A stretch of 64,000 bases of DNA from Dryococelus australis (lineage: Eukaryota > Arthropoda > Insecta > Phasmatodea > Phasmatidae), in contig CM057000.1 in assembly GCA_029891345.1 (NCBI GenBank), positions 122,745,838 through 122,809,837 on the forward strand. The letters are read 5' to 3'. Shown piece by piece: positions 1 to 64,000 of this stretch; position 1 is the stretch's first letter; each line of letters begins with the position of its first letter. The translations under genes and the position numbers were made by a program. The notes under the pieces were generated by a model. That model searched no databases. It was not told where the DNA came from and worked only from the letters and a program-made list of their open reading frames with translations.

Positions 1-430
1 GACCTCGGAGGGCCAGGCTAGCAATCTCATACTCGGTCACGGAACGGCAGCCAGTGGACGGCAGCCGAGCACCGTAGAACTACGTTAGACACTCGTTAAG
101 GCGATACTACACGATTCCAGTTTCCGTAATAGCTTGTGCAAGGTCCGCCATTTCCTGCCTTGTACGGCCAGATTTCGTACCAGGTTTGGTTAGTGGACAC
201 GTCCTATTTTTCGTGTCAGGTCCCATACCTGGTTTCGTACCTGGCCAATCGCATCGTAAACCGGAAAGGACGTCTCCATATTGATTACACATCCGTGAGG
301 TCGAAACTCTTTCAAATAGTTTTAAAATACGACAACGATGAATACTTTTAACTACTGTTTTTAAACCGTTCCAAATAATTAAAACATTACCTACTGTATG
401 AAAAAATTAATTCAAATATTAAAGATATCT
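1..430. other. Unassigned sequence at left edge
   Basis: Mixed-composition sequence with only short open frames on both strands and no recognisable protein, repeat end or RNA. It is presumably intron of the kinase gene whose exons start at 3569, because the 5' exons are not in the window. Confidence 0.3.
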
Positions 431-454
431 AAGTCTATAAACCCAGTACCTGGT

Positions 455-660
455 GTGTGAACTGGTAGTACAGTGGTAAAGCCGCGCCGCGCCCGCGAGC
501 GTTGTCGCCACCCGGGCGCGAATTCGAAACTCCGCCGGACCTAAACCTTCCCTTAATCATTAAACCATTATTTGCGGGTAACATCCCGGTACGTAAAGAA
601 GAAGTCATTTTCTGTAACTGGTCAGTAATTTTCGTCAAAATTAAAAATAACACACTCGTA
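455..660 (+). repeat. tRNA-derived SINE (family 4)
   Basis: The sequence shows a polymerase III box A-like stretch, TAGTACAGTGGTAAAG, at about 466-481. A box B-like stretch, GAATTCGAAACTC, follows at about 520-532, after a GC-rich segment. The A-to-B spacing and order are those of a tRNA-derived SINE head. An AT-rich body follows to about 660, and its 3' end is not sharp. No full tRNA cloverleaf is evident, so this is a SINE and not a tRNA gene. Confidence 0.5.
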
Positions 661-794
661 CACTAGAGATAGTCATTTTCAAGAAAATAGGTGAAAATAT
701 AGCGGCGCGTTGCCTGAGACGCCTGCACTATGCACTGATCACCTCCACCAGTTTATCATTTTCTTGCTGTAAGTACAAGTAAGGTTTATTTTAC

Positions 795-1087
795 TACTTA
801 GGTTGGGAAGCTCAATGCTTTTAGTTTGGCAACTAAATTTTTTCGCCACTAGGTAAGCGCTAGTGTCGCATGTGTACCGGATGTTCTCTATTTTCTACGT
901 TACAAATATTATTGCAATGATCGTAAATCAAATATTACATAACTACGAAACTTTAAATTTTATTATTCATGTAGCTTAAAGTTTTAATTAAAATTTGCCT
1001 CTTTGGAACACTGCGCACCTAGCGGTGGAAATTTTCCCTATGCGAAACTCTTCCATAAGAAAGTTCGTTTGGTTCCTAACCTGAGTA
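795..1087. mobile_element. MITE family C, copy 1
   Basis: Short nonautonomous DNA transposon. The left end TACTTAGGTTGGGAAG is the imperfect inverse of the right end GTTCCTAACCTGAGTA. A second copy in the same orientation lies at 21431-21737, with the same GGAAGCTCAATGC start and the same internal TTTTCGCCACTAGRTAAGC. Terminal TA dinucleotides fit a Tc1/mariner-type target, which is an inference. No coding capacity. Confidence 0.7.
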
Positions 1088-1321
1088 GAATTAACCTTGG
1101 CACAGGTCTCCTTCAAGGTGCTGTAGGTGCAGGGCCCATGATAACCCAGCAGGTCCCTGTATCGTTTGCCGGCAAAGGGTCGATGGCATGTGTACTTGAA
1201 GACCCATTTCATCCCACGCAAACAATCTTCCACCACCGGCCTGAACTGTGCCCTGCCTACACAAGGGATCTATCGCTCCACGCGCTTGGCGACGCGCTCC
1301 TACCCTGCCGTCGGCGTGCGT

Positions 1322-2608
1322 GTATACGCTGTTCGCGATAAACCGAGCACTTTTAAAATCCCTGCTTAAGATTTACTTGTATGTACGTTGTGTATTCTTC
1401 CACCCTATGCGAAATTGATATTGCCATTGGCCTCGCCACGATTATTCATGCGTCGGTCGAGTGAAACTGTAAAATAACTAATAGAAAATTGAATGTATTC
1501 CCCGATTTGCTTGTCATTATACTGTTACAATTTCTCTCCTGAATTTCAGTGGGTTAAACCAAGTTCGTTAAGGAATGGAGGTCTTAATTAAATAAAAGCG
1601 TTAATTATTATTTCCTAAATTTTGTTTACAATAACTACAAACAAAATTCTCTCAACTCAACGCCTCACAACACATTGATATCACTTACTGTTTACACTTA
1701 ATGAATTCAATTAATGCAATTTATAATTACTTCAAATAAAACAATGAAATTAAATAATTAAAAACCAGTACCAATAGAAAGCGTATCAAAAATCATTCAA
1801 TAATTTTGTATATTATGTATCCACATTTGACAGCTACAGTATTTACAATAAAATCCGTATTACATGTCCCTCTTCAGCTTAATCCATGTCCCACCAATCC
1901 GCAAAGTTCTAAAGTTCTCCGAGCACCCTCACTTCGCCAGATACCACGCCCTCTCGTCCATTCATACCACGAACACCTCGCCCACCAGCGTCGTCTCGCG
2001 GTCCATACCACACTTCGCTCCCGCACTCGGCCAGATGGCCTTCGCCAAGACTGCTGGTCACTGGACTGCTGCACTATTTATAGGGACGTAGACCATCACC
2101 CAGAATTCTCGCTAAATCACGAGTTGCGCCGTGTATCCTAATGCCCAGAATATTATTCCACCTTCTCTAAGTTTGTCGACTTCTCAGCGAGGGGAGGAGG
2201 AGGGACTGTGACGTCAGCCAGGTCTCGCCACTGTCAATCATTCAGTCATATCTGGACTTACCAAGGAGGAGGGTGGGGGCTGTGACACCAGTCAGGAGGC
2301 GGGTGGCGCGATGGGCTAACCGCCTGGTGGAATGATGAGGGATGAGTGGAGTCAGCCCTCCCGCAGCGCCGGCCTGCTCGTAACGGAATTCAGTGCGCGA
2401 GGCGAGAAATCACGCGTGTAACAATATTTTTATGCAAAAAAATAAATAAACAAACGAAATCATTTCGGTATTCACAAATGTTTCTGTCGTTACCAGCCCC
2501 ACTAGTCGTACGCTACTCAGTGTGCCCGTTAAAATATTGGCATGTAGACAGCGACATTTTTCAGGGGTTGATTTCAAAAGTGCCCAATTTACCGTGGACA
2601 GCGTTTAC
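1322..2608 (-). mobile_element. MITE family B copy, split by an insertion
   Basis: The left end (1322-1490) carries TATACGCTGTTCGCGATAAA. The right end (about 2415-2608) finishes TTTACCGTGGACAGCG. Both match the two halves of intact B copies at 48772-49201 and 61600-62023. About 0.9 kb of unrelated sequence (1490-2415) separates them. The orientation is opposite to the copies at 4381 and 20012. Confidence 0.65.
1490..2415. other. Insert within MITE B copy; contains a CRE-like site
   Basis: About 0.9 kb sits between the two MITE B halves. The first part is AT-rich. The part from 1880 to 2400 is GC-richer and holds a perfect TGACGTCA palindrome (the CREB/ATF site consensus) at 2209-2216, between purine-rich GGGGAGGAGG-type runs. 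The short open frames do not resemble known proteins. It could be an inserted element or a sequence captured by the MITE. Nothing shows that the palindrome acts as a promoter element. Confidence 0.35.
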
Positions 2609-2615
2609 CAATATG

Positions 2616-2690
2616 TATACGCTGTTCACGGTAAAGTGAGCATTTTTGAAAGCCCTGTCATTTGGAATAATGGTTAATAAATACACATTG
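2616..2690 (+). mobile_element. MITE family A, truncated end
   Basis: The stretch has TATACGCTGTTCACGGTAAAG and then the A-family interior AAAGCCCTGTCATTTGG and TAATAAATACA, in the same orientation as the copy at 15826. The matching right end is not found downstream, so this is a fragment. It begins almost exactly where the MITE B copy ends. Confidence 0.55.
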
Positions 2691-3160
2691 CTCCTCCTTT
2701 TATACAACTTGTACCTCGTTTGGTAAATAAAAAGTGGACACCTAAATGTTTTTTTTTTCGTTAAATCCGACAAAGTATGTAAATAATTAAGTCAATATCC
2801 AATAAATCTGTAATGATATAACGCAGGCCTAAGCCGATATGTATATTTTTTTATTTTTGAGGTTTTAAGTTATAATGCAACTCCATGGTCCAATCTAGGT
2901 TATATCAAAATATGATACGTCCATTTTGAGTGATATGTGAAAGATTACACTCATGCAGACATGATTCTTTCTTTTCTACAGTTCTGTGAAGTAGTGTAAC
3001 GTGACTTATATTTCAACGAGTTAAGTATATTTATGTTATAAACATTTAATACAAAATAAATTATAACATAATAAATCCTGATTTAGTATATCTCATCAAG
3101 CTTTCAATATGCTCACCTGAATAAACGGTAACTGTTACATATTAGCCTAAGCTATGCTTA
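2690..3160. other. AT-rich intronic sequence, nothing recognised
   Basis: About 470 bp of AT-rich sequence with no open frame or repeat end that I can identify. Confidence 0.4.
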
Positions 3161-3164
3161 ACTA

Positions 3165-3425
3165 TAGTGAGTGAGTGAAGAGATTTGGGCTGCTGTTAAC
3201 AGCGAGTCCTAGAGAGCCAACGAGAGTGATTGTATTGAATAAGAAGCGGCGCCAAAGTGAAGGGGCGGGGAACATGGGGGAACCCGAGAAAAACCCGCCG
3301 ACCAACGGCATCGTCCGGCACGATTCTCACTTGCGAAAATCCGGTGACCCGGCCGGGGATCAAACCTGGCTCGCCTTGGCGGGAGGCGAGCGTGCCAATC
3401 GTTCAGCCGCCGTGACCCCCGCTGA
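3165..3425 (-). repeat. tRNA-derived SINE (family 1), minus strand
   Basis: Read on the minus strand, it starts GGCGGCTGAACGATTGGCACGC (box A region) and continues to GGTTTGATCCCCGG (box B). It then runs through the same body as the plus-strand copy at 6935-7240, including the CGGCGGGTTT and CAAATCTCTTCACTCAC segments. It ends about 140 bp before the 3569 exon. The short open frames crossing it are chance. Confidence 0.8.
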
Positions 3426-3488
3426 ACTGGAAACATGTGGTTCTTTATTTTCATTTCAATAAAAAATTAATATAAAAAATGTAATTGA

Positions 3489-4135
<647 letters not shown>

Positions 4136-4380
4136 CATGCTAGCTTGCATTTCAGCTTGTATGGATGGTTTTGTGGGAGATTTTGCCATCTACTGGCTGT
4201 TTTAATGGACACTTTCGTAATTGGCCGTGTTCAATTTTAGATAGGAACTTTCCTACAAGGTGGAAATTTTAGCCAATCAGGGAGGGGGAGGAGTAGTTTT
4301 GCTTATTTAGCTATGGAAAACAACGGTAATAATATTATTCACTAATAATTAGTACATAAAATTTACGAAAGTGTACTGAT

Positions 4381-4783
4381 TAAAGGCTATTAACGATAAA
4401 ATGGGTACTTTTGAAATCAACCTTAGAAAAACATATTTTAACGGGCGCACTGAGTGACATGTGCCCAGTAAAGTTGGTAACGATGGAGGGAAAGTAGTTA
4501 CTTATCTCAATGTCAAATGAAGTGTTAGGTAACCATTTATAATGACTTAGCTTATTTCTTACTTTTTGTTTAGTTTCTAATGCGCCGAATTGTAAAAATG
4601 TGCGGATTTGTGAAATTTTACTTTTCTAATCATTTCACAGTTTTACTTGACCGACGCATGTATAACGTGATGAGGCGCGTGGCAACGTTAATTTTACATA
4701 AGGCGGAAGAATACAAGACGTGCACACAAGTAGATACTAAGCAGGGCTTCCAGAAGTGCTCATTTTACCGTGAATAGCTTATA
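4381..4783 (+). mobile_element. MITE family B copy
   Basis: A roughly 400-bp element. It opens AAAGGCTATTAACGATAAAATG and ends CATTTTACCGTGAATAGCTTATA, which are inverse of each other. The interior shares ACGTTAATTTTACATAAGGC and GTAACGATGGAGGGAAAGTA with the copies at 20012, 48772 and 61600. The 65-codon open frame inside it is not a gene. Confidence 0.75.
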
Positions 4784-4939
4784 TAAAACAGCGTCATGTG
4801 AAAATCATGGTAAACGTTCTTGTTTATTTAACGCGAAAGTTTCAAATATAATAACAAAACGATTAAGCTGTGTGACTAAACAGATTATGTCGCGAGCGAA
4901 GGTTGTTCGTGGACCACAGATGCAGATGTAAAATCATTT

Positions 4940-5190
4940 TAAAAACGCACTCGCCTTTACTCGTGCTTGTGCGAGCAGAACGTGCCATTGGGCAAGTGGT
5001 TCCACAGAACCCTCCACACCTGCTCGCGCGCAGGCTCGGGTAGCAGGCCTCGTGGAAACTTCCGCCTGAGCTTGTACGGAGACACAGCGACCGCAGTTCC
5101 AGCTCCAGCGAGCTCCAGCTGGAGAAGAGCGCATGGAGCGTGCTGGTAGGCTCCTCGCTGACGCTACTGCCTGCGTTCTTGAATCCCTTC
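4940..5190 (+). other. GC-rich coding-like island in the kinase intron
   Basis: A GC-rich block stands out from its AT-rich surroundings. It has AG acceptor-like sites near 5032 and 5046 and a GTAGGC donor-like site near 5146. One frame between them is open and serine-rich (RRHSDRSSSSSELQLEKSAW), resembling a disordered kinase tail. It cannot lie between the 3569 and 12158 exons in the kinase message, because those join directly in phase through LLG/KLSQRHQ. It may be an exon of another gene, a displaced or duplicated exon, or chance. Unresolved. Confidence 0.25.
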
Positions 5191-5750
5191 AGCGCCGGGT
5201 TACATGTTCTAATGTTCTAATTTTCTGCGTGGAATACCTAACTCAAATACATTGTTGATAAGATGTTCTCAACATCAAATAACTATTAAGTTAGAAAAAA
5301 AATACATGCGTTTGTCAGTGAAAGTATAAAGCATGAAATTTATGAATTAAAGAAACGTATTTCAATTGAAAAAAAAATCGTTATGTTCGTTATGGTAACA
5401 TTAAATTTATTTTGCCTTTGAGGCACGCAAATTTGTAGGAGAATATGATTTAAAAGATAGGAATCAATAATTTTTTTTTTGTTACTCGTACTTGTACAAC
5501 TAAATGAAATTAAATCTGTCTAATCAATGTATTGTGTAAAATTTCGATAATTTTTGATGGACATATAGCGTTCCTATATATTGTGATGTTTTTATGTACT
5601 TTATGAAACTCGTGCAAAATTGGCTTCGGTTATTGGCTATAGAGTACACCTATACAACGTAAGGATTATTATATCGAAATAAATTGTTTTAAAATATCCA
5701 AGTGTGAAGTGATCTTTTTGAATGAGAGAACGTTTGGTCTGTAATCCTTG

Positions 5751-6162
5751 TAAACGCTGTTCACGGTAAAGTAAACACTTTTTAAACAAACCTTAAAAAA
5801 AATTTCCCCCAACTAAACTTAAGCTACAGCACACACTGGCGTTCAGACTCCTAGTTAAGTTGGCAGAAAATTAATAAAAATAGTTATTTACTCTTGACGT
5901 ATTAGAAGTGTAATGTTTAAATCTATTGCAACTGAAGTTAATTTTTCTTGTTTTATACAAAATAAAATTATGAATTCACATATTAATAGCATATTGATAT
6001 TCCTAACGATTGCCCGATTTACCTCGAATGGTGCATGAATAAAGTGATCAGGCCTACGCAATGTTAATTTCACATATGGCGACAGGATATAAAATGAGAA
6101 GTAATGACAGAGCATAAGTACAGCTTTCTAAAGTTCTCAGTTGCCCCGTGAACAGCCCATGT
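5751..6162 (+). mobile_element. MITE family B, diverged copy
   Basis: The left end TAAACGCTGTTCACGGTAAAG and right end CCCCGTGAACAGCCCAT are inverse. The interior keeps GCATGAATAAAGTGATCAGG and TGTTAATTTCACATATGGCG in B order and orientation. It is more diverged than the 4381 copy. Confidence 0.6.
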
Positions 6163-6164
6163 TC

Positions 6165-6930
6165 ACTGCACTATCGTACTAAGGTGTGGCGGCCCTGCGT
6201 ACCTGGCATGTGGACTGCGCTGCAGTTTGTTTGAAATACACGTTATCCCACGTCCAATGCGCTGACCTATAGAAATGTTCGCCGTAAACTTCGCCGCAGA
6301 TTTTTTTATTTTATTTTAGCGATCGGTAACACACAGATCATATAAAAATGCCCTAACGTTCGAGAAACTGCAGGATGTCCCACTACCAGCCGAACCCAGG
6401 TTTTCGTTTGTAAAGAAATTCCGAACAGACCTACTTTGATTTGTGTGGAGCATGATGGCACTCGCGCCTCAACAGCGCTGAACTCAACGCTACGCATGGA
6501 AGACGTTGTAACGAAACAGGATTGCGAAATACGCGCGGAACTGCGATTCCGTTTTGGATTGTGGCGTGATGCGTCGGCCGGCGGTTCTTGTGCTCCGTGA
6601 TCTCCAAGGTGTCGCCAGTCATTCCGGCGTGGTACGGATGCCAGTTTTGTACCTCGTAGCCGGAAGAAGGATTTCAATTGCGCGTGGTGACAGTGTGCGT
6701 GTAATTTATAATAAACTATGGAATAAATATCTTAGTGAACTATGTCAATGCATTGACCTTCTCTCATCATACAAACATGACTCCTCCCCCCCCCCAATAA
6801 CCCCTCCGGAAAAACACAAGATATGTCATCCTCTAAACACACGACCATGACCCCACCCCCTCGACAACCAACCATCTCGAAAAGCGTCGACCGCCCCCAT
6901 TAACCTTACCTCTTCCCTGCTGCCATGCAC
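6165..6930. other. Intronic sequence, nothing recognised
   Basis: Mixed-composition sequence with short open frames on both strands and a C-rich stretch (about 6783-6930). I find no domain, splice pair or repeat end that supports a gene. Confidence 0.3.
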
Positions 6931-6933
6931 CTC

Positions 6934-7260
6934 TTCCCACATGGGGCCACGGTGGCTGAGCGTTTATTCCCACATGGGGCCACGGTGGCTGAGCGTTTAG
7001 CCTGCTCGCAACCCACTAAGGTGATCCGGGTTCAACCCCCGGCCGGCTCACTCCGGACTTTCGAATTGTGGAAATCGCGTCGGACGATGCCGTTGGTCGG
7101 CGGGTTTATTCGGGGATCTCCCGTTTCCCCCGCTGCTACATACTCACTTCAATCACCCTCATCGGCTCTCAAGACCTCGCTGTTAATAGCCGTCCAAATC
7201 TCTTCACTCACTTCACTCATTCTTCCCACATAGCCCTCGCGGGTCAGGCGGCTGGCCGGC
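6934..7260 (+). repeat. tRNA-derived SINE (family 1) with duplicated head
   Basis: The box A region GGTGGCTGAGCGTTTAGCC (about 6982-7000) and box B GGGTTCAACCCCC (about 7027-7039) head a SINE. Its body matches the minus-strand copy at 3165-3425 (CGGCGGGTTTATTCGGGG, CAAATCTCTTCACTCAC). The first 33 bp, TTCCCACATGG through GAGCGTTT, are repeated in tandem at 6934 and 6967. Confidence 0.8.
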
Positions 7261-8385
7261 CTTCTCGAAACAATCGTAAGTCGATCAGTCATATAGGAAT
7301 CGATACGTGCATAAATAATTAAAATTATTTCATTTAAATTTACCTCGTATAATGTTTAAAAAATGGCAATTTGTTTTAAAATACAGACTAACATATCGAA
7401 AATATATTTTCAATGCAAAATCAGTTTACAAAATTTAAATTATGTAAAATTTTCACTTTACATTGCAGTTGTTAACATTTAAAAAAAGAAAATTTTCTCA
7501 CAGAGGTATACTGGTTTGAACCTACTATCTCTCGAATATGAGTCGGGTGTTCTCATCACTCAGCTACACAAGTAGTCATTAAGAGCGCTGCTTAAATTAT
7601 GTAAATTAGACTTCCAAACGAAAGTCTGCCATTCCTTTGTACAAGTACAGAAAATTTTAATTTATAAAACGTTTCGTTATATTTATTTTCAATCAATGCA
7701 TTATATATATATATAATACAGCTTTGGAGCTGTTTTGTTTTAATTTCATTGTATTTAGCATTTTAAAGACATTTTTAAAGACAAATTTTATTAAAGACAT
7801 GTCGTTATTTTCAGTCGGGTCTGAATCACATTAATAGTTTTATAATATTCGTTTGAAATAATTATGCAGTAAAAAGCTTTTTTCACATTTCGGTTCGTAA
7901 GCAAGCGAATGTGTACAGGCATATAGGTAGGCGAATATAATTAACGAACACTTAGGGGACAGACTCGTGAAATTCAGTTTGCAGGTATCATCTATAGCTC
8001 CACGGATGTATGTTTAAGGCATGGTTATATATAACCATAGTGATAAGCTAATATTTGCCACATAGTGACATTTTTGACGAAATTAGTTTATAGCAGGTTG
8101 GTAACAATATAGAGTTAATAAAAAAATTCCAACTTTGTTTTTAAAATTTATTCAAATATGTTACTACAAAAGCACTCAAAAAGTATTCATTTTTCTTGCA
8201 TGTAAAGTGAACGTCCTTATACAAATCTCAGTCGTTTGTTAAACGCGAAACCAAATATTCTCGCACTTATAAACTTCGTGCTTCCGCGCAGTAAGCTTGA
8301 AGGCAAAACCCTTGCAGTTAAAGCGACATCGGCTTCCCACAGAATGTTTGTATGATACACTAGTGGACCCAGATAGTATTTTATT
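7260..8385. other. AT-rich intronic sequence; one tRNA-like relic
   Basis: Mostly AT-rich with no recognised gene. At 7505-7595 the minus strand reads like a tRNA: TAGCTGAGTGATGAG box A, an anticodon-like CAT and box B GGTTCAAACC. The acceptor and T stems do not pair, so I treat it as a tRNA or SINE-head relic. Confidence 0.35.
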
Positions 8386-8389
8386 GTAA

Positions 8390-8552
8390 AGGGCGTTTTA
8401 ACGTCACCCGGTCGTATGCTCGAAAGCTTAGCAGGGAACGGCTTACGGACTAACTTGTAACCTAACCAAAGTAATACCCATGCCTTGCTCGGTATTCGAA
8501 CCCAGAGCCCCCCCGCACCACAGATCGGTGGCGCACCAACCGACTGCGCCAC
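8390..8552 (-). repeat. tRNA-derived SINE (family 2)
   Basis: On the minus strand it begins GTGGCGCAGTCGGTTGGTGC (box A), then box B GGGTTCGAATACC (8490-8502 on the plus strand). The body is AAGGCATGGGTATTACTTTG. The copy at 11865-12012 has the same order: GCAGTCGG, box B, GGCATGGGTGTTAG. The 3' end near 8390 is approximate. Confidence 0.75.
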
Positions 8553-8564
8553 AGGAGGTCGGCT

Positions 8565-9235
8565 GGACCACGCTGGAAGGAGCAGGAACCAGGAATACAG
8601 ATGTTTTCGTAGAAAGAGGTGTTGCTCCCGGCGATTTCACATTCTCTTCGTTCATGCTGGTGGCAGCCAATTTTGGTAGAGGAGCCATAGGATCGAAATT
8701 ACCATCCGTCATACCTGCCGTTGGAGGCTTCAAGAACTCTCTCTCTCTCTTGCATAACTGTCACCATGATTTCGATGAGACCTGTTGTTTAACTTTGTAT
8801 GATCTCACATTTTTCCAGTAAGTATCGTTGCGATAAAACAACGATCCGCACCATAAGCACAGATATTTAATGTGGCTGGGACTGTTCATATAGCCATGAA
8901 TTTTATGTTGTGAGATGTGTTTGTGGGAAATACCTTGTCGCAGTAGCTGCAGGGATAAATTTTCTCTGGAGGAGGTGTCCCATCCGAAGAAGTCGATGGC
9001 GCTCCATAACACGAACCCAACAACCCCTATATATCCGCACACGACATCATACAGATGTTGTGGCGAGCGATAATGAAGGTTCTGTTGCACCTGGTGATGA
9101 GTTGTGGAGCGATACATTTGTACTCGTAGTAGGCACTGAAACATGTGAGTTACAGGAACGAAACGATGTTAAAGTTGTTAATCACACAGATGATGGAGGT
9201 TGCAGCAGAGTATATATAAACTTCTCAGCACTATA
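8565..9235 (-). pseudogene. Decayed C2H2 zinc-finger gene copy, antisense in intron
   Basis: Read on the minus strand, several frames carry protein-like sequence in order. First comes a Ser/Thr-rich segment (about 9170-9060). Then comes a C2H2-like finger, CSYCDKVFPTN (about 8960-8900), ending HKIH in a neighbouring frame. The linker GYMNSPSHIKY leads to a second finger-like CLWCGSLFYRNDTYW (about 8860-8810). A Pro-rich segment, KPPTAGMTDGNFDP with SPGATPLSTKTSV (8733-8590), follows. The pieces need frame changes between them, so the copy looks broken. I see no introns inside, which suggests a processed copy, but no poly(A) tail is visible. The finger spacing recalls BTB-zinc-finger regulators of insects, which is an inference only. 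Confidence 0.45.
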
Positions 9236-9249
9236 GTAGGCCCCTTAGA

Positions 9250-11860
9250 AATTTAACCATCGCCGTTCCATAAGCTTCTCACCTACCTGGGCTCCTTGCA
9301 TATATACGCTTTGTGATATAATTAAATGTGGATATTTTCATGTGTTCGTAATCCACACCAAACACAAATATATCAATATATTGCCTATGTGTTGAATGGA
9401 CATTTTCCACTCGTTCTCAGATGCAGATTATCTACTGAATCGAGTGTACATGTTTTATGTTATCGACTTCTCAGATTCCTCATTGTGGCTGATTTTCGGT
9501 AGACCTCAGCCACACTTAAGAAACTTTGTAGGGAAATCCTAGGTATTTTGAGTGTTTTAAGGGAAAATAGGAAATTTAAGGGAAAAAAAAGAAAATTTCA
9601 AGATGTCGGACGAATCCCCAGCTCCCAGCCCTTACACTGGAACATACTAAACCTATCTACTTGGGTCTTCCTTGTTCGGAAATACTAGAAAACAGACTCA
9701 TTTTAGGAATGTCAGTAGATGTTACGGGAAAAGTTTAGAGGTAGAAATGCACCGAGTAAGTCCACAATTTGGGTCCTGGCGAAGAAACTACAAAACCAAG
9801 GGAACTTGGCTGGACACGAATGAAGGGATTCGTCGAGGGCGTATGGCTCCTCCTACTGGCCTCTCCAAAGAAGTTGCCGAGCCCAATTTTTCAGGAAACC
9901 AAACTGTCCAAAATAACTTGTCTTCGTGCAGCAAAAAACAAAACGAAGCTCTGCGTACCTTATCTTCGTTTGTTCACGAACTCAAGAAGCAGTACGAAGT
10001 GAACTGTGGTGCGCAGTGTCGCTGGTTGCAGACACTCATTCATTCAAATTCGAGGCATTCTGGATTTTTTTTTTAACTGAATACGTCTTTAAATTGCCAA
10101 CAGTAAGTAGAGGGAAGAAATCCAGAAAATCCGATGATAGCAAAATCGGGGGACACAGTTTGGCATTGCAGCTCCGAATCTATCATCTACGTTCAAAATT
10201 CAATTACGTCACTCGATTGTCAAAGGATCAAAGAATATGTTACGTTGAGAGAGGACTGTGAAGCATCGCGCGGCGAGGAGGGGGGGGGGGGGCGCAATTT
10301 TGAGTTCGTTTCCCCGCGTCTCATAATTTCCGCGTAGTATAACTTTGACTAGGAGAAGCTACAACGCTCGTTTAAGTTTCAATCGGCAGCTCTCGTCAAG
10401 ATTACTCGATTTCGTGTATAAAAACATTTGTGTGGCGTGGTTATGGTGAAAGTGCATGCGTTTAATGTGCAAAATTAAGAAAATTGGTCTATGCTCGTCA
10501 AAAAACCGAGCTGAAATACAGAAATCGTATACGGTTGGAAAGAGCATCTCAAAAGCAATCCAGTGATACCCATAAATCTCCATATGAATGAGTAAAGCGG
10601 TGCCGGGAATGTAAAATAAACATCAAGGCATCCGAGCGCGTCGACGCAGACGTATTCATGTAAAACAAACGGCCGTTTAACCAACACAGTCAAACCTAAT
10701 TTTTTTTACCCCGCATCAAACTTGGTTTCATATTTCAGGTTAAGTAAATTCTCAAAACTCCCGTCTTTGGACCGATGAAAATCCCCACACGGTGCATCAA
10801 AAACCTCTCCATCCCGAAAAGTGTGGTGTTCGGTGTGAAATTTCCCACCGGCAACCACCACGACTGCTGTATACCTGGACATCTTCAACGCCTTTGTTAA
10901 TCAATTAAACTTGTTACGATGTCAACACATTTCACACAAAGCTAAGCAAGTCTGTCGCAAATTTTGTTGCAATATGTTTGCTAGAATTAAGTTATTAACG
11001 AAAACCTCGGTTCGGCTTGGAGTGGGATAGCCTGTGTTATCTGCTTTGTCGTGCAAAAAAACATTTCGTTAAATTTTCTTAAATTGAACTCGTGGCAAAA
11101 CAAATATAAAACCAAGATGGCGATGACTGCGCCTCCTTCCGGCATGTTCCTACCCGCCATCTTCGATTTATCGGTTTCCTGCCAAAAACTTTCATTTCAG
11201 AAGTGTATTGAAATTTTCCGCGCGTCAGATCCTAAATAATACCTCCCCAAACTTTGTCGAATTGCCACAGCTTTGCTACTTTTACGAATTCTTGCTGGTA
11301 ACTGTCCAGGCGAAAGAGGAGACTATTTCTTGCGAACTATTTCAGAGGCGACTATCTCAACAGTACTCAAGAAGTACTGACTTCATAGAATACTCTAGGC
11401 AATGAATGCTCTGTGATCAGTCGTTCCAAATAAAATGATACAAAACTGTATTTCCAGAGTATAGCAAAAATTCCAAAAATTCAAGATGGCACGTGGACAT
11501 TCGCCTAAGTGCGGCATAGACTAATGATGAGGTAGACCGGTGTCGCTGGCCGCGCACAACCAGTCTCTGTGTCCCAACATTGAACTGCTTTCCTGCCAAC
11601 ACGACAAGCAAAAATGGAGTGGGTTGGATTTCAGGTTAGAATACTGTTTAGTAAATAAATGCTTTGACATGTTTTCGTACTTTTTCTATCCAATTTGTAA
11701 TACGGTTTGATTAAATTCAAATTGGTAAAAATATTTTATTAATGTAATAGTGAGTGTCTTTTGAAAATTAAGATATAAGCAAACACGCTCATCATTGTTG
11801 ACCAAGTGACTTTGACAGTTGTGTTCCTTTGGGATTGGATTTGTATTGGAAAGTGCTTAT
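9250..11860. other. Intronic sequence, no convincing gene
   Basis: Mixed-composition sequence. Many short open frames occur on both strands with no domain. A G-run lies at 10279-10292. The most protein-like frame is listed separately at 10706-10888. Confidence 0.3.
10706..10888 (-). CDS. Unrecognised 60-codon open frame
   Basis: The minus-strand frame begins MSRYTAVVVV after a Met-Lys start and contains GGKFHTEHHTFRDGEVFDAP. It has even composition and a charged, non-repetitive sequence, unlike the AT-rich chance frames nearby. I do not recognise the family. It could be a fragment of a transposon or of a host gene. No splice sites or neighbours support expression. Confidence 0.2.
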   Translation of the reverse strand: MKMSRYTAVVVVAGGKFHTEHHTFRDGEVFDAPCGDFHRSKDGSFENLLNLKYETKFDAG

Positions 11861-11864
11861 TAAC

Positions 11865-12012
11865 GTCTCCCAGTGTTATGCCTGAAGGATTGTCAGGGGA
11901 CAGCTTACAAACTAACTGATCACTAAATTTAAACTAACACCCATGCCTTACCTGGGATTCAAACCCAGAACCGCACCGCAGGCCAGCGGTGTATCAGCCG
12001 ACTGCGGCATGG
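11865..12012 (-). repeat. tRNA-derived SINE (family 2), second copy
   Basis: On the minus strand it runs TGCCGCAGTCGGCTGATAC (box A), then GGGTTTGAATCCC (box B, about 11952-11964), then GGCATGGGTGTTAG. It matches the copy at 8390-8552. It ends about 145 bp before the next kinase exon. Confidence 0.75.
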
Positions 12013-12157
12013 TATGTCGGCGTGTTCCTTTGGGGTAGGTTATTGTTCGGTACATGCCCAGAAGTCCAGTCATCGGCCTCCCTCATCTTTAGTCTATGAA
12101 GTGGGTAAGTGCGGAGGAAGGGAGGGAGAGTGCTGAGGTCGGCATGTGCATGCGCAG

Positions 12158-12514
12158 GGAAGCTGTCGCAGCGGCACCAGGCGATGGTGTCGAGGAACCC
12201 GGTGCTGAAGGGCCTGAAGAAGGGCGCCGGCGGCAGCACGACCGGGGACTGCGACGACACGTCACGCACACTCCACAGACTCTTCCCCAACTGGAGCGGG
12301 TTGGAGCTGGACCTGCTGTCGCTGTGTCTCCGGCTGGACCCCGGCGAGCGGCCCTCCAGCGGCGACCTCCTCCAGCACGCCTACTTCACGCACGACCTCT
12401 TCCACGAGCGCTTCCTGCCCCAGCTGCGCGCCAGCATCCAGCACGAGTTCCAGGCCAACCCGCTGCTCGCCAAGTTACAAGCGGCGATCGTCTCCACTGT
12501 CTCCGCCAGGAGAG
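12158..12514 (+). CDS. CDKL: CDKL-type protein kinase, exon with C-terminal kinase lobe
   Basis: The exon is bounded by acceptor CATGCGCAG (ending 12157) and donor GTCAGT (from 12515). It enters in phase 1, completing the Gly carried from the 3681 exon, and reads KLSQRHQ then NPVLKGL, aligning with human CDKL2 NLIPRHQ and NPVFAGV. LHRLFPNW follows. LDPGERPSSGDLLQHAYF comes next; this is kinase subdomain XI with its invariant Arg, where CDKL3 has DPADRISSSDLLHHEYF. After the kinase fold the exon continues FLPQLRASIQHEF and NPLL, close to CDKL3 FMPELKAKL. There are about 118 codons, GC-rich against AT-rich introns. A glycine-rich insert (KKGAGGSTTGD) replaces the usual VRLPE loop. It leaves in phase 1. 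Confidence 0.92.
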
Positions 12515-13740
12515 GTCAGTTCAAATGAGAAAATACTGTAAGTGCCCCCAAGTGCGGGTGGCTCGATTCCCCCTAGATGCCTGCGCTTGGTCCCCCGTCA
12601 CGGCCCAGCTGGCGGCAGCTGATATTAGTGACGGCCCGGCTGTGTTCAAACTGTTACAAAAGTAATCGGGGCGCATCGACAAACGAGCGGCTGATTATAC
12701 GGAGACTAATGTTTTTAGCACGGCATCAGGCAGTGGCAGGCTGTGCGCGCAGCTACCTCTACCTCTCCCATTTGCCGCCACCCCTCCTGCTGACCGTAAA
12801 TTCACCCATCTGAACTTGTGGCGCTAACGGTGATCTTCGCGTAGCTTCGAGGGAGGGAACGTAGGAGAGGCAATGTAGGGGAGGACTCTCCCGAACGCTT
12901 GCCGCAGCAGGGACGGAAACCGCGTGACACTGCTTGCGCTATACACACCAAGCTGGTAACATCACTATAAAATACTACGCTGAGCGACTTACGTTTCTCT
13001 TTCGGCAGGTAATATGCACACGTGGATCAGTTCTCACCCAATTGCGGCGATGGACTTCTGCACATTATTTTCCCATTTGAATTTCACTATACCATTGGGC
13101 GTGTTCAGCGGGCAAAGTGCTGCTGCAGCGCTTTGTGCTTCATGCCATTCAACCGCCCCGCTGTAAGGCAGTACGTGTGCAGCAGTTGCAATGGAAAAGT
13201 ACTTCTCTGACTTCGTTGTATCACCCTTGCAAGCAACGGACAGGCATTAGATGAAGAGAAAAGGTGGTTTCAGAAGTTCATGCTTTAATTTTGTGCTGTT
13301 GATGGAATTTTGTACAGTGCTATTGCAAAGGAGCTATTCGCACAGCAAGATGAAGGCGTACGAAACATCGCAAAATACGTTGTTACCAACTCGTACGATT
13401 ATTATTTTTGTTACTCTAGAAAAAAAAAACTCACTTCCGAATAAATTCCAAAATGTTAACTTTCAGTATCTCAAAACTACGCAGCAGAAACTGGACAAAC
13501 AAACATCCCTCTTTAAAAAAAGTATTTTCGCTTGCAGCAGTTTATTCAGCAGAACCCGCAGCGCTGTTTGCAGCAGCAAGTGACAGCACTGTGGCCGGGG
13601 TTCACCTGCTGAATGCACCCATAAAGTCGGAGCATCGCCGGAGTTGTTTGAAAGATTCTCGCAATGGGGATAAATAATTTGGTGCAATATTTTGAACATA
13701 CGCCCTTGCTTCACTATGTCGTTACAGAAAACCAAGTCTG
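12515..13740. other. Intron of the kinase gene, nothing recognised
   Basis: The first part is fairly GC-rich and turns AT-rich after 13250. Short open frames show no domain, and no clear transposon ends were found. Confidence 0.35.
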
Positions 13741-13744
13741 AGAC

Positions 13745-14215
13745 ACCAAACAATCACTGAAATCGTGTTTCCATCTGCTTCCATCCTTCACCATGTTTCC
13801 ATCCCCCACTTTATTTACATCCACTATCTTATTTCAACATCCATCTTGCTTTCAATAACAATCTTGGTTCTGACCATCGCCTTGTTTCCAAGCACCATCA
13901 TTTTTCTGACCGCCACCTTTTTTCAGCTGTCATTTTATGTCCCCAATCATTGTTTTATCTGCTGGCTTGTTCCCGGCCGCCATTTAGTTTTTGTCACCAT
14001 ATTATTTCTGACCGCCACCTAGGATTTCGATTTACTCGCGCTCTGTCACTCCATGTTCGGCATCGTGGATTTTTATTTCCTCGTGCTCTGTTATTCCTTC
14101 CAGCCATCTGTCATTTTGGATTCCATTTATTCTTGAATTTACATCGTATTTTTCGTTATATTTATTGAATTATTTTTTGGGGTTTTACTGCTAGGACCGC
14201 CGCCATCTTCGGTTC
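13745..14215. repeat. Degenerate CCATCTTG-type tandem repeat
   Basis: Loose repetition of units containing CACC, ATCTTG and TTTCCATCC, such as CATCCACTATCTT, CATCCATCTTG, CCGCCACCTT and GCCGCCATTT. The stretch 53080-53520 has the same flavour (GTCCGCCATCT, CAGCCATCTTGG). No unit is conserved well enough to give an exact period. Confidence 0.45.
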
Positions 14216-14417
14216 CGAACTTTTAATCCGAAATAAGGTTAAAAATATTCTAAGTCTTGCATAAGTGAGAAACATTTGAAGTCCTACAAAGATGGCAGCC
14301 TACATCAGAAGAAAACACATGACCATCGTAAACAATTGCGGCTACCGGTAAGTTAACATACATATTTAAGAACATAATGAGATCGTGACAAATTTAAAAC
14401 CATACTCTACTTTTCGA

Positions 14418-14665
14418 ATTTATAGTCGAGTTGTCTAAATCATAGTACTATTCTTCAGTGCCATGGGTGGCAAGATCAAAACCACCCTTCGCCACAGTAA
14501 TTTATAGTCGAGTTGTCTAAATCATAGTACTGTTCTTCAGTGCCATGGGTGGCAAGATCAAAACCACCCTTCGCCACAGTAATTTATAGTCGAGTTGTCT
14601 AAATCATAGTACTATTCTTCAGTGCCATGGTTGGCAAGATCAAAACCACCCTTCGCCACAGTAAT
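14418..14665 (+). repeat. 82-bp tandem repeat, three copies
   Basis: Three near-identical 82-bp units start at 14418, 14500 and 14582. Each begins ATTTATAGTCGAGTTGTCTA and contains GTGCCATGGGTGGCAAGATC. The units differ at only one or two bases, for example ACTATTC against ACTGTTC, so the duplication is recent. Confidence 0.95.
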
Positions 14666-14669
14666 TTTT

Positions 14670-15570
14670 AAGTTCTGAAAATTAAAATGTTATAAGTAAG
14701 GAGGAGGTTACTTTATCACTTCATGAAGTAAATGAAACATCGCCCTTGTATGTAATACTAACAGTTCCCCGAATGACCAATTTCAGAAACAAGATGAACA
14801 ATACCAGTGCACTAAAGTGGTCGAATCCTAAATCAAATGATAGAAAGAGCTATCGGCGACTATGATGCCCCTAATTGCAAAGTTTGGCTACTAAAGATGA
14901 TGATGCACCTAGTGGCAAACCCCCGAAACAGAATCCAGCAAATTTAAGGAAAACTATGTAAATTTCAATAATAAATTGAACACAGTGTGGCAGATACCAA
15001 GAAGGAATCACTGCAAGTGGCAAGCATGGAATTACTTAAACAGAAGAATCGAAATTCAAGATGGTAACCATAGAATAATGGCGGCCAGAAACAAAATGTT
15101 GGGTGGAAACTTAATAGCAGCTAAAAACCAGTTGGCTGACAAAAACACTATGGCGGATATATACAAGATGGTTGGCAATGGGCCTAACATCATCCAAGAT
15201 GACAGTAGCCGAATTTCCGGCTACTGCATGTACGCAGCCTGACCCAGAACGAATATTACCCCCCTACTTACGTAATTCCATTTCTGGCTAGAACTGCTAG
15301 CGGGAATAAGCTACAAGTTGAATTATAGATCTATAATATCTTCAGCGTTGCTCTTAATTAGTGTAGATGTTTATCTAAAATATTTGTGTCTTTTTGTAGT
15401 TTGCAGTAGGTTCATCTTAGTGTGTTATGCACATTTACATTGAATAATGCAAATGTGTGCCAAGTTTGTTGACATGTTTTCATAATCAACATTGTAAAAT
15501 AAGCACTCGGTTGTTGTTCCATGCCTTGTGCGTGTTTCGATCAGCTGTTGAAGGTGTGTGGTGTTGGCAG
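14670..15570. other. Intron of the kinase gene, nothing firm
   Basis: An 88-codon frame at 14976-15242 (+) is open but Asn/Met/Ala-rich. It overlaps repeated AAGATGG and ATGGCGG words, so it is probably chance in repeat-derived sequence. Nothing else is recognised. Confidence 0.35.
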
Positions 15571-15770
15571 GCAGCGGGCTAGCGGCGCCGGAGAGAGCGG
15601 GTCGCGGACCCATGTGGTGTCCCGAGGAGCCGGTGTCGCAAGCCCAGTGACGGCAACGAGCCCGCGGATAGGCCGACGTCCCCCGCCACCCCCTCGCAGT
15701 GCCAGGAGCCGGTGCCTCAACTGCTGCACCCCGCCATCAACAACATCAGCCTCAACCTCATGGGCGACAG
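15571..15770 (+). CDS. CDKL: CDKL-type kinase, proline-rich tail exon (5' boundary uncertain)
   Basis: The donor GTCAGT follows ATGGGCGACAG at 15770. The frame that joins the next exon in phase 2 reads RKPSDGNEPADRPTSPATP, then QLLHPAINNISLNLMGD, a plausible low-complexity kinase tail. The best acceptor is GTGTTGGCAG (ending 15570). However, the joining frame hits a TAG four codons after it, and the frame entered from the 12514 donor (phase 1) runs into a TGA. A weaker acceptor ending 15595 would fit the phase. Other options are a missed small exon, an assembly indel or a real allele defect. This is inferred to be the same gene from its position, GC content and matching downstream phase. Confidence 0.65.
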
Positions 15771-15825
15771 GTCAGTATACACACCCAGCGTGGAGGGAAG
15801 CCCCCCCCCCCCCCGGTCAAGTTGA

Positions 15826-16075
15826 TATACGCTCTTCATGGTAAAGTTAGAATTATTGAAAGCCCTCTTATTTGGTGTTATAGTTAATAAATACTTTTTA
15901 TTATAGCCTTAGACGTTAAATTCCAAGTGTGGTGGAATACACACACTGCGTTTATTACTTACGTGGCAAGATTTATTTAAAAAGGGTGGTTGTAGGATAA
16001 ACTTTGTCTGAGCGGAAGAAGTAACTGGGGCCTCGAAAGTGCTCACTTTACCATGAACAGCCTACAAAAAGTATT
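15826..16075 (+). mobile_element. MITE family A copy
   Basis: A 250-bp element. TATACGCTCTTCATGGTAAAG at the left is inverse of CTTTACCATGAACAGCCTAC at the right. It starts about 55 bp after the exon donor at 15770. Its left interior is the inverse complement of the right interior of the 21177 copy, so the two are in opposite orientation. Confidence 0.75.
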
Positions 16076-16209
16076 TTGCAACTTCTTCAGCTTGTGATAA
16101 GTATTTATAACTTACCGTACACTGCTCGCCTTATCATTTTCAAAATATGTAACCAAAGCAACAATATATTTATAGGAATTATTTCATTTGAATAAATAGG
16201 ACCCTGGAC

Positions 16210-18900
16210 CACATGAAGCAAGTGTAACATAAGTGCATAACCACATCTACAAACGTACACTGCATGGTATGGTGTACAAATCGGGCCACCGGGCTATTTG
16301 ATCTTCAGGGTTCTTGAAATTTTTCCAGTATGTTGAACCATGGTCGGTCCGTAGGATTAAATGTCTACCATAAAGGTAGGGGTGGATGTGAGAAATTGCC
16401 TTCACCATGGCAGGAAGCTCCCTGTGTGTAACACGGTAATTCCTCTCAGTCTTATGCAATACCTTACTGAAGAATTAAGTGGTCTTTCCTTCCTATATTG
16501 AACCTGAAATAACCCAGCTCCATGCATACATCAATAGCATCAGTGTCCAAAATGAACATGCCCTCACTTTTCAGGAAACTCAGGATTGATGGAGATATCA
16601 GAATTTTCTTTAGTTTAGTAGGCACATATTCTCAGAAAACTCAGCACTTCAGTTTTGTCAGTTCGTGTAGGCCAATTTCCTATTCCTTTGGTCTTCTCTG
16701 AGTCTGTTTCAATCCTGTGAGTCAACACTCCCAAGAAATTTATTTTCTTTAGGAACAGGTGGAACTTCTTAGGAAATAGTTTCAGGTTAACTGCGACCAC
16801 TTTATAGAATACAGAATCTAAGCAAAAAGGTGATCTTCAAATGTCCTTCCCGTCACAACAATATAATCAAGGTAAACCTAACAGATACATAAAAACATAA
16901 CCTTTTCCATCAGTTGTTTGAAGGTGGCAGGGACATTACATAGCCCAAAATGCTTAACTTTGAACTGCCAGGTTCCTCTCCCTTGGACACAAAATGCAGT
17001 CCTCTCTTGACCCTCTGGAGAAACCTTGCACTGCCAGCACCCACTCTTTATGTCCAAAGTATCCTTGGAAGCAGATTAGAGTCTTTCTTTGTCACATTAT
17101 TAAGCTGGCGGTAATCTACACAAAACCTCAACGAGCTGTCTTTCGTCTTAACAAATATAATGGGTGACGACCATGGACTAACTGATTGTTCTATCACATC
17201 TAACTCATTCATTTCCTTCAGAATTCCATCAACTGCCTCATGCGAAGCTAGTGGCAGTCGTCTAGGTGACTGCCTTATGGGCCTGGTATTTCCTCTACCA
17301 ATGTGAGGGCAGATCACGTTAGTCCTTCCAAGGTAATTTTGGTCCACATCAGAAGTTATCCCTATTTCTCTACAGTAATTCAGAGACACCCTTCTCCTGC
17401 CGTCATTTAACATTTTCTTTTCTTTTTACTAGAACCCCCCCCCCCTTCCCCCACCACTAGTACTTCTGGTAAATTGAATTCTGTTTGTTTTACTCTAGAA
17501 TATTCAGGAAAATTGGGAAGTACCTGGGTGACCCGTTTGCAAAAATCTATCATAGCCCCCTCCTCAAGACGAATTGTCCTCTCTGATGGCTCAATTAGAC
17601 CTAAATGTCTAAAAAACTTTTCTTGACATCTGCATGTAACGACGATTTCACTAGAATCTGGAAGCACAGTGGGTTGACCACATACTACTGGGCAACTAAC
17701 TGGGGAGGACAAATCATGCCGTGTTGACACCACCAACTCTGTAATGCCTATCAGTAGCACACCAAGTCGAGTATCGATACAGTACCCCAGTCTACATAGT
17801 AAATCAAGTCCCAAAATAGATTCATTCTCTATTTCATCGAGCTCTATGCTGTCACCAAATTTCAAAGGTCACTTTTCTCTTACCTATAACTGGTGTGGCC
17901 TCACCTGTAAATGTAGTCAAACAGCATCGTTCCATGATTTCGTCGGGTGATCGCTAGGGGGAAAGCCCGAGGATTCCTGGTCTTAATACTGTTATGGTCG
18001 CCCCAGTGTCGACAACCATCTGGCAATGAACATCATTCAGGTTCCCCTTCATCAGTATTGTATCCCAATCTTGTTTCACCTACCGTACATATTAGAACAT
18101 GACCCTTCCCTCCAGCAGTCACCGAACTTCGTCCCTCAAGATCAATGTTTACAAGTTTTCCGAATATGCTGTATTCTCGCCTGCCTCTCGCTGCCGCTTC
18201 TGCTGTTGTTGTGGGCAGTAGGCTCTCAGTTGCCCTGGCTGTCTACGTGACCAACACTCAGGTCGTTTAGGGGAAGGGGGCGAGGCTCTCTAGCACGAAC
18301 CCTGGAAGCGATGTCCTTATGGCCATCTGCATCTCCTTCAGTATATTCATCATTCTGTTTTCGTCATCTTCGTTCAGCGTCACTGCATGCACAGGACGTT
18401 GGGGTATAGCCCCCCTGTCTTGCTGACTCCACCTCCAGTGCTCCGGTTAGGGCTTACTTCGTGGTGTGGGGTGCAGCCAGATGCACTGCTTGTCTAACTT
18501 CTATGTCGGCGATGGCACCGTTGAAGAAGCCGACTGCTATGATGTCGCGCGCCTCCTCGGAGTACCCTTCCAGAGATAGGTGGGATAGCCGCACGATGTC
18601 TTGCCATAGCTCCTGCAGTGGCTCCTCTGGTAGCTGGGCGTGGCTTCGCAGCTGTGTATGGTGGGCATGTCGCAGGTACTGGTAGCCGAAACGTAGCTCT
18701 AAGGCCGACACCAGTATGGGGTACTCCAGTCGATATCGCTCTGGCAGAGATTGTAGTATGCTCAGTGCGGGGCCTCTGGGTACAGCGGCGAGGATGTTAG
18801 CCCACTGTTCAACTGGCCATCCATTGAGGGTGGCGACTATTTCAAACTGGCTTTGGTACTGCCGCCAAGAAGTTGGCGTGAATATCCGGAAAGGCGGCGG
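16210..18900 (-). mobile_element. Ty3/Gypsy LTR retrotransposon relic (broken)
   Basis: Fossil, read on the minus strand from high to low coordinates. Gag-like sequence lies at about 18900-18454 (NGWPVEQWANILAAVPRGPA), then an aspartic-protease-like region (ILGLDLLCRLGY, about 17820), reverse transcriptase (about 17380-16620, with [12 protein letters not shown] and FCVDYRQLN), and RNase H (about 16460-16250, with LRTDHGS). Gag-protease-RT-RNase H order is typical of Gypsy. I see neither LTR and no integrase, so it is an internal fragment. It carries many breaks and looks old. Its gag end lies about 25 bp from the splice acceptor of the 18925 exon. Confidence 0.85.
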
Positions 18901-18924
18901 CAGGAGTGTTGTTGTTTGGTGCAG

Positions 18925-19088
18925 GCTGGTGGAGAGCCTGAAGCGGTCGCCACAGCCGCCCTTGCTGCGGAGCCAGTCTCGTGTCCCGGTCCGTCCCCAG
19001 CTGCTGCAGCGGGCGGCGCCTGAACCCTGGAGGACATACAGCACCGCCGTGCCAGCGGAGGACTTCTCCCTGCCCTGCGTGCCCGGAG
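18925..19088 (+). CDS. CDKL: CDKL-type kinase, tail exon
   Basis: Acceptor TTGTTGTTTGGTGCAG (ending 18924) has a good pyrimidine tract, and the donor is GTCAGT (from 19089). It enters in phase 2, fitting the 15770 donor, where AG plus G completes an Arg. It reads LVESLKRSPQPPLLRSQSR, then PEPWRTYSTAVPAEDFSL, and leaves in phase 1 after CVPG. The basic Ser/Pro-rich sequence suits a disordered kinase tail, although no family motif fixes it. On the opposite strand the Gypsy gag relic ends just upstream. A TTAA-flanked MITE begins about 55 bp downstream. Confidence 0.72.
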
Positions 19089-19144
19089 GTCAGTCCACCA
19101 GCTTGCCTGCCTGCCTGCACTGACGTTCATCCTGCCCAGCTTAA

Positions 19145-19499
19145 CGGCCAGGCTTCACTATGCATTGTTGTATAGGGAATGAAATGCTAAATTCGGACAA
19201 AGATCTCTCGTCATTTTTTTGGTAGTGTTTCCAACTAAAGATTTTTTGTTGGCAATTCAACGTATCTAGATTTGTAAACCGTTCAAATCATAATTTTTAA
19301 ATTTGAAATTCAATTTGAACTATTTATAAAAGTCACAATTTTATAAACAACGAAAAAGTGCATTTAAAATTTAAAAATTCAAATTTTGGAAGTTTACAAA
19401 TCTAGATACGTCCATTCTCTAACAAAATTTCTTTAGTTAAAAAAAAGACTAAATTTAGTATTTAATTCCCTATACGCCTATGCATGGCGAAGCCTGGCC
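19145..19499. mobile_element. Palindromic MITE flanked by TTAA
   Basis: A 355-bp element whose left arm CGGCCAGGCTTCACTATGCA pairs with the right arm TGCATGGCGAAGCCTGGCC. An inner pairing follows: TATAGGGAATGAAATGCTAAA with TTTAGTATTTAATTCCCTATA, and CGTATCTAGATTTGTAAAC with GTTTACAAATCTAGATACG. TTAA lies at 19141-19144 and again at 19500-19503. A TTAA target duplication is characteristic of piggyBac-type elements, so a piggyBac-derived MITE is likely, although the ends were not checked against any family. Confidence 0.75.
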
Positions 19500-19503
19500 T
19501 TAA

Positions 19504-20008
19504 GAACAATACTAGTTTTAATCACGCCCAGCATCTTGGAGTTTCATTATTTTTGCCTTAGGTTCCATTTAAGAATGTCCAATGAAATTTTTCGCACGAC
19601 ATAGCATAAATAATAGTTTCTAAAGCTTTATCAGACTATTACAACTCTATCACATTGATTAATTTTTGACTGTTAACTACTGGCAATAAATTAATAAGTG
19701 ATTTTTTCTTGTTGGCAGTTACAGAAATGATACTGGAATAGTGGTATAGCCATGTGCAAAGCAATTCCCTATGCCTTGTTGACGCCCAAAATAAAATACG
19801 AAATATATGTTGTAAATTAACGGCGAAAACTGCGTAAATCCAAGATGGCGGGGACTGATACCTCTTAACAGTACATGAGAGCGAGATCATTATTTTTTTT
19901 TTTTCGCGTTAGAGCACAGCTATGCAGGCAACAGCAACATGCGTAACCAGTCGTTACGCTCTCCTGTGACAGTTGAAGGGCTTGGTGGAAGAAGAGCCTA
20001 TCCCACAT
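19504..20008. other. Intronic sequence, nothing recognised
   Basis: AT-rich sequence with no gene or repeat end identified. Confidence 0.35.
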
Positions 20009-20011
20009 CTG

Positions 20012-20369
20012 TAAAGGTTGTTCACGATAACGTGAGCACTTTTGAACTCAGACTTTACAGAAAAGTCACTGTCCCCACCTACATATATTTTAACGGGCGC
20101 ATTGAGTGACATACACCCAGTAAAGTTGGTAACGATGGAGGGAAAGTAGATGACTATATTTGTAAGACGTTCACTTTTGCAATCATTCCACAGATTCACT
20201 TGACCGACACGTGAATACAGTGATGAGGTACATGGCAACGTTAATTTTACATAAGGCGGAAGAATACACAACGTTAATTTTACATAAGGCGGAAGAGTAC
20301 ACAACGTACATACAATTAGATCTTAAGCAAGGTTTTCAAAAGTGCTCATTTTACCGTGAACAGCCTATA
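20012..20369 (+). mobile_element. MITE family B copy with internal duplication
   Basis: It starts AAAGGTTGTTCACGATAACGTG and ends TTTTACCGTGAACAGCCTATA. The interior has the B-family GTAACGATGGAGGGAAAGTA. A roughly 33-bp internal piece, ACGTTAATTTTACATAAGGC through ACACA, is repeated twice in tandem (about 20236-20302), which explains a repeated peptide in the open frame over it. Confidence 0.75.
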
Positions 20370-20814
20370 ACAGTTCATTATACCACTGTAGTACCCGGCC
20401 TTATTCCACCAACGTGCATTTTTCTGTTTCTCCTGAAAGCCTACCCACAGTAACAAACTTATTAATGTACACACTAGATGGTGTAAGCTATTGTGTATTG
20501 TTATAAATCTCATTTTAATGGATGCGTGGGATGGACCCTTCTTTCACCGAGCCCGTAAATAACATTTGTAACAGGGGAAACTTTTTCATAATTAAAAAAA
20601 AAAATTCTTTTAGAATGCACTTAATACGATAGCAAAAAAGACTGTACAAGTTTAGATATGTTTTAAAACTTTTCTGGCAAAAATTCGTATGGCCAGGATA
20701 TTTATTTGCTGAGATATGCGTAACGAGCAAACGAGGCCGGACTAATAACTCTTAAGTTCAAATCGTCTCCACGTATTTCTATATTGTGTCTGTCCACTGA
20801 GTGGCCATTTTACA

Positions 20815-21080
20815 GAGTGGAAAGAGCGAGATAGCACAGAGGAAATCATTCGGACTCGCATTCGGAACAACGTGGGTTTTAGAATCCCGGTCCAGTCAGC
20901 ATCCTGATCTCGGTTTCCCATAGCGAATGCTGGGTTGCTTCCTTACTGCACGCCACGAACGACTCACTTCTCAGTTCCTGCTTCTATGGACAACTTGCTC
21001 CGTCACTGACGATCTCGCTGTCGACGAGACGTTAAGCCGTGCATGCCTACCTTCCCCTGTAGGAGTCCGGGCCTCAGCCC
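20815..21080 (+). repeat. tRNA-derived SINE (family 3)
   Basis: A tRNA-like head runs from TAGCACAGAGG (degenerate box A, about 20833) through CGGACTCGCATTCGGAAC to box B GTGGGTTTTAGAATCCCGG (about 20873-20891). A body follows with CCATAGCGAATGCTGGGTTG and CGAGACGTTAAGCCGTG. Box B is slightly damaged. The 3' end was not located precisely, and a MITE A copy starts at 21177. Confidence 0.6.
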
Positions 21081-21176
21081 TGAGACGCTCTTCATGTCCC
21101 GCCCTTACCACGGATCTCCAACACAACCCATTATGTTCGGTTATATCGGGGAAATCAATCTCCAGCATGTTTGCCG

Positions 21177-21417
21177 TATAGGCTGTTCACGGGAAAGTGA
21201 ACGCTTTTGAGGCCCTAGTTACTTTTCCCATTCGGCCATTTTTTTAATACTTTATTCACCGTTTAAATAAATATTGCCATGTAAGTTATAAACACATTGT
21301 GTTTATTACACCACACTTGGAAGTTAACATCTAAGCCGAAAATCAAATATATTTATTGGCCATTATTCCAAATGAGAGGGCTTTCAAAAGTGCTCACTTT
21401 ACCATGAATAGCACATA
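21177..21417 (-). mobile_element. MITE family A copy
   Basis: TATAGGCTGTTCACGGGAAAG at the left is inverse of CTTTACCATGAATAGCACATA at the right. The interior (CCCATTCGGCCATTTTTTT, CACACTTGGAAGTTAACATC) matches the copy at 30978-31227 in the same orientation. Confidence 0.8.
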
Positions 21418-21430
21418 CAAAGGATTATTA

Positions 21431-21737
21431 TACTCAGTTTGGAAGCTCAATGCTCTTAGTTTGGGAACTAAAAATTTTCGCCACTAGATAAGCACTAGTG
21501 TCGCATTCTGTACAGTTTTTTCTTTTATTTCCTACGTTAAAAAAAATAATTGCAATAATCATAAATCAAATATATAATACCTACTTAACTAAGAGAAATC
21601 TTTCTCTTTAATTATTCACGTAGCTTAAAATTAATTAAAAGTGACCTATTTGGAACACTAGCTCTTACGTAGCGGCGAAAATGTTACGTATGCCAAAATC
21701 TTCGATAAGAAAAGTCGTTTTGTCCCTAGCCTAAGTA
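21431..21737. mobile_element. MITE family C, copy 2
   Basis: Same family and orientation as 795-1087. It opens TACTCAGTTTGGAAGCTCAA and closes CCCTAGCCTAAGTA, with the shared interior TTTTCGCCACTAGATAAGC and CGATAAGAAAAGTCG. It lies about 13 bp from the MITE A copy and about 45 bp from the virus-like element. Confidence 0.75.
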
Positions 21738-21779
21738 TAACTAACCTTACTCATAAGGAAGTGCGCGTGCTTTAATTGA

Positions 21780-22905
21780 AAGGGTTAAATTAAATTGAAA
21801 GGGTCAATCAAAAAGAGTTAATTTTACACCGGATTATTTTTTTTTATTTTCTTAATTTTTAATTTTTTTCTTGATTTTCTTCTTTCTTTCTTTTTGGGAG
21901 ATCTGTCCAATGTTGACGGTGTGGTGTCTTTGAAGCGACTGACCATTGTCGCCGATTTATCATCACTGAGGCTAAGCCTCTCAGTGCGGGGGAAGTACAG
22001 ACCGAGACCCCTGTCTTCCCAAGTGTTACTCATTTGATTGGACCAGGGTTAGGGGCAGTTAACCCACCCCGCCCTGGTCCCCCATAATATAGGCACTTTA
22101 ACCTGGCACGCGCGGCGCTCACATGTCAGGAGTGTGGTTTTTGTGACCCAGTATAGCCCCTGGGCAACGGTTGTTCAATCTTTATTCCCCTTATTTTCGC
22201 CAACAAAAGTAAGGGGAAAGGCGGTGGAGTTCCGTCCCCTACTACTGGCACGGAATTTGGAAAATCCAAAAATGTAGGTCTTTTAAAAGTTTGGTAAAAA
22301 TCTATAAAAAAAAAAGTTGGTTAGTTGAATTTTATAAAATAGACTGACCAGAGTGGTGCGTTGTAATCTCTCATATAGGTGTAGAGTTGAGTGTAAGAGT
22401 GGGCTAAGGCTATTTCTTTCTAATTTTTCTTATTTTGAGGTGTTTGGAGGGATATTGGTGGTAGATAGGCGATTTTACGAATATATTTAACACACGAGAG
22501 AATTTCAGAGTGTTTAAACGATTTCTACGAGTGACCTATGTGTAAATGTTATGTTTTTTTTGGGTGGATATAGCTCGTAGATAGGCGACTTTGAAAGATA
22601 CGAATTACGTGTTAAACAACCTGTTTTCGGAATACAATTAAACGTTAGAGAATTCCAGAGTGTTGTATGTATGAATAAATTACACCCATTGAATCGGAAA
22701 TTTCAAACACTATGTGAATAATAAGTGCAATTATGTGGGTCCCGAGCTTAGAAAAATAATTTACACGAGAGAGAATTTTAACTACGTGAATAACATCTTG
22801 TGTCGACAAGTGCTAAACGATGACAATTACGTGATTGTGGAATTAACGATCTACAACAAAACATCCCTATAAATTAAGCGAACAAGATATATATATAAAA
22901 TATAT
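21780..22905 (+). repeat. Left terminal inverted repeat of the capsid-bearing element
   Basis: It pairs in inverted orientation with 29485-30285. Shared segments include CAATGTTGACGGTGTGGT, ATATAGGTGTAGAGTT, AGCTCGTAGATAGGCGACTT, GTGTCGACAAGTGCTAAACG and ACGATCTACAACAAAAC. The repeat is about 0.72 kb once a 405-bp nested insertion at 21937-22341 is set aside. Mismatches are scattered throughout, so insertion is not recent. Confidence 0.9.
21937..22350. mobile_element. Insertion with 9-bp target duplication inside the left repeat
   Basis: About 396 bp (21946-22341) interrupts the left terminal repeat and is absent from the right one. It is flanked by direct repeats GACTGACCA at 21937-21945 and 22342-22350, which mark a target-site duplication. 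The insert begins GC-rich (CTCAGTGCGGGGGAAG) and ends with A-rich tracts (AAAAAAAAAAG near 22311). That suggests a SINE or a 5'-truncated retroelement 3' end. I recognise no coding sequence or tRNA head. Confidence 0.8.
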
Positions 22906-25280
22906 ATATACGATGCCTCTGATGCATATCTTACACGCCCGTCTGCCTGTGAGACTGGCGAGGAGGAATTTTAGAAATGTAATAGAAATGTAAAAAGAAA
23001 TTTCGTGATTCTCCTAAATGAATTAATTAACTAAGCAGAAATGTTCCTATAAATTACTTTAATTAAACGACAGTCGTTCTAAACACATTAACAGTTTTAC
23101 TCGATTCAGCCTGTGAATATGATTTAAACCAGACACAATCACGTACCTGAAATATTAACATAAGTCCGTTCGAAGTATGAATGAGTAGCACTTACGCCGA
23201 TAGGCAACTGTGTTTAAATTACGGTAATATTTATGAAATTCACTGCACTTGTTAAAACAAGCGGTATTTTCGTCTACCCAACACAGAAATTGAAAATCTT
23301 GTCGTAAACGCAGTATATCGATCCGAAAAAGATAAGTTAACACACGAAAATGTATTTTTTCCCCATAAAATATTGCGTAAATCGCAGCTATCACTAGAGA
23401 TGAAGGTAGGTGCGATGCTCGCCGGTGTGGTAACCCCCTATCGTAAGCTCGTCGGCTGCCAAGTGTGTAGAGGTGCTGTGTTTATGAACGTCTGTCTCCT
23501 CCAAGCGTACATGAGCGACTGAAGATGGCGCCGAGTGTCCAAAGAACTTCACGTCGGGAGGACTGTCTGTTTGCAACCATCCCCTCCCATCCCTTCATTG
23601 GAGTGCGTCCCCGGGCTGCCCGTGATCGTCAAATGTTTACTGCACTAAGGCAAGATGGCCTCGACTGATTAGTTGAGTGCACATCGGGAGGACCCTGCCT
23701 GCCACCCCGTCACACCCCAACCACCCACCCCTACCCTGCACCCCGCAGAACCGGCCCGAGTCCAGAGGTATGTGACCCTGTCTAGCCACCTCCTACCACC
23801 CCTCCTCGGCGAGGTCCTGGAGAAAGTCACCTTTCTGTCCTCGATTCTCAAATGGTCGCAACTGATTCAAGATGGCGTCATCTACCCACTTGCACTTTGA
23901 TCGGGAGCAGGGTGCTCATAGGCACCCCCCACACCCTACCCTCCACCTCTCTAGAGTTTGTCCGAATTCACAATGACAACCACCCCCTTCTCACCAAGCA
24001 GTGTCCAGGGGAACGTGTCCCTTATCCACACACCCGTACCCCCTCCTTCACTGTCAGGTCTGAAAACGTCTTTTGTCCGACAACAAATTCAGGGAGTCTC
24101 CAACGGCTAGACACCCCTCAAGATACCAAATTAGACTCTTCCAAAACTTTTATTTGTTTGGAAAATGGCGCTTTACCCATGAAAAGTGTACTCTCCCGGA
24201 AATCTGCCCTGCTCCCTTCTGTGACTTATTCCCCCGACAGTCCCTTCCCCCGACTCGCCATACCTGGAGCTGGCCAACAACATTCAAACCTTTGTGCCCA
24301 GCAGATGTTGAAAATTCTTGCATTTACACTCTCAAATGTTTGAAAGTTTATTTCCATCGAATCAATTTTAACAACTCTCACTATTTAATTATTGCACATA
24401 ATTGCGAGAAAATATACAAATACTACCTAATCACGATCCTGGCAAATGAATAATTCATATAAATTTTTCACAAAATGAAAAAATCTAGGAAAGATTCGTG
24501 TTCCTACAACTTCGTGGAAGGAAAAAAAAACATGAAATCAGTACTAAGTTACTTACCACAAACGCAGTTTATCGATCCGAAATCATTTTAACAAAAACTT
24601 CGTCGAAAACATATCGCATAAAACATATCAATTAACTAGGTAATTTTTGTTCTGTTATGATGAAATACCGTTTTTAAGATATATATGTAGAAAAAGGTCA
24701 CAGCCACGAATAAGTGAATGTTCTCCACACAAACAAGGCTACTACTACCTCTTGTGGATAAAGTAATAAAATATATTTTTGCGAAAACATTGACTCACTC
24801 ATTTCTCTAAAATATATTTATAAAATTCCTGGTCTACAGTTTGGAGATAAATCAAACACACATTCACTTTGATATACATTTTTTAATATATCCCATTTTT
24901 CCAATAAACACAATATTTATTTACATATAAAAAAATAACATTCTTCTTAAAATATGTATTTATTTACAGAAAAACACTCAATCTTATTTTATGGGAATGA
25001 GGTTGGTAACATTTGGTTGATGCTGCAGGAAGACGAACTCGTTGCTCTCAAATCTGTGAAAAGTTGTTATTCACAGGGAATTCTAGATGAGGATTTGGTT
25101 TTTAGAATTTCAGATTAGTTATTTTAAGACACTATCTGTCAGTTGATTGCTTCACTCTTGATACGGCTGATAGTTTAATTGACTCGTAGATGCTACTATG
25201 TCATTTAAATACCCCATTGGCGGTATCATAGGGCTGAATTGATCATGGTATTGAGTGTAGTGTTGCGGGAAAAAAATGTA
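22905..25280. other. Interior of capsid-bearing element without recognised genes
   Basis: AT-rich flanks surround a GC-richer block (about 23390-24340) with repeated AAGATGGC words and proline-rich chance frames. The block is bracketed by a near-direct repeat, AAACGCAGTATATCGATCCG (23306) and AAACGCAGTTTATCGATCCG (24560), as if another sequence had been inserted or duplicated there. No polymerase or integrase motif is visible. Confidence 0.5.
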
Positions 25281-25290
25281 GACAGGAATT

Positions 25291-25596
25291 CTATAATATC
25301 ACACAAGGATACACCAGCCGACTGAATGAAGCGCTGAAATGTGGATGTAGATGTGGATGTGGATGTGGACCAGATTGTGTTTGTGGATGTGGAGAACCAC
25401 TGCTGCAGCTTTTATAGTGTCTCTTTAAAACATCCCTCCGAGAAAATTGTTCCTGGCAGAATTCACATTCAAAACTCACAGTCGAACTGTTCATCTTGCA
25501 GGTCGTTCTTTCGTGACGTCGTAAGTTCCACATACCTGTAAATTTTTTACTGCAGAAGTGACAAAGCAAAGACATAATTTCTTCTATACTATTCAA
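25291..25596 (-). CDS. Two-finger C2H2 protein inside the capsid-bearing element
   Basis: A 101-codon frame on the minus strand. It has two C2H2 zinc fingers, CHFCSKKFTGMWNLRRH (the closing Cys a few residues on) and CEFCQEQFSRRDVLKRH then C. A His/Pro-rich tail (PHPHPHLHPHF) follows, reflecting a GTGGAT repeat in the DNA. Nucleic-acid binding is likely from the fold. Its place within the element, on the same strand as the capsid genes, suggests element cargo. A host sequence cannot be excluded. Confidence 0.6.
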   Translation of the reverse strand: MNSIEEIMSLLCHFCSKKFTGMWNLRRHERTTCKMNSSTVSFECEFCQEQFSRRDVLKRHYKSCSSGSPHPQTQSGPHPHPHLHPHFSASFSRLVYPCVIL

Positions 25597-26040
25597 AGAT
25601 TAGAATGAAACTGCAAAGTGTACATCTTTTATAGGTAGTTAAAGGGAAGTCCAGGAAGCAATATTATGTTATTCATTTTAAACACAATACATCTGAATTG
25701 TAGAGGTGTTAAACATACATTTTTTAAACATAAGACATTTGAATCCTAAAAAGTACGTTTAAATAGTTTTATGTATTAAATCATTTTCTAATTACTAAAG
25801 GTTTATTTAATCATTATCCAGCACACAAACCTTTATGTGCAAACACATTTAGATTTGAATGTTTAATGCACGCAAACAAAGTTTATGTAACATTTGATTG
25901 TCAGAATATGGGAATATTACAATTCATGCATTCACAAAGTCAGCAAAACAGAAATAAATAATTTCAAACCATTTATTTCGGTATATTTACTTACAGAATT
26001 GATTTTCTCATCACTGTGTGTTTACAAAAACATTTTTACA

Positions 26041-26376
26041 TCATATCATTTCCATTCTCTCCTTGGCAATATTTATAGAATTTTCATCTGTTTGATTGTT
26101 ATAATCTTTCGTGAATTTGGGTACGTGTAATATTATACATTCTGATAAATCAGGAAAAGTTTCATAAAATTGCGAATACACTTTTTCTGTGCTCGCTGGT
26201 CGACTTGTATTCGGACACATATGGTATACAGGAAATTTTTTCAGATCTGGACAAAACATTAAATCATTGCATTTTTCACCCTCTAAGGGACATGACATAT
26301 TTCTGAAATGAAACAGCCCATCGCATATCTCTCCAAAATGACATATTATTCCATTAGACAAGCAAGAGTAATTCAC
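26041..26376 (-). CDS. Cys-rich protein of unknown function in the capsid-bearing element
   Basis: A 111-codon minus-strand frame with many Cys residues in its first half (CLSNGIICHFGEICDG, then CPLEGEKCNDLMFCPDL). This suggests a disulfide-rich extracellular-type domain, loosely like chitin-binding modules. I do not recognise a family. It lies in the same orientation as the capsid-like genes. It is treated as part of the fossil element, and its own limits are uncertain. Confidence 0.45.
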   Translation of the reverse strand: MNYSCLSNGIICHFGEICDGLFHFRNMSCPLEGEKCNDLMFCPDLKKFPVYHMCPNTSRPASTEKVYSQFYETFPDLSECIILHVPKFTKDYNNQTDENSINIAKERMEMI

Positions 26377-27234
26377 ACTTGAGTTTCCAGGGTTACAGAC
26401 ACGTAAATACCGGCTGGGTGGAAGAAAGACATGTTTACAGTAGGAATGTCACAAAGATACTAAAACTATTTCTTTCCAAAACAAACTCTAAATGGTTTAC
26501 TCCAGCGTGCTAATAACTTGATAATATTCACTTTACATTTTGATTTCTGTATACACGAGCATGTGATTTCGTTGTCTTGTTGATTCATCTTCATGAACTA
26601 ATGGATTACATACAAGCAAAAACTTTTTATAGTAAATTGCACTCATTCTAAATAATAGCACATGACTCAACTAATATCCACAGGTGATTCGGGAGGAGAA
26701 TCATCCGAGTCTTGTTTCACCCCAGTCAGTCCTCATTGCCCAACATTAATTTTGAGTTTTCCTCTGCAGAGAAAAATTGAATTAGATCCATATGTTTGAC
26801 ATAGTTGTTTGAACGAAGGGCAATTATATTGTTTTTGAATATCTATTACTTTCCCGTTATATACACTTTCGAAAACAGGTTTTTGCTCAACTCCACCTAC
26901 ATATATTTCACAATTATTTAGGTAATGTTTGCAAATATCTTCAATATTCTCATACTCTATACACGCACTCTACCATTTTAAACCATGGCGATGGTTAGTA
27001 ACCTATCTATTTGTTTTCTTGTATTTAGGAGTTACATATTTCCAGTCAAATGGTGATTTGAAGCTGAATAAAGTTGTTTGTTCTTCCATATTTGTGATAA
27101 CTAATTCTTTAATAATATTTTTTTTTTCTGCTGACTGAAATCCATGTATGTTGTAAAACATCTCGTCACAGCCATGGTTCGTCGCATACGGAATCAATTC
27201 ATTATTTTCACCAGCTTATCTCTTACATTGTAAC

Positions 27235-28395
27235 TCGCTAATCTGTCGTGAATTATAAGAACATAAGTTTGCATATTTGCTGGAAATGGTGTATTTGCAA
27301 TCATTTAAATTCGTGAATCAATCACATCATTGGTAATTCTGTCGTTTTGCTTGCTGACATCAAACACAAATAACGTTCCTCTGGTTTTAAATTATTCGGG
27401 TTCTAGGATCGGTGAACTAATTTTGTTATGATATGTTTCCTGAAAGTTTGAGTACATATCATACGAAATAAGGAATTCTCCATTGGAATAGTTCATATTT
27501 AAATCCACATAGAGGTAAGCTCGATTGTTTAGATACAGTTTAATATTTTTCATATCACAATTATCGAATACTGATCAATCTGCCTTTAAATTGCTTTGTC
27601 GGTATGTTTGTAAACAAATGATAACATATCTCGGTTTTTCCGACGAAAAACTTGAGTTCACATACCAAATGACTTTTTGCGATGTTGGGAGTGATGGGAA
27701 AACCCCTCAACCCCACAGTCTGAATAAAATGTCTATATTCTTCCCTTTTTCGACAAAATTTAAAAACTTTACACATTCAAGAGTGTTAATTTCAATATGC
27801 GGCATCAACCATTCCACACTGCTTAATTTAAATGTTACACCTTCCTCGTTATTAGCCAAATCGTATATAGCATTTGAATCTGTATTGCCGAATAGAATAA
27901 CTAATGCTTGTTTAGCATTTAATATGACATGTTTGTAGTCTTCAGCAAATCCTAAAACCATACTTTACGGTATAACAACTATGTATTTTCCACCGGGGTT
28001 TATTTGTAGTGTGTAATCACTAGCATTGTTCCACCCAGCCATAAGCCCTGTATGAATATCGTTTACAGTTCCTGGTAGATAGTTATCTCCTGTTTGATCG
28101 ATTTCCACTCCATTTAGCAGATACGCAATTCTGTCAGTTAAATGAAGTATTCCATTTCTTATTATTTTTTTAGTTGCTGGATTACTTGCAGCAGCTGTCT
28201 TTTTAATTCTTCCTGTAAACCTTGAACTTGATTTCGACGGTAACGTGTAAATATCGTGATATTGTACTGAAATCCTTATTTCCGAAGGAAACACGTGTGA
28301 ACCTGCTCGGAATGGTTCATACACGTGTATTTCCGTATTGGTGATTGCATTTTCATAGCTGATAGGTTCTTTAACATTAAGTATGTCTTCCATTT
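27235..28395 (-). pseudogene. Major capsid-like gene relic (fossil)
   Basis: The minus-strand frames carry the sequence signature I associate with the double-jelly-roll major capsid of Polinton/adintovirus-type elements. These are GFAEDYKHVILNAKQALVI near the middle, SSVEWLMPHIEI after it, and an N-terminal region with LLNGVEIDQTGDNYLPGTV. The size, about 1.16 kb, suits this class. The gene is broken. The assignment rests on remembered family resemblance and not on a search. Confidence 0.65.
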
Positions 28396-28415
28396 CTATT
28401 AACAGTATATCCTAA

Positions 28416-28616
28416 TTAGTTTAAATGCAATTCGCTGCTTTGTGTTAACTTCACGGGTGTCTTATTTGAAGTGAGAGTTTTATGTTTGCGTTTACATCTT
28501 TTTATACCTTCTTTCTTCGAAATGTGTTCCTTAGTGACATACTTCTTAAAATAATTGCCTACTTTACGTCCGAATTTACTATTGTACACAATACTCATTA
28601 TGATTGTAATGCTCAA
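28416..28616 (-). CDS. Small basic core-like protein of the capsid-bearing element (fossil)
   Basis: A 66-codon frame between the minor and major capsid-like genes. It has a hydrophobic start (MSITIIMSIVY), then GRKVGNYFKKYV and a strongly basic KRCKRKHK. Small basic virion proteins (adenovirus pX/mu-like) sit next to capsid genes in related viruses, so a DNA-condensing core role is a reasonable inference. It is too short to prove. Confidence 0.45.
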   Translation of the reverse strand: MSITIIMSIVYNSKFGRKVGNYFKKYVTKEHISKKEGIKRCKRKHKTLTSNKTPVKLTQSSELHLN

Positions 28617-29182
28617 CAGAATGCAACCATTGATAAACCTTTTTTTAAATGTAAACGAACAGTAATTTCTTCATTTCTAAAACTAATAAGTTTACCGTCT
28701 TGATCGCCAATTGTAACAACTATTTCATCAACACGATTCACTATTACTGAAAGATATATCAATGTATTAGGTTTTTCAATTGTTTTATATCCTGGAGCTA
28801 GAGCACACGTGAATTCATATAATGTATTTGTCGATTTTCCATTAAAATATGAACCACCTACAATATTAACATTTATACGACATACATTTACTGCCAATAT
28901 ATTAACCTGTTTTGATGATTCGTGTAATTGATTTGCTGGATATACTCTCCGTTCATAACCGAACATATTTGCAATTGAATTGTCTTCCGAGAAATCGATA
29001 TCGACGTTACTATACATTGCACTAGTTAACGTATTTGGATTTCCATGTAATCGAAAATGTACATCTTCAGGTAATGCCAAGTTAATGAATGTTTCAAGGT
29101 CATCCAACTCATAAGATTCTACTGGTATCACAATATTGTATATTTTTTCACCAATATTACCAGTAAATAATTGGTTATGCAT
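28613..29182 (-). CDS. Minor capsid (penton-like) protein of the capsid-bearing element (fossil)
   Basis: The longest frame in the element: 189 codons on the minus strand. It contains VNVCRINVNIVGGSYFNG, CALAPGYKTIEKPNTLIYL and VTIGDQDGKLISFRNEEITV. These resemble the minor capsid/penton-like proteins that accompany double-jelly-roll capsids in Polinton-like elements, where a GDQDG-type turn and a final beta-rich stretch are common. It lies just upstream, in transcription order, of the basic protein and the major capsid-like gene. It is the best preserved part of the fossil. Confidence 0.65.
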   Translation of the reverse strand: MHNQLFTGNIGEKIYNIVIPVESYELDDLETFINLALPEDVHFRLHGNPNTLTSAMYSNVDIDFSEDNSIANMFGYERRVYPANQLHESSKQVNILAVNVCRINVNIVGGSYFNGKSTNTLYEFTCALAPGYKTIEKPNTLIYLSVIVNRVDEIVVTIGDQDGKLISFRNEEITVRLHLKKGLSMVAFC

Positions 29183-29484
29183 ATCAATGTTTGGTATGCT
29201 GTTGTAAGTAACGAATTATGTTAGACTTAGTTACCATTCTCCATCTAACTCCAACACTGGGTAATATACCTCACGCAATTGTGACGAATTACCACTTAAT
29301 ATCAACATAATTGACATATTACTAATATGTTTTACTATTACAATTACTTATATAGCCTATTTATAGCCAAAAAATGTAAACATAAATATCCTCAATTGAT
29401 TGTATTTGGTAAGTGATCCATTTTGTATTTATATCTTAATTGTGTGTTTTTATAATATTTATATATATATATATATATTTATTA

Positions 29485-30285
29485 TATATTATTATATATA
29501 TATATCTTGTTCACTCAATTTATAGGGAAGTTTTGTTGTAGATCGTTAGTTCCACACTCACCTACTTGTCATCGTTTAGCACTTGTCGACACCAGATTTT
29601 ATTCACGTAGTTAAAATTCTCTCTCATGTAAATTATTTTTCTAATCTCAGGACTCACGTAATTGCACTTATTATTGACATAGTCGTTTGAAATTTCCGAT
29701 TTAATGTGTGTGATTTATTCATACGTACAACTTTCTGAAATTCTCTAAAGTTTAATTGCATTCCGAAAACAGATTGTTTAACACGTAAATCGCATCTTTC
29801 AAAGTCGCCTATCTACGAGCTATAACCACCCAAAAAATATAACATTTACATGTAGGCCACACTTAGAAATCGTTTAAACACTCTGAAATTCTCAAGGGTG
29901 TTAAATATATTCGTAAAATCACCGGTTTTCCACCAACATCCCTCCAAACACCTCAAAATTAGAAAAACTTGAAAAAATTAGCCCTAACCCACTCTTGCAC
30001 TAAACTCTACACCTATATAAGACATTGCAACCCAGCACTCTGGTCAATCGCCTCCAGGATACCACACCGTCAACATTGGGCAGAGCTCCTAATACTCCTG
30101 CCCTCCACCCAAACGAAAGTAAGGTAATAAATCAATAAAGTTTTTTTTTTAAAGTAACTGATTAAAAACTAACCCTTTTTGATCAGCTATTTCAATTAAA
30201 TTTAACCCTCTCGATTCAATTTAACCGTTTCAATTTTTGATCGTATTAAAATCGGATTAAGGGTTAACCCTTTCAATCAAATCGA
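29485..30285 (-). repeat. Right terminal inverted repeat of the capsid-bearing element
   Basis: Inverse partner of 21780-22905. Its inner edge is a long (TA)-rich tract next to TCTTGTTCACTCAATTTATAGG. Its outer edge has several TTAACCCT/AGGGTTAA-type words (about 30160-30285), more than the left end keeps. It lacks the 405-bp insertion found in the left repeat. Confidence 0.9.
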
Positions 30286-30441
30286 TAATCCATCGATTAA
30301 TCCCACATGGCCTAGAAACCCCACCCCCCAGTCCTACTAATAAAAAAACACGATCTTTAATTGCCAAAAGTTCCAAACATTACTCTTGTTATACATCAAG
30401 ACTTGGAACTATTTTCCGTAAAACAACTTGCTGGCGCCTGC

Positions 30442-30857
30442 TTATAAACCATTCAAGATTAATTTTTTTTTCTGAAGCCCTGTTTAAGTTCTGCTTCCAG
30501 GATATTCCTCCGCCATGTGCAAACTAAAGTTAAATAAGTGTAAAAAATTACACAAAGGGCATGTCACTGAATTCGTGCACTCAGCTGTAATACTATTTTG
30601 TATGAGAACTATTTCTTACCAGGTGCTACCAACACACGTGTTTTCCCACTGTTTTATACACATTTATAATAAAATAAATATCATAATTTAAAAAAAAATC
30701 CTGAAACTTCAACTTAACGTAAAATAAGATACTTTTATGTTAATAGATGTATAAAAGTCTGTGATAGACGGCATATTTTGAAAATAACTTAACACGTCTT
30801 ACATGGCATGATTTTTCAAAGGTTTGATTCAAAAGTGTGAAGAAATTGCGAATATAC
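30442..30857 (-). mobile_element. MITE family D, inverted copy
   Basis: TATAAACCATTCAAGATTAA at the left and GTGAAGAAATTGCGAATATA at the right are the D ends in reverse order. The interior is the inverse complement of 3702-4135, for example GGATATTCCTCCGCCATGTG and CAACACACGTGTTTTCCC. Confidence 0.7.
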
Positions 30858-30879
30858 TATATTAGCTCGTTATTACATA

Positions 30880-30956
30880 TGCAGTTAACGGTCAGTGATT
30901 ATTTACAAAGGTTGACATCAATAGTGCTAACTTTACCGTGGATAGTCTACATCATG
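30880..30956 (-). mobile_element. MITE family B end fragment
   Basis: AAAGGTTGACATCAATAGTG followed by CTAACTTTACCGTGGATAGTC matches the terminal 50 bp or so of the 48772 and 61600 B copies. The rest of the element is missing. Confidence 0.5.
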
Positions 30957-30977
30957 GTTGGGGATGCGGTAGTTGAC

Positions 30978-31227
30978 GTATAGTGCTGTTCACGTTAAAG
31001 TGAGCACTTTTGAGGCCCTGGTTACTTTTTCCTTTCGGCCATTTTTTTTTAAAATCCTTCAACAACCTTTTTCAAATAAAATTGGCCATTTCAGTAATAA
31101 ACATAGTGTGTATATTCCACCGCACTCGGAAGTGAACGTCTAAGGCTAAAAATAAACTATATTTATCGGGAATTATTCAAATTGAGAGGGCTTTGAAATG
31201 TGCTCACTGTTACGTGAATAGCCTATA
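30978..31227 (-). mobile_element. MITE family A copy abutting an exon
   Basis: It opens TATAGTGCTGTTCACGTTAAAG and ends CACTGTTACGTGAATAGCCTATA. The interior matches 21177-21417 in the same orientation. Its right end is only 26 bp before the first base of the exon at 31254, so the region where the intron branch point should lie is largely MITE-derived. Confidence 0.8.
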
Positions 31228-31253
31228 CCATTGCTGTGTGCTATCTGTTGCAG

Positions 31254-31390
31254 CTTATGGCAGTCCGAACAAAGGTAGCAAGAAGAAGCTGGCACCGCTC
31301 GGAGGACCTCAAGTCTCAAACAAAATGGACACTTTTATGTCTCCTGTGAGTATTCGCGACAACAGTGTTGTTCACTCCCTGCTCACGTAG
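31254..31390 (+). CDS. CDKL: CDKL-type kinase, C-terminal exon (terminal or internal)
   Basis: Acceptor GTGCTATCTGTTGCAG ends at 31253. It enters in phase 1, matching the 19088 donor, and reads YGSPNKGSKKKLAPLGG, then NKMDTFMSP. Two ends are possible. Reading through gives SIRDNSVVHSLLT and stops at TAG (31388-31390). Alternatively, a strong donor GTGAGT at 31346 closes the exon in phase 0 after SP. Phase and lysine-rich composition support membership in the kinase tail. No family motif proves it. Confidence 0.7.
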
Positions 31391-33774
31391 GTATGAAGCA
31401 GCGGTAATATAACTTTCACTTCATTCATACGAGATAATACAGTTTTAAATCCTGATAAATTATATTAAAATTTGTAAACTTATTATTTTTGTTTCGTGTG
31501 CTTCATTACGCTCCCAATACACTAAATTATAATTACACTTTATCTTAGCTTGCTGTAGTTTAACAAACGCTTATTTTAAACTTATTCATATATGGCACCT
31601 TGCAGGATTGATTTTTTTTATATTTGTTGTTGAGTGCTAACTATTGATATGTAAGACGTTGATGTCATGAATTTTAGTTAGTTTACATTTTATGTATACT
31701 CAAAAGACAATTTTTAATTATCATGGTATTTATTGCCGCCTAAATGCAAAACTGTTCAAAACCACGGGAAAATAAGAATGTATTTTTCTTTCGTTCATGA
31801 TATTCAGTTCATTTTGCTCATTGTAAATCAAAGAAACAAGAAAAAAAGGTACTTAAATATTCAAAAATTAATTTTTTAAACGTTAAAAATTTCGATACGT
31901 GCTTTAATCCTTCAGAACAGAATTTCTGTAGGCCTATATCCAGAAATAATTATCGAAGAAAAACTAAGAATATGACTCATAAATAGTTTTTTTTTGTAAA
32001 TGTAAAAGTCAATTTTGAAATTTATTTTGTAATTTTTTATGGCGTGAATGTATGTCATTATAAAATACAATTTGTCATTGATTGATTATTACTGAAAATA
32101 AAGCTTGAATTCGCAGATATGGCGAAAGGTTTTGATGTGTATCTTAAGAATTTCTGATTGCTGTGTTGAAATGGAATGCATAAAATGTATTGGCTAACAA
32201 CACTCCAACAGTTAAGGAATAAGTTTAAAAGGGAGAAAGTTTAATCATTTTCTTACACCTGGGTGTAATATACGAGGAAAATACTCATCCAGTTACTTAT
32301 AAAATATTCATTTGAAATGGTAGTAAACATCTTTGCATTCGTTCCTAATTATAATCCTATATTAAGTAATCCTGCTACAGATTGTTGTTATGTATATATA
32401 TACACAGTTAAAAATGAAGGAAAGTCACCAATTGAGCTAATACAGGAAAATCATTGAGCCCAAACTCTGTAATTACAAGAACAATGGCCAAATAATGTAT
32501 AGCACATTGAAAAAAAACCATGGCGAGTAGAGATTTTATGTGTGAATATAATTCAGTTATTCCTCATTTGTCTGGTCAAAGCTGAAATGTAGCCGGCCAT
32601 TGTGCGTGTAGGCCTACAAGTTTACAGCACACGAAAATACATGTTTCTGGAAATTAATACAACAAAAAATTTCTTTAATGTTATAGTGGAGAAAATCTGC
32701 CTACCCTGAAAGATTCAGTTACTAGAATCATGAATGATAAATGTTTTCTAAAATTGAAAGGCATTTTATACTATTAGGTACTTTTATGTTGGATATGTTG
32801 GCATGACAATAGACAATGCCCTTCTCAGTATGCAGTGTTATTGGCTGACACAAACACCTAGTGGATATATGGAAGATAAGGTAAAAATAATTCACTTAAA
32901 ATTGTTTATCTTTGCCTCTATATTTTTACTTTTGTCATATTAAGTGTATTCTCAGAGAAAAAAATCGGGAAAATGTTTAAATATCGCATTTTTAAAGCGT
33001 GCCTATGCAGTCTCCTTAAGCGGCAAGAGAAAAGTACAAATATACGAACATAGTTTAATCTGTGGTCTTTCATCGTGTATAATAAAACACCGCTGTCACA
33101 GATCTGACAAAAATTTAAGAAATTTCCAGTGATGAGGAAAATTCACCAAGAAACGCAGTTTAGCATAAGACCATTTCGATCGGAATAGAAAGGTGTTGTT
33201 TACTTGTATGGAAAGCACCAGGAGATAGGCATATTATGCTATATGATCGGAAGTTGTTAATTGGTAAATTCTTGGGAAATGAAGAAATGAGATGCAACAT
33301 CGACACTAGTATGTAATCCGCCTGTTCTGGACCAAATTTGGGTCATCGAAAGCCATTTATCAAAAACACGGATTTTTAAAAGTTAATTTTACAGTAATAA
33401 ATATACAAAGAGAGGTAAAAATATATATATTTTTTAAATTTCGGTTGTTGAAAATGTATGTCATCCCTAATAGTGTATGTTTATTTGCCATAAACATATA
33501 AACATATTATTAAGTTTGTAACGACTTGTCTTAAACAAAACCTGTGGCATATATAGTGCTTCTATGAACGACTTTTATACCATGTAACTACTTTTACACT
33601 ATCATAAAACTACTCTGAAAAAAATGAGTACATAAATTTATGCAACTGTATAATAGTATAATAAAATATTTAAAAACATTCATAAAAATTATAAATTACT
33701 GAACTATATTTACAAATACTAGTAAAATATTGCATAAAGCGACTGCGCCCATGACAGTTTTACCTCTGTTACAG
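31391..33774. other. AT-rich 3' UTR or intron, nothing recognised
   Basis: Very AT-rich. If the gene stops at 31390, the first good poly(A) signal I see is AATAAA near 32098. Otherwise this is intron. No repeats with clear ends are recognised. Confidence 0.35.
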
Positions 33775-33886
33775 TATTACAGTCGTATCACTCTTAAACA
33801 CACACATACTTTCAAGGGTGGACAAACAGAATTACCAGTGATCTTCGGGATGCGACCCGATCACACCTGTGAAATCGAGAACCCAG
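33775..33886 (+). CDS. Candidate further exon of the CDKL-type kinase
   Basis: The acceptor TTTTACCTCTGTTACAG (ending 33774) has a strong pyrimidine tract, and donor GTAGAT begins at 33887. It enters in phase 0, which is the phase left by the alternative donor at 31346. It reads YYSRITLKHTHTFKGGQTEL, then GMRPDHTCEIENP, and leaves in phase 1. GC content is higher than its flanks. No homology is recognised, so the call rests on splice sites, phase and composition. Confidence 0.4.
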
Positions 33887-35850
33887 GTAGATGGCGAATG
33901 AAGCTGGTGTTTCAGTCTGTAGGACATCAGTGTAAATATAATTTACAGTTATGGCAGTTTATTTTAAAATTATGTCAATCAATATAGGAATTCGTCACAT
34001 TTAAACGTAACTATATGCATTTATTAAATATACTTAAAAAATAAGCATGTAAAACACGTAAAAAAATCATAATATAGAAAGATGGAATTTCATTTATATG
34101 AAAATTAACAATTGAATAGCGAAACAACTACACAAACAATATATAACTGTACACTTAAAATTTTTAAATTATGTACTGTTTAATTACACTTATAGTTACA
34201 CTATAATTGTAGGAAAATAAAATATTGTACTTGATGGAATAAATACAAAGGTAAAATATATTTACTTGTTAGCATGGATACACATGCGCATATTTTAAAA
34301 CAGACAACACAAAAGTTTTTTGTTCAATACATATCTACATGGGAAAGGGAGTTGCTTCAGCAGTTTATCAATTTGTGTCAAATTCCGAGAAAGATTTTTT
34401 AATATTTTCGTTACCTCTAATTTCTATAGATACTTCTAAATATTTTTATTAAAAATATTATTACTAATTTCAAAATAAAAATGTGTTTATTATTTTATAA
34501 AATAAAAATGATTTTAATAAACCATAAATCTAAATGTTTTGGTTGGAAATACTCAAAAATACTAGTTACTAGGCGTTTAGATGTGGGGTACTTGAAAATC
34601 TTACCCTAAGCGAACTTATAAATTACATTAATAGTTTTATAATAAATAAAATCGGTAAGTTTACCACACAGTACGTAATATTTTATATTTCCCTTTATAT
34701 GAACTTTTTAAATTATGGAATTAAATGATTATCTAACACAATACCTAATTTACCCGATATTTAAAATCCATATCTACTTGTTCTTAATTTAAATTAACTA
34801 TTTAATAAAGACCGATTGAGTTAACTCCCTGTTAAACGGTAGTGTTTATTTTTTTTATAGTTATTATGACATATATCTTATTATGACAGTGATGATTATA
34901 TTTACAGCTATATCATCTATAAATTCGCAGTTGTAATATCATTAAACGTTTTAACATTGGCATGTTACTTAATAACGAAAACGTTTTTAAGCTGTGTATA
35001 AAAAGTTATATAATAAGGCATTACTCACTGGAAAAAATATATATTTATAATAAATGGAAAAAATTACGTTTTGTTTTTCGTGTTCGGATCCCTCGTAAAA
35101 CAGAAATTAATAAAAAGACTCGACATATTTTATCTGGTAATATTACATTTGTAATAGAAGGCATTAGTAGTCATGGTGAAACATCAATAAATTATCAATT
35201 TCTATTGCCTATAAATAAGTTATGTTTGAGTTTTAATAAATTTGTGTATGTATAGAAAGTTCAAATTAGCTCAATTATATTATTTAAATAGGTGAGTTTG
35301 AAAAGTGACAATAGAATAAAATGTTATTTTTCCATAGTCAAGTTGAAATGACACCACTGAGTGAATTTGAAAATAATTCATTCGGTGTATTCTATAATAC
35401 AATGGAATATCATTAAGGTATTATTCAAGAACTATTTTCAATAAATATATAAAACACATTTTTTTTTAAGCTCAAACTTATTCCCAGACAATTATAAAGG
35501 GGTAATACAAACTTTACATATATACAGACAAGACAATACTAATTTCGAACACAAATTTAAACCCTTTTTGAAGAATATATATGCCACATGTTGGGATGGA
35601 GATTTCATTGTTATTATTACTGATACGAATAGAGTGATAGTAATTAAAAATATAGAAATAAAATGTATTTTTGCAAAAAATTGTTAGATAATCTCGAATG
35701 ATGTGAATTACGTTCATCTAACAGTCATAACTTCTCTAAAAACAAAATAAATATTGGTTATTTTATTAGCTTTTTTTTACTTATTAAATATTTATGTTGC
35801 TAAAAGAAATAAAATATGATAAATTATAAATTAATTTAGTAGAATTTATA
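33887..35850. other. AT-rich sequence, nothing recognised
   Basis: About 2 kb of strongly AT-rich DNA. A 97-codon Lys/Ile/Asn-rich frame at 34962-35255 (+) fits base composition and has no recognisable motif. Confidence 0.35.
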
Positions 35851-35973
35851 ATATCAATATGTATCATAAAAATAAGTTACTTTCAAAAGTCGACCAAACA
35901 ATACACATAATACGGTCCAGATGTAAAACCCACCAGCAGCAAATTGAAGCATTCACAGTGATTCATCCGACAG

Positions 35974-36092
35974 TGGATCGCACTTCATCTCACACACAGC
36001 CTTCTAACAAATATTCAAAAAGTAGCAACCAGGACTGTACGATGACACCAGTTTCGATGCTCATTTGTTCACAACACAATGAAAAATTATAG
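35974..36092 (+). CDS. Candidate terminal exon with poly(A) signal
   Basis: A possible acceptor ATTCATCCGACAG ends at 35973. Entry in phase 1 fits the 33886 donor. It reads DRTSSHTQPSNKYSKSSNQD, then MTPVSMLICSQHNEKL, and stops at TAG (36090-36092). AATAAA follows at 36116-36121. The Ser/Asn-rich sequence stands out from its AT-rich surroundings. The acceptor's pyrimidine tract is weak, and the open frame continues upstream to 35859, so the boundary is tentative. Confidence 0.3.
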
Positions 36093-36115
36093 TTATTGCT
36101 AATATATGAAAATGT

Positions 36116-36121
36116 AATAAA
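36116..36121 (+). terminator. Poly(A) signal AATAAA
   Basis: A canonical AATAAA 24 bp after the TAG of the candidate terminal exon. In AT-rich DNA this hexamer is common, so it supports but does not prove the gene end. Confidence 0.3.
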
Positions 36122-36124
36122 ATT

Positions 36125-37080
36125 TGTTTCAATTATGGAATTCTTTTAAAAAATCAAATAATTTATGAATTTTTCAGTGTTACCAACTTTTATATACTTA
36201 TTAAACAAAAAATATATTTTTATTAATAAAATTGGCTTTATGATGCCATGATTCAGATTAGCAAAAGCGAGAATTTTAAGGTCAGCAAGGTTTTTATATT
36301 TAGTTCAATTTTAAAAATGTAAATATTTTCCTGAATTGATACTGTTATTAAGAAAGTGCAATAACATGCAAAATAAACCACTTTCTGAAAGCGGGTAGTA
36401 ACAAATGATTTTTTTAAATAATTTAATAATATTTAAACCTAACATGCCCAGTTTTGCATTTGGCAGGCTCAATTGTGTAAATATTTCTTTACTGTATATT
36501 GCTACACGAATCAACAATCCTGAACTTGTTTCAAGTTCTCTCATATGACCTCGAGTATTGTTTACCCAATTCTGAGCGAAGGGGTATTATTAAGATTCTT
36601 ACTCATCAAGACCAGATATTCAGTTTACAAGGGAAGTGAGATACTCAGAATAAGTACAGAATTTGCCCTCCTATGTTTACCAAGATTGTTCGGAAACGAA
36701 TAATGTGTTATCCTTTTTAAATTCGACATTGGAGGATGACTTAGAAGGGAGTGAAGGAAAATGACACAACACTGCAGAATGAGTACCAAACAGACAAAAG
36801 AATGGTACATGATGACAATTGCAAAATTAAATAAACTGAACGAAACAAGGAAGGCAACACATGCGAAAACTGTAGCTGGAACAGATCTATACACAGATAC
36901 AAGGCAATACAAACGAGTGCAGCAAGCTTGCTTGTGACATTTGGTTAGATTCCCGCTTGGAATGTTTTATATTTATTTATTGGGTCTTGTTTTTCTAGTG
37001 GCTAGATTCCTTCATTGAGTTATATGCGTGTTACATATTTGTCGAATACAAAATCATCACACACACAAAGTCTTTTACTT
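36125..37080. other. AT-rich intergenic sequence, nothing recognised
   Basis: No gene or repeat end identified. Short minus-strand frames at 36311-36544 and 36625-36912 are hydrophobic and look like chance. Confidence 0.35.
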
Positions 37081-37084
37081 GTGC

Positions 37085-38515
37085 CCAGCGACGGACTGCG
37101 AATGGTTTCGCACCTGTGGCTGTCGCGACCAAGGACGGAATGCGAATGGTTTCGCACGCTCCTGTGGATGTCAAGATCAAAGGACGGACTGCGAATGGTT
37201 TTGCACCCTCCTGTGGATGTCACGACCAAGGACGGACTGCGAATGGTTTCGCACATGTGGCTGTCGCGACCAAGGACGGATTGCGAATAGTTTCGCACCC
37301 TCCTGTAGATGTCAAGATCAAAGGTCGAAATACGAATGGTTTTGCACCTCCCCTCCTTTTGGATGTCACGACCAAGGACGGATTGCGAATGGTTTCGCAC
37401 TCTCATATGGATGTCAAGATAAAGGACGGACTGTGAAAGGCTTTTGCACCCTCTTGTGGATGTCACGACCAAGGACAGAATGCAAATGGTTTTGCACCCA
37501 CCCCCCCCCCGGCTCTGTGGATGTCACGACCATGGACGGACTGCGAATGGTTTTGCACCCCCCCCCCTCCAACTGTGGATGTCGCGAACAAGGACGGACT
37601 GCGAATGGTTTCGCACCCTCCTATTTATGTCAATATCAAAGGACGGACTGCGAACGGTGTCGCACCGCCCCCTGTGGTTGTCACGACCAAGGACAGACAG
37701 CGAATGGTTTCGCACCCCCCCCCCCCCCCTTGTGGATGTGACGACCAAGGACAGACTGCGAATGGTTTTGAACACTCCTGTTGATGTCAAGATCAAAGGA
37801 CGGACTGCGAATAGGTTTTGCAACCCCCTGCGGATGTCACGACCAAGGACAGACTGCGAATGGTTTCGCACCCCTCCTGTGGATGTCACGACCAACGACG
37901 AACAGCGAATGGTTTTGCACCCCCCTGTGGTTGTCACGACCATGAACGGACAGCGAATGCTTACGCACCCCCCACCCCCTTTCCGTGGATGTCCCCCCCC
38001 CCCGGCTCCTCGTGGATATCACGACCAAGGACGTACTCCGAATGGTCTTTCACCCCCTTGTGGATGTCACGACCAATGAAAGACTGCAAATGGTTTCGGA
38101 CCCCCCCCCCCCCTTTTCACGTGCGGATGTCACGATTAAGGACGGACTGCGAATGGCTTCGCACCCCCTCTCCCCGCGGACGTCACGATAAAGGACGGAT
38201 TGCGAATGGATTCGCAACCCCCCCCCCCCCGGATATCCGGCCAAGGACAGACTGCGAATGGCTTCGCACCCCCCCCCCCCCTGGAGGAAGTCACGACCAA
38301 GGACTGACTGTGAATGGTTACGCATCCCCCTGTGGATACCTCGACCAAGGGCGGACTGCGAATGGTTTCACAACCCCCCCCCCCCCCCCCCCGTGAATTT
38401 CATGAACAAGGATGGACTTTCGAATGGTTTTGCGCCCCACCCCCCTGTGGATGCCACGACCAAGGACGGACCGCGAATGGTTTCGCACTCTCCTGTTGAT
38501 GTCAAGATCAAAGGA
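37085..38515 (+). repeat. C-rich minisatellite, about 27 units of 48-65 bp
   Basis: A tandem array with the core GGATGTCACGACCAAGGACG, then GACTGCGAATGGTTTCGCAC, then a C-rich spacer. In early units the spacer is a short CCTCCTGT (48-bp unit). Rightward it grows into C-runs of 8-18 bases (for example 37703-37719 and 38376-38392). Unit lengths are often multiples of three and the core lacks stops, so long open frames appear in several frames on both strands (CGCHDQGRTANGFAPP on the plus strand). These are repeat artefacts. Some units have GTCAAGATCAAAGGACGG instead of GTCACGACCAAGGACGG. Confidence 0.95.
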
Positions 38516-38529
38516 CGCAACACTACACT

Positions 38530-41480
38530 GGTAATCGATTTCTCTCGTCTTCGCCATTTCTCTCGTCTTTGCCATTTCTCTGTCTTGCATCCTATTGCTT
38601 CCACTTTCTGTGCCCTTTCAGTTATGCTCCTAATGAATCAAATTCAAGAAATATTCTACCGGCATATGTATAAGTTATTGCGAGCAGTTATGCTTAAATG
38701 TATTTTTGTTTACACTGCATATATTTGTAAAGAACGACCAAAAACAACATGACTCGTGAATGTGAACCCCTTCAATATTTTGTCCCACGAAAACACCATG
38801 CATGGAAAAAGTTTTTTTTTTTATATCTAGAAGCTATTTTCACAGATTTGTTCCACCGATTCATTAGTTTTCTGTTTCTTGGAAGCTAATTTCAATTCTG
38901 ATATTGTACCAGATGTAAAACTTGTCTGTATGAAACTAAGTTTTACGATTGTTGAGGCTCTTGTGGCATTGTCTTAAATTTCTACAGCATGTTTTCACTG
39001 TTTTTGTTCGTTTTCAGCACTTAATCATCAGTCCTTTTGTTTATTTCTGCACTAAACTCCTACATGGCCGTGTAAAATATTTTTTTTATAAAGCATCGAT
39101 ATAAATAATTATGCGTGTGTGTAATGTACGGCTCACTACTGGAAGCTGATGGTTTACTGGGTTGCAGGATGTATTGCATGCGAACCCTACTAAGCGGAAA
39201 TATTGGATGAGACCTCATAAATGACTGGAAGAGAACGCGCATGTCAACATGGTGAAGAGCTTGTAATGTTGCCAGCACTGTGTGGTTTCCTGTATGTACA
39301 GCACTGTAGCATACAATGGTGCTCTTTGTTAATGCTCAGTGTGAACTGCATACAAGTACATATTTTAGAGTAATAATCTTGAAAGTAGAAGTTTGTTCTG
39401 ACAATTTTTTTAAATATTTGTAACTTGTAGTTATGTACATAAATAGATATTTTTAATTAAATCTCTCATAAATCCAGTGTTTTATTCAAGTTTGTACATT
39501 GATGTATTCACAATACTCACAAGTAGGCCTATTACTTGAAAATCTGCCTTAACACGTTTGACAGTCACTCACAGACAGTATGGTAAGTTGGATGCATTGT
39601 CCTGACTGATCTTGTAGTCTCCGAAAATAGCGCAGTTATCCGAAACATGGTTCTCTTTCATCTGTGCTTAAGTTACCAAATGTTTTAGAATTCAAGAATT
39701 CCTCAAACCCGCAACAGTTTCAGGATCCTTAAAATATTCACTTTAATTCTTCTGTTTAAAAAATGTGCAAATACTTACAAATAAATATTTGTTTTCTAAT
39801 GTCACAAAAGATTCAGCAGAATACGAACACGAAAAGCATATTGTCTTAAACGTCGTTAAAAAACTTTAGTTTCACTTGCAATTTAGTTTGTCTTTTAGAA
39901 ATTATAAATGAGGAAATTGATTACAGTTAATAGCTACTTTCCCAACATTTGACACAAGTACAGATTTGTGGCTGGAAATTTGCAAGTTCCCATTTGTTGA
40001 AATAGTGGATGGAATAAACCGAGAAGATTTATTTTCACTTATAAAAGCACTTCACTATAGTTTATATAACATTGCAAATGTTATACAGAAAAATGTGAAC
40101 GATAGTGGGACTTCCTAGTTGAAGTAAGCTCAGAACCACATAAAGACTCACATTGTGAACCACGTAGTAGCGATTCGGCTATCTCCCATCACGTGAACGT
40201 AGCTTGTCTGGAAGTATATTTCCAGACTGGATCAACGTAATATGTTGAATTGTGTACGTATGTCCGTATATGCATCATAAATTCTATTACTTTGAAGATT
40301 TATTGTTTCAACTGAAATAAAGCAAGGTATGGTGCTTGATTGTTTCTGGTTTAACAGAACAAATTATTTGCTCTTGAATAAACATGCCCACAATGAAAGA
40401 CCATTTTTATACAAAAGAATAACCTGCTTACATCAAATAATAAACTAACGAAACATTTATTTTTATAGTTTAAGCAACGAGAGCATTTCCTTAATTTTAC
40501 ATTCTTTAAAAAAAATTTTAACCGTTTCTAAATATGAAGCAATTATCTGGTTGTACAACCCCCAGTCGTGTCTCTCTGTTCAGCCTTCTAAATACACCCA
40601 TTGCCACTACAATTTGCACAACATACGAAACTCCATTTAAGAAACGTGGTAATCGGCAAATTACCACATCGATGGATGACTAAATTATTGTGCGATGGCG
40701 CATACCCATCCGTCATACGTCTGTGTAGTGTATATAAACTGTGCTGTAAAAGTACATGTAATATAAAACACATGGCCCTTGCCAGACGATATAATTGTGC
40801 AACAGTTATACCGAGAATAAGTGCGAGACAGTCATACAAACGTACTACATTTCTGAGGGCAGCCAGTTAATAGTGCTGCTGGAAGCAGTTGGGCGGCATG
40901 CCAAATGTTGAGTCACTGAGATGTCCGGAATTCACCATCAGATTGTGCTTTGTTAAGAGCAGTGGATATGTGGTGGTAGCCATACATGGTAGACCGGCTA
41001 TGGTAAACCTCGACAGATCACCAGAATGGAAGAACGTTTCATTGTCAGATCTATATGAACAGAGCCAGCAGATTTTCTTGTCCGCCGTTCAGTGACATAA
41101 GACAACTTTACTGGGATACCATATCTCTACTAGAAGCATTTAAAGATGTCTACCAAAGGCAAACAGGCGATTCCAAAAATTTTCATCAATTCTGCTACTA
41201 ACATCTAAACATCGACACAACTGTTTTCAGTGGTGTTAGCAGAGAAACGTGTAATCCTATGGATTGGCGAGATTTTTTCGTAAGTGACGAATAACTCTTT
41301 TCTTTGGAAATGGGTAACCACCATGTCAAAGTTTGCCGGATAATCACTGCCTAATTTTACAAAGGTACAGAGTGTCTCCTAGTAGAATTCGGTATGTTGA
41401 GCCATCGTGTATGATTGATGTTCGCCACTGGTAATGTTACGAGGGTCACCGAATTCATAGCCGTATTTTAAAGACATTAT
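38530..41480. other. AT-rich intergenic sequence, nothing firm
   Basis: Frames at 40588-40870 and 40889-41095 are of moderate length with even composition, but I recognise no domain. A 22-bp tandem duplication, ATGCTACCTTCCCTTGTCCAG, lies at about 41496-41540. Confidence 0.3.
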
Positions 41481-41689
41481 ACCTTTGTGGAGACATGCTA
41501 CCTTCCCTTGTCCAGATGCTACCTTCCCTTGTCCAGAAGCCAGTTTGCAGCAGGTTAATGCTCACACGCCCACAGCTCTTGATTCGCAGGGGTGTTTGCA
41601 TCATATTTTAACACTTTCAAAGCCTCCCGGGTCACCAAATTTGCCACCATTAGTAGGGTAATGATGAGTATTGTGCAGGATTCATGATT

Positions 41690-42740
41690 CAGGAACCAAG
41701 AGCCACTAGCCACTTCAGTTGTCGAGGCGGTCTGAGGCGGCCATGTTGTGTTGGCACCTAACCACCATATTGGATCTTGGTGACCTTGACCCTGCGCTCG
41801 TGACCTTGAATTACTTAGAAAACAAAAAAAAATTAAAAATCGCAAAAAAATTTAACAAAATTTAAAATTCGAGGAAAATATAATCCTACGTTACCCTCTC
41901 CTGCACCTCGCTCTGCCTCTCCAAACCTCATCATACGACTTCCACAACCAAAACCCCTCCCAAAAATTGCAAAAATTGAAAAAAAATATTAATTAAAAGA
42001 AATTGAGGAACATACGTTATCCTCACTCACACTCATCCCATTGCCCTCACTTCACCCTCTCCTTACACTCAACCATCCCAATAATATAAAAGATTGAATC
42101 ATTAATTATAAAAGTGTGAAACATATAGTGTGACCTCAAACACCCGTTCTGCTCACCTCACTTCCCTACACCACCACCCATCCCTCACCCTCACCCTCAT
42201 AATCATAAAAAATCGACAAAAACTGCAAATGTAGAAAAAAACTAATAAAAGTTTAGGGTCATATTACATCACTGACTCTAATACGCATGCTGGATGCCGG
42301 TTGCCTTGACCTTGACCCCAATGACCTTGATCTCGAAATATAAAGAAAATATTGTAAAAAATCGAAAGAAACTAATAAAAGATTAGGAGCATATTACATC
42401 ACTGAGTTCGACACCCATGTTGTGTGTTAGTAATCTTGATCTTGACACCAATTACCTTGAACTCGAAAAAGCTAGAAAAATTGTAAAAATATAGAAAGTA
42501 ACTAGTAAAATAGTAGGAACATATTACATCACAGACTCTGACAGCAGTGTTGGATGTTGATGACTTTGACCTTAACTGCAATGACCTTGCGAAAAACCGA
42601 GAACAAATGGTAAAAATTGAAATAATCTATTAACAGTTTAGGAACATCACTGATTACGACACCCATGTTGGATGCCGGTGGTCTTGAACTTGACCCCAAT
42701 AACCTTGAATACAAACATTGAAAAAAATGTAAAAAATCCT
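41690..42740 (-). repeat. Roughly 120-bp tandem repeat carrying TGACCTTGA half-sites
   Basis: From about 42250 to 42730, four diverged units of roughly 120 bp each read CACCCATGTTGGATGCCGG, then one to three TGACCTTGA-like words, then GAAAAA and ATTGTAAAAATNGAAA, then GGAACATATTACATCAC. An earlier unit at about 41740-41870 has GGTGACCTTGACC and CGTGACCTTGAATT. The inverse complement of TGACCTTGA, TCAAGGTCA, is the consensus half-site of FTZ-F1/ERR-type nuclear receptors. The match is by sequence only. Confidence 0.7.
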
Positions 42741-42879
42741 AATACGAAAAACCAAGGTGAATGTGTGCGACCCTAAACATTCGATTCTCGTAAATATGGC
42801 AGAGCACAGCCACTCCCTGGTGCGACGATCACCGGACATCTGAAACGCCACCTATATATTCCATTGGCTGTATAGACGA

Positions 42880-43600
42880 TCATTCTTACGACCCCCAAAG
42901 CGAACTATTGACTTAATGTAGCACATATAACCATCTCCTCCTCCCTTCCACGGCAACCGTTAACACACCTCTCGTCGCTCAACTTCCCTCATTTACTTAT
43001 CATAGCCCATAGCTCAGCCACCATCAACATTTATGCATGTCACCATCCATTCAATTGACTACCCCCCCACCCCCCTTATTCGGCAACCCAAATCAGCACA
43101 CAATAAATTGCAATAGCTCGTCTCCTCGCCATCCACCCTCGCCATAAACCAACCACAACCGTTTCTCCACCTCTCTCCCTTTCTCTAAACTAAACCCAAC
43201 AGTCTTGAAGAGACATAACTCTACCCAAGACTGGCTCTTACCAAGACCAGTTCGTGCAGAAATGGCTAGAATGATGGCAACCAATCTCGAAAAAGTCAAC
43301 TAATACGAGTGATCAGGCCAACTAACCAGTTGCGAGACATTCCTCAAAAATATCCCCTAGTTCATTCGTTCGCCTTATAGAACTCGGCCGGTTTTTTAAT
43401 TGACCCGAGTAAGTCATAATTCTTCTGGTCCTACCATAGATCCTCCTGCACACACTCGCAAAATTGTTATCTAAAACAGACTCTCGCAATCGATTGTACA
43501 CACAAATGAATTAATAAAACTTTCAGAGAAGCAGAATGGTCTGAATAAAATATACATCTGGCATTATTGTGTATAAAAAGATTTAAAATATTTACTTATT
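42880..43600. other. C-rich/T-rich sequence, nothing recognised
   Basis: The plus strand is G-poor from about 42900 to 43200 (CTCCTCCTCCCTTCC-like). Minus-strand frames here follow that bias. No gene identified. Confidence 0.35.
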
Positions 43601-43709
43601 ATAGACGTTATATATTTCCAATTATTTCATACATACGATCCTTACATTTCTCAGATGTTTGCAGATCGAAAATAGTAGTCAACAGTCTCATCTGATATAG
43701 CACCGCTCC

Positions 43710-44470
43710 TTCAGTTCACTAATGATAGAAGATATCTCAATGTGTGAGAAATCTCCATCTTGTTGCAAAGCGATCAAATGTCTCGAGTCTATCAAGAAGT
43801 TCATTCCAGTCTTCGGTAAACATGTAGTCATTATTCTCACCATCTTCTGCCTTCTCCATTTCGCTCATATCAGCAAATGAACGAGCGTTCTTGACGCCTT
43901 TTGCCATCTACACACCACTTGTCGAAGGAAACTCGTTGGTGAAATGTGTGGGAAAGTCGAAAGAATCATCATCCTCATCAGATACTTTTATCAACTCTGT
44001 CTTCATAGTCATTATCATAAATGCTGTCTTTATGTTCGTCTTTATCTCCTGTTTCATCTTTAATATTACTTTTCTTTGTAGGAGTCGTAATGTTATCATC
44101 AGTATTTAGAGCCAACGACCATTTATTTTGAAGTTGGCCGACTTCACGTGAAAGTCTTTCAAGTGTACATCCCACACAAACCGACTCTACTGCACTCATT
44201 CCGTCTTTAGCATTAACTGCCTCGTCATTACCGCCTGACGAATCTGTATCCACTGATGCATCATGGGGTATTGGCGACATCACTTGCTGGCTCGAACCCT
44301 TGCAGATCTCGGTATATCACCTTGCATAAACTGCATTTTAACAGTGTCGTAATGCTTCATCGTGCGAAAAGAACCCTTCGTACAGGTTATTCTCTCATTG
44401 TCGCCGAGCTTTGCAGCTTCTGCTTAAGATCTTTCCACAGCAATACCACTGTTTCCATGTAATTTTCCAG
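43710..44470 (-). pseudogene. Broken coding region for an acidic protein, family unknown
   Basis: Minus-strand frames carry varied, protein-like sequence in order: ITCTKGSFRTMKHYDTVKMQ, then CVGCTLERLSREVGQLQNKW, then an acidic stretch (KDEHKDSIYDNDYEDRVDKS; DEDDDSFDFPTHF), and finally MFTEDWNELLDRLETFDRF near 43770. Composition is far from the local AT bias, so this was once coding. It is not intact. I do not recognise the family. It could be a host gene remnant or a gene from a mobile element. Confidence 0.4.
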
Positions 44471-44769
44471 CAGTGTAAGAAGGTACATTCATAGAGGTAA
44501 TCTCTATAGTACACTTCGTACATCATATTCATGAAAAATTGACGTTCTTTCTACAGTAGCAACTTGAGTATCTATTTTGCCTAGCCACTGCTCTATACAT
44601 AAACTTAATAACATATTTCATCACTGAGATTTAAGCATTTTTAAGTATTCATTTAAAGAGACATTTTATCTATATCTTTGATCATATTATCATATTACCA
44701 TGCAGTTATATCTTCAAATGTTTTTCCCAGGCAAATTCTTTGCTCAGCTTGAACTCATGCTCTGTAAAT

Positions 44770-45015
44770 TATGCATCCTGCTCCGCAAGTGGCCCCTAAA
44801 TGACCCCCAAATAACACTAAATGACCTCTCCTGATCTGCATATGACCCCTTCTGCTCTGAAAATGAATCCTCTTGCTTCGCAAATGACCCCTCAAACTCT
44901 GTAAATGACCCCTAAATTATCATAAGTTACTCTTTCTGCGTGGAAAACATGCCCTAAAAGACACCTCAAAAAACCCCAAATGACCCCTCCTGCTCCGCAA
45001 ATGACCTCTCACACA
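44770..45015 (+). repeat. Degenerate AAATGACCCCT repeat
   Basis: About nine irregularly spaced copies of AAATGACCCC, many followed by TCCTGCTCCGC-like words (for example near 44800, 44900 and 44990). Spacing varies from about 15 to 35 bp. Confidence 0.65.
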
Positions 45016-45019
45016 ATCC

Positions 45020-46040
45020 AGGGTTCGCATTCATGTAGTGATTTGATGTTTTTTTTTTATGTTGTAATTCTTTGTAGTCAGGTAGAAGGAAATCAGTAAG
45101 TGCCTATTTGCCAAGTGGATTGAGCCCACTTACTCCCAGCTCCAGTGTTCAACCCGAACCCTTGAAATCCATTTCTTCTTCCTCTTAGCTTAACTTGTGT
45201 ATACTATCGTCAGCAGTGCCTTTTGCGTCTATATTATACACACATCTACATTCGAGGCATTGAAGTGAAGGTTCTAGTAGAATATTCGTCATTGTGGGGC
45301 TCTGGTTTCAAATAGCTACAGTGCGGCCACATATTATACTTTTTACCGTCGTATTTTTCCATCTCATCGATAATTTTGGTTTATCATATTATGTTTCATA
45401 TCAAATTCGATTAAACAAATTATTTAAGAAGATCTCTGATTGCAGATCGCTTCAGAAAATACAATTAAAATTATGCTCCGGTTTGCAGAGTACTGACGTA
45501 AGTTGTGTTGTATAATCAAGTTTTTTTTTTATGAAGGTTCCGGTTCCATGTTCCATGAGGTCAAAGACAGGCCTTCATAATCGCAATTAATCTTCGTTGT
45601 ATGACGAGAGACCCCTACCAAATCAATGGTTTCAGAAAGACAACTGCCATTTTCGTATATAAAATCCTTTCTTTTTACAGCAAAGGGCCTGATCTTTGCT
45701 CAGAGAAGGCATCCTGTCATACATTTTTAATGTAAAAAATGTGGGAGCACTCTGAGGAAACCCACATACCCGTTCGATCCAGAAGAAAACATGTAGATAC
45801 CTACATAACAATATAAAACACATTTAATTTTCTTATATGCATATATATACACACAAAAAATTACTTTTTATACCACAAAATATATGAAGCCTCAGCTTTG
45901 TCTCCGACGAAGCTGAAGATAAACGCTTTCCTTCCATCTTCACCCCTGATGCCTCGTATTTTTGTGGCCTGCTTTGAACTCAATGAACATGGAGCCGCAG
46001 CCTGCATCAACGAAACTTGATGCGAACCGAAGCAGGTCTG
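45020..46040. other. Intergenic sequence, nothing recognised
   Basis: AT-rich sequence with short chance frames. Confidence 0.3.
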
Positions 46041-46044
46041 TTAT

Positions 46045-46535
46045 GATAGTAGCACAATCATCGGTATGACTGACTTCAAAAACGAGTGGCTATAACTAGA
46101 GAACTATTTCCAGTACGACTGACTCCACTTACGAGTAGCTATGACTGGAGCACAATCTTCGGTATGACTGACTTCAATAACGAACTGCTATAACCGGAGC
46201 ACAATCTCCGGTACGACTGACTTCACTTATGTGCCTAATTGACTGGAGCATAATCTTCAGTATGACTGGCTCCACTTATGAGCGGCCATAACTGGAGAAC
46301 AATCTCTGGTACGGATGACTCCAGTTGCGAGAGGCTATGACGAGAACAATCTGTAGTACGACTGACTCCACTTACGAGTGGATATGACTGGAGTACAATC
46401 TCCTGTATGACTGACTCAATTTACGAGCGACTATGACTGGAGCACAATCTCCGAGACGACTGACTCCACGGTGACTTACATGCTGATATGATTGGAGCAC
46501 AATCTTCAGTATGACTGACTTCACTTACGAGCACC
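46045..46535 (+). repeat. Roughly 49-bp tandem repeat, about 10 units
   Basis: Units read GGAGCACAATCTTCGGTATG, then ACTGACTTCACTTACGAG, then NNGCTATGACT. They differ from each other by 10-20 percent, and one unit near 46470 carries a short insertion. No coding potential is evident. Confidence 0.9.
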
Positions 46536-46546
46536 GGTTTGTGTGG

Positions 46547-46868
46547 TTAGCAGTTGCTTTGAGATCTGCTGTGATCATGGAGGCTCCTTCGTTTTTTGCC
46601 ATTCTCTGCATAACAATGCGACATGAAAAACCCAAAATATGCTGGTGAATTGAAAGAACACACGTTCAGGACAAAGTCCAGAAATTCTCTGCGTATCATA
46701 AAAACCAACTTCATGGTTCTTATACTTCGTAACATCTGGTGTCTCTACGTCTTCAGTTAATGCAATGACATTGTTATGGATATTACCACTGAAGAAACAA
46801 AGTTCCATTTTTTGTCTATTGTAGTCTGTCTGGTGGCAGTTCCTTAGATGTGAGGCAATTGGCTCCAT
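46547..46868 (-). CDS. Unrecognised coding-like open frame
   Basis: The minus-strand frame runs from MEPIASHLRNCHQTDYNRQK through ALTEDVETPDVTKYKNHEVG. Balanced composition and absence of low complexity make it more protein-like than its neighbours. A second overlapping frame continues with FMSHCYAENGKKRRSLHDH. I recognise no domain. It may be a fragment of a decayed gene. Confidence 0.2.
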
Positions 46869-46919
46869 TTACTTTATGTGCTACAATTGTGCATATATTA
46901 GTAACTTGAATGATGCATA

Positions 46920-47990
46920 TCACCTTTAAACTAAAATATGATCGGCACTGTGGTCACGTAAGTAAGGGTAAGTTTTTTAATTATTATTGTGATGCCTTTT
47001 TTGTGTACAAATTCAGGATGATTCAAAACAATCACATTATCATGCTAACGCATGTCTCTGTTTCGAAATGTGGTTATTTTCAGAGGAAGGATGCAACTCA
47101 GTCCCCATCTCAGAGTCCTAAGTCAAGGTTTAGCTCGAGTCTGCCATATGTATGAAAAATTACTTCCAAATAAGGGCCTGAACTGCATCAAATAATGTAC
47201 TGCAAATAACGCCATAACCAGAAGTGTTGAAGTGTTGGTGAACTTTGTGAACACCGAAGTCACGAATATCTTCTGGGAACTACAGTTATTAAATTTAATT
47301 TATTTTTGCAACCGCTTGTAACAAATGGGTTTGTTATATAGGCAATAAACATCATAATAGACTAGGAGTAATGTAAAGTGAAATATTCGGTTTTGTTCAA
47401 TTATCTAGTTTTTATTTCATCATTTATGATTGCATTCCAATTATGCAGTATACTTGCCATAATTTGCACAATAAATGATAATTTTTAAACATTCACGTAT
47501 TTACTGAGGAGCTTACTAGCCACTGGAAGATGACGGAACTGCTCAGGCCACCCGAAATGCAGGATTGTCTCTCCTTCATTCGTACTGACAAAGTGTGAAC
47601 TTTGGGTTGACCCTATGTCCTCGATTATTGTAATAAGAAATATGTATTTGAAAAGAAACTTCAAGGTACCTGTTGTGAGGAAATTTGTGTATTTCGAAAA
47701 GTAATAACAATTAAAAATTGTTAATGAACTGTACGTGAAATAATTTCTGCATTACCTCTATTTGATACAGGTGTAACGTTAGCAGGACGCACGCCGGAAT
47801 TAATTTCTCAAGATCCCGTGGTTAATACGCGCCTAAACATCTCCTTTCTCCACGCCGGAATGAATTACAACCTGTCGTTACGGACAAATGTTTTTAAGTC
47901 AGAAATTATTACTTTATTTCTCTCCATTACCCCTATTTGTTTGACCACCTACATTCGAAGTATTTTGTGCTAGCACTCATAAAATATATT
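46920..47990. other. AT-rich intergenic sequence, nothing recognised
   Basis: No gene. A partial word repeat, CACGCCGGAATTAATT and CACGCCGGAATGAATT, occurs about 60 bp apart near 47790-47855. Confidence 0.35.
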
Positions 47991-47994
47991 TTTT

Positions 47995-48558
47995 ATACAA
48001 CGTGTTTCCGAACACCACTGATAAACACCGGCAGGTTATTCCTAACGAAAGTATAAGACGAAAATGTCTGGACCACTTTTTCCTTAAAGTGATTATTAAG
48101 GGAGATACGCGCTCCTAAAAATCCACGGTTTTGAATGTAATTGTGTTAAAAATAACAGGGACTATTCACGATTAAGCAACACATCTGCGAATAGCGTTTT
48201 GTAGAACGGAGATCTCAGACCTGTGACAATGCGGTAGGTACTATCATCCCCCATCATGGAAATAGCACTAATTCGTAACGAAAGACAGGGTGGTAACCCC
48301 TATTTTCCCAATGAAGAGGGATGATATTACCTACTGCATTTTCACAGGTGTAAGATCTCCGTTGCACAAAACACTGTTCGCCGATGTGTAGTTCCTCATA
48401 TTTTTGAAGCAATTACATTCAAAACCGTGGTTATTAGGGGTGTGTAGCTCCCTTAATAAATACTTTAGGCGCAAAGTGTACAGACATTTTCGTCTTATTT
48501 TTTCGTCGGGAATAACCTGCCGAAGTTTGTCGCTGCTGTTCAGGAACACGCTGTATAT
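47995..48558. mobile_element. 560-bp foldback (hairpin) element
   Basis: Two arms of about 265 bp pair in inverted orientation. The left arm (about 47998-48250) has GGCAGGTTATTCCTAACGAA, AAGACGAAAATGTCTG, CCACGGTTTTGAATGTAATT and ACGGAGATCTCAGACCTGTG. The right arm (about 48310-48556) holds the inverse of each, for example AATTACATTCAAAACCGTGG. A loop of roughly 60 bp separates them. The 72-codon minus-strand frame at 48331-48549 lies wholly in the right arm. Arm identity is roughly 80 percent, so it is not a fresh insertion. Confidence 0.85.
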
Positions 48559-48681
48559 ATCCGTGTATAAAATATTGGTCCTTTACTCTGAACTATCGTA
48601 AATATATTTCTCTCGGGTTACCCAGATTTTCACACTGAAAATATCCCAATAGTATATTGAGTATGTATGCCTATTGCCAGT

Positions 48682-49539
48682 TATAGTCTATATGCGCTCC
48701 CTTCACACTTTTTAAATCAAACATTTAAAAGAAACACCCCACGTACGACGTGTTTTGATCTTTCCTAAATATATAGGATGTTCACGGTAAACTGAGCACT
48801 TTTGAAAGCCCTGCTCAAGATCTACTTCTATGCACGGTGTGTATAATTCCGCGTTATGTAAAATTAACACTGCTATAGGCCTCATTGCTTTATTCATGCG
48901 TCGATCAAGTGAAACTGTGAAATTATTAGAAAAGTAAATATTTTACAAATATGATACTTTTTGTACTAAGATGCATAAAAAAGAAACAGATAACATACGA
49001 AATTATTTAAGTTATTACAAATGGTTTTTTAACATTTATAATTCGACGTTGGACATGGAACTACTTTCCCTCCAATCGTTTACCAACTTTACTGGGTGCA
49101 TTCCACTCTCAGTGTGCCCGTTAAAATATATGCAGGTAGGAGCAGTGACATTTTTCTAATGTTGATTTCAAAAGTGCTCATTTCATCGTGAACCGCCTTT
49201 ACCACGTATCACAAGCGATTATGCTTGTGTCAACATAAAAGTACCTTATTTTTGGTGAACTTGAACTTTTACTTATATTTTATTTATAAGTTATAATATT
49301 TAATTCATAATTAATATGAATAAAAAGAGGAGAAAATAGAGGTGTTGTTAATGCCTAGTAACAAATAGTTATTATGAAAAATATAATTACATTGAGTGCC
49401 CGCAAATGCGGTGCGTTCTCCCTTTGGTGTAATTTTCTAGACTCGGTCATCTTTGTTTGCATGATGCGGAGGAATATACTGGAAATATAATTTTAGCAGG
49501 GCTTCATAAAAATTTGAAGTAACCGTGAATGGACTTATG
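48682..49539 (+). mobile_element. MITE family D copy hosting a nested MITE B
   Basis: The D left end TATAGTCTATATGCGCTCCC and interior GTACGACGTGTTTTGATC run to about 48771. They resume at 49202 with CGTATCACAAGCGATTATGC and continue to the right end AGTAACCGTGAATGGACTTAT. The two halves align in order with the uninterrupted copy at 3702-4135, so the B element (48772-49201) inserted into an existing D element. Confidence 0.85.
48772..49201 (-). mobile_element. MITE family B copy nested in MITE D
   Basis: TATAGGATGTTCACGGTAAAC at the left is inverse of CATTTCATCGTGAACCGCC at the right. The interior, including GCGTCGATCAAGTGAAACTG and TGCCCGTTAAAATAT, matches the copy at 61600-62023 in the same orientation. 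Confidence 0.85.
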
Positions 49540-51680
49540 TGGAATATGTATTCAGTCAGATGCATTCTACGCATTCATTTGCTTTTGAATCGTAGGCCTA
49601 TTGTTTCAGTTATATTGAAAGATGTAATTCAGTTACTCACAGAATTCCTGTTTGGTCACGGTTAACATGTTCTTGTATATCCTTTGATTATACCAGTGGG
49701 TTTCCAGTCATATATCATGGTTAAAATGTGTTGGCCTATGTATTTTGAAAGTATAACTCTACAAAAGATATTTCTGTTAAGTTACACGTTTTTCTATTAA
49801 GTGGTAATTTATTGCCGTAAGCTCCCATTAAAATATTTGTCGTAAATAAAAATATGCTATTGGATATTTTCAAATTTTCAGATGTATCGTGAACTTTGTT
49901 CATCATAGTCTAACTATTTTCTTAAGAGGAGATAATCATGATTGTAAATAAACTTAAGACTAATGGTCTTTCGGTTTTGAGGGTTTTAAAAGTGTTTATA
50001 TTTAGTATTAATTAAATAGTAAACTATTTAATGTAAGACGCGAATGACTCAGTTAGCAAAGTGTGATAATTAAGTAATATAATGTCTGCTGGTAGCTCAT
50101 AAAATTATTCTATAATTATGTGTGATGTACATTACAATGTTATATACATTACGTGTTAACATAACTAACATACAAATTCTCTAACTGAAGTGAAAGCATT
50201 TATTGATTTTGCATCATTTATACAAATATATTTTCAGCGTCACCAGAGAAAAAAGATTCAAAATAAAAGTTTCGTGTTTCAGAAATAATTGACTTCCTTC
50301 AAATACTCTATTTATACATTCAGAAGAGAATAAACGTGTTAGATATTCCTTCCAGTAATATTTTTCTTAACCTTTTCCAATCTCTTTTCTTCTATTAAAA
50401 TATTTTACTAGTACCTGAAGAATGAGCAATTGGGACATGCTTCATCATCCGTACCTATCAACTATTACATAAAAAACAGATATGTTTGAAAGTTAAGATA
50501 GAAATAAATTTCGACAGCCCATCTGTGTATGTGTATATCTATAGCTATACATACACAAAACGATCACGTTAAAGTAATTAATTTGATACAGTTCATGTGA
50601 ATATTTTAGTTTCCATTTTTAAATTTAGAGTCAAATCAAGAGCGAAAAGGGGGCGCATAAAAATTGATGTGTTGTGCTGCTCAGTAATGATCAAGAGCCT
50701 TTGTAACTTTATTGGCGTTTTTAAGTTTTCTTGTACATGTGACGGTGAAATGCGTTAGACTTTGTACACAAATATACATGCCTGACTTGCCCGTAGGTTC
50801 AAATTATGCTTTAGGCAGTGTATATATAAAGAACTCTGTGTTGAAGATATCTGAAAATGCTTACGCTAAAATGTCTTTTAAAATTTTGTGAATCCTTACA
50901 TAAAATGCAGATTCCACGAAGTTTGGAATTAAATGATATATCAATGTAAAATGCGAATAAGGAAAATGGTTGTTGATCAAAATTTTTTCTCCATTTCTAC
51001 CCGATTCATATGCATCCATTTTGAATTATCTTCCTTATTATATATGGCCCAGTTATATGTGTATGACTTATGAGTATATTTATCACCCTGGACCTAACCC
51101 AACGTCTACATTCACTTTACTTATAAGTGTTTGATTGAGCTTTGTGTTGTCTAAGTTTCTCGTTTAGAGATTCTGTCTCTGCTATTAAATGTGTATGCAT
51201 ACTTACTTTGGTATACATCGTTTGCCCTTAATTTTAAGGCAACTATGTAGGCCTATAGCGCAAACGAATTTAGGCAAAAGTTTTCTAGTGAATAGTATTT
51301 AATGACAAACACCTTTAGGAAAAATGAAAGAGCTGTATCTGAAAAAGGGAAACGGAGCAAATAATGTTTGGGCAAACGATTTCAGAATAAACACACTTAA
51401 GGAAAATACCTGAGCGAAAAACAATGTATTAGGGCAAATCCCCGTAAGCAAATTTGTTTTAGGGTGAATACGTGTTTTGGTTAATATAGTCGGAGAAAAT
51501 ATTTTATGGTACACGACGCTCAGATGTCTTAAATATTCACTAAATGGCTAGAAAGAATTCCTCCTACGACAATAATTAAAATTTCCCAGTATTAAATATT
51601 GTGAAATATTGCGGCCTTAAGCTAATATTAAACACACATGTGAAGCAGAGAATTTTAGCGTCCTATCTCGTTTCATTTGC
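49540..51680. other. AT-rich intergenic sequence, nothing firm
   Basis: No gene. Between about 51265 and 51515 a loose repetition of TAGGGCAAA/GGCAAACGATTT-type words occurs, too diverged for a period. Confidence 0.35.
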
Positions 51681-51685
51681 TTGTA

Positions 51686-53028
51686 CAATCACTGTCAAAT
51701 ATAGTTGCACCCACATGAAGTAAAGGTTGCACAGGAATGACACATGGTGGGTAGGCTTGACAATGTGAGACATGCTGATGGTTCACGTTTCACCCTCGGC
51801 CGTGCAAGTGATGTCAGCTAGGGAGGTGTTTACCGCAGTATCTGCCAAACTATATAAGATCGTTCCGGTGAGCATGCTTTTCATTCTGACTCGTACAGTT
51901 ATAACGGTGGCGCCCCTTTAAATTGTAGAATGCCTCGGGGACGAGTTCGGCAGCACCGTGAACTCTTGGTCGCTTGGGAAGCTGGATAGCGCGCCATTCC
52001 GGTCGTGTGGATAGTACCGTAGCACGCTGTTGGCACCACTGGACAGAAAAAAGATACCCACAGACGACACGCAGAATCTGATAGGCCTCCACGAACCACA
52101 CTGAGGAAGTACCGACAGATTGTGCGACACGCGGGTAGTGCCCCAACCGTCACGACTGCGGATACTCGGCGATCAGTGATGTCCGCCCTGCAACAATCTT
52201 TGTGTTTCAGAACCGTCGGCAGACGGCTGTACAACGCAGAACCACATGCACACGGGTCATTACAACTGCCCTGAACACTACATTCACGTCTCCACAGATT
52301 GACGTGGTGTCGTGACCGACTGTCACGGGCCATTCAGAAAGGCCACTTTGTCTCGGCGACGACCAATGCATCCGTGAGTGAAGGCAACGTAGGCAGCGCT
52401 AAGACGAAAGGTTTGTTTTCACGAGTCGGACATCCAGACAGCCTGGTGTCATGGTGTTGGGGTGCGATTTCGTACGGTGCTCGGTCACAGTTGGTCTTCA
52501 TTACGGGCACTTCGAGATTCCGACGGTACGTTCACGAGGCCCTTCAACCAGTGGCCCTGCCATTTGAGAACGTCCACGGCTGCGCTCTATTCCAACAGGG
52601 CGACGCCTGCCCTTGTACCGCTGCCATCTCAAGAGCGCGCCTTCGAGTCGTGGATACTCCGTTATGGCCAACTGCATCACCGTGCCTATCCCCAACTGAA
52701 ATTGTGTGGGGTAATATTAGCCACTCTATCAGGACTCCATCCCTACCGCAAAATATGCAGGAACCACAGGCGAATATTCAAGATGCATGAGATGTATTAT
52801 CACAGGATACCGTTAGAGATCTATTCAACTCCATGACGCAACGGCTGGAAAAATATGTTCGCAAACATGGCGACCCAACGTCATACAGAGAATCGTAGGT
52901 GTAACGCAGTAAGTATTTCTGATATCAGACACAATATGTAATAATTTATTGTTGTGACTTTCGCCTTTCTTCTGAATAGCATTGCAAGCTGACACTCCCT
53001 TATGGGTGCAAATGTTTTTGACGATGAG
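51686..53028 (+). mobile_element. Tc1-like DNA transposon, decayed
   Basis: A roughly 1.34-kb element. The left end contains GTCAAATATAGTTGCACCCA and the right end TGGGTGCAAATGTTTTTGAC, imperfect inverses, each next to a TA (51684-51685 and 53029-53030) as expected for Tc1/mariner insertion. It encloses a transposase relic on the plus strand. The size is normal for a full-length Tc1 element, so the ends appear complete although the gene is not. Confidence 0.8.
51930..52900 (+). pseudogene. Tc1-family transposase relic
   Basis: Tc1/mariner transposases cut and paste the element using a DD34E catalytic triad. The plus strand starts MPRGRVRQHRELLVAWEAG near 51930. It later reads WGAISYGARSQLVFITGTS, LPFENVHG, FQQGDACPCTAA (family: FQQDNARPHTA) and WPTASPCLSPTEIVWGNI (family: SPDLNPIEHVWD). 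It ends NSMTQRLEKYV near 52850, typical of the family C-terminus. The catalytic Asp of the QQDNA motif is Gly here (QQGDA). Several in-frame stops and frame changes break it up, so it cannot be active. Confidence 0.88.
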
Positions 53029-53079
53029 TATAAGTGGTATGATATAGTAGGTCAAGGGACAGGATTCGGCTCTGTCTCC

Positions 53080-53520
53080 GGCCGACCGCCATCTTGTTTC
53101 CATCCGCTTATTTGTTTCCGGCCACTATCTTTTTTCAGCCTCTTTCTCGTTTTTCTGCCGCCTTCTTGGACTTTGTTTTATTATACTCTATCATTCCACC
53201 TCAATGTCCACCATATTAAATTTCATTATCTCCTGCTCGATCATTCCACCTTGATGTCCGCCATCTAGAATTTAATTTTATCATGATCTATCATTTCAAC
53301 TTGGCATCAGCCATCTTGGTTTATATTTTCTTATCCTCTATCATTCCTTCTTAATATCTGTTATCGTGGATTTAATTTTACTATGATATTTTATTCCTTC
53401 TTGCCTTAGTCACTTCGCTCCACCCCACCAGCTTGACATCACGATCTGTTATTCCATGTCAGCCATCTTTACATCATGCTCTGTCATTCATCTTCACATT
53501 AGTTGCCTTCGCTCTACACT
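53080..53520 (+). repeat. Degenerate CCATCTTG-type repeat, roughly 55-bp units
   Basis: Diverged units of about 55 bp: TCATTCCACCTTGATGTCCG, CCATCTAGAATTTAATTTTA, TCATGATCTATCATTTC and so on, repeating CGCCATCT and TATCATTCC. It is related in style to 13745-14215. It follows directly after the Tc1 element. Confidence 0.6.
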
Positions 53521-54080
53521 GACTTTTAATATTTTTCAACTCAGATTGAATTAATAATAATTTGTAACTTCTATTGGATTTCTAAAATAAACTTTGGCAT
53601 GTGAACATAACCTGTCATAGCATACCCTAACAACCTAACTTTAACTGACATAAACGGACTTAACCTGGCCTAACCTAACCCAACTTTAAACGAAGACACA
53701 CTTAGAATAACCAGAACCACCTCATTTCTTCCACTCTAGTCATCGCCAGACCATTTATTCACTTAAAAATATTTTTGTGTTCGTGCAAAAACTATGTCAC
53801 ATTTATAGTATGTGTTTCTGTGTATCTCCAGTATGTACAAGACTGTTGCATATGATGTTACTTAAGAAAAATTTATGACGAGTTTCTATTAATCCGAAGA
53901 TCAAAGTAAATTTAAAAAAAATTTAAATCGTACAAAATGTACGACTTTACATTTGGTCATACATTGACAAGCATTCCTTTTGAATTAGTAACCACGCCAC
54001 ATACTTGTTTCCCATTATGTCGTCTGCTGATTGCTTACATTTGGCTGCCATCTTGAATTCCCTCGTTCATTCCTTCTCGA
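53520..54080. other. Intergenic sequence, nothing recognised
   Basis: It contains a short CCTAACCTAACCC stretch near 53670, too short to be a telomere repeat, and otherwise AT-rich sequence. Confidence 0.35.
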
Positions 54081-54084
54081 TTTA

Positions 54085-54755
54085 GGCCGTGTCTCAATTG
54101 GCCCAGAGAGCGCTCTCTCGTGCTCTCGCTCTTACTACCACGTGTTTATGACGCCAGAGAGAACGCTCTCTGGTCGTCTCAATTCGTCGGAAAGAGTGCG
54201 AAAGGGCAAGAGCACAGAGAGAGAGAGCACGAATTTGTGAACTCACTGACGCTCTCTCGCACTGTCTCACCACGCTCCATATTTGTTTACTTTATTTCTG
54301 TGTTCAAAATAAGGCTATAGCAGCTTGCTGAGCCGAAACCTCATCGCATTTTACCAGTTAGTGAATAATTACAACTATTTTAAACAATGAAGAAATCTAC
54401 GTAACACGTATTTATAACAATATAAATACGGATATCTGACAAGCCTAGTTTTTTTTCGTCACTATGCTGCAACATGACTATAGTATCAAAATTAAAATAG
54501 TAGTATTTTATACGCTAATAATTATTCTGGTAGTGTTATAATTATTTGTGAATTATTATGAACACACATATGATGTTTGCAATAGCTACGATTACGAATT
54601 TATCTCAACATAACTTCCCGCCTTCTGCATGATATCGGAGAGAAACGAGAGAGTGGTTGTCTCAATTCCACAGAGTGACAACATAAGAGAGCGCGAACCA
54701 GGTTATGCGAACGAGTGCTCTCTCGAAAGAGTTTTCTTTAAATTGAGATGCGTCC
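54085..54755. mobile_element. PIF/Harbinger-like MITE
   Basis: A 671-bp element. The left end GGCCGTGTCTCAATT is inverse of the right end AATTGAGATGCGTCC with three mismatches. It is flanked by TTA (54082-54084 and 54756-54758), the 3-bp target duplication typical of PIF/Harbinger. Subterminal GAGAGCGCTCTCTCG-like words recur on both sides (54100-54250 and 54640-54735). There is no transposase. The 69- and 90-codon open frames over it come from GAGAGA-rich DNA. Confidence 0.8.
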
Positions 54756-54759
54756 TTAG

Positions 54760-55080
54760 TGACCTGTTGATTACTCGACCCCCTCGAACCACCATCTTGT
54801 TTCGTCTGCTGATGACTTCATTTGTTTGTTCGTGTGTTGTAGGCTGCCATATAATATTTCTTTTTTCTCGCTTTAGGCCACAAACTTTATACGTAACTTA
54901 AAAAATCCCCCCTCCCTTTTTTCCACTAATACGTTACTTATAATTTTTTTTTTTCATACATCAAAGTCTCTTCAACTTGTGAATAGTACATAGCCACACA
55001 TATTGTATTTAAAATCTTGTATAAAACATTTCAAATTTTTCACATCCTTTTCTAGTCCTTTCGGCATACTCTAATAAAGT
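54760..55080. other. Intergenic sequence, nothing recognised
   Basis: T-rich sequence with no gene or repeat end identified. Confidence 0.3.
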
Positions 55081-56170
55081 CGACTTAACGTAGCTCAGAA
55101 AAAAAACCAAACCATTTAATATAACTTTACCAAATACTGGCTCGGAAAAAGTCAAAGCTACCACAGTGTATAAAAATCATAGCTAACCCACCACAGTCCA
55201 AGTAAGAAATACCTACACTAAGCAAACCTGTACCTGCATGCCTCACAACATACCGACCAACCATACAATCCACTGTAATGTAAAAAATAACTCAGTCATA
55301 CAAACCAACCACACCATCATATGTAACCCGAAAAAGAAAATTCGGCCACACCAATACAACAAAACACCTACGCAAGCACAAACTTTACAAACAACCAAAG
55401 AAAAAAACCCTAATACAACATAACCAAAGCTACCATAGCACCGATAAAAAGCATTCTATTTCCCACATACCTGCTATCATTATTTCAGCCACACTGGCAA
55501 TATTAAATGCCCCGACCTCGGAAGCATAGGTCACTCATCCTACAGCCAATCAGAGCTTCGGATAACGTTCACCTTACGCATAAAAAGGAAAGCTCGAGGC
55601 GAGCAGAATTATAATGTGAATTCAATATAGCCCAAGAGAAAGTCAGGCGCCATAACATCAACCCAAGCGACCATATATTCAAGGCCAGTCCATATCACAA
55701 TCATTCCTACCATCTGATAACCTAGCGTAACCGACTGATACAAGACCACCTAACGTACCAACCGGCCATACTATCTCCTATAACCCAAGAAAAACATAGT
55801 TGTTAATAATAAACCATACCACGCCAACACACTATCTATACTATCTGCCATAACTCAAGAACTCAGTGTACCAACCAACCATACAGGTCAGACCAGCTCA
55901 TAACACTACCATACCTGCTGCCAATACTTTCTGCTTTACCGGCCGACACCAACCATGTCACCATATAATACTCAACAATACACCATCCATACTAAGCAAC
56001 TATACAGTCCATACCATACAAAGCCATTTCAGACACTGCGACTGACACCAGCCAACTACACTAACCACCCAAACCTACCACTGTAACTCTAACGTGCCTT
56101 AGCGTTACAGGACTCACTAACTCACACACACATACATTCAATTTAACATAACCGACAATCACCAGGTTTG
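55080..56170 (+). repeat. G-poor ACC/ACCA-rich low-complexity tract
   Basis: About 1.1 kb with marked strand asymmetry. The plus strand is rich in A and C and poor in G, with endless CCAACCATAC, ACCATACC and CAACCATA variants. No fixed unit is visible. It ends near a run of 24 T (about 56178-56201). It could be an eroded satellite or a retroelement with that T-run as an inverted poly(A) tail. Confidence 0.55.
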
Positions 56171-56204
56171 TCCTTGATTTTTTTTTTTTTTTTTTTTTTT
56201 CGCT

Positions 56205-58040
56205 CTATGATTTGTTCTGTAATTTCTTTTTTGTTTTCCTACTTTGTTATTTAGCTGACGAAATTCCTTTCGGCATTTATTATCAGTTTTGTCTATATAT
56301 TTTGACTACAGCTAATCTTGGATCATATTCCATGTTTGTTTCATGCCTCAAGCTTGGTTTTCTGTGACGCCATAGTCTAGCAATGCAGAATGTTCAAAAT
56401 ATTTAATTTAGTCGTCCATTACTTACTGTTATTACGATATGATTCATAGTCTTGCAACAGCAAGTAGAGAGATCCTATAGCTCTTTCTTCTAACATGTGA
56501 CCTCACTATACTCGGTAACAAATAGGAAGTACTAACGTCTATGCTCGATTACTGGAAAAAAAACCTTTTGATCAATAAAGTTAACATTCTAATAATATAA
56601 TTATCGTGAAAAAGCTAATTGGACACCTACCATTTACTTGGTGTTAAACAAAAGTAGGTGACATTGTTAAGCAAGCAACATTAGAAATTAAATTTTAATA
56701 GCATATATTATATTTCGTGTTCCACATTTCCATTCGTGTAGTGAAGTAACAGAACCAGGTATTCAACATCTGAATGTGTGTGTTTAACTTTAATTATTGT
56801 CCCACAATACTAACTTGAAATTATTATTATTATTTTTTATATATTCACATAATAAAAGAAAAAAATTGTTATTCTCGCTTTCAAACAGGAATTTTACTAA
56901 TTTTTGCGTGTAGGTAGTGAAGCCCACGCTGAGACATAATGCACATTAATAAAGCAGGTTAACGAAGGTATCTATGGCTAAGGTACAATGGGAGTTAGAA
57001 CGAGAACCTCAACACGAAACTCGCCCACGAACATTTGTTTACTTTGTGCGATTCTTTATCATCACTGTTTCAGCCCACCGGTAGATGTTAGGCTCATTGC
57101 TCTATAAAGCCTATGTATAATCGAACGTTTCTCTGAATCAAATTTTATGACCAAATATTTAAAAAGAACTTGCATAGGTTTTTACATAATTAAGTATGAA
57201 TAATAATGTATTTTTTAATATATATGCTTTGTGAGTTAGTTTAATGTAAAAAAAATGTATTGATTTACGTCTGTATAGACAGAACGTCGTATTAATTTTC
57301 ATGTAGTTGTGTAAATTAAATCCATATTAAATGTATTTGTTTTTGCATTAGAATTATAATATTGTTTAAACTTGACTGTATGATATAAAATTTATGTTAA
57401 TACAGTGTTAGTGTTAACATCATTGAGCTATAATCCGTATATATTTATATCTAGGTATCAGAAAGTTCTTCCTTACACAGAACAATCTTTGTTATTGTGC
57501 TTTATGTGTCGAAAGAAAAGTTGCGTAAATAAAAACATATACTGTATCATTTCTTGAAATTATACTATGACTTATGTTATAACAAAATATATTTAACCGA
57601 TTCCTCCGAAAATTGAACAGTATTGGAAAGAATAAACGTGATACTAAAATAAAAATTGCTTTTAACTAATCGATTCATTTATTTGACAGTAAAATAACTG
57701 AGAATATACGTTTTTAATATTTAAACAATTACCGCTTAGAACATTTGCTTGCGAATTTCATGATTAATGAACTCTAAAGGTATCATATTATAAGTTTTTC
57801 TCCCGAAGTGCCATACACACAATTTTTATGACATTTTTACCTACTAAAACTCCAGCAATATATGCTATAGAAAAAAATAGACCAGTTGATTTTAAGATAA
57901 ATGGATTTTGATGGTACATTTTTTTATCCTCTAAAGTCGAAGTTATCACTTAAAATTCTAAGGAAATGCAAGTTTTCTAAATATTTAATTGGTGGCTTTA
58001 CGGGAGAAAGTGGACTCCACCAGCGTACGGAAGAACAAAC
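56205..58040. other. AT-rich intergenic sequence, nothing recognised
   Basis: No gene, RNA or clear repeat boundary found. Confidence 0.35.
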
Positions 58041-58048
58041 CCATTGGA

Positions 58049-58641
58049 CAGGGCCAGATTTCACATTAGGCCGACTAGGCCCGGGCCTAGAGCGGAACTT
58101 TTCCAAGGGGCGGCATGGCATTGGGTAAAATAGCAAAAAAAGTTTCAATGTTTTCTGTATGGCTGTATGTTATAGTAAAATGTATACCGATTCTAAAGTA
58201 AATCCAATAAAAGAGACTGGTGTTTGGGAGTCAGTTGCTTTATGATATTAACAAAGGCCCTTGTTGCATCGGTAACCACCAGTTTTATATTTATCAGGGG
58301 ACAGAAACTGGTATAGTTGCGGCATGAGACTTTCTAGTAGATCTTCGTTGAGTTTCGGGTTTTCAAGCCTACAAATAAAAAGTTAAGCTTACCATCGCAA
58401 ATTATAGAGTTTTATAACAAGTTAATTCAATAACTTAAATTTTACCTTGTTTGACTATTACTTATTTATCTTTGTAATTCAGTAATTTATAACGTATTAA
58501 TGTTGTAGTGATGACACATCTGATCTCGCTGCTACGGATTTTAAAGTAATAAATAAAGAAAAATTTTTAAAAAATAACAGGTTGCGGAGGGGAACAAAAT
58601 TTTTCATGGGCCCCATAGGCGACGTGGGAAATCCGGCCCTG
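58049..58641. mobile_element. hAT-like MITE with 8-bp target duplication
   Basis: A 593-bp element. The left end CAGGGCCAGATTTCACATTA mirrors the right end GGGAAATCCGGCCCTG. An internal inverse pair adds AGGCCCGGGCCTAG near the left end and GGGCCCCATAGGC near the right. It is flanked by CCATTGGA (58041-58048) and TCATTGGA (58642-58649), an 8-bp duplication with one mismatch, as made by hAT transposases. CAGGGCCGGATTT-type ends are, to my knowledge, common in arthropod hAT MITEs. No coding region. Confidence 0.88.
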
Positions 58642-58654
58642 TCATTGGATACTT

Positions 58655-59470
58655 GTTTTGGTTTATTCCAGCATATAAATACTATTCAGTTCGGACAAAA
58701 CACATTTCGCAATATAATAAGAATTTCTTAGTAAGGAATCAGGTTACCAGCTTCTCAAAATCATTGTTTGATGTGAAAAATAACACAGTTGAAAGAAGAC
58801 TTAATGTTTTAAAAATCGCACTTTTTTCTTACATTTGAAAATGCCATTGGCTACAACGAAACTTATGTTTGCCTCGGCTGAAAAAAATATTCTAGTAGTA
58901 GTAGGATCTACGCCATACAATTAGATTAGCTCAAGAAAGATGTTTGACCGCGGAAGGTATACGTTTGTTCATTATGCAGTAAAATTAAGTCAACGCTTTG
59001 ATAACGGGTTTATGGCAAAAGCAGATAACAAATACTCTGGCCGATGGACTTGGAAATAAAAACGTAGTACAGAACACAGTCCCAAAGTCTCCAAGAAATC
59101 GAATTCAGTACTACGTCTTCTTTGGTTATGATTTGCAAAATGAGCGAAAACTTCTGCTTTCTTTTTATAAAATACGCTGCAGTTTTTCTGGGATGCATTC
59201 ACAACCTGACTGGAAGTATCTGTTCGACACACACACACATACGTAGATATGTAGGCCGAAAGGTTCGAGAGGCTTCAGAGAAATGCAGCTGGTACCTCGG
59301 ATGCTAAACCGGTTTGGTATCATTACACAATTTCCTGGCAGTATGGAGAAGTTCTAGCTGCTAACGAGGAACTAAATTCAACTACAAAATCTTATACAAA
59401 CGTTTATTCTTCAAAAGAGTTGTTGCGCAAAGTGACCTCTCGTTGATGTGTGTTATAGCGCAACCAATGA
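58655..59470. other. Intergenic sequence, nothing recognised
   Basis: Short frames on both strands at 58990-59307 overlap each other and show no domain. Confidence 0.3.
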
Positions 59471-59715
59471 GAATATTGTCTATTCGCGGTTTCTTCGCAT
59501 TTTTTAAATCGAACCTTGGAAAAATCATCCCGTGTAAGATGTGTTTGGTTGTCTCCTAATTATGCCAAGTATAACGAGCGTTTTATACTCCTGTTCAAAT
59601 AAAAATACCTTATTTTTTATTAAATTGAACGTCTACTTACTATTTATCTATTAATTATAATATTTTATTTATAATTAATACGGATAAAAATAGGGAGATA
59701 ATAGGTATGTTTTGT

Positions 59716-61285
<1,570 letters not shown>

Positions 61286-61484
61286 ATTCAATGCCTACAA
61301 GTAAGAAATAGTTCTTATGCCAAATATTATTACACTAAGTGCGCACGAATGTAATGCGCTGTATATTTGGTGTAACTTTCTGGACTCAGTTAAGTTCAGT
61401 TGTAATGAGGCGGAGAAATATGCTGGAAGTAGATCTAAAGCAGGGCTTCAGAAAAGCGTGAAGTAACTGTGGAAGGACTGTAAT

Positions 61485-61600
61485 AAATATGTCGCTCGAA
61501 GAATAGTACATTAGAAGGCAAAAATCTTGATATTTTTTGACACTTGGAGGAAACTGATTTACGAATGAGACCACACTCCGTCCCAGCCACTACTGCAGAT
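61485..61600. other. Short spacer between two MITEs
   Basis: About 115 bp with no feature. Confidence 0.3.
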
Positions 61601-62023
61601 ATAGGCTGTTCGCGCTAAAATGAGCACTTTTCTAAGCCCTGCTTAAGATATACGTGTATACACGTTGTGTGTTCTTCCGCCTTATGTAAAATTGACATTG
61701 CCATGGGCCTCGTCACGTTATTCACGCGTCGACCAAGTGAAACTGTGAAATTATTATGAAGGTAAATATTTTACAAATTTGCTAGTATTAACACTTGTTA
61801 TGCATTAAAATAATTCCCGGAAGCGAAATAAATCGTTTCAGTATTCACAAATGTTTAACCTAACACATTTAATTCGGCGTTAAAACGTGAAACAACTACT
61901 ACTACCTCCGTCGTTACCAACCTAACTGGGCTCATACTGGTCAGTGTGCTTGTTAGCAGGCATTGGCAGTGACATTTTTCAAAGGTTGATTTCAAAAGTG
62001 CTAATTTTACCGTGAACAGCTTA
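61600..62023 (-). mobile_element. MITE family B copy
   Basis: TATAGGCTGTTCGCGCTAAAA at the left mirrors TTTTACCGTGAACAGCTTAT at the right. The interior is shared with 48772-49201 (GGCCTCGTCACGTTATTCAC, GTCGACCAAGTGAAACTG). Confidence 0.85.
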
Positions 62024-62073
62024 TTCAAACCACCATACACAAACATTCAAAATTCACTACCTCGATAAAGAGT

Positions 62074-62237
62074 TTGTTTACATTGACTCGTGTTTCTTTG
62101 GTTATGCCGATTGTGGAGATTTCCTACGGTAAATGAACGAATTATATACCCGTGCTTGTTTACATTGACTCGTGTTTCTTTGGTTATGCCGATTGTGGAG
62201 ATTTCCTACGGTAAATGAACGAATTATATACCCGTGC
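62074..62237 (+). repeat. 82-bp perfect tandem duplication
   Basis: Two identical 82-bp units start at 62074 and 62156, each TTGTTTACATTGACTCGTGT through ATACCCGTGC. No mismatch is seen, so it is very recent or an assembly artefact. Confidence 0.95.
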
Positions 62238-62239
62238 TA

Positions 62240-63130
62240 TTATTGAAGGACGTGATTGTATGAAATTTTCCAGAAAAATGTGTGTCTTTCTTTGCCCGAA
62301 ATAATAGCCTGCGGTTCGTTTTTCAAGTGTGTGGGTTTTTTTTATACTGTCTTAATCCAGTGTGAGTGTAAAGTATTTGCTAAGCGTTCTTTCAGAGACT
62401 GCATTGGTTACTACAGGCGAATGTTTGGTATATCCTTAAACAACACATTAGGAATTCAAATCATAAATTTTACTGGCATAATAACCAATCACATGCCGGA
62501 CGTAGAAATAAAATTTCATCCCATAAAATTCCATGTTTCGTATTCTAACATTATTCTGCTTTCTTTATAAAAAAACTTTGGTTGGTCTATATGTAGAATT
62601 TTATACCATAGCTTGTAGCTTGATAGTGATGTCTCCTATTGGTTTCAGCCTACCAATCAGTTTGCTCCTTATAATAATGGGGATATAGTTTTTCTAGAGA
62701 ATTTTGTAAAAGTGAATAATTTCTGCTAAGTAGGCACTTTTAAAAACAGGAATTATAATTTTCAACTTTCGAAAAATTTGCGAATTTGCCCATAACTTGA
62801 AAGAGATGCACATTACCCAACTTTGCCCAGTAGGTGTAACTTTTAATGGAACAAACAAAAGTCATACAACTTCTAAATCTCTGGAGAAGCGACATAATTG
62901 AAGTACAAGTTTCTTCTCCAGTAGTACGTGACGGATATCTGCTATTTTGGAAACGGTGGATTGGGTGATTATACTTATGCTTGTCAGACTGTCGCCCTTA
63001 TGACAACTAATCAAGATCGATGCAATGAACATGGTTCTAAATTATTGAATTTCTGGACAAAAAATTCACACAGATCCGCTATCAGCACGAAAACAAAAAC
63101 ATACGAGGGTTGACGAAGTCGCAGCTGAGT
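62240..63130. other. Intergenic sequence, nothing recognised
   Basis: A 104-codon frame at 62256-62570 (+) is Phe/Ile-rich with no motif. Nothing else found. Confidence 0.3.
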
Positions 63131-63132
63131 AT

Positions 63133-63716
63133 AAAGCAGGCTTCCCACGATGCAAGATGCATTTCGCGTAAGATTTCGTACGAGAATGCCAACTAATTTT
63201 CGTGCGAAACGAGTTCATTCGCAGATAAATAAGATGAATAGTGCATCGCATCAAAATTTGTTGATAGCCCTGGTTAGTACTGAACAGCCATTACATTATA
63301 ATACAAAATATGAAGTTGCTTTACTTCAACAAGGTATTTGTTTCAAAGCTATCCCTCCAAAATATAATAGTTTTCATTTTATTTTCAGCAAACTGCCTGA
63401 ACTCCAATTTACGTTTTAATGTTATTTTCTAGTAATGTTTTATTTCCCTGTATTCCTCTTCGCACACCTCGGATTATGATTTTATTTTACTCTGTGGTTG
63501 ATGTTACAATAGGTCACATGACCAGCGTACAAGGACCAATAATATCGCAACTTGCATCGCCTTGCACGAAAAAAAAAAAAAAAAAATTGGGCCGGCTCTA
63601 TCTCCTCATTTCGTGCAAGATGTGCCTTGCACACAAACTTGTGCAAGAAATTTTCGTGTAAGGTCGGCATCTTGCGCAAGTTTGGCACTCATCTTGCATC
63701 GTGGGAAACCTGCTTT
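63133..63716. mobile_element. MITE with AAAGCAGGYTTCCCACGATG ends
   Basis: A roughly 584-bp element. AAAGCAGGCTTCCCACGATG, then CAAGATG, at the left is inverse of CATCTTGCATCGTGGGAAAC, then CTGCTTT, at the right. Inside, GTAAGATTTCGTACGAG and TTTTCGTGTAAGGTC add weaker inverse pairing. An A18 run lies near 63570-63588. The superfamily is uncertain because I cannot fix the target duplication. The 80- to 89-codon open frames are not convincing genes. Confidence 0.75.
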
Positions 63717-63719
63717 GGT

Positions 63720-64000
63720 GAAACGTTTCCCAACAAAGAAGGGCATGCTGGCCTATCGTCGCTCTGCGAACCGTGTGTGGAGTCCACAGAGTGAATATGG
63801 GTAGAGTGGGCGTGCCGGCTGTGGAAAACCAATGACCGTGTCCCAAAACTAGACTGCTTTTCTTCCTCCATTACTTTTGAAACCCCATGGATTGAAATTA
63901 GGGTGACATGCTGTTTACTTAAATAAATGTTTCTTCTCAGTATGTACACGTATGTAGTTAAAACATGAGTTAGTGAAGGCATTTGGACGGCTTTTAACAT
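63720..64000. other. Right edge, nothing recognised
   Basis: Mixed-composition sequence with overlapping short frames on both strands and no domain. Confidence 0.3.

What the first reader, a model, noticed from the sequence alone, without database searches (positions are those of the whole stretch)
21780..30285. Capsid gene cassette between long inverted repeats, without polymerase or integrase
The sequence shows about 0.75-kb terminal inverted repeats around minus-strand minor capsid-like, basic core-like and major capsid-like relics plus C2H2 and Cys-rich frames. Polintons are usually 15-20 kb with polymerase B and integrase. Here only 8.5 kb is left and neither is visible. It may be a deletion derivative, or a smaller capsid-bearing element class mobilised in trans. 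Old and broken.
Basis: partly seen in the sequence, partly recalled or inferred. Interest (0 to 1): 0.75.

Follow-up and report, generated by a model that had tools for sequence, protein, structure and literature searches.

The report
Decayed, internally deleted Polinton copy
This is the old, broken remnant of a virus-like mobile element (a Polinton) that lost genes by deletion; longer relatives with the same ends lie elsewhere in the same genome, so it is mostly ordinary.

Summary
In detail: inverted repeats (22345-22910 / 29483-30046, 89%) enclose minus-strand capsid relics (major capsid, PF21738 4.8e-17; penton-like and basic frames by homology), then Cys-rich and C2H2 frames; no polymerase B or integrase was found. 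The same repeats flank longer copies in this 3.4-Gb genome. A 14.7-kb sister (L041/L042, 6-bp target duplication) has an integrase match (below Pfam's cut-off), phospholipase-like, protease-like, penton-like and major capsid genes. An 18-kb sister (L039/L040) has polymerase B pieces. The window's right repeat is cut at a (TA)n tract and joined to the last ~30 codons of the protease gene: a deletion scar. None of 39 other scored places crosses it. A near relative (L034) has a different junction, likewise crossed by none of 39. So this looks like a one-off deletion relic of a Polinton, not an amplified small class. Open: no single copy was shown with both polymerase and capsid/integrase; ranked copy lists gave 0 cross-links where about 14 were expected, though lineage sampling could explain that. 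In passing: a LINE-like insertion recurs at the same site of the repeat in other copies.

The parts
21771..30338 (.). whole relic, left tip missing
   Evidence: repeat alignment and tips
21771..23942 (+). left terminal inverted repeat, interrupted by a LINE-like piece; reaches beyond the part that pairs with the window's right arm
   Evidence: sisters' repeats are 1.3-1.6 kb
21946..22341 (-). 5'-truncated LINE-like insertion with GACTGACCA on both sides (clade and strand judged by eye)
24807..24928 (.). weak 63% match to L040 6408-6532, inside the repeat on the polymerase side of that sister
25291..25599 (-). C2H2 zinc-finger frame, no stop in 102 codons
26041..26448 (-). Cys-rich frame, no stop in 135 codons; 36% alike to a Cys-rich frame of L039
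26781..28399 (-). double jelly-roll major capsid relic: 27197-28399 in one frame with 5 stops in 401 codons, weak tail match 26781-27161 in another frame
28419..28595 (-). small basic, core-like frame
   Evidence: 66% over 62 aa to L041:7204-7389; no profile match
28640..29320 (-). penton-like (minor capsid) relic, 2 stops in 227 codons
   Evidence: 46% over 228 columns to L045:407-1141, upstream of a major capsid gene
29347..29442 (-). last ~30 codons of an adenain-type protease gene, 1 stop
   Evidence: 53% over 32 columns to L057 protease residues 120-149
29451..29505 (.). (TA)n tract at the deletion junction
   Evidence: homology to L041 ends at 29472
29483..30338 (-). right terminal inverted repeat, inner part missing, outer tip present

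Best explanation
An old Polinton (Maverick) insertion that suffered at least one private internal deletion and then decayed. Shown in relatives, in pieces: inverted repeat, integrase on the opposite strand, a further stretch with short frames, phospholipase-like gene, protease, penton-like, basic, major capsid. In the window the middle of one inverted repeat is joined, at a (TA)n tract, to the 3' end of the protease gene (shown). The deletion removed the inner part of that repeat and everything up to most of the protease (inferred from L041 and L075; a two-step loss through an L034-like form is equally possible). Polymerase B was lost from the other side, or never sat in this lineage (inferred, open). 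An intact Polinton is copied by a protein-primed polymerase, packaged by its capsid proteins and inserted by its integrase (family knowledge, recalled). This copy can do none of that.
For: Same repeats flank copies of 14.7 kb, 18 kb and 5.9 kb. L041: rve 5.3e-07 (30.3 bits, below the 32.6 cut-off), Phospholip_A2_4 8.8e-07, PF21738 2.1e-20, protease motif, 83% DNA match to window 26464-29472, TSD TATACG for L041/L042. L040: DNA_pol_B_2 3.2e-04 (20.2 bits, below the 25.8 cut-off) and a YFDTDS motif. Protease 3' end at the junction. Junction crossed by 0 of 39 other scored places. Stops in the major capsid and penton-like frames.
Against: No single copy was shown to hold polymerase B, integrase and capsid. 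Only 40 places were scored of 5,794 candidates for the junction, so a rare shared junction could be missed. The closest major capsid relative (L034 copy) also lacks integrase at that end, though by another junction. 0 cross-links between polymerase/Cys-array and capsid/integrase lists. The window's own target duplication cannot be tested, as its left tip is gone. Of three repeat pairs read only one shows a 6-bp duplication.
Confidence: 0.8

Rival explanations
1. The window belongs to an amplified, small capsid class without integrase and polymerase that moves with enzymes supplied by other copies.
For: Two neighbours by sequence, the window and the L034 copy, both lack integrase at the capsid-side end.
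Against: Their junctions differ, and each is private among scored places: 0 of 39 and 0 of 39.
Confidence: 0.07
2. The family is split: integrase-plus-capsid elements without polymerase and polymerase elements without capsid share the same long inverted repeats and complement each other; the window is a decayed capsid partner.
For: L041/L042 has integrase and capsid but no polymerase match; L039/L040 has polymerase but no integrase or clear capsid match. Links within 25 kb: 10 of 8,737 place pairs within capsid/integrase lists, 2 of 1,521 polymerase-Cys array, 0 of 12,090 across, 14-16 expected. In the C4 copy only about 6.1 kb lie between the penton stretch and window-like left-end sequence, against 4.8 kb in the window.
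Against: Lists rank copies by likeness to different query copies, so two sub-lineages would give the same zero. Pfam misses much of this polymerase. L042/L040 and window/L040 share weak anchors beside the repeat, which suggests one ancestral arrangement.
Confidence: 0.1
3. The host has kept a capsid or zinc-finger gene here for its own use.
For: The Cys-rich and C2H2 frames have no stop over 135 and 102 codons.
Against: Major capsid and penton-like frames carry stops; the frames sit inside a dispersed repeat element. Transcription was not tested.
Confidence: 0.01

Closest known systems
Polinton / Maverick elements (polintoviruses; adintoviruses of animals)
   Same: Long inverted repeats, AG-starting tips, double jelly-roll major capsid, protease remnant; sisters add integrase match, polymerase B pieces and a 6-bp target duplication
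   Different: 8.6 kb instead of the 15-25 kb stated in a passage of PMC6431247; polymerase and integrase missing; frames broken
Non-autonomous Maverick/Polinton copies
   Same: A passage of PMC6327564 says autonomous and non-autonomous versions occur; the window is a copy that cannot move by itself
   Different: No sign here that this deleted form was itself multiplied
Polinton-like viruses and chimeric meldviruses without PolB and integrase
   Same: Capsid genes without pPolB and RVE integrase: passages of PMC11071308 and PMC11071296
   Different: Here the lack of integrase is a deletion from relatives that have it; no other replication protein was found

Membership tests
Polinton/Maverick | long terminal inverted repeats | tested here: met
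   500 of 562 positions identical
Polinton/Maverick | double jelly-roll major capsid protein | tested here: met
   PF21738 4.8e-17 and 8.9e-13, over cut-off
Polinton/Maverick | adenain-type cysteine protease | tested here: inconclusive
   only the last ~30 codons are left; a relative's protease is weakly like adenain, 4 of 6 PDB hits at E 0.09-0.92 being viral proteases
Polinton/Maverick | RVE-type integrase | tested here: not met
   none found in the window; sisters L041 and L043 have rve matches below the curated cut-off
Polinton/Maverick | protein-primed DNA polymerase B | tested here: not met
   none found in the window; sister L040 has it in pieces
Polinton/Maverick | packaging ATPase | tested here: inconclusive
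   no Pfam match among the frames scanned; no dedicated search was made
Polinton/Maverick | 6-bp target site duplication | not testable with these tools
   the window's left tip is missing; L041/L042 has TATACG, L043 has none, L039/L040 tips are altered
Amplified non-autonomous capsid class | internal junction shared by many copies | tested here: not met
   0 of 39 other scored places for the window junction; 0 of 39 for the L034 junction; both lists are capped

The most novel reading that the evidence does not exclude
A split Polinton in an animal genome: integrase-plus-capsid elements that lack polymerase, and polymerase elements that lack capsid, keep the same long inverted repeats and complement each other in trans; the window would be a decayed copy of the capsid partner.
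Probability: 0.1. Interest if true: 0.8.

Novelty: new member of a known kind. Interest (0 to 1): 0.25.

Why it matters
As a relic it matters little: one more broken copy in a genome with many Polinton sequences. Two by-products could matter. The lack of polymerase-capsid linkage, if it survives a full census, would point to a divided virus-like element. And a LINE-like element recurs at one site of the Polinton repeat, which may be a target preference.

Tried and rejected
Fusion idea: one search seemed to put the integrase block and the phospholipase/protease block at separate places, as if L041 fused two small elements. L075 spoke against it: the C11 copy has integrase-side sequence (matching L043 4259-4623 and L041 5033-5237; the rve core itself was not fetched) 1.37 kb upstream of the second block.

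Shared-deletion class: two junction queries, not supported.

Relatives in viral contigs: four scans (penton-like frame, a major capsid piece, alignments A1 and A2) confirmed no relative. PHROGs: nothing convincing for the capsid frames. Penton-like frame, single-sequence model: mean pLDDT 29.8, not used. PDB by sequence: no match for L045 penton-like or L050 major capsid frames. Capsid beside a polymerase copy: 601 bases at C1:77647600 held no convincing capsid match; uninformative, as the distance was guessed. A stretch first labelled protease stub (29219-29482; notebook entry) is partly the penton N-terminus; only 29347-29442 matches protease. Flank repeats gave no continuous empty site. A host guess (Periplaneta) was used only as a paper search term, with no paper found; the host was not tested. 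The query with window 24600-26464 did not complete.
Full report
Setting. The host was not identified.

Observation. The inverted repeats are real: the arms agree at 500 of 562 positions, with an outer block 21894-21945 / 30041-30092. The Jukes-Cantor distance between the arms is 0.119, so the insertion is old if the arms began equal. Window 22342-23892 matches one end of L043, and 22342-23319 plus 23430-23537 the other. So the window's left repeat reaches about 23.9 kb while its right repeat stops at 29483. The right tip at 30338 carries AGTAG; 20 of 28 repeat copies end in AGTAGTAG 216-318 bp beyond the core. About 147 bp of the left tip is missing, judged by L003.

Genes. PF21738 (double jelly-roll) matches 27707-27964 and 27392-27574 on the minus strand. 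A major capsid frame of another copy, L050, aligns over 409 columns to 28399-27197 at 44%; that window frame has 5 stops in 401 codons. The penton-like frame aligns over 228 columns to L045, upstream of a major capsid gene, with 2 stops in 227 codons. The basic frame has one relative, L041:7204-7389, 66% over 62 aa. The Cys-rich frame is 36% alike over 86 aa to a frame of L039. The finger frame matches zf-C2H2. The labels penton and core rest on gene order and homologues only; Pfam, PHROGs and PDB gave no support.

Sisters. For the right repeat 40 places were scored of 5,907 candidates, and 38 of 41 rows lie outside the window element. Three facing pairs were fetched. L041/L042 (14.7 kb) has an rve match (5.3e-07, 30.3 bits, below the cut-off of 32.6), Phospholip_A2_4 (8.8e-07) and PF21738 (2.1e-20), a protease frame with the GTHW motif, and an 83% DNA match to window 26464-29472. 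Its ends are flanked by TATACG on both sides. L039/L040 (18 kb) has a DNA_pol_B_2 piece (3.2e-04, 20.2 bits, below the cut-off of 25.8), a YFDTDS motif and several Cys-rich frames; capsid frames of 30 other loci gave only 3 weak matches in L039, two of them in Cys-rich frames, and none in L040. L043 (5.9 kb) has an rve match below cut-off (9.7e-05) and no match to the window's capsid part. L043 shows no 6-bp duplication, and the tips of L039/L040 are altered (by eye for L039/L040).

The scar. Window homology to L041 ends at 29472, inside the protease stretch of L041. Residues 120-149 of the L057 protease match window 29442-29347 at 53% over 32 columns. Next comes a (TA)n tract, 29451-29505, then the middle of the inverted repeat. 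In a query across this junction only the window's own copy spans it; the 39 other scored places, of 5,794 candidates, stop at or before query position 272, that is window 29472.

A relative. The closest major capsid DNA, C1:376472968-376474699 (87%), lies 2.5 kb from the repeat L034. In L034 the repeat runs straight into the phospholipase-like stretch (L034 2106 = L041 5605), then protease and penton. That junction too is crossed by 0 of 39 other scored places, of 7,109 candidates; they begin at query position 255 or later, the junction lying near 257. So two neighbours lost the integrase end by different junctions. The window may have lost it in one step or through an L034-like form. C11 (L075) keeps integrase-side sequence 1.37 kb upstream of the phospholipase/protease block (rve core not fetched). 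At C7 an integrase-block place and a phospholipase place lie 2.7 kb apart, 12-15 kb from a repeat place of the window's left type.

Polymerase question. No polymerase B match was found in the window or in L041/L042. Pfam is a weak tool here: the L040 piece that carries YFDTDS had no polymerase hit. I compared ranked place lists within 25 kb. Dropped before counting: the window's own places, the query copies' own rows (L041, L040, L039, and L034's phospholipase row), second rows of one place, and the pair of two phospholipase lists. Links: 10 of 8,737 place pairs within the capsid/integrase lists; 2 of 1,521 between polymerase and Cys array; 0 of 12,090 across, where about 14 (capsid rate) or 16 (polymerase-Cys rate) would be expected. 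The profile-based lists of PF03175 (47 places) and PF21738 (126 places) also gave 0 links. The C4 copy has about 6.1 kb between its penton stretch and window-like left-end sequence, against 4.8 kb in the window, which leaves little room for a polymerase there. All this fits a divided family. It fits as well with two sub-lineages, because each list ranks copies by likeness to its own query copy. Anchors beside the repeat (L040 7197-7330 with L042 2377-2504, 82%; L040 6408-6532 with window 24807-24928, 63%) lean towards one ancestral arrangement; L042 2492-3633 also matches L039 3093-1902 at 76%, and the relative orientation of L039/L040 is not settled. I give the divided reading 0.1.

What it works like, and membership. 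It works like nothing now. By descent it is a Polinton; the copy itself fails on integrase and polymerase B, so I file it as a deletion relic of a Polinton, not as a working member. [quoted passage not shown] PMC6431247 gives 15-25 kb; PMC11071308 says PLVs mostly lack pPolB and RVE integrase; PMC11071296 mentions genomes with adenovirus-class virion proteins and no recognizable PolB and integrase. Searches for a segmented or helper-dependent Polinton and for LINE targeting of Polintons listed no paper with that point in title or shown abstract start (listings only, capped at 8; 3 and 43 papers held the terms).

In passing. The 396-bp piece 21946-22341 is a truncated LINE-like insertion (clade by eye). 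The same sequence sits at the same repeat site in L002-L006, with different truncation points in the window, L002 and L004 and longer forms in L003, L005 and L006; L004 has a 14-bp duplication. L007 and L008 hold it elsewhere. Of 125 exact copies of a 27-base stretch of its end (reversed-pattern control 0), 8, the window's included, have TGACCA 0-12 bases before it (control 0); my estimate for chance is about 0.4. Independent insertions at one site are the simplest reading; inheritance of one insertion by transposition is not fully excluded.

Genome load. PF21738 gave 126 scored places, all over the cut-off, from 18,147 first-look candidates. The L040 polymerase stretch gave 40 scored places of 4,474 candidates, the others 78-86% identical. 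First-look candidates are not copy counts.

Noticed in passing
window 21946-22341; L002-L006: A LINE-like insertion sits at the same site of the Polinton inverted repeat in several copies with different truncation points; 8 of 125 exact copies of its end have TGACCA just before it.
   Followed up: partly
L039:3700-7411; window 26041-26448; L045:2984-3640: Cys-rich frames, several in a row in L039 and one downstream of the major capsid gene in the window and in L045; no Pfam match for those scanned.
   Followed up: partly
G000, place lists: Polymerase and Cys-array places never lie within 25 kb of capsid or integrase places: 0 of 12,090 place pairs.
   Followed up: partly
window 21171-21748 and 30467-31222: Both flanks of the relic are dispersed repeats with further copies in the window, for example 788-1098 and 15831-16064.
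   Followed up: no
window 37090-38517: A GC-rich tandem array of about 49-bp units with higher-order periods.
   Followed up: no
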